From assembly GCF_002234675.1 (NCBI RefSeq), contig NC_019867.2, positions 29,563,166 to 29,627,165 on the forward strand: a DNA stretch of 64,000 bases. Reading direction: 5' to 3'. This document shows, piece by piece, positions 1 to 64,000 of the stretch; position 1 is the first letter of the stretch, and each line of letters begins with the position of its first letter. Under the pieces are notes generated by a model. It made no database searches and was not told the origin of the DNA. It saw only the letters and a list, made by a program, of their open reading frames with translations. This stretch comes from Oryzias latipes. Lineage: Eukaryota > Chordata > Actinopteri > Beloniformes > Adrianichthyidae. The position numbers and the translations under genes were made by a program.

Positions 1-1261
1 AATGAAAAACCAATCCTCCAAAATGCTTTTTCATCTTCTACTTACATCACTCATTGTATGACATAATGCAAAACTGCAAAGAGAGGATTGCATTTTCGTT
101 TTCACATCCACCACGCAAAAACTGTTGTTCCCCCTGTCCATACACTTTCGGGTAACAACCCCCGTAACGGAGCCCACAGGTGGAAGCCGGGGAGGAGGGA
201 GGGGCAAAGAATGAGCACTGAAGGTAAGAGAGAATGAACAATTGTACACCTGACTTAAATAGGACGCTAAGCAGGTGAGTTAATTAACTGACCCGCCCTA
301 GGGGAGTAACCTGCAATTCTGCCGAGTGTCTGCCCGAAATGCGACGAGTCGCTATTTCAAGTTTTCTTCAAATCTGAAATAAGTTTTTTTTCATTCACAT
401 TGAGCTGATTTGACTCCAAACACAGTAACGTGAGTTTTCTTTCTCTGTCCTGATCAAACAGAAAAACTAGTACAAGAAAATAAGACATGAGGACATGTAA
501 ACATTTCAGGACTGAATGGGTTTGACTCTCATTTCAAACAGTAGCTCCACATTCAGGTGTGCTGCTGTAACGAGGCCCACATCGATCTCAGACTCCAACG
601 CTGTCAAATTTGAGAAAGTTTCCCTTCAGTGCAGAAGTTTCAAAGTGGGTCAAGAGGAGGATGGTGGGCTCAGCGAAAGTCCTTCCAGTTTCCAGATGAT
701 TCTCCAGGAGTTTTCACTGAAAGATCCCAGGAGACGCTGGAGGAAGGCAGGGGGAGGCTCAGGAAAGCGGGGGGGCACTAAGCCCAACAGTCCTCCACAA
801 AGAAATGTGGTTTCAGCTGGAAAAGTCCTGCATGATAAAAGAGGTGAAGACTTTCAGTCATAAGGAGAAAAACCTCCAAATCTTTCATTAAATTAGAACA
901 TTATTGACCTTCTCATGCCTGGTCAGGATCTGCTGTGCTTCTGGATATGCCCCTCCCCTTTCACTCCAGGTTCTATTTTTAATTGGTTAGTATCCTATGG
1001 GTGTGGCTTCTTTGATTCTAGGATCTTGTGAGCAGCTGGTTAAGGGGCGGAGCCTGAGTTTTAGAGTGTTTGTTATTGTCATCTTCAGCAGACTTGGCTG
1101 ACGAGGTGCTTTTCTTCACAGAAGTTTACATTTAAATGTAAGGAACGACTTTTCTTTTAGCGTGAAGTTATAAAAACAGAGGTTTCTGAGCGCTAGCAGC
1201 TCCGCGCTAACGTAGCCGATCGGCGACAGTTGATGACGTTACCGAGTGGGAGGGACGTCCG

Positions 1262-1650
1262 AATTCCCACCCGAACTACTAAATAACTATATAGTGAAGG
1301 ACAATCTAGTGCCCTGGATTTAAAAAGGAATTCAGACACTATGCTCACTACTATTTTTTTTTAAACAGCGAAAATGATGTCATTGATTTCACAAAGGGAA
1401 AATCTCATTGATAGGAGTGTTTCGCGACGAACATTTTCTGTTCTGATGACGAAAATCTTGATGATTTATTTAAAATACATTTTATTTGCAAAAATTAGTG
1501 AAACGCAATGCATTGTGGTCTATATGCAGCCATCTAGTGAGCATCGATGCACACCCGTCTTTTGGGAGACTTCTAGGGCACTCGATTTTGGAATTGTAAA
1601 TTCGGACAGCTCTACAAAACGCCGACCGCAATATATAGGATTATTTTTAT
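1262..1650 (+). mobile_element. Dispersed MITE-like repeat, family R1, copy 1
   Basis: This shares AATGCATTGTGGTCTATA (about 1507-1524) and flanking sequence with inverted copies near 26640-27010 and 59235-59490 and a partial copy near 53210-53435. The left part contains CTATATAGTG, and copy 3 begins near CACTACATAGTG. No coding capacity was seen. Boundaries are approximate. Confidence 0.55.
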
Positions 1651-2111
1651 ATATGAGAATATTTTTCCAAAACTCTCTGTTTGGAGGACTAAATGTAGGG
1701 GTAGGGAGAAGTAAGAATTTGGATTCGGCCTATCTCTCTTTTTAACATATTAACTGTCTGAAACATTTCCATATTGTCCAAAGTTCTGCAGCAAGGATTT
1801 TAACTGGAAAAAAGAAGTGAACTCATGTCACTCCTCTGCTTTGATCGCTACATTGGCTTCCTGTTTAAGTTTGGGCTTTTGGACTCATTGATATCTCTTC
1901 TTCTTTGGACAGAAAAATTGGGCCCTCTTTAAGTCAAATGCCCTCCTTCAATTTTGCGGTATTGCAACAATAGTAGCTCCGCCCCTGAGCCTTAGCCACA
2001 ACTGGACAACAGGGGGGGAGCAAAGGTCCCCCCTGTAGCTCCGCCCCTGCTAAGGCTTAACATCACAGCCTGATGTATTCAACTCAAAAATCAAATACCA
2101 AGAAGGATGTC

Positions 2112-2326
2112 CATAACCCTTGTGCTGTCTTAGATGACCCCACCCTTACATTGACGTGTTCTCCCTACCATGACAAAGGTGGAGAAAGGTGGAAAGATTT
2201 CATGTAATCCATGGACACCAGTGAAGATCACAAATCATTGAAGAAATAAGGTTCAGTGCAGTGTCTAGTGGGTCCAGATGACCCAACTCCCAATGTTAAA
2301 GTGCCTAGGATAGCATAAGGGTTAAA
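2112..2326. mobile_element. piggyBac-like MITE, copy 1
   Basis: The element has terminal inverted repeats TAACCCTTGTGCTGTC (left) and GATAGCATAAGGGTTA (right). The internal ACATTGACGTGTT and GACAAAGGTGGAGA are shared with a second copy at 51117-51307. TAACCC/GGGTTA ends resemble TTAA-targeting piggyBac-derived MITEs. The family assignment is an inference. Confidence 0.6.
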
Positions 2327-3507
2327 AAATAAGAGGATCTCCAAACATTCAGTTTCCTCTCTTAGGTCAGTGAGCTGAGCGTTGAGTGTTTATCTGTGCT
2401 GTAGCTTCTTTTCTAGGATTTATACACTGCGGCTTCAGCATTTCTGTGAACACCAACCCCGATGCTCCAGGCAGACTCACATCTTCCGTCTCACTATTCT
2501 GAAGCTCTCACTGCCCATCAGCTTTCACCCATCACCGAACTCCTGCCTCTTTTCTGGCTTTCCTGCTTCTGCCAGCGCACAGATGAACTTTAACAAGTGT
2601 CCTTTTCCATTCTCGTCTTGTCAGGACGGGGAGAGAAAACTTTGATGGAAAAGGTCTCCCTCTCCGTCAGCCTTTTGAGAAATGAGGCCTTCACCCCGTT
2701 TATTGCTGAGCTGCAGCCTTTCCGAGCGCCGGGCCCAACAGGAAAAGTGTCAGGCCAGTTTCTGACGGGAATTTGCATCCCTCAATGACGGGTGACGGCG
2801 CTGAAAGGCCAGGAGAAAACCGCCGCATTGATCCAAGCGTGGAAACTATTCAAAGAAACAGATGAGCTGAAGGAGCAGAGGCCCTTCACCCCTCCATTCC
2901 TGCAAACCGCCACTTGCTTTAAAGAACAGAACTTCATTAAATTGTGCCACTCGGTGTTTGGATCAAGGTGTGGAGGCGGGGGCGGGGGTGACGGGTGTGG
3001 GGGCGCTGAAAGATCAAAGCTTCGCAGCATAGGAACTATTAACCGGACTCGGTCACCGGCACCGCCGTCCTGCATACCAAAGCAGCAGGTTGTCACGGCG
3101 CGTTCCCACGACGACGACACCACTGCACCGCTGTGCGATGAGGGCGTGCGCACGTGCACAGGAGCATGCGTGTGGTCAGAAAACACGAGAACACCTGCAG
3201 AAAACAAAGAAGAAGAAAAGTTCACTAAAGTCCCCACATGAAAAAGCTAACAAATGTAACCTTTAAATGCTCTGTGTTTCAATAAAGTTGAATCAAAACC
3301 TTTCCTTTAGAAAGTTGAAACTTTAAAAAAAAAACTTTAATTAAACATTTCAAATGTCATGGGAGTGTTGAGAAATGTTAAAGCTACATTTGACCAAAGC
3401 AAAAAGTAGAATGGAAAGAAAAAAACTGTCACATTTAGCCGCTGGCCAATTTTCTTTCTACTCAAAAGTGATGCAGCCTGAGCCCCTTCCTCTCACTGCT
3501 TCTCTTT

Positions 3508-3770
3508 GAGGGTGGCACGGTGGGGTAGTGTTCAGCACACCGTGAAGGCCCTGGTTCGAAACCCAGCTGGGCGTGGAGTTTGCATCATCTTCTCCTGCAT
3601 GAGTGGGTTCTTTGGTTGTTTGGTAAATGGTCCTTAGGTGTGTGTGGTCCTGCAACAGACTGGTGACCTGCTCAGGAATGTACCCCACCTTCGTACAACG
3701 GTAGCCGGATAGGCTCCAGCAACCCCACACTCCTGAGTGTCACAGCAGGTTCTGGAGATGGATGTGTCAC
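3508..3770 (+). repeat. tRNA-derived SINE-like repeat
   Basis: It starts GGTGGCACGGTGGGGTAGTG, has the pol III B-box-like GGTTCGAAACCCAGC at about 3551, GTGGAGTTTGCAT, GACTGGTGACCTG, and a GGATAGGCTCCAGCA tail followed by GGAGATGGATG. This is the usual layout of a very common teleost repeat of the GGCACGGTGG type. It is degenerate. Confidence 0.65.
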
Positions 3771-5048
3771 ACATGCAAACTCTTCAGTGCCATCCACACA
3801 GAACAAACAAAAGAATACAGACAAAAAACTATAACCACAGAATTTCAAAATATGTATTGTATATTTTTGGTAAGAGACATTCGAATAACGGACAAAAACA
3901 TGCTTAATGACATTTGGCAAAAGGTGACTCCCCCTCTGCAGCTCTGAGAGGACAGGGGTGTAGGTACCCAAGATAACGCAAGCAGGAACTGTGCACATAC
4001 CCGGTTTTTCAAAATAAAATAAAAAGTGGAGATGAATGAATGGATGGATAGTTCTCTACAAATGGTGCAGATCAAACCAGGACCAAGCATGTCAGTAAGA
4101 ACGCTTCTAACAATCATTCAGCCCTCGACTGTACTTTATGTTTTTTTTTCTAAATCACCAGTGTTTCTGTAAAATCACAGGTGACGATACCGTTTGATGT
4201 TCTCCAGCGGGATGAGTAGATGTACATAAAGTATCAGACAAAAATAAAAATAGGTAGAAAACCTGTCGAGATCAAAGCAAATAAAGGAAGCATCCAGGAA
4301 TTTTCTCCATAACGTTAATATGTTGTTGATAACTGTACTTTACAGGGAAATATTTAAACGCAGCCAAGAGTCAGTTTCCAAATCAGATGGAAATCTGAGA
4401 ACGCAACCTAATAGAGAGGGAATACACTGCCGTGCGTTTACGTGTGCATGCATGTGTGCACGTTGATGCGTGTGTGTTGTTGAGCAGGCGGAGGCTTCCT
4501 CACTCTTCAATTAATTCTCTCTGCTGCTTTGACCTTTTCCCCTGACAGAAACAAAGCGAGAACTCTGCCTCTCACACACAGCAGAACACGAGCGTGCACG
4601 CCGCATGCACGTGCACACAAAAGCTGACACATGACAGATTTCCCAGCAGCTGCATTTCAGGAATACCACTGCAACGTTTCAGTGTTTATCCTCTCGGCTT
4701 TTACAACAGAACAGTTTGATGTCATGAAGCATCCAGCTGTTAAAACCACCAACTAACATCCGTGTCCTCCCTCTGCTGCAGGGATGGGGGGGGGCACAAA
4801 TCAGAGTTTTCAAGTCCAGGGTTGGACGGCTTCTTAGGCCAAGACATCCAACGACACCTTAACTGAAAAATTATCTAGAAAAACAAAGTGGGTTGTGCTT
4901 TAAGTGACAAAAAGAGTAAATATCTCTCAAAAAATAAAGTGGACTTGATTCACTAAGATTTAAGTTTTTTATGTCCTGAAAATCTTACTAACCTTTTCCT
5001 CTGGTCAGCTTCTTTTATGTCTGACTGGTGCTTTTATTCAAACGTTCA

Positions 5049-5275
5049 GATGGGGCGGCCGTGGTGCAGCGGTCGACCTCTGATTGGAAGGTTGCAGGTG
5101 AGGTTCCCACTCTGCGCACCCATGGGTCAAAGTGTTTTACACTGGTGCCGGTGTTCGGCATCAGTGTGAATGGGTTTCTGGGTGACGGGGACTTTGACTG
5201 TCAAGCACTTTGGCCCCTCCAAGAAGGTATTAAAGCGCCATATACGTACACGCCACTTGACCAAATGTGTGATCA
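5049..5275 (+). repeat. tRNA-derived SINE (V-SINE-type)
   Basis: The head is GGGGCGGCCGTGGTGCAGCG, with CTCTGATTGGAAGGTTGCAG, CAAGCACTTTGG and a TTAAAGCGCCATATACG tail, typical of fish V-SINE 3' ends. Confidence 0.7.
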
Positions 5276-5706
5276 CAACTGCAGTCCAGCATCTGAGCCC
5301 GGACAAAGTGAGGAAGGATACCAAACCAGGAAACCAGGAAATGAATTTCAGCTTCATCAGAATTATTATCATTAAGATGCGTTTAAACTAAAGTGAAATT
5401 TGACAGATGTTCCAATATTTTTGTTTCTGTGTTTGTCGCTTTCCTCTTCTTTCTTTTAGTCCTACCGCAAAGTAGATTATTTTCTTGTTGACAAAGTGGG
5501 CATCAAGGGTCTTTTTTTTACAAGAATATATATGCGTTGACCTAAGCAGGAGGCGGAGCTAGAACATTTTATATGGGGGGGGGCCTTGACCTTGCAAAGC
5601 CAAAGTTTTGACGATTTCTTAATTTTTGTCCATTATCATACTAATTTTGACTCAAAAATTAGGGGGACAAGTGTGGGGCAAAGCTTTTTGCTAGGGGGGC
5701 AGATAA

Positions 5707-5732
5707 CCCCCCCCCCCCCCCCCCCCCCCCCC
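5707..5732 (+). repeat. Homopolymer C tract (about 26 C)
   Basis: An uninterrupted run of C in gene-free DNA, adjoined by G runs at 5575-5583 and 5694-5699. Similar long C or G tracts recur across the window, for example at 44708-44726, 47202-47219 and 57676-57690. Confidence 0.9.
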
Positions 5733-7659
5733 TTAGCCCCCTGTCTGCCCCTGGATCTAAGGCTACAAAAAAGATGGAGTAAAGTCCAGAAAATCCCAAA
5801 ATCATGTATCTTATTCTGAAAAATCCAAGTAAAGAGGTTTTGGAAAACACCCTTGGTTGTTCAGGATTCCTCAAATTCTTAGTATGAAACTCGACTTTTG
5901 AATTCCATGAGGATGAATTTCAGCCTGCAGCAGCTGAAGGTGACGCATATTTTTTGATTGTGCAGCCAGCAGCACAGCAGCGCTGTCACACTTCATCAAA
6001 TCTCCATCACCAATGATAATGTGACCCGGCCAGCTCAGCACCGCCGGTCCCTGCAGCCCAGAATATTGGCAAGTGTCAGATAGCCAATAGATTTATGTAT
6101 GCAAATGAGGCCGATCGATGGCGTCTGCCACGGCCCGAGATCTACAACCGCGCAGCATCGCAGGGAATATTTCCTGTCAAATCCAATCCAGCAGAGCAGA
6201 GGGAGGCGGAAAAAACTTAATATGAAAGGAAAAATGATTTGAGGAAGAAGAGAGGAAAAGTGGAGATATGATGAAGAAGGCTCGTTGTCAAGGAGACGGC
6301 CAATCATCTGAGAGAATAAATCAGCAGCTCAGGGATGTCATTGGAGGAGAAAGGAGTCGACAGGATGAGGTTTTACAGTCGCATCTTGAACACTTTACTG
6401 TCGTCACGGCGACGAGATCAGAAGATCAAACGAGCGCAGGACAACACTTCACAATTATCAAAATGTAGAGCATTTTGAAACAAATATTAAGGATGTTCCA
6501 AAAATGACAAAAATAAATTGAATCTGACACATTGTTGTTTTAGGTAAAGAGATGTGAGATCAGATTCATTTGTGGAATACAAACATTTAGACACAAATGA
6601 TTTCTGATCACATAATAACGTTTAGACTTTAAAAGTTCCCATAAATTTATTAAATAGGTATTGTATTAAAAACTAAAATGTTTACTGCATGTTTTTGTTA
6701 TTATAAATAATAAAAAAAAGTTCATAAATTGAAAAGTTAACTTTTGGTTAAATTATGATTTTTTTTTCTTTTAAACCTTTGATTTAATAAATGGATATAT
6801 GGATATATGGATAAAAACAATCATACATAACATTTTTGTAATTTTACATGTAATCAATAGAAAAATGATCTACATATTACAATCATACATGAAGAGTCAA
6901 AGATTATTATAAATGTTTCTTCCCGACTGGAGTTAATCAATATAAAATATAAATTACATAAATGGATGAATATTTAATTTATTCCTGCTTGTTTTTAATT
7001 GTGATTACATTTTAATATTCTGAGTTCGGTTCTGTTATCATTTTAAATAAGTTTTATGAACACATTATGGATGATTTTTTACAGTAAAGATCTAAAACTG
7101 TCATCAATTCTGAGCTGATTTAAGGACTTTCAAATTAAGAGTCGCATAAGACGTCAAGCTGTGGGGGCGTCACACCCCTGTGAAAGGCCAAGCTCAGCAG
7201 AAGGTGAGGAGTTGGCGAGGCAGAGGAGGGGGAGGCGACCGCCGTGTCAGGGGCGCCCCCCCCCCCGGGGAGGCGGCCGTCAAACGGAAAGGTTGTGGCA
7301 CATCTGCATAATCGTTAGCGCAGCGACAGAAAGTCGTTCTGGGAAACAATCAATGCTGTTTTAAGGAACTTTACAAAAACACAACGACACAAAAAGCCCC
7401 CAGCTGTCCCCAACAAGATTTAGTGTCTCGTCCCGACGAACGGCAGCGCTGGCAGTTTTACCCGAGGCTGGGGGGGGCCTCCGAGCTCCCAGAAACAAAC
7501 AGAAAGAGCTGGAGACGCAAACAAATCCTGACCTGCTGCTGAGGCTTTTACAGCCTGTTACAGGGGGGCCCCGAGTCCTGCGGTGGGACTGTTTTTCCAC
7601 AGGCAGCCCAAAAAAATTGAGGGTGAAGGGGGTCAAGGTCAAAAATTAGCTTCAAGACT

Positions 7660-8035
7660 TCCTCATAAGGACCCGGCCCGATGAAAATGGTGTTTTCTGT
7701 GTTAACATTGTGGCATTTTTTTGATGAAGGAGAACACAGTTAAAGATAAATAAGCTTTAAAATGTCATTTCTGAGTGTTTCTTTAGTCAAATTGTTCTGA
7801 TCCAGGGGCAGAATGAAAAACACTTTTCCGAAAAGATCTTATTTGTGACGTAGAAAATGTGTCTGGTGGGTCAAAAAGCTTCCTGCTCTGCTCCATTCTG
7901 ATGCATCCACCTGCAGACAATCAGATCCATGAACGTCTTTGTTTTCCTGGTCTGAGCTGGAATCTGGATCTTAACTGTACGGCTGTTACGTTGGGGTTAT
8001 GAGGGGCTGTAAGCTAGTGGGGGAACATGTGCAGT
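7660..8035 (+). mobile_element. Dispersed repeat family R3, copy 1
   Basis: It shares GAGCTGGAATCTGGATCTTA, the GCTCCATTCTGATGCAT context and GAGGGGCTGTAAGCTAGTGG with copies at 14325-15260, 17570-17945 and 40355-40660. It is non-coding. Confidence 0.55.
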
Positions 8036-8339
8036 CCTCCATCTGTCTGCAGTCAGAGGAGCAGGCAAGTCCATTGAACGGCTGACCCCCTTCTCACCCC
8101 AGCTAAGAACAAAGGACTTAACAATGACCCCAAAGCTGCTCAGACCTTTCATTAGTCGCATATTCTTTTGACCTATAGACCCCCATGCAGCGATGTCACA
8201 CATGCGCTACAGTGTGCCATTTTGGGAGTCAAGCACTCATTATTTTGATGCATCCGATGGGTAAAGACAGCGACTTTGGTATAAGAGAAAAGGACAGCAC
8301 TATATCATGGGCTGTATTAAATCCTATGTTGCTGGATGG

Positions 8340-8500
8340 AGCCTAGCTGACCGCTGTCTGCTTAAAGGGCCCACTGAGTGCCCACTTAAGCCAAAGTGGG
8401 CGAGCACAGTTGGGGCCACCACGGAAACTGGGGACAAACCCATTCGGGGCCCCTATTTCCTGCCCACTTTTGAACCATTTGGGGCCCACTTGGCCTTGCT
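8340..8500. repeat. Probable interspersed repeat with GGCCCACTT motifs
   Basis: Short inverted and direct motifs (AAGGGCCCACTGAGTGCCCA, CCACTTAAGCCAAAGTGGGC, TTGGGGCCCACTTGG) give it a foldback-like character. No coding potential was seen. The assignment as a repeat is tentative. Confidence 0.3.
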
Positions 8501-9117
8501 GGCTAAGATAATACACATGCATTACTACTGGTTGTACTAACAGAGAAACTCCTGCGTGTCACTCTTCTCGCTCTGACGTCTGACAGGAAACGCCGTTGTC
8601 ATAAATCCTTTCAGCTGATAAGTACATTTCTTAGAGGTTTCTCCATGATAGAAGTGGTTTTCTATAGATGATGGATCATGCACGTTGAGTAGGCCTAAAA
8701 ACAAATTGTAGTTTGTTTTCTTAACAATGTTTCACTCGTTTCCTTTCATGGAGTCATGGAGTCTGGCTGTTTGGTCCATCCTGTAGCCTCATAAGAGCCA
8801 GAAAATGACAAATGACAGGCTAACAGGAGGCTTTTATTTTGAAAAACCAGAGAAAAAAAAAGATTAAAAGAATTCATCAAATAAAAAGAACAATGAAGAG
8901 TGAATAGAGGGAGAGAAACGGGATGCTCAGGCAAAGAGGAGGAGAGGAGGCCGGGAGGCTCCTCCATCAGGAGATAAGAGGCAGAAACAGATGAGTCCAG
9001 TCGGCCGGCGAGCTTCTTCCAGCTCTTATCTTCCCTTACTTCATGAACTTGCTGCACATTTCATAAAAATTTGCGAAATCAGGAAAGCCGTGCATCGTGT
9101 CATCGATCACAGCCCCC

Positions 9118-9147
9118 CCACCCACACACACACACACACACACGCAC
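9118..9147 (+). repeat. (CA)n microsatellite
   Basis: Short CA repeat with one CGCA interruption, followed by CACCACCACC. Confidence 0.8.
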
Positions 9148-12104
9148 ACCACCACCAAAACACAGCTGACACTTTCTCAAAGTTTGCAGCCTGCCGTAAA
9201 GCTCAGACCCACCTTTTCTCATGGAGTTTCAGGTTCAAAACCAGCAAATCCCCCCATAAATCCCAGCAGCAGGAGAAAGGAGGACGTCGGAGTGTTTGAT
9301 GGGAAAGTTTGACGGAAAGGAGTGAAACTGGAAAACAGCAGCAGAGCTCTGAGGACTGTGTTTGATTGCCTTGATTTGATTTGATTGCTGTGTCACACAG
9401 GATGTTTGACAAGTTCATGCTTCTGCAGAAACCTTACGTTTGATCAGCTTCACTCCACCAAAATGTGGCTGTGATGCTTTCCCGGTTTAAAGAAAAATGT
9501 GTTTCTGAGCTGAATTTAAATACAATGTCACTTTTTAAAAGCTGCATGATCAGACACAACAAGACTGGCATTACAAGTCTTTTAAAGGCTTGATGCACAG
9601 GTTTATTATCATATCAGTTATCATTTTTTAAACATTAATTCATTTAATAACATTAAAAGAATGCTTCAAAATCATAAATTAAACTAGAAGGAGCTGCTTT
9701 TCCAGAAGGAAATCCAGGGTTGAATGCTTTATTGCTGAATGAAAATGAAACTTAAAGGGCAATAAATGGAACAAAAAAAAACAAAGATAGAAAGAAAGAA
9801 ATGATCAAAGTTGACCATAAATAAAGTGAGAACAGCACAATAACAAAAAAGATATTTGTGAAAAATGCCAGCGCTGGGTCTCGAACCAGCGAGCTTCACG
9901 CACCAAGGATTCCCCATGTAATTCAATGGAGACAAACATCCTGGAATATCTTGAAAAGTTCAAGGATTTGAAGAACCAAAAGGAAAGAGCTGCACATTTG
10001 AATAGTTCAATGGTTAAAACAGCTGAATAAGAGAAGGAGTTAAGCGCCACAACACGGCAGAAGATACCGGTACTATAATAAAGAAAGAGAAACAGGAAAA
10101 CAATGGGGTGAACGCTTCATAGCATTCAATCCATTATAGCAGTTGATACATGAAAAGGAGCAGAAAGAAGCAAATGTTTATTATCTGCGCCTATCGCTTC
10201 ATCGACAAAAGTAAATCAAGGCACATGAAATAAAAGAAAACAAAAGTGATTTTTGCAAAAGTATTCAGCCCAGGCTACATTTGGAATAAGCATAAATACA
10301 TACACACATATACCTACACAAATCCTCATTTAATCAAGTTCAGTTAAATCATCCATAAATCATTTAGCTTGATACATAATCCAACATACTAAATATCACA
10401 TTTGCTCAGCATCTCGTTCTCAAACTTTTAAAGGCGGCAACAGTTTTTAGTATTTTCAGTTTCTTTGTCCAGATGATTCCACGTTAGGTCCGCACACAGT
10501 CCAGTCCTTCTGAGTGAACATGACTTTGTCGTTTATTGAATTGGCCCCGTAAATGAAGGAGTAACCATATTTATTATCTATTTGAGTTCCATCTTTGTAG
10601 ATTTACAGAAAAGCAGCTGGAGACGCCACAAGCGTGTCATAAAAGCCGTGAAGAGCTCGCCAAACAACGAAGCGTTCCTCAGGGAAACAAACATTTAGTA
10701 GAGGTTCTGCTGATTGTTCTTCATAAACCCGCAGATCACACCGATCCTGAACCTAAAACTAACTTTATCCAACATCAGAATCCTTGATCCAAAGACAGAG
10801 GAAGAGGAGGCTGATTGCACCGGGATCAAGGCCACCGAGGCTTTTTTTAGTGTTTATTTTTGTTTGTTTTTCCCCATAAATCTCCTGTTTTCTGATAAAG
10901 GTTTGTAATTTAGGTTCTTCTAAAAATGTTTCCTATTAAAAAGCAAAACTCCTGTGAAGTTATCAGGGACAAAAAATATGTTTTGACACAAAAATACATG
11001 TAGTATCACACAATATATTCTTTCACTGTCCGTTTTGCTTAACAAGTCTGAGACTAAAGTATGTTAATAAACTCACCTAACTATTGACGGATTTTGTATG
11101 AGAATAAACAGATTCACATTTTTACAAACTATTAAATCAAAGCTCTAAACTCATCCGTTTAATTCTGCCTTCTCAGCTTGATTCCCTTTTAATTTTCTGT
11201 CCATTTCTATTTATTGTGCTTTTAATTTAATTTATTGTGCTTTTAAAAAACTCTGTTAAACACGTTGATGCAGTATCACTGCTTTTCCATGAAACCTGAA
11301 ACATGTCAAAAATGCATCACGTAAATCGGTTAATGGAGAAAACGCCAAAAAATGAAAGCTAGAATGAAGTCCAAGGATGAGCGCGAACATTGTCAGTGAC
11401 GTGTTTCATCAGGCCTCCACTAGAGGCCAGTAGAGAGCAGCAGGCGGCCCGCCGGCCTCATCAGCATAGTCAAATGATTCCTACTTCCCATGTAAATGTG
11501 TCTGCGTGGCTGTTCTCTGTCATGGCGTCTTACTTGGTTCTGCACAGAAGGTCACGTGCACGCAGCCTCAAACCATCGCTCACCTGCGTGTGCACGTGGT
11601 GGAGCTGTGCATGACAAACTGGTCCAATTTCAGGCGTGTCGGGGCGCCCGCCGCTTTGAGATTTGTCTCCCTCCTCATCTTCTTCCTTTAGCCCCCCCAC
11701 CTCAGATTTGAATCGGCGTGGGGCCGCGCTCCCCGCCTTTGACAGCACCAAATAATTACAGTTCAGCCTCCCCAGCTCTCTTATATTAGGCCTCTTATCG
11801 GCCTGCTGGGGGTGGAGGGTGGGGGTACTTCATCAACAGAGGTCATTGTTTCCTGACCACAGCAACAGCTACATTTGGAGATATGATAAATAAAAAGCTG
11901 CAACAACACTGTTATCTTCTGCCCCCCCTCCCCTCCTCCTCCTCCTGTTTGCAGAGAAATCTGGCAGAGTCTGCTGATGAGCTGAAATAATAAAGTCTGT
12001 ATGATTCTGCTGATTCCTAGCGGTTATGCAAACACTCCAGTACCCTCCCCCCCCCAACTTGTTAGAAAAGCTGTGTGGCTGAATGATGGTGGTGGGGTGG
12101 GGTG

Positions 12105-12425
12105 GGGTAAATATACCCCCACATTATTCTAAAGGGCTGCAGACAGAGGCGCTGCTCTGGTAATAGATGCACCTACATTATCCTGAAGTGGCGGGGAAAT
12201 TGAGGGGTTAGGGGGGGGGTTGAACGGAGCAGATGCTACTACATTATTCTACGGCAGACTGATAGCGGCGAGGTCGAGGGGGGGGCCATGTAAAAATAAA
12301 TGCACCCGCATTATTCTGTGCTCACGCCGGCGGCAGAGGTGAGCACCCAAAACAGATGCAGAGGCATTATTCTAAAGGAGAGGAGCGGCTTCAGAGGCCG
12401 GAAAACTGTATGCTCTATTCATCTT
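12105..12425. repeat. Degenerate direct repeats with CATTATTCT core
   Basis: Five copies of a core close to ACATTATTCTAAAG at about 12122, 12175, 12241, 12309 and 12365 (spacing 53-68 bp), each embedded in G-rich sequence. Three copies are preceded by AGATGC or similar. The spacing is irregular, so this is not a simple tandem array. Confidence 0.5.
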
Positions 12426-12686
12426 CAGTTAAAGTGATGGCGGGGGGGTTAAGGAGGCAGCTTTACCTACATTTGTCTCAGAGGCTGCAGTCAGCCGACT
12501 GCTGAGGGAAAGCAGCCGTGGGTGGGACTTTCCCAGGAAGGGTGGGGCGTCACCAGACGTCAGGAAAAAGAGGAACAAACAGCTGGAAGTCTGTTCATTG
12601 GGTGATTAGTTGAAGCTGTTGCAGATGTTCTTAACGAGGCAATGTTCAAACCAGGATAAACCGATTTTACTTTAGTTCTAACCAGC

Positions 12687-13205
12687 TTAAACCATTGACT
12701 GTACGTGAGAACTGGACAGAGTGAGCGTGGCGTCAACCACAGAAAATTACTTGGTCACCGTTTGTTTGGGATCCAAACGCCGCCATGTTGGAACCCGACG
12801 AGGTCAACAAGCACTGATTTATCCAAGTCGGTCTGAGTCACCATTTCTACGACCACCACTCCCACCAATCAGGAGAGACTTTGTTGGAGGTTAACACCCC
12901 TTCCACCTAAAGCAGGTTCTGGAGAACCTGTCAATCAACCGCTTTGAACATTTGACATGTGTCCATCTTTCTTTATTCAAGCATCTGATTGGTCAGTTTA
13001 TAACTTGAATAACTTGAACTACAGAAAAAAATATTGTGAAAATGATGAGAATTATCAAGAAGATGTTAAACAAAAGAATGGTTCTTCTGACCACCAGAGA
13101 GACTGAGTAACATGTTTTTCTTGATGGGATTTTGGTACTTCCTGTTTGGAACGCCAGGATGGAGGGCTCACAGTCCAGTTCTCATATACAGTCACTGGTT
13201 TAAAC
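12687..13205. mobile_element. MITE family R2, full-length copy with terminal inverted repeats
   Basis: The left end is TTAAACCATTGACTGTACGT and the right end is CATATACAGTCACTGGTTTA, inverted versions of each other with few mismatches. Inside are GCCATGTTGGA, CCAAGTCGGTCTGAGTCA, CACCAATCAGGAG and GCATCTGATTGGTCAG, all shared with further copies at 44730-44940, 52575-52970, 60788-61310 and 61604-62400. About 520 bp, non-coding. Confidence 0.7.
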
Positions 13206-13749
13206 TGGTTTGTTGGGAGATTTTCTTTAGTGCCTCCAGCTGAACATGTGATCGTTAACAAATGTAGTGTTTGTCTTTTGCTACTATGAGGCACAGATCT
13301 GAGGCTCGGGACGTCATCATGCTATCATGCAGGTCTGTAACTGGAGTCATTATGAGCCGTTTAGAAGTAAAGTAAAATGTCCCAAGATAGTTTTACTCCT
13401 CAGTCATCTTCTTTTTACTTCACTGGTGAAACTCAAGTGAAAAGAGGAGTTCTCTGATCTTTCTGAGGAATTATTGTCTGTGGAGAGTTGCGACGGATCA
13501 TGTATCAATGAGAATACAGCCAGTCGCCATGACAGACATGAAAGCTAGTAAGAGATTACAAAGAGAGAGCTCAGTGGAGAAACTGAGGTAACTTGCTGAT
13601 GTACAGTACAACCTGAGCAAACGACACTTTTGGACGACAACAGCCTCCCATAACAGTGAAGGACGCAATGAAGGAAACCTGAGGAACTGCTACGCTGCGT
13701 CAAAGTGTCCCTGGGCAAGTCACTGAACCCCACGTTGCTCCTGTTCTTA

Positions 13750-13935
13750 ACACATACGGAGGATATTTGTAGGAGAATTGAGCTTAAAGTGGCATTCTTG
13801 ACTATTTCTTCAAAACAAATAATGCCATTTGGATAAGATCGTATTATTGATGTGGAAAATAAGCTGGGTGGGCTCCAATCTCCCTGCTCCGCTGATACAT
13901 CCAAAAACATCTGTTTTCCTCAGAAACCTTCAAGC
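13750..13935 (+). mobile_element. Family R3 repeat, partial copy
   Basis: Shares GAGAATTGAGCTTAAAGTGG and CTCCCTGCTCCGCTGATACA with other R3 copies. A fragment GTGTCCCTGGGCAAGTCACT at 13707-13726, typical of SINE bodies, precedes it. Confidence 0.4.
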
Positions 13936-14324
13936 TTATAAAAGGAAACATGATGACTAAATTCAACAAAATAAAAGTCCTGCAAACAGAAACTTCCTTG
14001 TTTGCAGTACTTTGGGAGATTAGGCCTCGGCTGCATTCTCGAATGAACCAAGAAGTTAATTTGTTTGATTTTTGCAAACCTGCAGCTTCAATAGAAAATT
14101 GCGCCAATAAGATTTCACCATCCAAAACAACAGTTCTCTGACAGCTCAGCATGCAAAGCTGTAGCATGAGTCGTAGCAGACTACGACTCTCAAGAGAGGA
14201 GCCGCTGAGGAAACACAGAAAGAGCTATGCTGACGTGCAGAAAAAATACTATAGACAGCATTTCCTTTTTCTAAAGTCAATTTTAAAGACCCCAAACGTG
14301 TTTCTAACATGTTCTTGTGGCATT

Positions 14325-15260
14325 TTTCTGAAGATGGAGGGCATTTGTAAAGAAAATTAAGCTTCAAATTTCATTTCTGAAGTATTTCTTTATTCAAATT
14401 GTTGGGAATCAGGAGCAGGGGAAAATTGGAAAAAGCTTGTAGCTACAATCATGAGGCCACCAGCTCCCTGCTCCATTCTAATGCATTCTAATGCGTTCAC
14501 TTACAGCTCAGTAGATCCACAAACGTCTTAATTTTTCTCATCTGAACTGGAATCTGGATCTAAACTGTACAGCTGATTGGCTCCAAAATAGCTCACCATT
14601 TTTTTTTTAATTATTTTGTTTTAACATTTTTTATTGCTATTTTGTTTAGTTACATACATCCAGTTGATGTCATGGAGAAACAGATTATCATAAGGTCAAT
14701 TAGAAGACACGGTTTGGACTTCCTTTATAAAGAATGTTGACTAGATCACTATGGTTATGGCTATGGAAGCAGAGGCTTCCATTACTTTTAAAAAGCATCA
14801 GAATTGCCCTTTAAGGGGGCACAGAGGCGCTCCATAGGAAGAAATCTGAATGCCTCTCTGTGTGACAGGAGGAGGTCGTCCCTGAATCCACTGCAGCAGC
14901 ATGCATCGTCCTGCCAGATGTTAAAGCTTATGTAATAAAACCAACTCCTGACCAGACAGAGGCAGCTTCTCCACAGACACGCTAAGAGGAAACAATGCTG
15001 GGCTCACAGGGATTGCTTCGTGAAAAATACAGCTGAGGTCCGTTACAATATTTTTCCAGAATCTAGTGATCAAAGGACATTGCCAGATGCAGTGATTGCT
15101 CGCCATTTTTGTTGCAATCGATAATGTTAGGTGTGGGGTCGTGAGGGGCTGTAAGCTAGTGGGACAGAGTGTAAACAACAACTGTTCCGCTCACCACTCA
15201 GCGGAGTATTTCTACTGAACTCCTGCCGCTCTGCAGAAACTTTCCTAGAAAACGACAGGC
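14325..15260 (+). mobile_element. Family R3 repeat interrupted by an L1/Tx1-type LINE fragment
   Basis: The left part, 14325-14604, has CTGGAATCTGGATCTAAACT and CAGCTGATTGGCTCC. The right part, 15111-15260, has GAGGGGCTGTAAGCTAGTGG and TGCCGCTCTGCAGAAAC. The two halves are contiguous in other R3 copies, so 14605-15097 is an insertion. Confidence 0.6.
14605..15097 (-). mobile_element. 5'-truncated L1/Tx1-like LINE fragment (ORF2 C-terminus)
   Basis: On the minus strand a reading frame gives HCIWQCPLITRFWKNIVTDL followed by a LLHKL region and, after a stop, AGRCMLLQWI. This resembles the HxFWxCPxIxxFW motif at the C-terminus of L1/Tx1-clade ORF2. The plus-strand T-run at 14596-14608 is the poly-A tail. 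GCTCACCATTTTT (14591) and GCTCGCCATTTTT (15098) look like the target-site duplication. It contains stop codons and is dead. Confidence 0.6.
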
Positions 15261-15990
15261 TTTTTTCTTTAGTTGGCTTAAATCAGCACAATCATAGTTA
15301 AAACAAAAAACACTGGGACAGCTTTGACAATGGATCAAAAGATGATTGGAGTGGGACTTTCATGAAGCCAAAGTAAAGACATGAACACTAAAAGCACCGA
15401 CGTGGCTCATTGTTTACCTAAAGGACAAAAGAATGCTGATAAACCTCAGCAAACATTTTAGCAGAAGGGAAATAAATGGAAGCTTCTTTTTTATTTTCTA
15501 GTAATTTGTTTCTACTAAATTGTTCCCGTTTTTAAAAATTTGAAGAGGCAGGTTGAGGACATTTATTCCTTTATTAAAGTTGTCCATCAGCTGTGCTGCA
15601 GGAATGTCACATTCGAAATAAGAAAAACAAAATCACGTCGCAAATCAAAGACAAATCATAGCAAAGAAGAACCAGACAGGATACATACGTTAAAAAAAAG
15701 GCAGAAATCAGTGATGAAGACGACTGAAGGGAGGCAGAGAAAAATTTGAACCTGAAAAGTTCAGTTTTGATCAAATATGAAATTGCGTTCTTTTTTCTTT
15801 GAGACAGAAATCAGGAAAGACGCACCCCTTGTCCCATGACCACCCGCCACCCCTCCCGTTCAGTTTTGAGTTTTGCTCCGATCCTACGATCTGGACCCGA
15901 GATAAAAAAGACTGCAGGCAGATTCTGATTGCTACAATAACAGAAAAAAGGGAGGAAAAGTAACTCAGTCATACAGTAACAATGCTGCCT

Positions 15991-15996
15991 TTTATT
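15991..15996 (-). other. snx2: Probable snx2 polyadenylation signal
   Basis: AATAAA on the minus strand about 680 nt after the snx2 stop. It is the nearest canonical hexamer I found downstream of the stop, and implies a 3' UTR of roughly 0.7 kb ending near 15975. Transcript data would be needed to confirm its use. Confidence 0.5.
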
Positions 15997-16677
15997 ATGA
16001 AAGTCAGAGAGGAAGTGTGGAGAGCAATCAGCTGATACAAGAGGGGGGAAAAAAACAAAGATAATGAGACAGCAAGACTTTCATCGCCAGCTGTGGAGCT
16101 GCCAGATGTTCTGGGGCAAAAGACATCTGAAACAGCCAATCAGAGAACACAAGGACTATGTTGCTGGGCAGAAAAGAAAGAAACTTCAAGCTTGAGGTTT
16201 AAAAGTTTGCTGAGTAAGGTTTTTCAGCCCTCCTCTGCCAGTGCTCATGGGTAATGTAGTGACTGGAAAAGCTGCTCGAGTAAAAGCTGTGAAAACCTTC
16301 ATCTAAAATAAAACTGAAGACGGGTAAAATTATGTACGAAAAGAAATGATTTGGTCGATTTAACACAACATTTGAAACATGAGCATTCGATTACAACCAG
16401 TATCTTCAAACGTGAAACAACAGTGTTGTTTATGTGGACTTGCTCTTCATAATTCAGGTAAATCAAACAAACACCTCCATTTTTCATCTTTTCCAGGGAA
16501 AAAGAAAAGAGTCATGATGGAGGCCGTGAACGGAGGTCACGCAGAATCACACAGGATGATGAACATTTGTCTTGGAAAGCTGGGAAGTCTCTCTGCTGCC
16601 GCTTCACTCTTTTGCAGGTCTGGAGAGGTCAGGTGCATCGTGGGTAGTGTAGTTTCAGTGCCTCTCTGGTGTGCAGA

Positions 16678-16728
16678 CTATGAGATGGCCTTGGCCTCGG
16701 GTAAGAAGGCCTCCCAGTACTTAATGAG
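16678..16728 (-). CDS. snx2: snx2 exon 15 (terminal), residues 494-509 and stop
   Basis: Acceptor CTGCAG|CTCATT. It encodes [16 protein letters not shown] followed by TAG, the conserved SNX1/2 C-terminus. Confidence 0.95.
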   Translation of the reverse strand, partial: LIKYWEAFLPEAKAIS

Positions 16729-17707
16729 CTGCAGGTCAGAGAAGATGACATGATTCCACATGTAAGGAGGATGAATTCAACAACCATGACCGCGGAGGTC
16801 TGGAACCGGATCAGGAGCTTACCTGCTGTTGAGTCTGAACCAGTGACTCCAGGTATTTAACTATGCTCATTTTAAAGTCCTTCACTCTGTCTTTCTGGAG
16901 GAGAAGATTCAAAAGAATCCATTAAAGCTGGAATCCTTGAAGAGGCAGACATATTACCACACAGCCTTTCCTTCCTCCTCACCTCAAACCTGCTGACTTC
17001 TTTGCGGATGGTTTTAGATATCTGCTCAAAGTCTCGTTCGCCCTGCTGGACCTTCCCCTCCAGCTGAAAGACAAGCACAGGAGAGGAAGATCGTGAAGTT
17101 CCGCTCATTTCTTTGCAGCTCTCAGCCCAAAGAAGAGGCTGATGCTGGGCTCAACCCGGGTCGGGTCTGTTGAGCCAGTCAGAACCTGGCATCAGCTCAT
17201 CCAGTTGATCAGCTGCTAGTAGGGCTAGAAAAACGAGAGGAGAGGGAGAAAAAACCCAAAGTTCTGCTGTGGAGAGATAGAACCATCCGAGGAGAACCGG
17301 AGGTCTGCAGAAGATCTTAAGACATGATTCCTCAGAACCTCCTGCAGATCAAAGTCCAGGTCCTCTGGATCCAAAACTGGACTCAAATGTCCTGAGAATC
17401 CATCACAAAAGGGGAGCGGCGGTTGGAGAGTTAAAAATCTCCTGGCAAACAGAAACCTAACGTGATCCACCTGAGAACCAAGAGGTGATTGGGTTCTTGA
17501 AGACGGGTTTAAAGTCCGCCTCTGATCATCTTTGGATCCTTTTTCAGCGTTTCCAGTGGTCTTTTAATAAAAAGAAACTGTCTAGGACATAGTTTCTGCA
17601 GAGCAGCAGGAGTTCATTAGAAATTCACCTCTAGGTTGTGGGTGGAACTGTTGATGTGGAGCATCCCCCCCCCCCCCTTCCTTTTTGCTGATAGCTCTCA
17701 GTTTACA

Positions 17708-17743
<36 letters not shown>

Positions 17744-20700
17744 AACTTACAGGCCCTCACTTCCCCAACCTAACATTACCGGCGAGCAACATTTGGAGCC
17801 GTCCAGCCGTTCAGTCTGGATCCAGATTCCAGCTCAGAGGCGTTCATGGATGGATTTGTCTGCAGGTGGATCCATCAGAATGGAGCGGGGAGCCACGTTA
17901 CATTTTTTGAATGGCTTTTTTCATCCTTTCCTGACGATTTTCTAGAGTAAATCAAACGTCATCAAATCTCAGGGATTTTCTGGGAGAACGAGGATGAAAC
18001 GACTGAGCAGCTAAAGAACTAAACAACCCATAGATTGAACTGAAAGAGGCTAAAGCGGGACTGGAATGCAGCAGAGAGACAGATGTAGGCGGGAAGCAGG
18101 CAGTCAGGCAGGCGGACAGACAGCACACACAGACAGACGGGCCGGGTCCTACCTCCTCAATCTCCTGGTAGCGGGCAGGCAGGCATGGCAGGGAGAACGC
18201 AACAAAATTTAGGAGGCAGTTTCAAAAACAAAATCAAAGAGGAAACATGAGCAAAAGGAGAAAGGAAACAAAACTCTTCAGAAAGTAAAAAGACTTTTTG
18301 TCTTGTGACTAGAATTTGTTTTTCTTCCCTTTTTGGCAGATTTTTTTTGCTCATTGAAAGAGCATCTTCCAATCTGGTGTAGATTATGACTCATTTCGAT
18401 TTTGCAGTGTAAGATCTGACAGCAGCTGAAAACCTTCAGTCAAAGCTGATTTTCACGTTTACATCCGAACCATTTCAGATCTTCCTTTCCGCTGTTCGTC
18501 TTTTAACAGAAACACATCACAGCCGCTTTAGCTTGATTGCTATCCGTCTGTTTTACTCTAACCTCGTCAGACCTGAGCTATTATGTGAGGTGACCCGCTC
18601 CACAGGTAGACACAGGTAAGCAGCATTCACTACTGTGGGAATAAAACCCAAAACGTGAGCTCCACGCCTGTGAACGGCAGGTCTGAAGACGTTAAACGGT
18701 GAAAGCTACGGCCCAAACACATGCAGTTCTCTTCTGCTTTGCTCTCTTGAAGTTTTAAATCCAGCTCCAAAGAAAAATGAAAAAGGACAATTATTATTGC
18801 CCCAAAATCCTGAAGCAAGGCACCACTGCCTACAGAGGTGCTACCCCCCTCCACAGAGAACCTGCACCTAACTGAGATGAACTCAAACTAAAGAGCTTTA
18901 GAGGGTTAGGATGTTCATATAGAGTAAAAAAAAAGAAGTTTAACATGTAAAACCGAAATTGAATAGCAACAAGAAAACAGAAATAGGACTCGGGTCTGTC
19001 CTCTGGCTGTAGCTGCAGGTATTAACCCACAGGGGGCGTTACATGCTAAAATGGGGAAGATCTTCGGAAGAAGTTGGAGCCCTAAAAGAAGGTGATTCCA
19101 AGCTTTCTGTGGCGAAGATAAACACTAAACTTTCTCAGGAATCATCCTTAAATAGTTTTTGTCAACAGCAGAATTCAGATTTTCTCCACAGAAGAAGCTG
19201 TGAGCTTCTATGGAGGCCTTCTCCTGACTGTCCTCACAAAGGCCTACGATTCACCTCATTGTGGCTTTAGTCTGAAATATTTGATATGAGAGTTGCACAG
19301 ATTTATCTGTAAATCAAATGAGATAAACCGATTTTTGAAAACAAAAATCCTGTTTCTCTACCCCACTTCTTAAGCCTCCTTTTCATGAGGAAGGTTAAAA
19401 CACATGGAGGAAAGCAAAAGTTCTCCTTTTTTCAGGGTTCTTTGTTTTTCTATTCATTATATTTTGGCAGAGTTTGTCACTTTTAAAGTTTCCCTAAGTT
19501 CTGAAGGCTATGACTGTACAGAGCTTTGGTTTAGTATCTAAAAGTGTTAGAAAGCGCGTGAACTTTTGTCAAAGTTCTGGTATTGAAATGAACCAATTAT
19601 GATTGCAAACTCAAATTTTTTCTTTTTTTTTTTTCACTACAGACATAAAATGATGCAAGCAAAGACAGGAAGTAAAACAATGGGTGAATAGGTTTATCAA
19701 ATTAAAAGTACATGGCATTATTTTGGTATTTCTTCAGGGGGGGGGGTAGTCCCTCCTCCTCACCACCCCCTCGTCCAAAGAGAGTTGGGAAATTTGCCCC
19801 TTTAAGAAAAGACTAAAGGGCTGCACTGAGATTCCTCTGTAAATGTTCTGGGATAATGCATTTGAACTGAAGGAGGTCTGCAGGTCCAGACCGGACTGAT
19901 CTGGACCTGCAGACCGGTGGGGGTTGGTGGGTGGGGGGGTTCTTCCTGCAGCTGCAGAAGCTCTGCAAGCATGAAGTAAAACTCCGCCTTCATATCTCTG
20001 CCCTCAGAAAAAGCCTGAGTGTGTTTTTTGTTGAAGCGGACTCCTGACAGCGGCTCAAATAAATGCTGGTTGTAACTCTGTCCCGGTCTGCAGCCTCTGA
20101 CATTCCCCCCTCCACTCAAAACTGCCCGGTTCAAAAAAACCCGGCTCCTGACAGCTACAGCGCCACAGGCGAGGACGGGAGCGAGCGCGGATCCTGACAG
20201 ACGGCAGACGTGAATTTGTTCAGTGACGGCTTCAACACGGCCTAATAAAGTACTTTTCAACTCTGCTCTGGTTCGAGGTTTTCACATGACTGAGCCGAGA
20301 GTTTGCCTCACCTGAACGGAGCAGAGCGGCCGAAGCGAGCGGCTGAGGCGAGCGCGGCGCGTCAGAGCGCACGTGACTACATCACGGCTGTCATTAAGAG
20401 GATCAGACCCGAAATAAAACCTGCAGCCGGAACCTTTCAGACACTAAGGCTAAAGACAAAAACTATTCTGTTGGCTTGTTTTTTACAGAGCTATGAAAGC
20501 AGCGGCTAAAACTGACAATGAATTAAATTAATGAGCAAAAAAAAAAAAATCCAAACATTTCATTTAGGTTTAAAATTTGCCTCTTGTGTGCTGATAATCT
20601 AAACTGGGCCTCAGCTAACAGAATTAATTTGTGTAACTCTGCCAGAACTGCAAAGATGAAGTTGAAATATTTGTTTTGATGACTTCAGAGTAAATCCTTC

Positions 20701-23700
20701 CATGCTGTCCGTCACTGGGTACAAATAAATGCATTATGGGTAGCTGTGGTGTCAGTTCCCCCCTCAGGCTACAGGTAAGATGAGTTCAGATTAGCACAAC
20801 AGGAAAGAATTTGAAAATACCCGATTTTATGATTTTTCTAAAAGGAGGGCGTGGTCATCTGCTGTGGCGTGGCCCAGAGGCCGTGTTCCTCTGACTGACC
20901 GGGATGAAGCCAAACCTGCAAACCCATCATTTGAGTTTTGGAATGGTAAACATTATTGTTCCCGTTGGTAATTTAGAAACTGCGCAGCAGAAACCCTACA
21001 TTCTGTTCTAGATTAAAGCTGCGGTCACACTGAACGTGAGTCCCGGGTCAGAGGCATTCCGTTTTGATGTTAAGTCAGCGTGCAGACCCGAGCTGGGGTC
21101 GAGGCGATCTGAAGGTTGCAGCAATCGGCCAGTCAACTAACCAATCAGGGGTTCAGTTTTGGCCCGTCACGTGTTAAAAACACGATCAGCGGGTGGAGTC
21201 TAAAACCAACATGGAGTAGAATCTGATCCTTCTCCTCCTGAACTTTATGATATGTTTTTATTTGTATGGAGGCAATACTAAAAACTGCCTCTAACTTTAT
21301 CTATGGACTAATGCAGGACAGCAAGTCGCCGAACGGATGAAAGTAGCGCTAAGAGCGCCGTCATTCAGACGCAGCTGCGGCAGCAGGAGTGAAGCTCAGC
21401 GCACTGGAGAGTCTCTGAATGACGTCATGGAGACGTGGAGACGCGGTTACCGATGCTTTTGTAGAGCTCTTCCCAATTAATAAACATCTCACATCATCCG
21501 TGTCTTCCACGCATTGTAATGAGATATACAGTCAATGCTTCCATGTAGCGATCAAGCTGAAACTTCTGGCTCCTCCCACACGTGGCGGGGGCATCAAGCT
21601 TATGAAGACATTTTTGGACAAGCATCCAGCAGCAAATGTTACGCGGTAAAGGAAAGGTGAAGGACGCAAACTGGATAAAAGAATTGGGTCTCAGCAGCAG
21701 AAGTTATTATGTGAATATATCAAAAGTTATTTCCACTAGACTTAGACAAAAATATTAACAGGGAACATATCATCCAAGCTTTTTTTTTTTAATTGAGGGT
21801 TAAGATGTTTATGAAACCATTCCTTCTTCATCAGCTGACAGGAAGCGTAATGAGGAGGGAGTGGATAATTAAGTGTTTATTTGAAAGCATGAAGCAGCTG
21901 TGATGATTAGGATGAAATCCTGTGCAGGTTACTCAATCTTAAAATAAGAAGTGTGACACTTTACTCTGCAGGAAAGCAGACCACTTGGGTGTTTGTGGTT
22001 CGAGTCCCTGCAGCCTCCTCACCTCCTTGATCTCGTCTTTGGTCTGCTGTAGTTTGTCTGGTTTGTTGGTGAACTGAAGTTTGGCCTCGGCTTCTCTCTT
22101 CTTCTGTAGCAGCATCTGACTGTCCTGCCATTTCTGCCACGTCTTCATGCGCTGGTCAAACACCCCCTGAACACACATGTATGGTCATTGTAAACCTGGT
22201 TTGGTGTCTTCTTCAGATGGAGACGTCCCCGTGAAGCACGTACCTTGACAGCGGTGATTAGGCGGACGTAGTCGCCCAGCAGCTCGGAGAAGAGGTAGAA
22301 GTCTGCGTTGGCCTGGTCCTGGTGCAGCTGGTCGATCTTCTCCTCCACCTCAGCCAGCTGGGACAGAGCTCGAGACAGGGCCGTGTGGTCCTCGCTGTTT
22401 CCCAGCATGGCCGCCGACTTGGCAAACTGTGCCGTGTTTACAGACAACTCTGCAAAAGAAGGAGGTCAAATCTGACCTTGTATGCTCTGAAAGAGTCTCC
22501 ATGTTGGCATCACCCTTCTCCTCGTGAGGCATAGAACCCAGAACTACTATTTAACCAAAGAACCCCACACCACAAAGCCATCGATCCAATCCCACCCCCG
22601 GTAGATATCTGACATAGGTCACACCTAAAAGTCTGAGCAGGCATACAATTGTAGCGTCTAAAAGTGTAAAGTTTGAAATAATAATAATACATTTGTTAGC
22701 CACCTTTCTAGGAACCCAAGGTCGCTGTACATAATAGTAAAAGTCAAAGCAATAAGATGTACAGTACAATATGCAGGAATGTCACACTATGGGGGTACAT
22801 ATGCACATTGGAAAAGGTGTGTTTTTAGTTTGTTGGTGAATTGTGAGAGAGAGCCAATGTTTTGGCGGTCAGGAGGTAGTGGATTCCAGAACCGGGGGGG
22901 CAGAGCAGCTGAAAGCTCTGCTCCCCATAGTCACGAGGCGAGCAGTGGGGACAACCAGATGGAGGGAGGAGGAGGATTTACGGGTACAGGTGCATGTGGC
23001 GACATGAACGAGATCCAACGAGTACGAGGGGGCAAGGCTGTGGATGGATTTAAGAGTTGGGAGAGGTATTTTATATGTAATTCTGTGTGTTATCGTTAGC
23101 CAGTGGAGCTGCTGCAGAACAGGTGTGATGTGATGGACAGAGGGTGTTTGACTGATAAATCTGGCAGCTGAGTTTTAAACATATTGCAGTTCAAAAAGAT
23201 GGGAGTTGCAGTAATCCAGGCGGGAAGTGACAAGACCATTCCACTGGTTTGAGAATGAGGACTGAGGGAAGGGCGAAGACGACGGATGCTGCGTTGGTGA
23301 AAATAGACAGATTGGGTGATGCTACTGATGAGTGAAGAGAAGGAGAGGGGGCTGTCGAAGATGACACCCAGACTATTAACCAGAGGAGAGGGGAAAATGG
23401 AGGAGTTTTCAAAAAGAATGGAGAGGTTCTGGATGCTGGTTATAATGTATTTAATGCCTATCAGGAGAAGTTTGGTTTTATAATAATTTAGTTTTGGGAA
23501 ATTTGCAGTAAACCTGGATTTTATTACAAGAAGGCAGTCGGGGAGGGAAGTGGGAGGAAGAGAGGAATTCAGCTTGGTGGAGATGTAGAGCTGGGTGTCA
23601 TCCGCTTAACAGTGGAAGTGAATCTTGTATATAGAAAAGAATTGGACCAAGAGGTAGAAGGTAAATGATAAGAAGCAAGGGTCCCGGGATAGAGCCCTGG

Positions 23701-26700
23701 GGAACACCTGTGCTGACAGGAACTGTGTGGGAAGTGAATGGTTTTAATTGAATTAATTGGGTGCAGTCTGAGAGGACAGAGTGGAACCAGTTGAGAGGTA
23801 TGTTTGTGACACCTATGGCGGATCATCTATCTAGCAGGATGGTATGAGCGATGGTACCGAAGGCTGAGCTCAAATCGAGGAAGAGGAGGATGGAGAGTAG
23901 GCCGGAGTCAGAAGCAAGGAGAAGGTCGTTTTGAAATATATTTAGCCTTTTCTCAGGAAAAAGTCAGAACAATCGAGTCCAAAAAGGGTCCTTAGGGTCG
24001 GTTTTACTAGTGTCAAATTTCCAAGCAGGTCATATTTGACCCCAACAGTATAAAAGGGGTAAAAGAACCAAAGCAGAAAGTAGAAGAGGCACCTTTCCTA
24101 TGGCAGACCAGACACTCCACGCTGGCATGAAGCTTCCTCAGCTGGGCGTCCAGGTTCTCAAAATGCTGCTGCTTCTCCTCGAACCACTGACACACAAACA
24201 CACTGTAATTTAGTTAGGCTTCTCAACACTAAATATTAGGCCTGCACAATAAATCGCATATTTATTGTTTTCGCGATGGTTTTCAAGCTGTGTAATACGC
24301 ATATCGCAAAAGACGGTGGAAATTGCAATAAACCTTAAATGTGCTAAAACAATCTTATGGCAGCTTGACGTGTTAAAAAAAAATCAAATAAATCCATGTA
24401 TGTAATTGACCAATCAGATGGACGACTTATGTTAGATACTCGCCTCCTATGTAGACGAGGGTCATTTAGAGTATAATTTCAGCTTTTTTGACTCTTTTCA
24501 ATTAAACTGTTCCAGTGAAATGAAAATGATGTTTTGGTTGTTTTGCTATTTCTTCATGTATCGCATGTTATTTCGTCATCGCAATACTGATCATTAATAT
24601 CGCAAGTTTTCCTCATATCATGCAGCCCTACTAAATATCTTCACCCTTTTTTTTTTTCAAACTCCTTCTGACTTTGGTTTATCCTTTTGTGCTGCTGTTT
24701 TCACCAGAACCAGTTTTGATCTAAAAGGCTTCTACCGCTTTAATTAAAGTACAACAACTAACAAAACAGAGCAAACGACAACATGCGTGAGAGTGGCATG
24801 TGAAGGCAACACGGTTGGAGGAGCATTTGTCCCTGGGACCCCCCTTCCCCTCCCCCTCCACTCACAGCATCAGACTCGTTCATCTTGATGGTCATTTTGT
24901 TGACGGCTTCGGCGGCCTTGTTGACCATCCTCAGGATCCCGGCGCTGCTGAGAGCCTGAGTGTTGACGGCCCGCGGCAACTAAAGCACACAACAAACAAG
25001 CAGACATCCGTTAATCAGTCGTGTCGTCAGTCGTGTTAGCCGATTTATCCGGTCGTCTCTGTAACTTGCTCTACATTTACAGTTTTCATTTTCCTGCTCC
25101 ATCTCCCCCCTCCCCCTCTTGATTGCCATGTCTTCCACGTTTTAGCTCCAATCACTGAGACTGCAGCCTCTTTATGCGCCGAGCAGCAAAAACCGACACG
25201 GAACCGGCGCCGTCAGCCTGAGAGCGGCGGCCCGTCCATCTGGAAACCGCCTCATTTTTCTTCATTTCGGAAAAGTTTACTTTTTTCCGGACGTGCTGGG
25301 TTTTCCTCCCGCCCACCCCCCACCCCCCCCATCTAATTTAACAGGAGCCGCGGCGCTCCGTCCCCGGGGCCCTCCGTAAAGAAGGGACAAGGGTAAATGA
25401 GTGGAGGGGTGTAAAAACAGCTTTAAATTGCAGTGCACCCCCCCACCCCACACACCTCTGGTTTCATTAAGCGGGCCAAAAGGGTCGACACGCTCGGTGT
25501 AGCGTCCGAGCGATTCATCTGTTAAGTCCGTGACACAAAGCTATTTATTCTGGACGAGAGAAGGCCTCACAACACAATCCTACCGCAGACGGCAGCTTTG
25601 GGGATGGGGGGGCAGTTAAAGAGGACCATATTTTAGAGCATTTCTCCAGAAAGAGGCCCGCAGGTCTTATGAGGCCGGATAGTAGATTTTTCCGTGGTTG
25701 TTCTCAGGTGTTGGGACAGGAAGATGCCGTCTGTGGGTGAGTGTCGGGGCTTCGAGTCTCATCGCTGACTGTAAATGAGACTGTATGTGAAAGTATGCGG
25801 TGGCTGCTGGCACCCCATGTCCAAAAACATTTTCAGCTTTGTTAGTATAAGTGTTGCATAACGGTGCAAAGTCGCCATGAAAAGCCGCTTTTCTCCGTGT
25901 CAGAATCAGCTGCGGGGTAAAGAGTTACAGTGTGCCAAAGAGCGTGCGTTTTCATGGATTTCTGAGCGCCCCAAACCCAAATCAATCCAAAGTTCTGTTG
26001 AGGCACCTAGCCTCAAATTATTGCCCAGACCGAGGCTTCCCACACAAGCTGCTGAAAAAAGGGAGCTCAATCTAAATCCAAATCCAAAAGGAAACCAAGT
26101 GTGCCTGCAAACAAGCTTCTGGGAGTTTCAGAGCAGAGCTGCAGATCGACCGGCAGCAGGCGGGGGTTCGGCTCCGCCTGCTGATGTGTTGATTTTCCGC
26201 AGTGAAGCGTTGAAGCAGGAGCCGTTTAAGTAACGAGCGCGCTCCACCGCCGCACTCCAGAGGTGGGGTGATAATGAGCAGGCCTGCAGGTAAATCTGTC
26301 ATCTCATCTGCTTTTACCTCTGAGCTCTCCAGGAACTGCAGCACATCGGGATCCTTCAGCAGGATGGGATGCTTCACCGTTCTCATCAGATACCTGAAAC
26401 ACACAGAGCCAGCGGATCAACTGAAGCGCAGCTCGTCCTGGAGGCCAGTTTGACTTCAGAAATGGCTGCTCCTACTTTAAAGCTTTACTTTTCGCAGCTC
26501 CTGAGCTTCCGTTTGAAACAACAAATTTGATTCAACAGCTCACATGCGCACACACAACTTTCACCATCTCACAGCAAACAAGGAGTCACAAAAAGGATCA
26601 CAAAAGCTCTGTGGAAAAAGTAAGGTTGTGTTCACTACTCAGCGCACTTCTGTGGATTCACCAGTTTTCTGGGGGGGTTCAGATCTACAATTCCAAAATG

Positions 26701-29700
26701 GAGTGCCCAGAAGTCTGTGAAAAACCAGTGTGCCTCATTGTTTACTAAAATGGCAAACATAGACCACAATGCATTGCGTTTGGACAATTTTTTTTGTGAA
26801 AAACGTGTATTTAAATGAATTTTTTTATGCAAGTTCATGCAAGTTTTCACCATCAGAGTGGATCCATTAATAGATAGTCTATGTAAAATGTTCATATTAA
26901 TTAGCCTTTTACTTTGGTAAATCTGTGATGTTATATTTGCTATTTAAAAAAAAAAAGTATGGCGTCCGAATTGCATTAAAATCCAGAGCACTGGATAGTC
27001 TGACATAGTCTTACTAATTACATCAGGTCACCATAGTAACCGTGAGAACAGGAGCTTTGTCAGCAAGGAAGATGTGGAAGAAGTCTAAAGTTGACCCATG
27101 AATGGCCGACATCCCAGCCTCCGTCCAATCCTGAGAGACCAAAAACCTCCGTGAGGAAACAACGATCGTAGATTTGATCAGGACCGAGAGCCGCCAAACC
27201 TGCAGCTGCTGGGAGCCTCAGTGAAGTAAGAAAACTGTCAAAGTGAAGGACAGAAGGGAGATCCTTTTCTCAGCTGTTCGCAGCATGAACCACGTTTGAC
27301 ATCCACACTCAACTTTTCTACAAATTAGGAATTTTGTCCTCATTAACCTCACCAGTGTGTGTGTGTGTGTGTGTGTACATCCATCAGCGTGAAGTTCTAC
27401 AGATCTGGGCTCCGTCAGCTGTCACTGGCTGACCTTCCTGTCAATCAAAGCCCCTCGGTAAAGGCCAACAGAATGTCAGTCCCGCCCCCTCTCCTCCCTC
27501 CTGTTTTGGTATTCAGCGCGCACATACACACACACACACCTACGCACACACGCAGGTGTGAGGATATGTTGTGTTAATGATGTGTCTAATACTTGTAGTT
27601 TAACCTTTCGGCCTGTAAAGCTCTGCTGTTGGTGTGTAACGTGCACGCACGTGCACTTCTTCTTTAGTTGTTGTTCTGTCAGTTGTTCTGGTTTTTCCGG
27701 TTCTTATTTCCAGGAACAATCCGTTAGTCCAGTCAGAAAAAGTGTGATAACCGAACATTGGGCCGTGATGCTCTAACGGGCCAAATGTCGATGCAGAGAC
27801 CCCACGAACAGCTGCTGATCAGCATTAACTCACACCCTACCAGCTGCTGTTGGACGTCCCTTTACTGGTGGAACCAGCTGCCAGCTGAGTTCCTTAAAAA
27901 CGGGTCCAGGCAGATTCAGGACAGGGTTCTGGGTCTGTGGTTCTGGATAACTAAAAGCTTCAGCTCATTTTTCATCAAAACCTTTTTTTTTTAATCAAGT
28001 TATGTAATTTCAAAATGTGGATTTGAGCGAAGGCATGAACTCCCACTGTCCTTGAATGCACCAGGATCAGTTTCAGCTTCAGGTGTTTGTGGCTGGTTAG
28101 CATGGCTGTGGCTTGGTCTTCGTCGTACCTCTCTAGAGCCGACCTCCTCTTCTCCACAAACTCGTTGGACGACTGGTCCTCCTTCCCCACCTTCACCTTC
28201 GTCATCCCTGAAGAAAAGGAGGCGTTTATGTCAAACGTGAAGCTTTGCGAATCTGACTTGCCTGCTGGTTGAACGAGGTCATCGCTGTGTGATTGCAGAT
28301 AAAGCCTGTCTGTCTTTTCACATTACATGTAACCATTGATCAGTTTAAATCGGTTAAATGCCTCTGTTGGGGTACCTCAGGGCCCAATACTTGGTCCACT
28401 GTTTTTCTCTTTTATTAGTAACATGTTTTCTTACGATTTTCCAATACAAGCAGATGTAATTAAGTGTAGAAAAGCTTCAAGAGCATCTTCACCTCTGACC
28501 TCTACAGTGGCTCCTGCCAACGAAGAAAATGGGTTTTGGATGTTCGCACAAACAACTGGATCAACGACCTTTGAATCGTTTTGAGAGGAAAACTACTCAA
28601 AATAATAAACTTCAGTTGATTTCACCCAAAATTAATCACTTAAGTTTTAAGAGACAAAATTAAAAGAGCAGCTAAAACTCTGAAATGTAACATTATGAAC
28701 AGATGAGTTAGTTTAGATTCTGCTAGAATAACTGATTCCACATTAAAGCACCAGTTGGTCCTGACATCTTCATCGTCCTTTCCCCGCTGTCCTTCAGTCA
28801 GGAGGACAGCCACAGAGACTGACGTTCAGGTAACTAGAAGCTCTGGCTAGCTCAACGTACCCACAATGCTTTTCTCCGGCGCAGGAGGAACGATGTATCC
28901 GATGTGCAAGTATTTCGAGGCCAGTTTGCTGTGCAGACCCAGAAAATCGCTGAAGCGCCTTTTTACCGAGAAGTCCCTCTGCTTGAAAAGCGCCACGGAG
29001 GTCTGAGGCACGAAGACAAAGAGGTGGTGAGGAGACCGCGAAGGGAAGGAAGACCCGCAGGGACACAAGTCCTTTTCAGAACCACCACAAACCCAGAAGG
29101 CTCTGCCTGCGTAGGGATGGAGGATGTTCTCACCTTAGTTGTCACCTTGTAGGCCATGTAAGCGTTCATCCCGTCACCTGAAGAACAAAACCAGAAGCTT
29201 AGACACACAGTACATCAAGCCTGACATGGAGGACGGAATGGAAACGTTCCAGATCAGATCTTCAGATCAGTTTGATGCCAGGAGCCCACCCGAACCTGTC
29301 AGACAAACTTCCACCAGGGGGCACTCTGCTCTCAGCCTGCATCACAGTCTGTTTATATTTACAATCAACAGCAGGAAACCAACCGATGGGTTACAGAGTA
29401 AACTGAGATGATTTCATTGCTCCAGAACTTTCCAGGTAATTCCAGGACTCACCAACTTTCTCTGGGTCGGACACAGATATGTGAATGTCGAAAGAATCCC
29501 CGCCCTCCTCTTCTTCAATCTGCAGAAAAAAACAGCAAAACAATAAACATCTGTAAGAATAAAACGCTAACCACCGGATCCTCTCCAATGAACAAACATG
29601 ACATTTCCATTATCCTTATGAAACAAGAGCGTCACATGACTTTCAGAACTATTTTCTGCCTCAGACCAAAGCCTGAAAACACAGAGATGTTTCACAATAA

Positions 29701-32700
29701 AAGTCCAGTGGGAGCAGCAGTTTCCCTTTGTTGAGAAATTTAATAGACGTTTTATTTGACTGTGTGCAAAGTCTGTCTATAAAATCCAACACATAGTTCA
29801 CACTTTTCAATAACCTGGATAATAAATGAGGAAAAATATAACAAACAAGCAGAAAATATAAGGTCAGTGTACAAAAATATACCTTTAAGAATTCATTTAA
29901 AAAACTAATTTGAAAAAAGTTTACTCGAAATTTAATCTTTAATCTTCAGAAAACAAGGAAAATTTGAACAATTCCCTTTTCTAGGTGTACGTGTTTGTCC
30001 TTTATGAAATCACTTTTTAACAAACTAAGGTAAACATTGACGTGTTTTGGGAAGAATATGTGAAATTTTCTTACACTTTTAGTGTAAATTTACGATAAAC
30101 TGCAAATGATCAGAAAAGGCTTAAATAAAAAAAAAAAGGAATAAATTCTGTTGAATCCTGATGACTACAAAAAAATCCAATATGACTGGAGGGACGATTA
30201 TTAACGACTGGAAAATGATAGAATAAAAAGAATATAATTATATTTGTATTATTGTCTTAAAAAATGTATATATTATATTAATATAACCTGAATTGTTAAA
30301 TACATCAAAATAACTAAATACTAACAGAATCACAATACTTGATCAAAGTTAACTCCATTTTTGTTTCAATTTAGAGAAATGAAAAATGAAAGAAATAAAA
30401 CTTTGTAACCTCAAAGGTCTTCTCAGAACTTTAGCGTTTGCAGCTTCTAAAAGTTGTTTTTGCTTTAAAAGCTCATGAATTGACCTAACGTCTAACATAA
30501 AGAAATGATAAAAGCACTTCAGAAAGTGTGGACGTACACTAAATGTAAGTAGATAAAATCCCAACATTACATTTTTTTAAAGGTCAAAAGTCAATGTTTA
30601 TTGTATCTAAATGTGTAACTAGAAAGCTGTCATTTCAAACGTCTTGCTGTCATAAAAGTAAATGGCTAACAGACAAGAGAGGCGACGTGAATGCGCCGTT
30701 ACCTCATCAAAGGAAGAGTGGGTGAACATGTCGTCGTGGGCGTGGCCGATGCGAGGGCTGATGACTGAGATGGGCGGAGTGATGGGGGTGATGGCGGGGG
30801 AGGGTCCTTCAGATAACAAAACGTCTCTCTCTGGACTGTCCAGCGACACCTCCTCTGTGGCCTCTGCAACATACAAGAACGTCACCGTATGTTCCTAAGC
30901 AACACACAAGAACGTCACCGCGGGTTCCTTAGTAACACACAAGAACGTCACCGTATGTTCCTGAGCAACACAGGAGAACGTCAGCACGGGTTCCTGAGCA
31001 ACACACAAGAACGTCACCGTATGTTCCTGAGCAACACAGGAGAACGTCACCACGGGTTCCTGAGCAACACACAAGAACGTCATCGCAGGTTCCTGAGCAA
31101 CACACAAGAACGTCAACGTATGTTCCTGAGCAACACACGAGAACGTCACCACGGGTTCCTGAGAAACACACGAGAACGTCACCACGGGTTCCTTAGCAAC
31201 ACACGAGAACGTCACCAAAGTTTCCTGAGCAACACACAAAAACGTCACCGCAGGTTCCTGAGCAATACACGAGAACGTCACCGCAGGTTCCTGAGCAACA
31301 CACGAGAACGTCACCACGGGTTCCTGAGAAACACACGAGAACGTCACCACGGGTTCCTGAGCAACACACTAGAACATCACAGCACGTTCCTGAGCAACAC
31401 ACGAGAACGTCACCACGGGTTCCTGAGCAACACACGAGAACGTCACCGTATGTTCCTAAGCAACACACAAGAACGTCACCGCAGGTTCCTTGGCAACACA
31501 CAAGAACGTCACCTTATGTTCCTGAGCAACACAGGAGAACGTCAGCACGGGTTCCTGAGCAACACACAAGAACGTCATCGCAGGTTCCTGAGCAACACAC
31601 GAGAACGTCACCACGGGTTCCTGAGAAACACACGAGAACGTCACCGTGGGTTCCTTAGCAACACACGAGAACGTCACAGCAGGTTCCTGAGCAACACACG
31701 AGAACGTCACCACGGGTTCCTGAGCAACACACAAGAAAGTCACCACGGGTTCCTGAGCAACACACTAGAACATCACCGCACGTTCCTGAGCAACACACGA
31801 AAACGTCACCACGGGTTCCTGAGCAAACACACGAGAACGTCACCACGGGTTCCTGAGCAACACACAAGAATGTCACCAAAGGGTTCCTGAAGCAACACAC
31901 GAGAACGTCACCACGGGTATCTGAGCAACACACGAGAACGTCACCACGGGTTCCTTAGCAACACACAAGAAAGTGACCGCACGTTCCTGAGCAACACACA
32001 AGAACGTCACCGCACGTTCCTGAGCAACACACAAGAACGTCACCACGGGTTCCTGAGAAACACACAAGAACGTCACCGTGGGTTCCTTAGCAACACACGA
32101 GAACGTCACCGCAGGTTCCTGAGCAATACACGAAAACTTCACCACAAGTTCCTGAGCAACACACGAGAACGTCACCGCAGGTTCCTGAGCAACACACGAG
32201 AACGTCACCACGGGTTCCTGAGCAACACACAAGAAAGTCACCACGGGTTCCTGAGCAACACACTAGAACATCACCGCACGTTTTCTGAGCAACACACGAG
32301 AACGTCACCACGGGTTCCTGAGCAACACACGAGAACGTCACCGCACGTTCCTGAGCAACACACAAGAATGTCACCACGGGTTCCTGAGCAACACACGAGA
32401 ACGTCACCACGGGTTCCTTAGCAACACACAAGAAAAGTGACCGCACGTTCCTGAGCAACACACAAGAACGTCACCGCACGTTCCTGAGTAACACACAAGA
32501 ACGTCACCACGGGTTCCTGAGCAACACACGAGAACGTCACCGCACGTTCCTGAGCAACAAATGACAACGTCACCACGGGTTCCTTAGCAACACACAAGAA
32601 AGTCACCGCAAGTTCCTGAGCAACACACAAGAATGTCACCGCACGTTCCTGAGCAACACACAAGAACATCACCACGGGTTCCTGAGCAACACACGAGAAC

Positions 32701-35700
32701 GTCACCACGGGTTCCTTAGCAACACACAAGAAAGTGACCGCACGTTCCTGAGCAACACACAAGAACGTAACCGCACGTTCCTGAGCAACACACAAGAACG
32801 TCACCACGGGTTCCTGAGAAACACACGAGAACGTCACCGTGGGTTCCTTAGCAACACACGAGAACGTCACCAAAGGTTCCGGAGCAACACACAAAAACGT
32901 CACCGCAGGTTCCTGAGCAATACACGAAAACTTCACCACAAGTTCCTGAGCAACACACGAGAACGTCACCGCAGGTTCCTGAGCAACACACGAGAACGTC
33001 ACCACGGGTTCCTGAGCAACACACAATAAAGTCACCACGGGTTCCTGAACATCACACAAGAAAGTCACCACGGGTTCCTGAGCAACACACTAGAACATCA
33101 CCGCACGTTTCCTGAGCAACACACGAGAACGTCACCACAGGTTCCTGAGCAACACACGAGAACGTCACCGCACGTTCCTGAGCAACACACAAGAATGTCA
33201 CCACGGGTTCCTGAGATACACACGAGAACGTCACCACGGGTTCCTTAGCAACACACAAGAAAGTGACCGCAGGTTCCTGAGCAACACACAAGAACGTCAC
33301 CGCACGTTCCTGAGCAACACACAAGAACATCACCACGGGTTCCTGAGCAACACACGAGAACGTCACCGCACGTTCCTGAGCAACAAACGACAACGTCACC
33401 ACGGGTTCCTTAGCAACACACAAGAAAGTCACCGCACGTTCCTGAGCAACACACAAGAACGTCACCGCACGTTCCTGAGCAACACACAAGAACGTCACCA
33501 CGGGTTCCTGAGCAACACACGAGAACGTCACCGCACGTCCCTGGGAAACACACGAGTGTCACCATGGGTCCCTGAGCAACACACAAAAACGTCACCGCAG
33601 GTTCCTGAGCAACACACGAGAACGTCACCACGGGTTCCTGAGCAACACACAAGTTTGTCATCACGGGTTCCTGAGCAACACACTAGAACATTACCGCACG
33701 TTCCTGAGCAACACACGAGAACGTCACCACGGGTTCCTGAGCAACACACGAGAACGTCACCACGGGTTCCTGAAAAACACGCGAGAACGTAACCGCAGGT
33801 TCCTGAGCAACACACGAGAACGTCACCACGGGTTCCTGAGCAACACACGAGACAGCACCACGGGTTCCTGAGCAACACACCAAAACGTCACCGCAGGTTC
33901 CTGAGCAACACACGAGAACGTCACCACAGGTTCCTGAGCAACACACAAAAAGGTCACCGCAGGTTCCTGAGCAACACACGAAAACGTCACCGCATGTTCC
34001 TGAGTAACACACGACAACGTCACCACGGGTTCCTTAGCAACACACGACAACCTCACCACGGGTTCCTTAGCAACACACGAGAACGTCACCGCAGGTTCCA
34101 GAGCAACACACAAGAACGTCACCGCAGGTTCCTGAGCAACACAGAAGAACGTCACCGCACGTCCCTGAGCAACACACGAGAACATCACCACGGGTTCCTG
34201 AGCAACACACAAAAACGTCACCGCAGGATCCTGAGCAATACACGAGAACGTCACCGCACGTCCCTGAGCAACACACGAGAACGTCACCACGGGTTCCTGA
34301 GCAACACACGAGAACGTAACCGCAGGTTCCTGAGCAACACACGAGAACGTCACCACGGGTTCCTGAGCATCACACCAAAACGTCACCGCAGGTTCCTGAG
34401 CAACACACAAAAACGTCACCACGGGTTCCTGAGCACCACACAAGAATGTCACCACGGGTTCCTGAACAACACACTAGAACATTACCGCACGTTCCTGAGC
34501 AACACACGAGAACGTCACCACGGGTTCCTGAGCAACACACGAGAACGTCACCGTGTGTTCATTAGCAACACACAAGAACGTCACCACAGGATCCTGAGGA
34601 ACACAGGAGAATGTCACCACGGGTTCCTGAGCAACACACAAAAACGTCACCGCAGGTTCCTGAGCAACACACGAGAACGTCACCGAAGGTTCCTGAGCAA
34701 CACACGAGAACGTCACCACGGGTTCCTGAGCAACACACGAGACAGCACCACGGGTTCCTGAGCAACACACCAAAACGTCACCGCATGTTCCTGAGTAACA
34801 CACGACAACGTCACCACGGGTTCCTTAGCAACACACAACAACGTCACCGAAGGTTCCTGAGCAACACACGAAAACTTAACCACGGGTTCCTGAGCAACAC
34901 ACGAGACAGCACCACGGGTTCCTGAGCAACACACCAAAACGTCACCGCAGGTTCCTGAGCAACACACGAGAACGTCACCACAGGTTCCTGAGCAACACAC
35001 AAAAAGGTCACCGCAGGTTCCTGAGCAACACACGAAAACGTCACCGCATGTTCCTGAGTAACACACGACAACGTCACCACGGGTTCCTGAGCAACACACG
35101 ACAACGTCACCACGGGTTCCATAGCAACACACGAGAACGTCACCGCAGGTTCCAGAGCAACACACAAGAACGTCACCGCAGGTTCCTGAGCAACACACAA
35201 GAACGTCACCGCACGTCCCTGAGCAACACACGAGAACGTCACCACGGGTTCCTGAGCAACACACAAGAACGTCACCACGGGTTCTTGAGCAACACACGAG
35301 AACGTCACCGCAGGATCCTGAGCAACACACAAGAACGTCACCACGGGTTCCTGAGCAACACACAAGAACGTCACCGCACGTCCCTGAGCAACACACAAGA
35401 ACGTCACCACGGGTTCCTGAGCAACACAAGAGAACGTCACCACGGGTTCCTGAGCAACACACAAGAACGTCACCACGGGTTCCTGAGCAACACACAAGAA
35501 CGTCACCGCACGTCCCTGAGCAACACACGAGAACGTCACCACGGGTTCCTGAGCAACACACGAGAACGTCACCACGGGTTCCTGAGCAAAACACAAGAAC
35601 GTCACCGCAGGTTCCTGAGCTACACACGAGAACGTCACCACGGGTTCCTGAGCAAAACACAAGAACGTCACCGCAGGTTCCTGAGCAACACACGAGAACG

Positions 35701-38700
35701 TCACCACGGGTTCCTGAGCAAAACACAAGAACGTCACCGCAGGTTCCTGAGCTACACACGAGAACGTCACCGTAGGTTCCTGAGCAACACACAAGAACGT
35801 CACCGCACGTTCCTGAGCACCACACGAGAACCGCACAGCAGGTTCCTGAGCAACACACGAGAACGTCACCAAAGGTTCCTAAGCAACAAACGAGAACGGG
35901 GGGAGTATGAGAACCCCACAGGGATCTCCGGGTTACCTGCAAACAGATCCTCCGTGTCCTCATCAAACAGTGATTCCTGTTTCGGCCCATTTGACTTGGT
36001 GCTGATGTCCACAGCAGGCAGACTGGCTGGTTGAGACTGGAAACACAAACAACATTTGAGTGACATACTGTGCAGACAACAATAGAAAACAATCAAACCT
36101 CACATCAGAAACACAACAAAACAATCAGAGAAAAACCCAAAGACCAGAACCAGGAGCTTCAGGAACTAATGACTTTGGTTGGAACCATAAACCAGTTCTA
36201 ACACGCAGGGCTGCTTCACCCATAACCATTCTGTACAGATAAGAGTGTGTCAGGGCTCGACATAGCCATTTGTCCGCTGGCCCGGTCCTGTTTTTCGAGC
36301 AGTACGGACCACAAGACTTTATTTTTTACTTGTCCGCTCGGGCCACTAAAATATCTAACAATTAATACAATTTTCACCTTTTACAATAAAGTATATTTTT
36401 CGAAAACGTGTAGATTTACCTCGTCTTTATAATTCACTTTTTCTGCTAGTCCTGTGTTCAGACTTCAAGGGTTTCTATGGGAAACCTTTTATCACTCTTC
36501 TCCTTCTCTCCCGCCTGCACCGCGGCTGTCACTGCCGAGCACCACGCGGCACGTGCTCACTCAATTTTTTTTTCAAACTTTATTGAATGTAACAATTCAA
36601 TACTAAACAATGTTAAACAGCAACAACGAAGGAACAAGCCAGTGGGTTATTATTACATTTTAGGCAGATATATTTAAACTGACACACATATCAGCGCGCC
36701 CCCTGGTGGTTTTTCACCGCGATGATCATAAATCCAACACCGTCACTGAAGAGAGACTGAAGCATGTCAGAGATGTGGAAGACATGGCAGGAATAGATAG
36801 GAATATGTTAGTAGTTATTAATTAGTAGTATGGACAGCAAGATATTTAATGAATGCATTGAAGATGAAACTGTATGCACTAAGCTTTAAGCTGAATGTCA
36901 AAGAATCAAAGGCAACTCAAAATACCTGAATCTCAGACTCAAATGGAGTATAAGGTCAAACTACTTAATTTTGTTTTTCTTTACAACACTGTAAGCAGTA
37001 AGTATTTCTAGTTAGCTGAATGATCTCAGTAATTTAATTGTATTTAATTTTTCAATTATTTAATTTAATAAGGTAACTAAAGTAACTAAAAAGTAAATGT
37101 AACTTTGCAACAGTAACAAAAAGCAGAACCTTAAGGGCAAAAAAGTCAATAAAACTTCTTAACTATTGATTAGGAACAAATGTGAAATAGCAGTGATTAG
37201 AAGCAGCATGAAAACTTCTTAACTAGTGTTAACTACTACACTGCAGCGCTCTCTTCAAAACATCTGAAACAGACTAGAGCAGATTTAAGTTTGATATGCT
37301 CTATTTTTAGTCATTGAAAAGTGTATAAATAAGTGCTAGATGTCACCAGAATGCACCAAATTGCACCATATTAAAATTTTCCGGGGGGGCATGCCCCCGG
37401 ACCCCCCTAAAGTTGCAAGCACCTGCGGAGCGGCGGGTCTCGCTGTGCGCGGTGTCGGGCCAGTAACTTTCAAAAACTACTGGCCCTGTGGGCCAGTGCA
37501 AATTTCTGGGCTATGTCAACCCCTGTGTGTCCGCGTTAAACTTCACAATAAAAGCTTCTGTGTGCAGATGTTCTCAGATCCTGAAAGGACCTTCGCCTGC
37601 TTCAGTGAAAACCTCTGCTGGTTCCTCTGAAGAAGCAGAGAAGATGAAGGAAAACCCTGATCAGCAGGTGGAGGCCACAAAATATTATCGTGATGAATGT
37701 TCACGACTGGAGTCCAGGTGGTGGGGGTGATGGGGGTGTGGGGTGGGGTTAGCTGAGAGGACAGAAAGAGGAAAGAATGAACAAGAGGGAAGGAAGTGAG
37801 TGATGATAACAGGAACTTCCTCCCTCCTTACTCAGCAAACAGGTCAGGAAAGCACAGGCATCCATGCACACACATGTACACACACACACAAGCAGGCGCA
37901 CTTGCACACGCACACACGAAATGCGTCCATTCAAAAGCATCTTTCAGGAGAGCTTTTTATTCAACCAATTATTTCAAAACAAAAGCCTCTGACAAAAGAA
38001 TACAATTTTTACATTAACAATATCTAGAATGTTAAAAAAAGAAGTTGAACACATTTTTTTAATTGTTATTATAAAGTTAAAATAATACTGAAAATCTGAC
38101 TAATGACGAAAAGGAAACTAGGACATAGTTTCTGCAGTTCCCTTTGTTAAATCACTTTGACTCAAGGTGGCTGCTAACAAATGTTTTTCCAGATCAGGCA
38201 TGATGATGCATGGCGTGTATCTGTCAGGTGAGGTCCAACACCTGCAGACCTGAGGATGTGAGGCTACCAAAGACGCACCATGAGACATCCAGCCCCCGTG
38301 TTCTGTTCCCATGTGGGACAAATACCAGAAACTCCTGCAATTCCTCAAATGACCACTAGATGCTGGAGTCAGTTTTCCTTAAAGCTCATGCTCGTGTGTC
38401 ACTATGGAGGGTTTTTTTGATTGGCAGGTGAGTGGACCCAAAGGTGAACTAAGCGAACACTCTTCATTCAATTTTCTTTCTCTCTCTCGATCTTTTCATT
38501 TACTCCAGTCAATATGGCCGCCCCACCTCACCGCTCAATGAATAATGTCAGAAGTCTGAGTCATTTTCATCATACATGTGTATGTGTCTCATTTATGTGT
38601 CAGGTGCACCAATGATCAAATACCCGAACAACTAAATCTGTAACCGATCTCCTGAGGAAGCAGCTGGGAGACGTTTGGGTCTGCTTTGGTGTGTTTGAAC

Positions 38701-38986
38701 ACTTTATTTAAAGATTCATGATCTAAATTATTCATGAATTCTATTCTTCCTGTGCACATTCAGAGCGATTCTGTCTACAGAGAAACAACCAGCTTTGAGC
38801 CGAAACTGACAAAGAATGAAAACCCTCAGGAAACTTAACGGACCAGCACTCACTTCTACAGACCAACTTAAACCGAACACACACACAGATACACACACAT
38901 AGCCATAAGTGCAGCAACACACAAGGAAGTCAATCATCACAGCCATGAAAGCTGCCATGCTGACATGACAAAACACAATAATGGGT

Positions 38987-39030
<44 letters not shown>

Positions 39031-41654
39031 CATCAACCATTTCACCCTTCAGAGCCACACATCAGAGATCATGTTTCACAGAGGTCTCACTCCTCCTTAA
39101 AGACGACTCACAGGGTCAGCCTGCAGCTTCAGCTCCACATCTCTGATCTTCAGACAGGATTTCAGGAAACTGTTGGGTCAGACGTGTGAGGCTACACCGT
39201 AACCAACAGACATCTTTTGACCAGGGGGGTCATTGGTGCTGATGAGGGGCATTCAGGGGGGTTAGCAGAAGGATCTGCAGAAACTTGGCTGAGCTCTTCA
39301 GCATCAGTCACATGAACGGCGCCGTAAAACCTGAAGAAATCTACTTTAAGTTAAGCCGATCCAAAAAATTGCTCAACAAGGATTACGTTTGTGGAAACTA
39401 CCCCCCCCCCCAATCAGACTCTGCCATTTCAGATCAGAAATCTTCAGATGATGAGATGATCGAGAGGCAGAGACTGCAGCCGCTTCACCCTTCCCTCCAT
39501 CAGCGGCAGTGACGTTCAGACCACCGTGACACTGAAACCCAGCGCCAACAAAGCAGCAGACCTCCCCGTTTTCCGTGTTGTTCTGCTCAAGCCGCTGTAG
39601 GTACCACAACCATTCGGCCTGCAACAACCGTTCGGGTTCCTTCGACTAGTGCTGACGTCACATTATGTGATTGGCTGTGATTCTCTGCCTGCGAACACGA
39701 AGCTACGAGACTCCAGCTGCTCTGCTCAGAGACTCGGTTCTCTTGTGTGGAGCAGCAGCTTCATTCTAACAGCCACAGATGTTTTTACAAAGTTGTTTGT
39801 GGCAAAATCTCTATAAACACTACAAAGAATAATAACGGGGTGGGATTATATAAGTTTGCTTCCTTCCACTCCCTTTCAAGCAATATTTATTAATATGTCT
39901 AATTATCCTAAGTTTGATTAGTTTCTGTATGAATGTATAAATGATGATTATATTGCTGTTGTGTATTATTTCTACTTAATTGCTTGAAATAAACCATTTC
40001 AAATCAAAAATCAAAAAAATCAAATAATGTCAGACACAACTTATGAGGGAAAAGAACTTTAGGCTATAAAAGGAAACGTGAAATGAAAATATGTAGAGCC
40101 CGAGCAGATCTCCACGCTACGTCGTTTGTCCAAGTGGGGCCACCGTAGTGTGATGTCATCCTCAGTCGAAAGGACCCTGAACAGTTATTGCAGGCCGAAT
40201 GTTTATGGTACTTACACCGCATCATCTCAGATGACTGATGTCTCCAAAACACAGCTCAGGCAAAAAACTATTTTAAAGTCTCACCCCGATCCTCTTTGGA
40301 TCTGCTGTCAAAGCGTTCCCGGTGGTCTTTTGGGTACCATGATGCCGTAATTAGCCAAAAACTAGGACATTGTTTCTGCAGAGCGACAGGAGTGCATTAG
40401 AAATTCACCTCTGAGTTGTGGATGGGACTGTAGACATGGAGCAATCCCCCCCACACACACACTTCCCTTCCTGCTGAGAGCTCTCTGTTTACATGCTGTC
40501 CTGCAAGCTTACAGCCCCTCACAACCTCAACCTAACAAAGGCGTTCATGGATGTGTTTGACTGCAAGTGGATGCTTCAGAAGGGGGCGGGGCCAGCGAAC
40601 TGCATTCTTCTTCTGATCCTGATTCACCACAATTTGAATTAAGAAATACTCGAAAAGGCAATTTCAATCTTAGTTTCCTTGTATAGGTCCTCTGTCATCA
40701 GAAAAAGGCCACAAGAAGATGTTAAAGACGTCATTTTCATGGGAGTGGGTCGTTACAGTCACAGGTTCAAAATCCTTCTGCCCTTTTTGGGAACTTGGAT
40801 CAGTCCGCTCCACGGATCAGTTCTGACTGGACTCTCCTTTTTATCCATCAGTAGATGTCCCAGTCTGCGGTTCCTGATCGCTTCTGCGTTTGTGTAGAAT
40901 TTCTATGGACGGAAAGTGGAACCTGGACTTTAGGGAATCTGATCGGATTCATAAACAACATGGAAGTCATTTAAGGTTTCAGCAAACAAACACCAGCTTC
41001 CAGCATGTCCGTGGAATTGCAGAGGAAATGTAATTTTCTAGTTAATAGTCGGATGTTGTCATGTGAGCGGTCTGCGGGGTTCAGGCTTCAGCTGTCAGTC
41101 CGGAACAATGAGTTCGGTCCTGCGGACCTTTGACTCCATCCCTTCATCTTAGCTCTTTAGATCCACCTTGTTCTCACCTGCAGACAAACGGCTGTAAAAA
41201 AGACTTTTACTGAGTTCAACTGAAGGGAAATGTTCTCGAATGAGCCGACATTCGCGTTTTCCCAGCCTGTCCTGAAGGCACCACCCGTACCTGTGTGACT
41301 GTCACCTGACCATCTGCAAACTCACCTATTCTGCGTTTTCCCCCCCTCAGAACCATCATGTCACGTCACGGTCAGACTCTTTCACGTCATTGAAAACGGA
41401 ACAGAACCGGATTTTCCCCCGAACCTTGTCGGAAAACGACCCACTTACGAGGAGCCCTTGAATCCCACAACACCAGCCCCTCCTGAATGACTCCCCGTCC
41501 ACCTGCGGCAGTGCCCCCCCACCAACCTTCGGGTTAACCCCCCCTTGCTACTCACCTCCCGCGCGGCAGCCGACTCCGAGAGCAGGTCCTCCCCGTCCTC
41601 CAGCTCCTGGAAGTCGGTGTTCTCCGCCGGAGGGTCCCTGATTGAGTCCGCCAT
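16678..41654 (-). CDS. snx2: Sorting nexin-2 (15 coding exons, 509 aa)
   Basis: Exons (5' to 3' on the minus strand): 41654-41556, 36036-35937, 30863-30703, 29519-29453, 29177-29134, 29002-28861, 28207-28129, 26393-26318, 24979-24866, 24186-24093, 22449-22244, 22166-22023, 17063-16983, 16894-16823, 16728-16678. All junctions are GT-AG, phases agree, and the total is 1530 nt. The product has an acidic N-terminus ([28 protein letters not shown]), a PX domain (about 125-260, [13 protein letters not shown]) that in this family binds PI3P on endosomes, and a C-terminal BAR domain (about 285-509) ending [17 protein letters not shown]1/SNX2 pair with SNX5/6 to form the retromer-linked tubulating coat. 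SNX2 is preferred to SNX1 because of the PASLP...SNGPK and [12 protein letters not shown] stretches. Human SNX2 is 519 aa, so this copy is near full length. Introns 1, 2, 10 and 12 are swollen by repeats. Confidence 0.96.
16823..16894 (-). CDS. snx2: snx2 exon 14, residues 470-493 (BAR)
   Basis: Acceptor CTCCAG|AAAGAC, donor CAG|GTAAGC. It encodes [20 protein letters not shown] followed by TQQQ. It is masked in a simple ORF search because it is short. Confidence 0.94.
16983..17063 (-). CDS. snx2: snx2 exon 13, residues 443-469 (BAR)
   Basis: Acceptor TTTCAG|CTGGAG, donor GAG|GTGAGG, 27 codons in phase 0. It encodes [19 protein letters not shown]. The first residue is Leu where mammalian SNX2, from memory, has Trp (WEAKV). 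Confidence 0.95.
17570..17945 (-). mobile_element. Family R3 repeat, inverted copy (snx2 intron 12)
   Basis: Shares ATAGTTTCTGCAGAGCAGCA, CATTAGAAATTCACCTCT, TTACAGGCCCTCAC and CTGGATCCAGATTCCAGCTC with other copies in reverse orientation. A (TC)n microsatellite at 17710-17740 has expanded inside it. Confidence 0.55.
17710..17740 (+). repeat. (TC)n microsatellite
   Basis: About 15 uninterrupted TC dinucleotides inside an R3 repeat copy in snx2 intron 12. Confidence 0.9.
18153..18164 (-). other. snx2: Candidate 12-nt snx2 microexon (EIEE)
   Basis: Read on the minus strand, TGCCTGCCTGCCCGCTACCAG-type sequence (split here: TGCCTGCCTGCC then CGCTACCAG) precedes GAGATTGAGGAG and then GTAGGACC. 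The 12 nt are in phase 0 with the flanking exons and would insert Glu-Ile-Glu-Glu between KDEIKE and LEGKVQ in the BAR domain. The UGC repeats just before the AG resemble motifs used by SRRM4 at neural microexons. This is unproven and could be chance. Confidence 0.3.
22023..22166 (-). CDS. snx2: snx2 exon 12, residues 395-442 (BAR)
   Basis: Acceptor TGTTCAG|GGGGTG, donor GAG|GTGAGG, exactly 48 codons. It encodes [14 protein letters not shown] and ends KDEIKE. The following intron (4.96 kb) contains the candidate microexon at 18153-18164. Confidence 0.95.
22244..22449 (-). CDS. snx2: snx2 exon 11, residues 326-394 (BAR)
   Basis: Acceptor TTTGCAG|AGTTGTC, donor AAG|GTACGT. It encodes [20 protein letters not shown] and [10 protein letters not shown], the most conserved BAR helix of SNX1/2. 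Confidence 0.96.
22685..23945 (-). mobile_element. L2-type LINE fragment, reverse transcriptase to 3' end (snx2 intron 10)
   Basis: On the minus strand it encodes pieces of an L2-clade reverse transcriptase: [16 protein letters not shown] (about 23832-23880), [10 protein letters not shown] (about 23680-23715), then a YADDTQ region broken by an extra base near 23605. Downstream, translated fragments resemble the [12 protein letters not shown] region near the ORF end. Frameshifts and stops throughout make it a pseudogene. It occupies most of the intron and has the same orientation as snx2. Confidence 0.75.
24093..24186 (-). CDS. snx2: snx2 exon 10, residues 295-326 (BAR)
   Basis: Acceptor GTGTCAG|TGGTTCG, donor AAAG|GTGCCT. 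It encodes [18 protein letters not shown] and the conserved CLVCHRK. Confidence 0.95.
24237..24630. mobile_element. hAT-type MITE with 8-bp target-site duplication (snx2 intron 9)
   Basis: The ends are TAGGCCTGCACAATAAATCG and CATGCAGCCCTA. The flanks carry a perfect direct repeat CTAAATAT at 24229-24236 and 24631-24638, the 8-bp duplication typical of hAT insertions. No transposase was seen, so it is non-autonomous. Confidence 0.85.
24866..24979 (-). CDS. snx2: snx2 exon 9, residues 257-294 (linker and start of BAR)
   Basis: Acceptor TTTAG|TTGCCGC, donor GCT|GTGAGT, 38 codons in phase 0. It encodes [19 protein letters not shown], the amphipathic linker helix, followed by [12 protein letters not shown]. 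Confidence 0.95.
26318..26393 (-). CDS. snx2: snx2 exon 8, residues 231-256 (end of PX)
   Basis: Acceptor GTTTCAG|GTATCTG, donor GAG|GTAAAAG. It encodes [12 protein letters not shown] and [12 protein letters not shown]. Confidence 0.95.
26640..27010 (-). mobile_element. Family R1 repeat, copy 2 (snx2 intron 7)
   Basis: This copy is inverted relative to the one near 1262-1650. It shares ACCACAATGCATTGCGTTT at about 26763 and CTACAATTCCAAAATGGAGT upstream. Confidence 0.5.
27357..27376 (+). repeat. (TG)n microsatellite
   Basis: Short TG run in snx2 intron 7. A CA-rich stretch follows at about 27521-27552. Confidence 0.8.
27750..28010 (+). mobile_element. Possible LINE C-terminal fragment (snx2 intron 7)
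   Basis: The plus-strand frame reads [18 protein letters not shown], reminiscent of the RLWNSLPxEL motif near the end of LINE reverse-transcriptase ORFs. It is short and isolated. Confidence 0.35.
28129..28207 (-). CDS. snx2: snx2 exon 7, residues 205-231 (PX)
   Basis: Acceptor TTCTTCAG|GGATGACG, donor GAGAG|GTACGA. It encodes [10 protein letters not shown] and [12 protein letters not shown], whose basic residues are part of the PX lipid pocket in this family. LINE fragments lie on both sides. Confidence 0.95.
28330..28470 (+). mobile_element. LINE reverse transcriptase fragment (snx2 intron 6)
   Basis: The plus-strand frame gives [20 protein letters not shown], the conserved reverse-transcriptase block (GVPQGSxLGPLLF). 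Only about 45 codons survive and the catalytic YADD is absent. It is antisense to snx2. Confidence 0.65.
28861..29002 (-). CDS. snx2: snx2 exon 6, residues 158-205 (PX core)
   Basis: Acceptor GCCTCAG|ACCTCC, donor GTGG|GTACGT. It carries the PX phosphoinositide-binding RRF motif in [19 protein letters not shown] and the proline loop [11 protein letters not shown]. Confidence 0.96.
29134..29177 (-). CDS. snx2: snx2 exon 5, residues 143-157 (PX)
   Basis: A 44-nt exon, acceptor CTTCAG|GTGACGG, donor AAG|GTGAGA. It encodes [14 protein letters not shown], near-identical to the vertebrate SNX2 PX domain. Confidence 0.95.
29453..29519 (-). CDS. snx2: snx2 exon 4, residues 121-143 (start of PX domain)
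   Basis: Acceptor TTCTGCAG|ATTGAAG, donor GTTG|GTGAGT. It encodes [20 protein letters not shown], the first PX strand region. Confidence 0.95.
30703..30863 (-). CDS. snx2: snx2 exon 3, residues 67-120
   Basis: Acceptor TATGTTGCAG|AGGCC, donor GATGAG|GTAACG. The split codon restores [12 protein letters not shown], followed by a Pro/Ile-rich linker ([16 protein letters not shown]). The acceptor's upstream sequence is a derivative of the minisatellite unit. Confidence 0.95.
30865..35897. repeat. 33-bp minisatellite array filling snx2 intron 2 (about 150 units)
   Basis: The tandem unit is 33 bp. On the plus strand it reads GTTCCTGAGCAACACACGAG then AACGTCACCACGG. Variants change the CACCACGGG segment (CACCGCAGG, CACCGCACG, CACCGTATG) and CGAGAACG (CAAGAACG, CAAAAACG). 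The array takes up about 99% of the intron between exon 2 (ends 35937) and exon 3 (starts 30863). Because 33 is a multiple of 3, all frames stay open over long stretches. These repeat ORFs (up to 459 codons) are not genes. Each unit has three or four CpGs. Confidence 0.97.
35937..36036 (-). CDS. snx2: snx2 exon 2, residues 34-67
   Basis: Acceptor TTTCCAG|TCTCAACC and donor GCAG|GTAACC. It encodes [17 protein letters not shown] and EDLFA, diagnostic of SNX2. The 33-bp minisatellite begins about 40 bp downstream of the donor. Confidence 0.95.
36246..37526. mobile_element. Non-autonomous DNA transposon with terminal inverted repeats (snx2 intron 1)
   Basis: The left end CAGGGCTCGACATAGCC and right end GGCTATGTCAACCCCTG form an inverted pair 1.28 kb apart. 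Subterminal GGCCCGG/CTGGCCC motifs also mirror each other. The interior is AT-rich without a recognisable transposase. It carries GGGGGGCATGCCCCCGGACC near 37383, a motif I associate with hAT elements. No clear target duplication was found. Confidence 0.55.
38989..39029 (+). repeat. (GT)n microsatellite
   Basis: About 20 GT dinucleotides, uninterrupted, in snx2 intron 1. It is (CA)n on the transcribed RNA. Confidence 0.95.
39825..40020 (+). repeat. LINE 3'-end fragment
   Basis: GGTGGGATTATATAAGTTTG followed by CCTTCCACTCCCTTTC and a tail GAAATAAACCATTTCAAATC with repeated AATCAAA units, a layout typical of fish LINE 3' UTRs. No ORF remains. Confidence 0.5.
40355..40660 (-). mobile_element. 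Family R3 repeat, inverted copy (snx2 intron 1)
   Basis: Shares TTTCTGCAGAGCGACAGGAG, CATTAGAAATTCACCTCTG, CTTACAGCCCCTCAC and GCGTTCATGGATG with the copy at 17570-17945. A related fragment lies at 38118-38140. Confidence 0.55.
41556..41654 (-). CDS. snx2: snx2 exon 1, residues 1-33
   Basis: The ATG lies in a good Kozak context (A at -3, G at +4). It encodes the acidic SNX2 N-terminus, including [11 protein letters not shown], and ends at GAG|GTGAGT in phase 0. An in-frame upstream ATG nine codons earlier is less likely because homology begins at MADSIRD. Confidence 0.93.
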
Positions 41655-41760
41655 GTTCGAGCAACCGCTAACGGCTAACACGCGCCGCGAGACCGCAGTC
41701 AGCTGACAGGACGAGCGCCCGCCCCTGTCACGTGACCGAAGGGGTTCTGGGATGGGAAGC
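41655..41760 (-). promoter_or_regulatory. snx2: snx2 5' UTR and proximal promoter with CLEAR-type E-box
   Basis: CpG-rich sequence immediately upstream of the snx2 ATG, including GCGCCGCGAG. A perfect palindrome GTCACGTGAC lies at 41727-41736, about 75 bp upstream of the ATG. This matches the CLEAR element bound by TFEB/TFE3 at lysosomal and endosomal genes. There is no obvious TATA box. The start site is not determined. Confidence 0.5.
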
Positions 41761-43116
41761 TCAGACAGGAGGTCTCACTCCAACTTTTATTTAAAAATTC
41801 CAGTTCAGGAATGTTGAGGAAAATCTTTATATTCAAAACCGATCCGAGAAAACACCTAAAATATAAAAAAGATAATGAAAGAAATTCAACACAGGAAAGT
41901 AAACCCAGCCCTGCAGAAAATCCTCGTGCAATGACAGTTTTTACATTTTGGTAAATGTGAAGCAAAGTCCAGCACAACAAAAACACATTACAAACAAGAA
42001 AATTACATTTCTTTAAAACAAAACAGTAAAACACATTCATCTTGTATTTCTGCTTGGTCCCTCGGAGGGTCATGGGGTTATTGGGTCATTACAGGGCAGC
42101 TGTGGCTCAGGTCCTTGAGCAGGTCGCCATTGTTTGAAGGGTTGGCAGTTCAATATCAGTCAACTGTCGCTGTGTCCTTGGGCAGGACACCTCACCTGCG
42201 TACCAGCAGCCATGTCTCAGACTGAGACAGAGACAGAGTCCCTTTACTGGAATCAGTGAGAAAACATGTGTAGGACAGGTTTTTTTTCTATCACTACTGT
42301 TATGGGCTTTTATTTGTTTCAGATAAAACTTTAGTTATTTGCAGAATCTTATAGATATTTATCTCAAAATCTTCTGAGAACATGGTTTGAGTATTGCATA
42401 TGAAAAATCGAACAAAATCTAAACATCTATTGTGAAACTTCATTTATTGACTTGAGATATTTTTTAAAGACGTTTTACAATATCGTTTCTTTGTTACTTG
42501 AATTAATTTTCAATGAAAAAATATTCACTTTATAAGGCTATAATTTTTTAAATAACTCTACATGGAAGCGGATGACTTTTTGTTACCAAAATAAGCTATT
42601 TTTAATCCAAAAATACTTTTACATTTGGAAATATCACAACTTTAAACATAGTTTTTTCTTAATTTCATGTTGTTTTTTATATCCCACAAATTGTACTAGA
42701 AGTAATGTTTAAAATGGTACTCAGTATTTTAGTTGATTTTACAATCCTAAGTAATTAATTCAAAGATAGAGAGATTATAAACAAATAAATTATAAAACGT
42801 GGTTCTTTGGGCATGTTTATGTTTTAGGTGCGTTTATGTTTTGTCAGAAATTATGAATGAATGATCGAAACAGTTCAGGTCCGTTACGGCCTCCAGCCGA
42901 TAGGTGGCAGCAGTGCAGCCGGTTTAAAAGCAAACTGCGGGTAAACTACAGAAAGGAAACCGGAAGTTTATGTCGACGAACTTTTCCCTGTTTGGCGGCA
43001 GAAAACTGAAAACATTTCGGCAGAAACTGTCCTGTAACATCACCAGAGGGGCTCTGACGATCACAGACACGTCGTTTGTGGTCTAATCTTGTACTGAGTT
43101 CCGTCAGCGCGCGAGG
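41737..43116. promoter_or_regulatory. Divergent snx2 / rnf214-like intergenic region
   Basis: About 1.4 kb between the two start codons, transcribed outward. It holds a SINE at 42094-42250, then AT-rich DNA to about 42850. A GC-richer segment at 42870-43116 (GGCAGCAGTGCAGCCGG, GTCAGCGCGCGAGG) probably contains the rnf214-like start site. No TATA box was evident for either gene. Confidence 0.4.
42094..42250 (+). repeat. tRNA-derived SINE fragment
   Basis: Head GGCAGCTGTGGCTCAGGTCC, GGGTTGGCAGTTCAATATCA at the B-box position, and GTGTCCTTGGGCAGGACACC, the standard body of a common fish SINE. Confidence 0.65.
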
Positions 43117-43249
43117 ATGGAGGCGAACGAGGCCACAGAAGAAGAGGTTCAGGTCCAACGGACAGATGATCATGTGGGAAACGAATCTAAAACAGAGCGG
43201 GACCTCATTTTGGAGCTGGACCGGGAGTTATCCAGACTGACACTTGGAG
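43117..43249 (+). CDS. rnf214: rnf214-like exon 1, residues 1-45
   Basis: ATG with A at -3 and G at +4. It encodes an acidic leader and [15 protein letters not shown]. Donor GGAG|GTATAA in phase 1. The join to exon 2 rests on phase agreement and continuous coiled-coil character, so it is slightly less certain than the others. Confidence 0.78.
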
Positions 43250-46200
43250 GTATAATCTGTTTTCATCATCTGGTCCAGACTAAATGTTGGACCCAGTTTA
43301 TGTCTGCGGGAGATTTTTAGAAAGAACTGCTGAGTCATATAAAGGCGGAACGCTGAATCACGTCTGATGAAGGTTTGCAATGAAACATGATGTAGGCAAA
43401 GCTGCCTGGAGACGGACGAACGATAAAGCCTCTAGCTTTTGTAGTTACACTTTTGTTTCCACTGAAATGAAAGTGTCCTGCTTCCTCATTTTGAGGTTGA
43501 AATTCGTTCAAAACGTATAAACAGCAGAGGTTAACAATTCATTTGAACGAAGATTCAATTCATGTCATAATTTGCGCCAATCCGATTCATGGTCGATTCT
43601 GAAGGATCCGATTCTCTGACCTAAGCTGGATCCGCAACATCTTTAGCTAAAACTTCAACAGTGAGACTCAGATAGAAATTCCTGCTACTGAACAGTGAAG
43701 TTTTCCAGATTCCTTGTATTTCTTACAAAGTAATCAAGTGTGGCGGCTGGGTAGCTCGGTTAAACCAGGGTTCGATTCCCGGAGGGGAATGAGCAATGGT
43801 GGCAATTACCATATCAATGTCTGAGCAATTAACATCACCCAGTGAGGGTCCTTAGGCAAGACCCTTAACGCTACTACTGCCTCCCGAGCCCGGTGTACCG
43901 CTCCCGGAAGATGGATCAAATGCGGAGAAAATAATTTTCCTTCGTGGGATAAATACAGTGTAATAAAAAAAAAATGAAATATGTGTCCAAACAAACAATA
44001 ATACCGTACTGGTAACTGTAGAGTAACCATAAAGATCATGAAGACATAGAATTCAATAAGAAATTCTAAACTGAACTAACTTAACAGACTAAACTAAACG
44101 GGGCGTCTTCTTCTTCTTAGACTCTCCTTCACACATGAAGGAGGGATCCAGAACTATTAAGTTCTCTAACTCTACAACTACACCTTTAAATAATCCAGCA
44201 GACAGGCTTCATCCAGATTTCCTGGTCCTGGTCTGGATCAGGGTCCGCTTGGGTGAATTCAGACTGAAAATGTGTTCTGGATTACCGGTAAACAAACTCC
44301 GGTTCACTTTAAGCGGCACATCGGGTCCGCTTAAAGTGAACCGGAGTTTGTTGACCAGTCTGAATACAGCCGATGGTTTCCTGAAGTTCAGCCCACTGCT
44401 GTTTCTCCACACGGATGGGATTCGGTTCTACCTCAGACAGATCGAGCCGGTTAGATGGTAGGAAATCGATTAAAAGGATTCATTGTTACACCCCAGCAAA
44501 TGTACTCAGGGAATGACGCAAAGCAACGTTAAAAAGTTCAGAAGTGCCTTCATTACAAGTTTTTTAGCTCCATGAAATGGAGCAGTAAGATTCTAGTTTC
44601 AGCCAGAAATTTGCATTTCTTAGTTTTAATAATATTTAAGAGAAGTTTGTTAATAAACAGAAAAACGGCATCAGTAAACAGGAAGCAGCTCTGCGTCTAA
44701 CAGGAGTCCCCCCCCCCCCCCCCCCCATAGAAGATGGTTTACTTCTGGCTCAAACCAAAGTCAATTCAGTCGCCATGTTGTAGCCAGACAACATCAGGAA
44801 GCAGTGATTGGTCCAAGTCGGCCTGAGTCAATGCTTTTATGTTAACCACTCTCACCAATCAGGAGTCAGCTTGTTGGAAGATGTCCCAGGGGGGGGTCAC
44901 TCCGTCCAGTCAATATTTAGAACGGGCTTTAGGCTTTCTGTGTTTTTAGGCTTTCTTCTTGTTAAATGAGGGAATTCTGCAGAAACATCATCTTCATCAC
45001 ATTCATCTTCATCACAGACGTCTTAGCTAAAGAACCTTTTAGCAGCAGGAACCATACCTCATTAATACCCCTGCCACGCCCCCTCCCCAGGCCTGAAGCA
45101 GAAGGAACAGGCCGTGCAGGCGGAGCTCCCGGCGTCGGAGTTTGGCGTCGGCACGGATCCAGACTGGGAAAGCCGGGTGGAGGCCGTGTTTGAGCGCAGC
45201 GCCCAGCTGGCGGATGAGTACGAGCAGCTGATGAAGAAGCAGGCCGAGGAAGAGGAGGCAGAGGAAAGACACAGACAGCATCTGCAGAAAAAGATGGAGG
45301 GGGCCGCCCAGCAGCACCAGGTGAGCCTGCCCAATCTGTAAGCCCCGCCCCCCTGAACGGGTCTGAGTGGGTAAAACTGAGCTGCTGTTCTTAGGCTCTT
45401 CTGGAAAAACTGGAATCTCTGAGGGTGAAGCTGCAGCTCAACAACCCCAAGGCCACCAGGAAGAGCTTCTTAACCAAGAAACAGGAAATGATGTCAGAGA
45501 AGGCCAAAGCTCAGGAGGAGAGGGACAGGTGAGACATCAGCATCGCCTCCACCTCCTGAGGGGAGCAGTCCGTCTCCAGGAGAAACGGGGAGCAGCAGAA
45601 GCTTCTCCAAACATTTAGGGAGATTCTGGGGACGGCAATAAACGGAAGAACGTTCCTTCTTCTAATCAGGTCAGCAAAGGAGCAGCAGGAGAGCGACAGA
45701 AAGCTGGCGGCGCTCGCAGACGAGCAGAGGGAGGAGCAGAGGAGGTGGCAGGAGGAGCTGGAGGAGCTGAGGAAGGAGATGGAGCGCGTGAGGAAGGAGG
45801 CGGAGGAGGCCCAGCTGCAGGCCCTGAAGGACGAGGTGTCGGTGGTGGAGAAGCAGAGAGACGTGGCGCTGACCCGCATCGAGGAGTGGCTGAAGGAGGT
45901 GCGGGCCGCGCCGATCGGGTAACTTCTGCCAGGTCTGCGGGAGCTCAGCAGCACTGTCCCCCTTACCCGTCCAGGTTAAGCAGTACCTGAGTGTCCTGCG
46001 GGCCGAGTTCCCCGAGAAGTTCCCCCAGGAGCTGGTCCGGTGGGAGAAGAAGGAGGTTCTGGTCCAGAAGAACAAGGCGGACCTGCAGAGCCGCTTCCAG
46101 GAGCTTCTGCAGCAGCTGCAGCAGGGGCGGGAGCTGGAGTCCCTCCCCCAAATCAACATGCCCAACCTGCCTCAGGTTCCCATGGTAAGGCTGCCGGTCC

Positions 46201-46966
46201 CGGTCCTGGTTCTGGTTCTGGTCCGGTTCAGAGCTGACGCTGTGATGGGTGTGTCTTCCAACAGGCTGAACTCCGCTTCCACCAGATCGTCCAGAAGCTG
46301 CTGCGGCCTCAGCTGGCCCCCCCTCCTAAGCCTGCCAGTTCCCCGCTGCCTCCTCAGGCCCCCCCTCACTACTACCAGCCGCGGCCCCGTCATCCACAGC
46401 CCCCCCAGTACCAAGCCCCGCCCTCCCCTCGCTTCTTCCAGCCCCCCGGTTATCCCCCGTTTGGCGAGCCTGGCGCTCCCTTTATGGTGCCCCGCCCTCC
46501 CATCTTGTACCCACCCCCACAGGTTCAGACCCTGCACTCGCTGGCGCCCTCCCCTCCGCCCCCCGCTGCCGCCGCCCCCACAGCTTCCGGTCCGGCGGGT
46601 AAGCTGGACAAGCTGCTGGAGAAGCTGGGGGGGCGGTTCCCGCAGTGCAGCCGGGCGCAGCTGACGTCTCTGCTGCAGCAGGTGAAGAGCGCCCGCGGGA
46701 CGCTGGCGGGGATGTCCCACGACGAGCTCATGGAGCAGGTGGGCCAGCGGCTGGCCCGCGGCGAGAGGACGGCCCCGGGGCCCATCCAGAGGCCGACCCC
46801 CTCCCTGCAGAGGGCCCCCCGGAAGCTCTGCCTCATGTGCCAGAACCACGTGGAGCCGGAGAGCAGACACCCCCTGAGCTGCTCCCACACCATCCACAGA
46901 GACTGCATCCAGATGTGGCTGAGGTCCAGCAAGAACAACTCCTGCCCCTTCTGCCCCGCCAAGTGA
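43117..46966 (+). CDS. rnf214: RING finger protein 214-like (6 coding exons, 545 aa)
   Basis: Exons: 43117-43249, 45091-45320, 45395-45528, 45670-45898, 45975-46184, 46265-46966. All introns are GT-AG and the total is 1638 nt. The product begins [14 protein letters not shown] and has a long Glu/Lys/Arg-rich coiled coil (about 45-240), a Pro-rich segment (about 320-420), the RNF214-type block [19 protein letters not shown] (from about 426), and a C-terminal RING. The RING ligands are C501, C504, C518, H520, H523, C526, C539 and C542 ([24 protein letters not shown]). RING proteins of this class are likely E3 ubiquitin ligases; the substrate is unknown. Human RNF214 is longer (about 700 aa) and not linked to SNX2, so this may be a paralogue rather than the strict orthologue. 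It is divergent from snx2. Confidence 0.88.
43741..43980 (+). repeat. tRNA-derived SINE (rnf214-like intron 1)
   Basis: GGCTGGGTAGCTCGGTTAAA carries the A-box and CCAGGGTTCGATTCCCGG the B-box. The body has GGTCCTTAGGCAAGACCCTT and the 3' end CGTGGGATAAATACAGTGTA followed by a poly-A run. Confidence 0.75.
44291..44352. repeat. Perfect 26-bp inverted repeat (hairpin) in rnf214-like intron 1
   Basis: Arms 44291-44316 and 44327-44352 are exact reverse complements, separated by a 10-nt loop. The core arm motif is CTCCGGTTCACTTTAAGCGG. Beyond the arms, ATTCAGACTG (about 44257) and CAGTCTGAAT (about 44357) extend the symmetry. Confidence 0.9.
44730..44940. mobile_element. MITE family R2, partial copy (rnf214-like intron 1)
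   Basis: Contains AATTCAGTCGCCATGTTG, GTCCAAGTCGGCCTGAGTCA and CTCACCAATCAGGAGTC, matching the full-length copy at 12687-13205. It lies downstream of a poly-C tract. Confidence 0.6.
45091..45320 (+). CDS. rnf214: rnf214-like exon 2, residues 45-121 (coiled coil)
   Basis: Acceptor CCTCCCCAG|GCCTG, donor CACCAG|GTGAGC. It encodes [20 protein letters not shown] and a charged helix rich in Glu and Lys. Confidence 0.88.
45395..45528 (+). CDS. rnf214: rnf214-like exon 3, residues 122-166 (coiled coil)
   Basis: Acceptor GTTCTTAG|GCTCTT, donor GACAG|GTGAGA. It encodes [17 protein letters not shown] and [16 protein letters not shown]. Confidence 0.88.
45670..45898 (+). CDS. rnf214: rnf214-like exon 4, residues 166-242 (coiled coil)
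   Basis: Acceptor TAATCAG|GTCAGC, donor GAG|GTGCGG. It encodes [19 protein letters not shown], a long E/R/K-rich helix, and RIEEWLKE. Confidence 0.88.
45975..46184 (+). CDS. rnf214: rnf214-like exon 5, residues 243-312
   Basis: Acceptor CGTCCAG|GTTAAG, donor CCCATG|GTAAGG, 70 codons. It encodes [20 protein letters not shown] and the RNF214-like [15 protein letters not shown]. Confidence 0.9.
46265..46966 (+). CDS. rnf214: rnf214-like exon 6 (terminal), residues 313-545 with RING
   Basis: Acceptor TTCCAACAG|GCTGAA. It holds the Pro/Tyr-rich low-complexity region, the conserved [19 protein letters not shown] helical block, and the C-terminal C3H2C3-type RING ending CPFCPAK before TGA. Confidence 0.95.
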
Positions 46967-47778
46967 CCCCGCCCCCTCCAGATTCGAGGGGGGTTGAGGC
47001 TGAGACTCCCCGCTCTGCCTTTGAAGGAGAAGGTTTTTAGAGAAAAAAACCACAACCCTTTTTTTATTTTTGGGCTACAGGAACAAGAAAAGCAGACTAA
47101 AACTGTGATGTGTCAGTCTGGAACAAAACGGCTCTAATCTCATCTGAATATATTTTAGCACCTGACTAGAAAATGCAGTTGGCTTCTTTTTCTTCTTCTG
47201 TACCCCCCCCCCCCCCCCCTCCTCTTAGGTAAATCCAAACATTAGTATGAACTGAACGTGATGGTGGATAATCTGCTGCGATGACTCTCTCAAGCAATCG
47301 ACGAAAGCCGGCTTCTTCCTTGGAACCTTTTTTTTTTTGTTTAAACTGACCTTCACCTTTTCCTTCTTTTTCTCTTCACGCTGCTCATAATTGGTCAATA
47401 CGTGTTTATGCTGAGCGGGGGGGGGGGGGGGTGGCTAAAGCTGGTTATACGCACCGCGTGAATGGAATAGAGCGCCAGGTGCAACAAAAGACGAGAAGGA
47501 AAAAGGGGCAACATTCGGAACCACTTCGCTTTAACTGATGAGACTTTAAGAGTCTGCAGGAAAACGATTCCATCCAGAACCGGCTCCAGAACCAACCTGG
47601 ACCTGAGAACGGAGAGAATCTCCTAAACAGAGAAACCAGACCAGCTTCTCAGAGTTGAGACACTTTCTGACCGAAACCTTTAGGGTGATGAACAATCACA
47701 CACAGTGGGCGGGCATCAATGTGTTTAACTCCGCCCACTCTGAGGCACGCCTCGGTCTGCAGTCAGGTAGTTTTACAA

Positions 47779-47784
47779 AATAAA
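47779..47784 (+). other. rnf214: Probable rnf214-like polyadenylation signal
   Basis: AATAAA in CAAAATAAAAC about 813 nt after the stop, followed by T-rich sequence. It would give a 3' UTR of about 0.84 kb. The UTR contains a poly-C tract near 47202-47219 and a poly-G tract near 47418-47431. Confidence 0.5.
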
Positions 47785-48889
47785 ACTTCAGTTAGTATCA
47801 GGGCAACGCTTTTTTTTCTTTCTTTCTTTTGTTTTTGATGGTCTCTCCTGCTGGGAGATGATCTTTTTTCACTGTGTACCAGGTTCATGCGAGTACGGTC
47901 AGAGTAAAACCTTTGCTCAAAGGGGCCACAAGAAAGAAGACCTGAACTATCTGGTCCCTGCAGGAATGTGGAGAGGCAGAACCCCCACTGGTCTGAGCGA
48001 ATGGCAGTGAGGCTCAGGGTCACCTGCCTTTGGGGGAGGAGTCTCCGGACATCTTTTCAGGCCACTCTGGTTGACCCTTCATGGCCGTGGACCACCGACG
48101 GGTCTCTGGATGAGGACGGCTGCAGCTCCTTTGGTTACATATTTCATTTGTGCCCCGGCTGAGGGTTTTTATGGATCCGAGGCTCTGCTGGGTCTCGGTG
48201 GATCTTGTGACAGCTCTAATGTTGCTGTGATTTACACGCGGCTGGACAAACAAGCATCATTACTGCCGCCTGTAAATGTAGGCCTCCCTGACTGGGGTCT
48301 CTGGACCCTCGGGGGCCCTTAAGGAGCTCCCCGAAGGCCCGTCTGCAAATTGAGAGAGTTTTATTTGACCATTATTTCCATGCTGAGGGGATAACAGAGC
48401 GAGGGAGAAGCAGCCATCAGAAGGGTTGACTCTCAGAACCTGAACCACCAAATCATTTAAGCTGCAGAGTTTAGGGGGGTGGGGGGTCCGTGCTGCCATC
48501 CACCGAGTCCGCTTAGAGGAAATGTACTCCATAAAACACCTCGGTAAAAATGTTCCAGCTCAAACAAAACCAGTCCTACTTATCAAGTTGTGCTCGGTCT
48601 AATTGAGCCGCCGGGGTGTCGTTTACCAACAAAGGTAAAGAACCTCAGATGTGTTCCGGATCAGGATTCTTTACACAAGCAGCATGTCTGAGGAGAAAAA
48701 CAAACGCCAGAACGCCAGAAGTCTCCGTCCATTTTTCAGATGAAGTTTCTCTGATGGCTCAGGTTTTCAGGCTGGTCTTCAGTGAAGGTCTGGACTCTCA
48801 AAGACAACCAAAAACTTCTCCACTGCACCACATGTACCCCCTGAGTGTTTTGACATTTGATCTATTTATTTGAATACATGCATCTTCAA

Positions 48890-49060
48890 ATTTGCTTCCT
48901 CTACTCCCTTTGGTTCTCTTCTTCTCTTTGGTCCGTCTGCATTCACACTGAAGTGAACCGCACCGCAGCGCACTTGTTTGGTCCAATCCGGAGCTCAGGT
49001 GAGCATTCACACCTGACAAAGAGGGCTTCCTGAGGAACCGACTCTGTAGCCAATCGGGAC
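48890..49060. repeat. Dispersed fish repeat fragment
   Basis: TTTGGTCCGTCTGCATTCAC followed by ACTGAAGTGAACCGCACC and GGTCCAATCCGGAGCTCAGG. The AGTGAACCG motif also occurs in the hairpin arms at 44291-44352, which suggests related elements. Confidence 0.4.
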
Positions 49061-51116
49061 TCAGCGGGACTGAGCTCCGTGACGGAGGTTCATAGAGATC
49101 AGTCAGCAGACATTAAAGGGGGCGGGGCAAACACTGGTTTCAGGGAAACAGGACTCGACTGACAGTTGGATGACATCAAGGAAGAAATCAAGAGTCTCGC
49201 AAAGGTGAACTTCATTACGGTATTGGGATTCAGAAATCCATAAAAACTCTTCATCAATGAGAAGAAAAGAAAACATTCCTGAACATTCATCATCTTCCAT
49301 TGGGCTTTCAGCTTTTACCAAAACCCAACCCTCATGTTGAGTTTAGTGATGCCAATCTGGAGAAGAACCGGTGAAGATCTAGATCTAGAAGCTTCTTCCA
49401 GATCTTCAGCCAGATCTGAGGTTTTCCACCTAAATGTAAACAAACAAACAAAATCTAATTTTGTTCTAATGAATCCATGTAAGTTTTGGCATCATTTCAG
49501 GGCATATTTGATATTTTCTGCAAACAAAATGCAGGAAAAGAAAAACATTTCTAAGTTGATTACAGTAGGTTGTAGAACAACAAAAAAGTTAGTTTTAGGA
49601 TTACATCAGAGAAGCCGTTGCCATGGTTTCCTGCATTTTTCTCATCCTTTTAACACGAAGCTCTGAGGATCTTCTACTTTTACAAAGATGCATCTCTGAC
49701 ATTTCAGAGCGGCCTGAGCCCGTCTGTGTGGTGCGGGGAGGGGGGTGGGGGTCATGAGGGAAACCAAACAAACAAACAAGGCTCGGATCAGCAGAACCAC
49801 CGTCACTTCAGCGGCCAAATGCCAGAAAAATGAGGTCCACTGGTTCTGGCAGTGATTCTGAATTACAATGCTGCCCCCTGCTGTCCCGTTGGGGAACTGC
49901 ACACCATAACAGAGCCGAAGCAGAAAGATGGAGCACCAAATATTTGAATAAACAATAACAAAATAGTCCTTTTGACTGTTTAAAGAAAACGTGTTTGGGG
50001 CATCAGGTGCAGCAGCTGCAGCACAGAGGAAAGTCCCAGTTCGGTTTGGGTTCGGTCGCCTTCATCGCTATGGGTCTGAGCCTCCCCCCTCCAGCAAATC
50101 TGGCTCCAGGTTTGGGGATAAAACAGGGACCCTCCTTCCTGCCGCTTCAACTACATGTAAGATCTGCATCTCAATGATGCTGCGTGTCTGTCTGTGTGCC
50201 CCCCCCCCTTACCCCCACCCCACAGAAGATGAATGGTGTTTATCCTCAGCAGTCTGGGCAGAGCGGCAGGCGTCTAATTAGCGTTTTTCATAAAGGTTGG
50301 GATGGTTGGTATCCATCATGGCCGTCATCGCATCAATTAATGCCACTGACGGTCTGAGGAATTGTCCCCCCCCCCCGGACGGTCCACCCTTCACCGGCAG
50401 AAGAACCTCCTCTGCTGTGGTTGGCATTAAAGGCCTGTCATCCCAGCATGCCGCGGGGCCCCCGGCCACAGCCCAGCGGTGTCAATTAAATTTGATTGAC
50501 TGAGTAAAAGAAGCACACAAATAAGCCGAAACAACAGACAGAAAAATCCATACATGACCCCCCCACACCCGTCTGAACGGCTGTCAGCTCCAACGCTCGT
50601 CTCGTCCGTTTTTGCCGCTCGTGTCGGAACACAGCCACTTTCTGTGTGCCCCCCCCCCAACCCTCCATCTAAACACAGCCAACCAATTAGTGGTAGCAGA
50701 GCCCCCCCCCAGCATCGACTCAGACTGCTGTTCAATGAACGAGTCCTAATTTATCAGTTTAACTTCACCTCTGCTGGACAGGGGGGGCCGTTTGGAGGCG
50801 GGGACCCCCCCCCCCCCAGGTTAACGTGCTGATTCACTAATTGTGGGGCTCATGTTTCATATGCACGGCCATGATGAAGGGGCCCCATTACAGCCCCCCC
50901 CCCCCTCTCGCAGCCCCTGGGGAACGCTGCCCGCCGCGTGGGAACCATCAAAGGCCAATTTGTCCTCCAAAAACCATAAATCGCACGCCGTTAAGTGACC
51001 ATTTCTGATCCTGCTGCGGCGGTGGGGGCGGCCAACATTCAGGCGGCGTTATGAATCGCTCGCTAAATTAGAGGACACAACAATTCACACAAGGCATCCA
51101 TCTCAATCGGACGGGG

Positions 51117-51307
51117 AGGGGGGGGGGTCCTGACCCCACCTTTACATTGACGTGTTATCGCTACCCTGACAAAGGTGGAGAGGATTTCATGTAATCCTTG
51201 GAAACCAGTGAGGATCAAAAATCATTGAAGAAAAAAGGTTCACCGTCTTGTGGGGTCATCTGGACCCCACTTCCAACGTTAATGTGCCGTTGATAGCACA
51301 AGGGCTA
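51117..51307. mobile_element. piggyBac-like MITE, copy 2
   Basis: About 190 bp, matching 2112-2326 over most of its length (TTTACATTGACGTGTTATCG, TTTCATGTAATCC, ATCATTGAAGAA) and ending GATAGCACAAGGGCT. The left terminus is lost in a G run. Confidence 0.55.
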
Positions 51308-52574
51308 GAGAAGTGAGGACTGAAACCACCTGGACCCATCCTGCAGTTCCAACTGCTGTCCACCTGAGGGCAGCAAACACGGTCCTGCAGACCCTCTGGC
51401 CGATGTTTCTTTTACAATTCTGAACACTTTTGGGTTACGGTTTGGGGAAATTGCTTATTTGGTCGATGACGTCATCTCGTCTGCAGCCCGTCGTCTGTGC
51501 CGGTGTGAATGCCCTCTGTGGCTTTAAGAAAATTCATTTTTCATAACCAGACCACTTTAATTGGAAATAGAAATGTAATAAACTGATCGGTGTTGCTTCA
51601 AACAAAGATGTTTTTTCTTTTGAAACCTCAAATGTTTATTGTAAACACGTCAGATCAAAGTCAGCTCCATAAAAAGAGGCTAAAGCTCTCATTAGTGATG
51701 TTGAAAAGCAGCTTTTCTGTGAGTCCAGCTTCACTTTTTCAGTCAGGAGAGGAGCTTCACTTACAATTAAACGTTTCTCAGCCTTCATCATCATCCTCAT
51801 CATCCATCAATACTTGGTAGAAGGTGCATCGTTGAACCCCCCCGTCTGAAAATCACACAGCTACCTACCTATCTACTTCATGCAAAAATACTGCATAGAT
51901 CCTTAACACAAGTCAAAGCAAAGAAAACTTAAATACAAACATATATATATATATACAGTGGTTTTCTGTTGTGCTGTTACATGTTAACACTGTGCACGTT
52001 TATCATAAATCATAACTGTGTGCAGAAACATAAATATAAGTCAAAAAGAACAAGGACTCTTCCTTTCAATAGAAGAAACAAAAGTGACAAATTCAAACTA
52101 AATCCAAACGTCCTTCATCCTGCAGAGCTCTTCCTCACAGCCGTTTCTGTTCAGGAGAGCCGACTCTGAAAATCAACTGAATCCATTTAAATTCATCTTT
52201 TTCTGGCAAAAGCAGCTTTAACATTATTTTTTTTCAAACTGCACATCCTCTCTTTAATCATTTTAACAAGTTTAAGACGTTTTGAATGGAAATGAGTAAA
52301 AGAACCAGAATTTGACTGAATTGCTGCTGTAAGTCTGAATTGATTCAGAAAGCCAGCAAAGATGTCGCCCCTTCATCATCATCATCATCATTGCTCATTT
52401 GAAGCCTTCTAACCCCCCCTCTCTATGGCATATAACTCCAGGATGGGCGGCTCGAGGGCCGCATGCATGTTTTCCAACATACCCCGCTCTGGCATGTTCC
52501 CGTTGGCTGGAAACACCTGAACCAGGTAATCCGTCACCAGTAGCGCTCGGATGTCTGGAGTTGCCAATCTCTGA

Positions 52575-52970
52575 GACCCTTCCTTCGCTTTCCAAACAGG
52601 AAGTACCCCCTGGCTCCAAGAAGCCAATATCCCGTAGACGTCTATAGAGTAACAGTCGTTACTCATTGGTCACAAGAACCTTTCTGGATCTGATGCCTTT
52701 ATTTAAAAAACATTTTCTTTATAATCCTCATCTGTTTATATTTTTTTAAGATGCCTCAATAGAAGTATGCGGTGTAGCCCAAAGGGGCGTGGCCTTCCAA
52801 CAGGCACAAGTGGTTGCCATAGAAAAACGTCGATTCAGCCCAATCACTGCTAACTAATGTCTGGTTCCAAAGTGGTCCGACTTCATTTTGCGGGAACTGG
52901 AAGTGAGTTCTTCTCCATGGGTGACCTCACACTCACTCAGTCCAGTTTTCATTTACAGTCAATGCAATGA
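52575..52970. mobile_element. MITE family R2, partial copy (downstream of sncaip)
   Basis: Contains AGGAAGTACCCCCTGGCTCC and ends TCAGTCCAGTTTTCATTTAC followed by AGTCAATG, the family terminal repeat. An adjacent fragment at 52430-52560 (GGCTCGAGGGCCGCATGCAT) belongs to another common fish repeat. Confidence 0.55.
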
Positions 52971-53209
52971 TCCAGTTGAACAAACAGCTCAGAGGATCCC
53001 CCCCCCGGACAGAGACACAGCCCCCCCGCCCACCTGCACCTCTCCATGGCGATGAACTCTGTGTCTGCTTCCCTCCCGACTCCCTAAACGACCACGTGGT
53101 GCAGGACTATCGCTGGACTTCAGTGCAGCTCTGACTCGTGCTCACTTGAACTTAAATATGACGTCACCCATCTTCTCAAGTGAAAACCTGATCAACATTT
53201 TAAAAAAAG

Positions 53210-53435
53210 TCACTTATGAATCTTTTTGGGTTCTCCAATAAAAATTTAGATGATTTATGAAACATTAATTTACATTTTTAATTAAAAAAACTGTTCAAAT
53301 TCAATGCATTGTGGTCTGTATTTTCCAGTTTGCCAGTCTGGTTCTCAGCAAAGGCTTCTGGGAAAATTTCAGGACTCTGAGAATTTGGACACCCCGAAAA
53401 AAACGGCAAACGCCCTTTATAGTGGCATTAAGTAG
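53210..53435 (+). mobile_element. Family R1 repeat, partial copy 3 (downstream of the sncaip stop)
   Basis: AATGCATTGTGGTCTGTA at about 53303 and matching context on the right (GGCATTAAGTAGTGAG). It lies immediately 3' of the sncaip stop, so it may form part of the 3' UTR. Confidence 0.4.
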
Positions 53436-53461
53436 TGAGAGGATTCGCCTCATCAGCTTCC

Positions 53462-54437
53462 TCAAACGTTACTGCTTTTGCTCTTGCTCTTGGCTCCGCC
53501 CCCTGGGCTGCTTTTGCCCTCTGACTTCCTGCTGGGGGAGCCCTGGCAGGTGGCTGGTTTGGGGGCGGAGCCTGCCTGAGTATTGTTGTTGTTGTGGTTG
53601 GAATTCCCACTCAGCGTCTCCATGATGGAGCGGAACGCCCCGAACGGCCGCTTGCTTTCGGAGCCCCCCGCTGAGGTGCCCCCCCGCCCCTGCGGGCCTT
53701 TGGAAGGCTCTGCTTCCTGATTGGAGCTCTTGTGGACCTGCTCATCAAAGGTGACCCTCAGCTTGAGGTTCTGGGACGTTTTCCTGCGTGATGAGGGCGA
53801 CTTTAGGGCGCTCTTGGGGCTGGTTGCGACTTTCTGTCCGTCATGCGCGTCGTTGGGTGTCTCCGGAGTTTTCCCGTCAGCAGCTTCGGGGTCGCTGGAG
53901 GTGGGGGAGGAGTTAACGCCGATGCTGTCTGCAGACTTGGATCCGTTCAGAGAGAAGGCCAGCCTCCTCTCTGCTGACGAGGAGGGGGCAGAGAGCTGCT
54001 TCTTCGTCACAAGGTGGAGGGAGTCTGGTCCGGGTTCTTCCTCTGCGATCGGCAGGTGGGTGGGCCTATCCGGCCTCTGCGTGTTTGGGTGCGCCCCCCC
54101 CTGGTTCTTGCCCTCCTCGGGTGGATACCCATCCGAGTCGGACTCGCTTAAGGAGCGCTGCATGATCTGCTTCAGCCTGGCCAGTTTCAGCTCCCGCCTC
54201 TCCACCAGTCCGAGCCTGCGGCCCCCAGCGGGTCCGGGGCCCTCTCTTCCAAGGCCTGCCGGGGGGGGCAGCCTCTCCCGGGGGCACAGGGAGTCAGGCA
54301 CGTCCTTTCCCAGCAGCTGACGCAGCACAGAATCGGGCCCCACCCCTCCCTGACGAACTGACCAGTGGGTGTCGCCGGGCGTCCCCTCCGCTGTCAGCAT
54401 CATCTCTGGCCACGCCTCCACTGAGGGTTGATGGGAG
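53462..54437 (-). CDS. sncaip: sncaip terminal exon, residues 585-909
   Basis: Acceptor AACTCCAG|CTCCCA, TGA stop at 53462-53464. Conserved blocks: LRQLLGKD (623-630), RRELKLARLKQIMQRSLSES (665-684), KVATSPKSALKSPSSRRKTS (787-806), LRVTFDE (811-817) and KRPFGAFRSIMETLSG (847-862). The region between them is Ser/Pro-rich and probably disordered. Confidence 0.96.
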
Positions 54438-57400
54438 CTGGAGTTCAAAGAGGGAGACGAGGATGGATCAGACAGTAAATGGATCCCTGGACATCGTTCA
54501 ACTGAAGTGTTTTGTCAAGACTGTAGAAGAGAAAAACGACTGAGAATCACCTCCGACCTTTGACCTTTCAGATCTGTTTCACACAAAGAAGTGAGACAGA
54601 AACTGGAAATAAACTGGTTCTAGTGTTTTTGGTCGGTTCAGATAACTAATTTTAAGTATTGTTACTCTGATATAAACTTATTCCAAGAACTATTTATGAA
54701 AGTAAGCAATTAACGAAGCTTGGCTGTTTTTTCCCTCCATAGTTTTCACGTTCTGTGTTTTCTTCTCATTCAAAACGGATTTTCAAAGTAAAGTAAAGTA
54801 AAGCGATGGGACAGATGATGCTGTGTTCACAAACACAATTGGCTTATTAAATTTGCGTCCTCTGCCTTTATTCAGACGGGCTTCCGATTCACGGCTGGAC
54901 ACTTGTGTTCATACATCTGCCGCTCCGCCCCATATGGGCGGAGCTACTGCAAAAGTGTTCAGCCTCATCGTTACATTGCGGATGACACAGATGATGTTCG
55001 GAGATCAGATTTATTTATTTTGAAGAGCTCTACAAAAGCACCGGTAATCGCGTCTCCATGTCTGGGTTCAGAGATCAATCAGAGGCGGTGAGCTTCACCG
55101 TCTCCTGCAGGAGCTGCGTCTGAATGACGGACGCTTTCAGCGCTACTTCCGTCTCTCTGTGACCCAGTTTGATGACTTGCTGTCCCACATTAGTCCGAGG
55201 AGGGGAAAAAATAAAATTACAGGAACTTTTCATTATTGACTCGATGCAAATAAGACAAATATTATAAAGTCCAGGAGGAAACCGATCAGATTCACCTCCA
55301 TGTTGGTTTTGGACTCCACCCACTGCTGAAGACATCAAGACGTCACGAACCAACGCTGGCATCACCAGTGAGTCCTAAAGTTGTGAAGTTTAGTCTGTGG
55401 TGTGTTTGTGGTACCTGGGAGATCTGGATGGCGTCCCCTCTCCCTTGTTGGGGTCCATCAGTCTCTGGAGTTGCTTCTGTAAGCTGACCCTGTCTGCCGC
55501 CTGCCTGCAAAGCAACGCCAGAGGAGCTCAAGGCGCCTTCACTGCTTCTGCATCGTCAAAGACACTTTTCCCTCCGTCCACCAGCTCTGGACAGGTTTCC
55601 TGACCCAAACACACGACAACTTACTCATTGAGCTGCTTGGTGAGTTTGACCACCTGCGAGGCCAGCGACATGCATGTTTCCACGACGACCAGGTACCGGG
55701 CACACGTGGTGTGGCCCTGCCGCTCAGCACTCTGGGAGGGCCGCTCGCTCTGCTGGTTCTGGACCGTCACGTTGGAGCCGTACTCCACCAGAGTCTGCGC
55801 ACAAGTGAGCTCAGATCAGAACCAGGAGGAGTCTGACGAGAGCTGATGAAGCTTGCAAAGACTCAGTTCACTCGTTCTTTCCGCCAGTTTGAGTTTTACA
55901 GCGATTGCTTCCACACTTCCTGTTTGGTTTACTCTCAGAGTAGAGGTTTTGTCTGGGCATGAGATTCATGGACAGGAAGGATGTCATGGCTTCATGAGCG
56001 AGACGGGATCATGGGAAAAATGCAGTAACAACGTATGGAGCTTTGTTTATGACAGAAACTCCTCAAAGTCTGAAGCATTTTTAAAGTGACTGGCTCTTTA
56101 TTTAGTTATTTTCAAAATAAAAGCAAAGCCGCGGATCACAGTACTGAAGTGCACTCGGCCTAGTTTTTGTGGTAACTTCTTCCAGCTGTAGTTACACCCG
56201 GAAAACCATCCTGCTGATCCTGAACATCCATAGAATCTCATTTACAAGTCTTGGTGCTGCTCTCCTTATTCCTCTTTTAGTCAACAAAACAAAAAGGTGA
56301 AAAACTTCTCAGTCGTGGTACAAAAAGTCTCTACATGTTATTTGATGGATTTGAAATGAATTTTGTTTGGACAAATGAATCTTTGCCTGATACTGACGTG
56401 TTCGTCACTACAGGATGTTCAGCTCACCTGTATGCAGGTGAGGTGTCCGTACTGAGCTGCCACATGGACGGCCGTGTTCCCGTTCTGATCCACTTCGTCC
56501 AGAGAGATGGCCTGTTCCTGCATGAACTGAAGCAGCCACAGCAGGACTTTCTCCTGGACACACAGACAGACAGACGGATGCTGAGGAGGGGGGCTCCTTC
56601 AAAACAGCAGTTGACGCGCACGCAGGGACCAGTAAACACATCATCTACATTAACTTACCTTCTTCTTTCCGTTCCTATTCCCCTACAGGTAGCACACTAG
56701 GTTGCCGACTCATCATCCTCACGCATACATTTACACGAATCACACACGACGCCATCATTAGAGTTCATTTGTTTACCTTGAAGTGGTCATCGACACACCG
56801 GGTCATGTGACGCATCGGTCTTTGTTTGTATTTATTTTTATTAAGGGTTATTGGAATTTCTTTGTAATGAACACAGAATGTTTCTTTGTATGAAACTGTT
56901 TGTTTCTGAATGTTTATGTTTTTGAACAATGTAAAACTCTTTTCCTTCTTCCTTTGGACTGATGGAGAGCTACGCCCTGGAGGAGGGGCTTACCATTTTA
57001 AAGAGGACCTGTTACAGGTGTCAGAGTGGAGTGTGGGAGTCTAGGTGGAGAAACATATGTTGGTTGGCCTTTGTGGAGCAGTTGTTGTGCTCTGTTCTTG
57101 CATTAAACACAGGAATACTTTCACCTTGGCGCCTCTGCCTTTATTGACCCACGACAGGCGTCTTTGTGTGAAATCATTTCATGTGTGTGAAGGATAAAGT
57201 CCTTGACAGGAACAGATTTCTGGGTTCTGATTTGACGTTGGATCGTACCTGACCGTATCGAGCCGCATAATGAATGAGGCTGGGATGTTCTCGGCTGCAA
57301 CTGAGCTCGGCGATGGCCTCCGTCTCGCTCACCATCCACCGCACACACTCCAGATGACCGTTCTGCACACAGTCGGGGTGAATTCAGTCAGGATGATGCT

Positions 57401-59894
57401 TCCTCTCTGAGCCAATCTCCACTCGTGTTTGCATCAACACAATTTTGGGCGCAGACCTGGCACACCGTGACAGGAACTGACCTTGACCCCCAGGCCGGCG
57501 GGCGTCAGCTGCTGGCTGTTGCGCTCGTTCAGGCTGTCCTCCCCCATCAGAGAGGTGAGATGCTGCAGACAGTCGGCGTGGCCCTGGGAGGCGGAGACGT
57601 GCAGGAGGTTGTTTCCATCCTCGTCCCTGATCAGTTCCAGGTTGTCTGCCGCCAGGTGAGGCTGAGGAGGAGAAGGGGGGGGGGGGGGGGATGCAGGTGA
57701 GGAAGGCAGCGCTGAGGACGCCTGTTAATAAACAGTGAGGGTGTGACTGACCAGCAGTGAGATCTGCCCCTCCCTGACGATGTTGATGATGTTCTGCTTC
57801 TTTTTGGTCTCCTCATCCACCTCCCCTCCTGCTATTCCAAAGCCTCTCAGTGCCACTGCTCCACTTCCAGCACTAGGGGTCCTCACCTTGGTGCTGTCTT
57901 GCCTGCTCAAGCTGCAGCCCGGCAGGGGGAAGACCAGTCCTGACCCCCCCGGAGGATCCATGGGGGGTCTCTGGGAGTCCGGGAAGACGCGAGCAGACAG
58001 CAGCTTGTCTGGAAACGAGTCCGATTAGTGACTTTCTGTGTTTACGTGGGAAGAGCGGAGAGGTTGAGGCCCCACCTGCATCTGAGAAGGAGGCGAGGGA
58101 GGAGGACAGAGGCTCCGGCTGGTAACCCCCCCCACCTGGAGAACGGTTGAGGAGGTGGAGGTCTGGATCCATGGACCTGGACTTCCGTAGATCTGACCAC
58201 TTCAGCGGAGACAGAACACAGAACTGGAGGAAAACAGAGACAGCACAGGTTTAAGACCCCCCCCCCCATGTTTTACACCCATTATTGTGTAGGTGGAGGT
58301 GGGGCGTGTGTGTTTGGGCGGGTTGAAACAGACTAACTTTCTGACAGAGGACTCACCTGCGTCTGCGAGCTACTGCCCAAACTCACAGGCTCATTATGGG
58401 GCAGACCGGAGCTCTTCAGGACCCCCCCTCGACTCCTCTCCAGCGTGCCCCCACCCGCATTACCCCCCATCACAGATCGCTTGTCGAGGGGGGCTCGAGG
58501 CAGTGTGGACACGTGCTGGCTGGACTTGATATAAGGCACGTCCAGGATCTCATCCATGTCCAGGTCGTAGTGTTCCAGCTCCCCGAACAGAGCCTGGGGG
58601 CCGCCCCCCTCCCCCATGCTGCTGCTGGGCCCCTTCACCTTCATCCCAGACCCATCCAGCGGTGTGGGGGGGTTGGAGTGCTTGACAGAGGTGGGGCCAT
58701 CTTTGCCGAGCTCCTCCTGCTCCCCCAGCGCCTGGTCCTTCCCCTCAGAGTCCGAGTCTGTGGTTTCGGGCTGGTGTTTGAGGGGGGACACCCTCTTCAC
58801 CGGCCGAAACTTACTGTGGACCTCAGCCAGCCCCCCCGGTTTGATCCCCCCACCGCCGTGTGAGGAGACGCTGCGGCCCCAGCTGATGGGCGGAGCTGCG
58901 GGAGGAAAACAGGTGAGTGTGTGAGGCGGTGAGCGCCAAGGGAAGAGAGGCAGGATCAAACACACCTGCTCTGTCCTCGGCCGGCACATCGCTCCTGCGG
59001 GACAGCGCAGGGATGCTCTTCAGGGAGGAGACGGCGTACTGCGGGACAACGGGGGGTGCGAGCAGTGAGACCCTGAGCTCATCATATAAACACCAAGCTG
59101 CAGGAATTAAACGGGCGAGGAGAAACCGCTTCAACCCTAGTGACCCTTCCTGTGACCCCGCTATGATGTCATTTCCTGTCTGCACGGTCATAAGAACACA
59201 AGTGTTGTGTGCAAATCCCTTCACGACTCACAACATATCGCACTACATAGTGCGTTTGACTTTTTGTAGTGCTTGTTTGGATCTACAATTCGAAAATCGA
59301 GTGTCTCTGCGAAAAAACTAGTGTGCATCGATGCTCACTGGATTAGCGAATATAGACCACAATGCATTGCGTTTTGGCCAAAAGAATGTATTTAAATGTT
59401 TTTTTTTAATAAACCAACCATTTAACCTTCAGAAGATAGTGGATTCATAAATGGTCATCGCAAAACCTCTTTAACAAACAATTTCAACTTCGTGAAATTG
59501 ATGACATCATCATCACTGTTAAAAAAACAAAAAAGTAGTGACTGAATTGCTTTTAAAAGTATATAGAAAAGTATAACTACAAAAATCTCTTAACTACGAC
59601 CACCTGCTGCACGCCCGTAGAAAAAATGTGCATGAACATTTTCTCTCTACGGGCTCACCGAGTTGTCTACGACTGAAGTTTTGTGCGAGCCCCCTGTGTG
59701 CCCCCCCCCACGGGTTTGACAGCATGTATCCACCCATAAGAGCAGCTGGGACTAAGGTTTAAGAAAAGCCCATTGAGGTAGAAAGGTGTGGGGAAGACGC
59801 CGGTTGAGTTTGTGTCGTTTCTGCTCGAGATACTGACCACTGAATCATCAGAGAAGTCGATCTCATCCAGGTCCAGGTACTCAGGAGGCTCCAT
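53462..59894 (-). CDS. sncaip: Synphilin-1 (11 coding exons, 909 aa)
   Basis: Exons (5' to 3' on the minus strand): 59894-59838, 59038-58966, 58895-58357, 58223-58076, 58008-57752, 57661-57482, 57362-57249, 56553-56428, 55794-55625, 55504-55415, 54437-53462. All introns are GT-AG and the total is 2730 nt. The product starts MEPPEYLDLDEIDFSDD. It has KFRPVKRVSPLKHQPET and GELEHYDLDMDEILDVPYI, then ankyrin repeats (about 365-545), a coiled coil (about 545-580) and conserved C-terminal blocks (LARLKQIMQRSLSESDSD, KRPFGAFRSIMETLSG). Synphilin-1 is a cytoplasmic scaffold that binds alpha-synuclein and is ubiquitinated by parkin and SIAH. Human synphilin-1 is 919 aa, so this copy is full length. 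The gene spans only 6.4 kb from ATG to stop. Confidence 0.97.
55090..55200 (+). pseudogene. PIF/Harbinger transposase (HARBI1-like) fragment in sncaip intron 10
   Basis: The plus strand encodes ELHRLLQELRLNDGRFQRYF then RLSVTQFDDLLSHISPR, 37 codons matching the N-terminal part of HARBI1-like nucleases. Neither the preceding nor the following transposase continues in frame, so only a relic remains. It is antisense to sncaip. Confidence 0.75.
55415..55504 (-). CDS. sncaip: sncaip exon, residues 555-585 (coiled coil)
   Basis: Acceptor TTTGCAG|GCAGGC, donor CCCAG|GTACCA. It encodes EQAADRVSLQKQLQRLMD, matching the synphilin-1 coiled coil that contacts alpha-synuclein, then a short Ser/Pro stretch. 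Confidence 0.92.
55625..55794 (-). CDS. sncaip: sncaip exon, residues 499-555 (ankyrin to coiled coil)
   Basis: Acceptor TGCGCAG|ACTCTG, donor AATGA|GTAAGT. It encodes TLVEYGSNVTVQNQQ, SAERQGHTTCARYLVVVET and SQVVKLTKQLN. Confidence 0.95.
56428..56553 (-). CDS. sncaip: sncaip exon, residues 457-498 (ankyrin)
   Basis: Acceptor GTGTCCAG|GAGAAA, donor CAG|GTGAGC, 42 codons. It encodes EKVLLWLLQFMQEQAISLDE and GNTAVHVAAQYGHLTCIQ. Confidence 0.95.
57249..57362 (-). CDS. sncaip: sncaip exon, residues 419-456 (ankyrin)
   Basis: Acceptor GTGTGCAG|AACGGT, donor CAG|GTACGA. It encodes NGHLECVRWMVSETEAIAEL and SLIHYAARYGQ. Confidence 0.96.
57482..57661 (-). CDS. sncaip: sncaip exon, residues 359-418 (ankyrin)
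   Basis: Acceptor CTCCTCAG|CCTCAC, donor AAG|GTCAGT, exactly 60 codons. It encodes PHLAADNLELIRDEDGNNLL, HVSASQGHADCLQHL and LTPAGLGVK, the first ankyrin repeats. A poly-C tract lies just upstream of the acceptor on the transcribed strand. Confidence 0.95.
57752..58008 (-). CDS. sncaip: sncaip exon, residues 273-358
   Basis: Acceptor TTTCCAG|ACAAGC, donor CTG|GTCAGT. It encodes KKKQNIINIVREGQISLL, which leads into the ankyrin region. Confidence 0.94.
58076..58223 (-). CDS. sncaip: sncaip exon, residues 224-273
   Basis: Acceptor CCTCCAG|TTCTGT, donor TGCAG|GTGGGG. It encodes FCVLSPLKWSDLRKSRSM. This exon lies in a different frame from the long overlapping ORFs there, and phase agreement on both sides fixes it. 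Confidence 0.92.
58357..58895 (-). CDS. sncaip: sncaip exon, residues 44-223
   Basis: Acceptor TCCCGCAG|CTCCGC, donor CAG|GTGAGT. It encodes SKFRPVKRVSPLKHQPETT and GELEHYDLDMDEILDVPYIK, both signatures of synphilin-1, with a Pro/Ser/Gly-rich stretch between. Confidence 0.96.
58966..59038 (-). CDS. sncaip: sncaip exon, residues 20-44
   Basis: Acceptor TCCCGCAG|TACGCC, donor GCAG|GTGTGT. It encodes YAVSSLKSIPALSRRSDVPA, matching the synphilin-1 SLKTIPELCRR region. Confidence 0.92.
59235..59490 (-). mobile_element. Family R1 repeat, copy 4 (sncaip intron 1)
   Basis: ATAGACCACAATGCATTGCG at about 59353, with GATCTACAATTCGAAAATCG upstream and CACTACATAGTG near its left end. It lies between the first two sncaip coding exons. 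Confidence 0.5.
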
Positions 59895-59926
59895 GTTCCC
59901 ACCACATCGTCAGCCTCACAGCCAAC
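59838..59926 (-). CDS. sncaip: sncaip exon with start codon, residues 1-19
   Basis: The coding part is 59838-59894; 59895-59926 is 5' UTR. The acceptor is GTGTGCAG|GTTGGC, fed by a (TG)n tract. The ATG has A at -3 and G at +4. It encodes MEPPEYLDLDEIDFSDDSV. The donor is GTG|GTCAGT; an alternative GT three bases earlier is weaker. Confidence 0.93.
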
Positions 59927-59930
59927 CTGC

Positions 59931-59954
59931 ACACACACACACACACACACACAC
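59931..59954 (+). repeat. (AC)n microsatellite abutting the first sncaip splice acceptor
   Basis: Twelve AC units. On the sncaip transcript this is a (UG)12 tract that runs directly into GCAG at the acceptor (59927). Confidence 0.93.
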
Positions 59955-60787
59955 AACTTTCAGTCAGTCACCTCTGAAAAACACACCCACTCAGCTGCGA
60001 TCCAATCTGCAGAAACAGCAAGACAGGAAGTGGGCGCAGGAAAAAGCAGGATTCAATGTTTGGGCTGAAGCAAGCTTCTGCACAGAAAACCAGCAGAACA
60101 TGAGGAAGTGAGTCACTTGTGTTTTTGGGAAAAGGGGAAAACGGCGCCTTTGTCCTGGAGCTAAACCTGAGCTGTGCTGATCAAAGGCAGCTGACAGGAT
60201 AATCAGGATTAGTCAGCGTGACTCCCTGTCAGAGCCAGAACTGACTTGAACCAAGCAGCAGCCATGGACCTGCACGCTTCCCAGCATGCTTCACTGACCC
60301 GACTTCAGAGCATGCATGGTTACAAAAGAACAGAGTTCCCATCTTTTCTAGAGTCAAAAAGCTCAGGTCAGACCCCTGCTGACACACAGCTCAGGTTTCC
60401 CAGCTCTTATTTTTTATCTCGACTTCTCATGTATTAAAATCCACCAGCTTTAGGAATTTCTAGCCTCTGACTATGGTGCTGATAGGACAGAGGAAAGTTG
60501 TTGCTCACTGATAAACTACCAAAAATCTTATCTTTTTGGGTTCAAATGTTTTTTTGTTCGTTTTCATTTAAAGTTCAGAAAACTTAAACCTTTTTTTTGT
60601 CTCCTAAACACATCAAAACCCCTTTTGGGTCCGGCTCAGATGTGACCCAAAACCCTGAAGTCATGTTGGGCAAATAAACTGATCTGAAGCCATTGTTCAC
60701 TTCTGACGCCATCTTGTTGACATCATCAAGCCCCAACTGTTCCAAAAGAAACAGCAAAATGGGCGGGACAACCACACCTGTCAGTTG

Positions 60788-61310
60788 CCAGAACCATTGA
60801 CTATACATTTGAGAACTGGACTGTGTGACCCCTCCCACCTCGCTTTCCAAACAGGAAGTACCTGCTGGCTCCAAGAAGCTAAAATCCTGTAGACTTCTAG
60901 AAGTAAACAGCTGTTACTCAGTCATTTTATTGGTCAGAACACCCATTCTTGCTCTGATACCTGTTCTGGATAATCCTCTTTTTTCTGTAGAGCAAGTTAT
61001 TCGAGTCATAAACTGACCAATCAGATGCCTCAATAATAGTACCGTTAGACTGACAGATTCTCCTTAGCCCACTTTCAAGTAGAAGGGGTGTGGCTTTACA
61101 AGAAGCTCACTCCTGATTCGCAAGAGTGGTGGCCATAAAAACCTTGACTCAGACCGGACCAATCGCCGCTCACTGTCGTCGGCTGGCTCCAACGTGGCGG
61201 CGTCCGTAACATGGAAAAATTGGGACTTAATTGAATTCCTTTGGTTGGTGACGGGAGTAAAGCATTTTTAGTGGGCGTCGTCACACTCAGTCCAGTTCTC
61301 ATACAGTCAG
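60788..61310. mobile_element. MITE family R2, full-length copy upstream of sncaip
   Basis: The left terminus is ACCATTGACTATACATTTGA with GAACTGGACTG; the right terminus is CAGTCCAGTTCTCATACAGT with CAGCGGTTGG. These form an inverted pair about 520 bp apart, as in the copy at 12687-13205. Confidence 0.65.
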
Positions 61311-61603
61311 CGGTTGGAACACGCCCAGAGAATTTGAAAGTTTCCGATCAATCAAGTAGCCACACACATTTGAGAGCAGCATCAATAAAAAAATAAATAA
61401 AACAGAGTTGGTAGAACATAGAAATTCCCCCCCAGTGCAGCGGTTTTATAAGTCTAATCACATTCTGAGCCAGACTGTTGGGAACGGAGAGCCACAAGCC
61501 CCCTAGAAGTAACTCAGTGAACTAATCTGACTACAGTTACTTTTTCTTTTAAATCATCCTCAACAAAAAAGGAAACGGTTGCCGCTGGGCTGCAATGAGC
61601 CAC

Positions 61604-62400
61604 TGAACTGTAGCATATAGAGAACTGGACAGAGCGAGTGAGACGTCACCCATAGAAAATGCCTCACCTCCGGCTCCAGCCCAAATGAACCCAATTCTGT
61701 CGCCATTTTTCTGCGATACGGACACCGCCATGTTGGAGCCAAAGGACAGTGAGTGGTCTGTCTGTCAATCAAACATTCCAGGAGGGGGCCAGCGGGCACC
61801 ACAAGCCTTTACTGAGGCATCTGATTGGTTAGGTTATAACTTAAACAACATGCGATAAAGAATCATGAATAGATCTGCACATAAATCGCAAATTTATTGT
61901 TATGGCGATATCAAGTAGTGCAATCAAATATCGCAAAAGACGGTAAAAATTGCACTAAATGGTTACATTAAATGTGCTAAAACAATCTTATGAAGTAAGC
62001 TTGAAGTATTTAATGAATCAAAAAAAATCCATTTATGCATTTGACCAATGGATGGACGGATGAACCCTCTTCACGACGTTGACCAATCGCACGAAACCCT
62101 TTGATGTTAGATGTTCCCCTCCTGTGTGGCCTTGGGTCATTTGCTGTATAATTTAAGTTATTTTGACTTTTTAAATTAAAACTGTAGCAGTGAATTGGAA
62201 ACGATGTTTTTGGTTGCCCTGCCATTTGTTCATGTATCGCAAGTTATATCATCATCGCAATGTTGATCAGTAATATCGAAAATCGCGAGTTTTCCTCAGA
62301 TCGTGCAGCCCTAATCCAGAACAATAGAGTGACTGAGCAACAGCTGATTATTTCTCTATTGAGGTCTATGGGATTTTAGCAGGTCCTTCCTGTTTGGAAT
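61604..62400. mobile_element. MITE family R2 copy interrupted by a hAT MITE
   Basis: It begins GAGAACTGGACAGAGCGAGT and carries the family motifs GTCGCCATTTTT, CGCCATGTTGGAGCC and GCATCTGATTGGTTAG. After 61869 a hAT-type element intervenes, then family sequence resumes (ATTGAGGTCTATGGGATTTT, CCTTCCTGTTTGGAA). Confidence 0.6.
61870..62313. mobile_element. hAT-type MITE, copy 2, nested in an R2 MITE
   Basis: The ends are TAGATCTGCACATAAATCGC and TCGTGCAGCCCTA, imperfect inverted repeats. The interior matches the copy at 24237-24630 (ATCGCAAAAGACGGT, AATGTGCTAAAACAATCTTA). The flanks ATCATGAA and ATCCAGAA look like a decayed 8-bp target duplication. Confidence 0.65.
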
Positions 62401-63844
62401 GCGGGGGCGGGGGCACTATGTCCATGTAGTAATGAGATGTTGAATCTCCCGTTCCATCATGTTACATGAATGCAGGCTGATGTGTTCCTCACACGACATC
62501 CAAACCCAGGTCTAAGCAGGAGGAACCAGTGTTCCTCTGGACAGCCATGAAGAACAGATCCAGATGAGAGGAACCTGATGGCTGATGGGGCAGAGTTCTG
62601 CTCCTGAACGAGGTCCAGATGTGCAGAGGAGCCTACAGCTGCTTTCATCTCTCTCTGGAACAGATCTGTCAAACAGATCCGCCCTCTGGAAGCCTCATCC
62701 CAAATAAAACAGTCTGCTTTAAACGCACAGGTCTTCATTGAACCGATCCACGGCTCCCTGACAGCTGGAATCGTCTACAGACGAGAGTCAGCCTGAAAAA
62801 ACGAATCGTGAAGTTTGTTTTTTGTCAAACTAAGATCCACAACCCCCCTCCCTGGAGAATGCTTCATGCCTCCTTGTGTGGAGCTGTTTTTGGACTGCGT
62901 GGGAGTGAGCACCCAACTCAGCCGGGCTAAATAAAAACCCCAGATTGCAGCTCTGCGAACCCTCTGAGCTCTAAGTCGGGGGTGACGGCGTTAGTGTGCA
63001 CGTATGGGGCGAGCGCTCGTCTGCTGTTTATGTCAACACCTGATCCTTTAAGGCAGAAACAATAAGAAAAGAAACAAGGGGGGGGGGGGACAAAGAAACG
63101 TCAAAAGTGAGGCTGCACGCTTCTCTGCTGAGATGGGGCCAAACCCCTCCCAGAGCCAAAAATGAACTCCAACTCCCAGCAGCTTAAGATTCTGTCATGC
63201 AAAACACCGCAACGCTGCTCCAGCACACCAACATGAGTAAAAGACCGCTGCAGAGTTTTGACAGACCTTAGAGCACAAAGTTTCATGACGACCAGAGCTC
63301 CTCCAGAACTACCAAAGACACAGAGGAAAGAGGAAAAGCTCTGCTGCTTAGCGAGGATCCACCACATACTTCCAAGTATTACATTAGATTAACATGTATG
63401 GAGGATTACATTGGATTAGGATGGATGAAATGTGCGCTCACACTGTTTTAGGATGACTTGAATATTGGATTAAACTAGGAGGAGGTGGATGCTTCTTCTA
63501 GCCTCCCACAGTTAATAATTGTGCGCTTGTTAGATATTATTAGATTAACATGAAATACATTGAGGGGTTTTCATTATAGCTTATTAATTTAAATTTACTG
63601 TACAAACACATTTAATTGGAGCAAACAAACACAGAATGGAAACTGCTTCAGTTAAAAACACGTTAATTATGTTATTAATTAAATAATAAAGCATGAACAA
63701 ATATGTAATTAAACTCCGGACTGTTTGGTTTCAGCAGAATTCTAGACCTAAACGGTCCGGTCTGGTCCGCCCTCTTGGTCCGGCTCCCTGTATACCAGCT
63801 TCTCACCTGGAGATAGAGCTTTTCTGTTATTACACGTGTGAACT

Positions 63845-63945
63845 CAGAGGGGGGCCGCGCGCCCCGCTCAGCTGCTTTAATCCTCTGATGAGGCGGCGCG
63901 TGCAGCGGCGCGAGGCTCGTTAGCTGAGCTGGCTAATCAGTGTGT
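63845..63945 (-). promoter_or_regulatory. sncaip: Candidate sncaip CpG-rich promoter or first exon
   Basis: The most CpG-dense stretch upstream of sncaip, with GCGCGCCCCGC and GCGGCGCGAGGCTCG. The start-codon exon has a splice acceptor 32 nt before its ATG, so at least one non-coding exon must lie upstream, and this segment is a plausible place. No direct evidence of transcription can be read. Confidence 0.3.
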
Positions 63946-64000
63946 TAGCAGGTTAGCCTGCCAGGTAGCGGAAAAACTAGGTTACACGTGGCATTCTGGT

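Follow-up and report, generated by a model that had tools for sequence, protein, structure and literature searches.

Intron 2 of medaka snx2 consists almost entirely of a 33-bp minisatellite, and its acceptor is the terminal unit of that array minus two bases, such that the likeness of the splice site to the repeat is one of identity by position. The array probably grew from the intron's own 3′ end, starting from an intron of about 90 nt, with exon definition keeping the last AG as the site of splicing. The first-pass annotation of this DNA had noted that the repeat unit resembles the 3′ splice site of the intron; the relation is a stronger one, as the real acceptor lies inside the last unit of the array.

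Results

The snx2 gene lies on the minus strand of the 64,000-nucleotide stretch of DNA analyzed here (the window), where a tblastn query with human SNX2 matches its exons in order. When joined, exons 1–3 encode an SNX2-like product that begins MADSIRDPP. Specifically, exon 2 (35937–36036, minus strand, 100 nt) ends with ...DLFA plus a G, in phase 1, and exon 3 (30703–30863, minus strand, 161 nt) is purine-rich across its first 60 nt; both were placed by tblastn and exon joining. Intron 2, which lies between them (30864–35936, minus strand, 5,073 nt), is an ordinary U2-type intron in having GT–AG ends and a frame-keeping join. On the minus strand it terminates GGTGACGTTCTTGTATGTTG/CAG, with exon 3 starting at plus-strand position 30863. 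The functional acceptor AG (30864–30865, minus strand) was assigned by reading frame, as joining exon 2 to exon 3 here yields an in-frame, SNX2-like protein.

Other features of the window include an SNCAIP-like gene next to snx2 (53462–59894, minus strand; tblastn with human SNCAIP). Open frames at 45066–46966 (plus strand) encode a coiled coil and a RING-like sequence (CLMCQNH...CPFCP) and perhaps belong to an RNF214-type gene, and an open frame beginning ADDTQLYIS (23096–23605, minus strand) resembles part of the reverse transcriptase of a non-LTR retrotransposon. With respect to known RNA families, there were no Rfam matches at gathering score within the window.

The minisatellite (30866–35898, minus strand), delimited by TRF and by wrap-around segmentation, comprises 152.5 copies of a unit that reads GGAACCCGTGGTGACGTTCTCGTGTGTTGCTCA on the minus strand. 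Given these limits and those of the intron, it accounts for approximately 99% of intron 2, spanning from about 39 nt past the donor to the last 2 nt. Segmentation gave 154 segments, 141 of exactly 33 nt, and the unit tallies that follow cover these 141 with the other 13 omitted. TGAC is present in 123 of the 141 units and CA stands at the end of 120, and in 137 the final A follows C, T or A and completes an AG with the next unit. The sequence GTTCTYGTNTGTTGC is common to both ends of the array. Upstream of the array, the donor GTAACC and the roughly 39-nt leader that ends in a run of C (35898–35936, minus strand) lie beyond clear unit homology. The C run of the leader, followed by TTCTCGTTTGTTGCTTAG, forms an acceptor-like site of its own 58 nt past the donor, with a score of 8.7 by the 19-acceptor matrix described below.

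At the other end, the terminal unit (30864–30895, minus strand) carries the functional 3′ end, consisting of a branch-point-like TGAC (A at 30882, or −19), a T/G-rich tract and TTGCAG. Because the array extends to the last 2 nt of the intron, it is this unit that supplies the branch-point-like site and the pyrimidine tract of the real acceptor, whose TTGCAG differs by 2 nt from the TTGCTCAG found in units. The TGAC about 20 nt ahead of a CAG described in the first-pass annotation is borne out at the real site, and TGAC recurs in most of the units tallied above. By eye, the acceptor-proximal units (30866–31520, minus strand) alternate an ATAC variant with other types, and the variants of units 133–135 resemble those of units 150–152, which suggests a larger duplicated block.

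Searches of the genome located the unit in this intron. A 301-base DNA query returned at least 31 matches, all 31 of them in this intron, and the unit pattern returned at least 38, with 38 of 38 inside snx2 intron 2; these counts are lower bounds, as the searches, which covered 734,051,031 bases in 25 contigs, skip common words. A dispersed repeat is unsupported, since all matches listed genome-wide fall in this one intron. Tandem repeats are given as 1.7% of the medaka sequence (PMC2688266), and minisatellites as such are therefore ordinary in this species.

To what extent the units resemble working splice sites was assessed with acceptor matrices trained on true acceptors from snx2 and SNCAIP (19), to which those of snx1 were then added (33); the training sets are small (19, 32 and 33), and matrices were used rather than a MaxEnt-type model. 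We scored 160 other AGs of intron 2, leaving out one leader AG that is too near the donor. The real acceptor scores 6.2 by the 19-acceptor matrix and is exceeded by 120 of these 160 decoys. It is likewise outscored by 127 of 160 with a textbook matrix and by 123 of 160 with a 32-acceptor matrix confined to intron bases. The corresponding number is 25 of 160 with a 33-acceptor matrix that takes in exon bases and paralogous exons, which we trust less because the exon 3 acceptor of the snx1 paralogue, along with exons that start similarly, is in its training set. Of the 160, 137 or 146 (by one or the other of two matrices) score at or above the 10th percentile for true acceptors, close to the figure of about 150 decoys given in the first-pass annotation.

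In terms of controls, 132 AGs lie above the true-acceptor floor as compared with 27.2 ± 4.2 in dinucleotide shuffles of the intron (0 of 200 shuffles reach this number), a test in which the same unit enters over and over. Taken as a single event and compared with tandemized shuffles or genomic 33-mers, the unit yields p between 0.014 and 0.093 by matrix and null, and its acceptor-likeness is then modestly beyond chance. The earlier expectation that units would outscore shuffled sequence holds for the intron as a whole and modestly for the unit counted once. Acceptor-grade AGs occur at 27–29 per kb in the intron versus 8.5–10.5 in the rest of the minus strand. Close to the splice site, the last 200 nt hold 5 decoys (maximum of 4 among 33 other acceptors), the last 500 nt hold 13 (maximum of 11) and the last 1,000 nt hold 26 (mean of 10.2, maximum of 33).

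Decoy strength showed no gradient along the intron (rho −0.01, p 0.89), and the idea that decoys weaken towards the real acceptor was rejected on this basis. The two nearest decoys do score 0.1 and 5.7 versus 6.2 for the real site by the 19-acceptor matrix, a difference that is not firm, because the textbook matrix places the nearest decoy (5.8) above the real site (5.3).

On contig C6, a snx1 paralogue is interrupted at the same codon, in the same phase and ahead of the same exon start (CAG/AGGCCACAG) by an intron of 202 nt, and for a second snx1 paralogue, on contig C3, a matching donor side only was found. The position shared with the snx1 paralogue implies that the intron predates the SNX1/SNX2 split and that the array grew inside it; a recently gained intron of tandem-duplication origin is ruled out by the same observation. 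The homologous snx1 intron on contig C6 has an ordinary pyrimidine-rich acceptor. The ancestral snx2 intron 2 would have been short, roughly 90 nt (5073 minus 151 × 33), a length that combines arithmetic with inference, as a few units carry indels. Approximately 90 nt is a plausible length for a short fish intron.

In the sequence of events that we favor, the 3′ stretch of this short intron, which held the branch-point-like site and pyrimidine tract and continued as far as the acceptor, would have been duplicated in tandem, and copies would have spread by slippage or unequal exchange until the intron was filled. The last copy, still abutting the exon, would have kept the role of functional acceptor, leaving some 130–145 earlier copies as acceptor-grade decoys. 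The array meets the acceptor without intervening unique sequence and, because tandem duplication copies DNA without removing the flank, an array that touches the acceptor most simply began there. The direction of growth is reconstructed from one assembly and should be taken as conditional on it. The earlier proposal of growth from the intron end thus gains from the contact of the array with the acceptor, from a unit that combines a branch-point-like TGAC with an acceptor-grade CAG and from units that score like true acceptors, whereas the range of p for the unit as one event, the flat profile of decoy strength, the dissimilar start of exon 3 (p 0.11–0.23) and a count of 26 decoys in the last 1,000 nt that falls inside the spread seen at 33 other acceptors pull the other way.

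An alternative is that an unrelated minisatellite expanded inside the intron, that the original 3′ end was lost by deletion, and that the last unit was then captured as acceptor. The 2-nt departure of the real site from the units would fit such a history, as would the observation that most units outscore the real acceptor with three of the four matrices. In addition, approximately 3–9% of the 33-mers in the window score as well when tandemized, and a random unit can therefore be acceptor-like. Capture, however, needs an extra deletion that ended within 2–3 nt of the exon with splicing surviving throughout, and we consider it conceivable but unlikely. As for other sources of the unit, no significant similarity to it was detected by alignment in the first 40 or 60 nt of exon 3 (p 0.11–0.23) or in the last 40 nt of exon 2 (p 0.11). 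The leader aligns with p 0.08, and the exon 2 end together with the leader is marginally similar (p 0.017–0.023). Taken together, these alignments (p 0.017–0.23) are insufficient to trace the unit to exon 3 or to the donor side of the intron.

The 3′ end of the intron is also distinguished by its predicted structure. Folding places the last three units in a 98-nt hairpin with 37 pairs (30864–30961, minus strand; −42.4 kcal/mol). The last 100 nt of the intron fold to −42.2 kcal/mol (z −5.3, 0 of 200 shuffles), the next z values being −2.7 among 33 other true acceptors and, at the lowest, −2.6 among 25 sampled array windows. This terminal window is the most stable of the 1,638 100-nt windows of the intron, a rank that varies with length (214 of 1,648 at 70 nt, 70 of 1,628 at 130 nt and 11 of 1,616 at 165 nt). 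Within a 461-nt context the 37 pairs have a mean probability of 0.97. An interior 200-nt fold of the array is ordinary (z +1.1), and the array as a whole is therefore not unusually structured.

Sequence variation among the units contributes to this predicted stability. The last three units fold to −26.5 kcal/mol when set to consensus versus −42.4 kcal/mol as they stand, and among their 16 substitutions relative to consensus units, 9 stabilize the hairpin, 5 destabilize it and 2 are neutral. Its stability is reached by 0.17% of random three-unit draws, and by 1.6% of draws in which two random units are combined with the real last unit. The predicted stem starts immediately after the CAG of the decoy at −97 and extends to the CAG of the real site, and the decoys at −64 (CUAAG) and −31 (CUUAG), with AGs at 30928–30929 and 30895–30896, pair with each other in it.

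Burial of the two nearest decoys would leave only the terminal AG exposed, and the array end may in principle have been shaped into a splice-site selector through base changes that strengthened the hairpin. We hold this as a minority reading, and a rather doubtful one, because the hairpin was noticed after the fact. Moreover, the branch-point-like A in the TGAC of the last unit is also paired in the predicted stem, and the G of the real AG is itself predicted to pair (0.9) once 30 nt of exon are included in the fold, both of which count against a simple masking role. A selector would work only if the branch point lay 5′ of the hairpin or the hairpin opened. Were it true, an intron swamped by copies of its own acceptor would have escaped through RNA structure.

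With respect to how the last AG may be chosen, acceptors abound in the array while donors and purine-rich motifs are scarce, such that exon definition should favor the last AG. Just 2 of the 829 GTs in the array at least equal the exon 3 donor, and donors of that strength or better occur at 0.39 per kb in the intron versus 1.73 elsewhere on the minus strand; the donor matrix was a general one rather than trained on these genes, and 13 snx2 donors score 1.2–7.6 on it. Purine hexamers are densest at the start of exon 3, where the opening 60 nt hold 13.3 per 100 nt; the corresponding densities are 5.0 for the entire exon and 0.35 for the intron. Exon 2 also has few of them (1.0 per 100 nt), which makes purine content a crude proxy for enhancers in this argument. 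Only the last AG adjoins an exon that has both a purine-rich start resembling an enhancer and a donor downstream, and exon definition may select it for this reason. Recursive splicing at ratchet AG/GT sites was rejected, as units read CAG/GAAC; AGGT occurs twice in the 5,073 nt of intron 2, at neither instance at the consensus unit junction.

Use of a decoy with the remaining intron kept leads to a stop in 160 of 160 cases (158 within the array, 2 from exon 3 on), and full retention of intron 2 gives a computed stop after 89 codons. Leaky decoy use would be expected to cause a frameshift and a premature stop and, given that stop, would mostly appear as lost mRNA, the decoy transcripts presumably being removed by nonsense-mediated decay. 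The stops from all 160 decoys, along with a density of acceptor-grade sites roughly threefold that of the remaining strand, could also be read to mean that the array has been kept for a function, namely as a hub for U2AF and branch-point binding that tunes snx2 output via decoy splicing and decay. We regard this as very improbable, in that almost any intronic decoy is expected to give a premature stop, the 33-nt period sets nearly all units in one frame, and the flat profile of decoy strength noted above gives no sign of position-dependent tuning. That the minisatellite is simply T/G-rich and unrelated to the splice site, its acceptor-likeness being a by-product of composition, draws on the many TGTG-rich true acceptors in these introns, on decoys that are common throughout (8.5–10.5 per kb outside the array) and on another acceptor with 33 decoys within its last 1,000 nt, but we give it very little credence, as the array holds the functional acceptor's own tract and stops within 2–3 nt of the exon.

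Discussion

What singles out one AG as the 3′ splice site when many others resemble it is a long-standing question, and snx2 intron 2 offers a natural test, with an acceptor-grade module of branch-point-like site, tract and AG present some 130–145 times and the last copy alone beside the exon. If splicing is accurate here, the deciding influence must come from exon context or terminal structure, prevailing over upstream copies whose scores are equal or better. Acceptor-containing tandem arrays were not found among the literature matches listed, which covered few subscription journals.

Partial parallels are nonetheless available. In yeast, a hairpin between the branch site and the 3′ splice site masks near AGs. 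The predicted end structure of snx2 likewise buries nearer AGs; it differs in that its stem would bury the branch-point-like A as well, and in being a predicted, vertebrate case.

Among human repeats, the units of the CBS VNTR may act as extra splice sites, and the splice-site repeat of ABCA7 has been linked to Alzheimer's disease. The 31-bp CBS VNTR is given as c.1444_1467+7(16_21) (PMC2630376). It is similar in size to the snx2 unit, with coordinates that span an exon end and the first intron bases, and differs from it in lying on the donor side, in having 16–21 copies and in being partly coding. The VNTR of ABCA7 intron 18 has a 25-bp unit in which the donor GT forms the first bases, ranges from 12 to approximately 427 units, has been reported to cause a frameshift when one unit is retained through a repeated donor, and shows increasing exon 19 skipping with length (PMC5954066).

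The snx2 array is of the same general kind as these repeats, being built of tandem units of tens of bp (33 bp × 152.5) and holding the TGAC, tract and TTGC of the acceptor in its last unit. The ABCA7 and snx2 arrays are both intronic, directly abut an exon and include splice-site bases. The ABCA7 array overlaps a donor, whereas that of snx2 overlaps an acceptor with its branch-point region and pyrimidine tract; the snx2 array also fills nearly the whole intron, unlike that of ABCA7, and a splicing effect has been reported for ABCA7 whereas the snx2 case is built from sequence. If growth from the intron's own 3′ end is indeed how the snx2 array arose, minisatellites can originate in the tails of introns, which would mirror the donor-side repeat of ABCA7.
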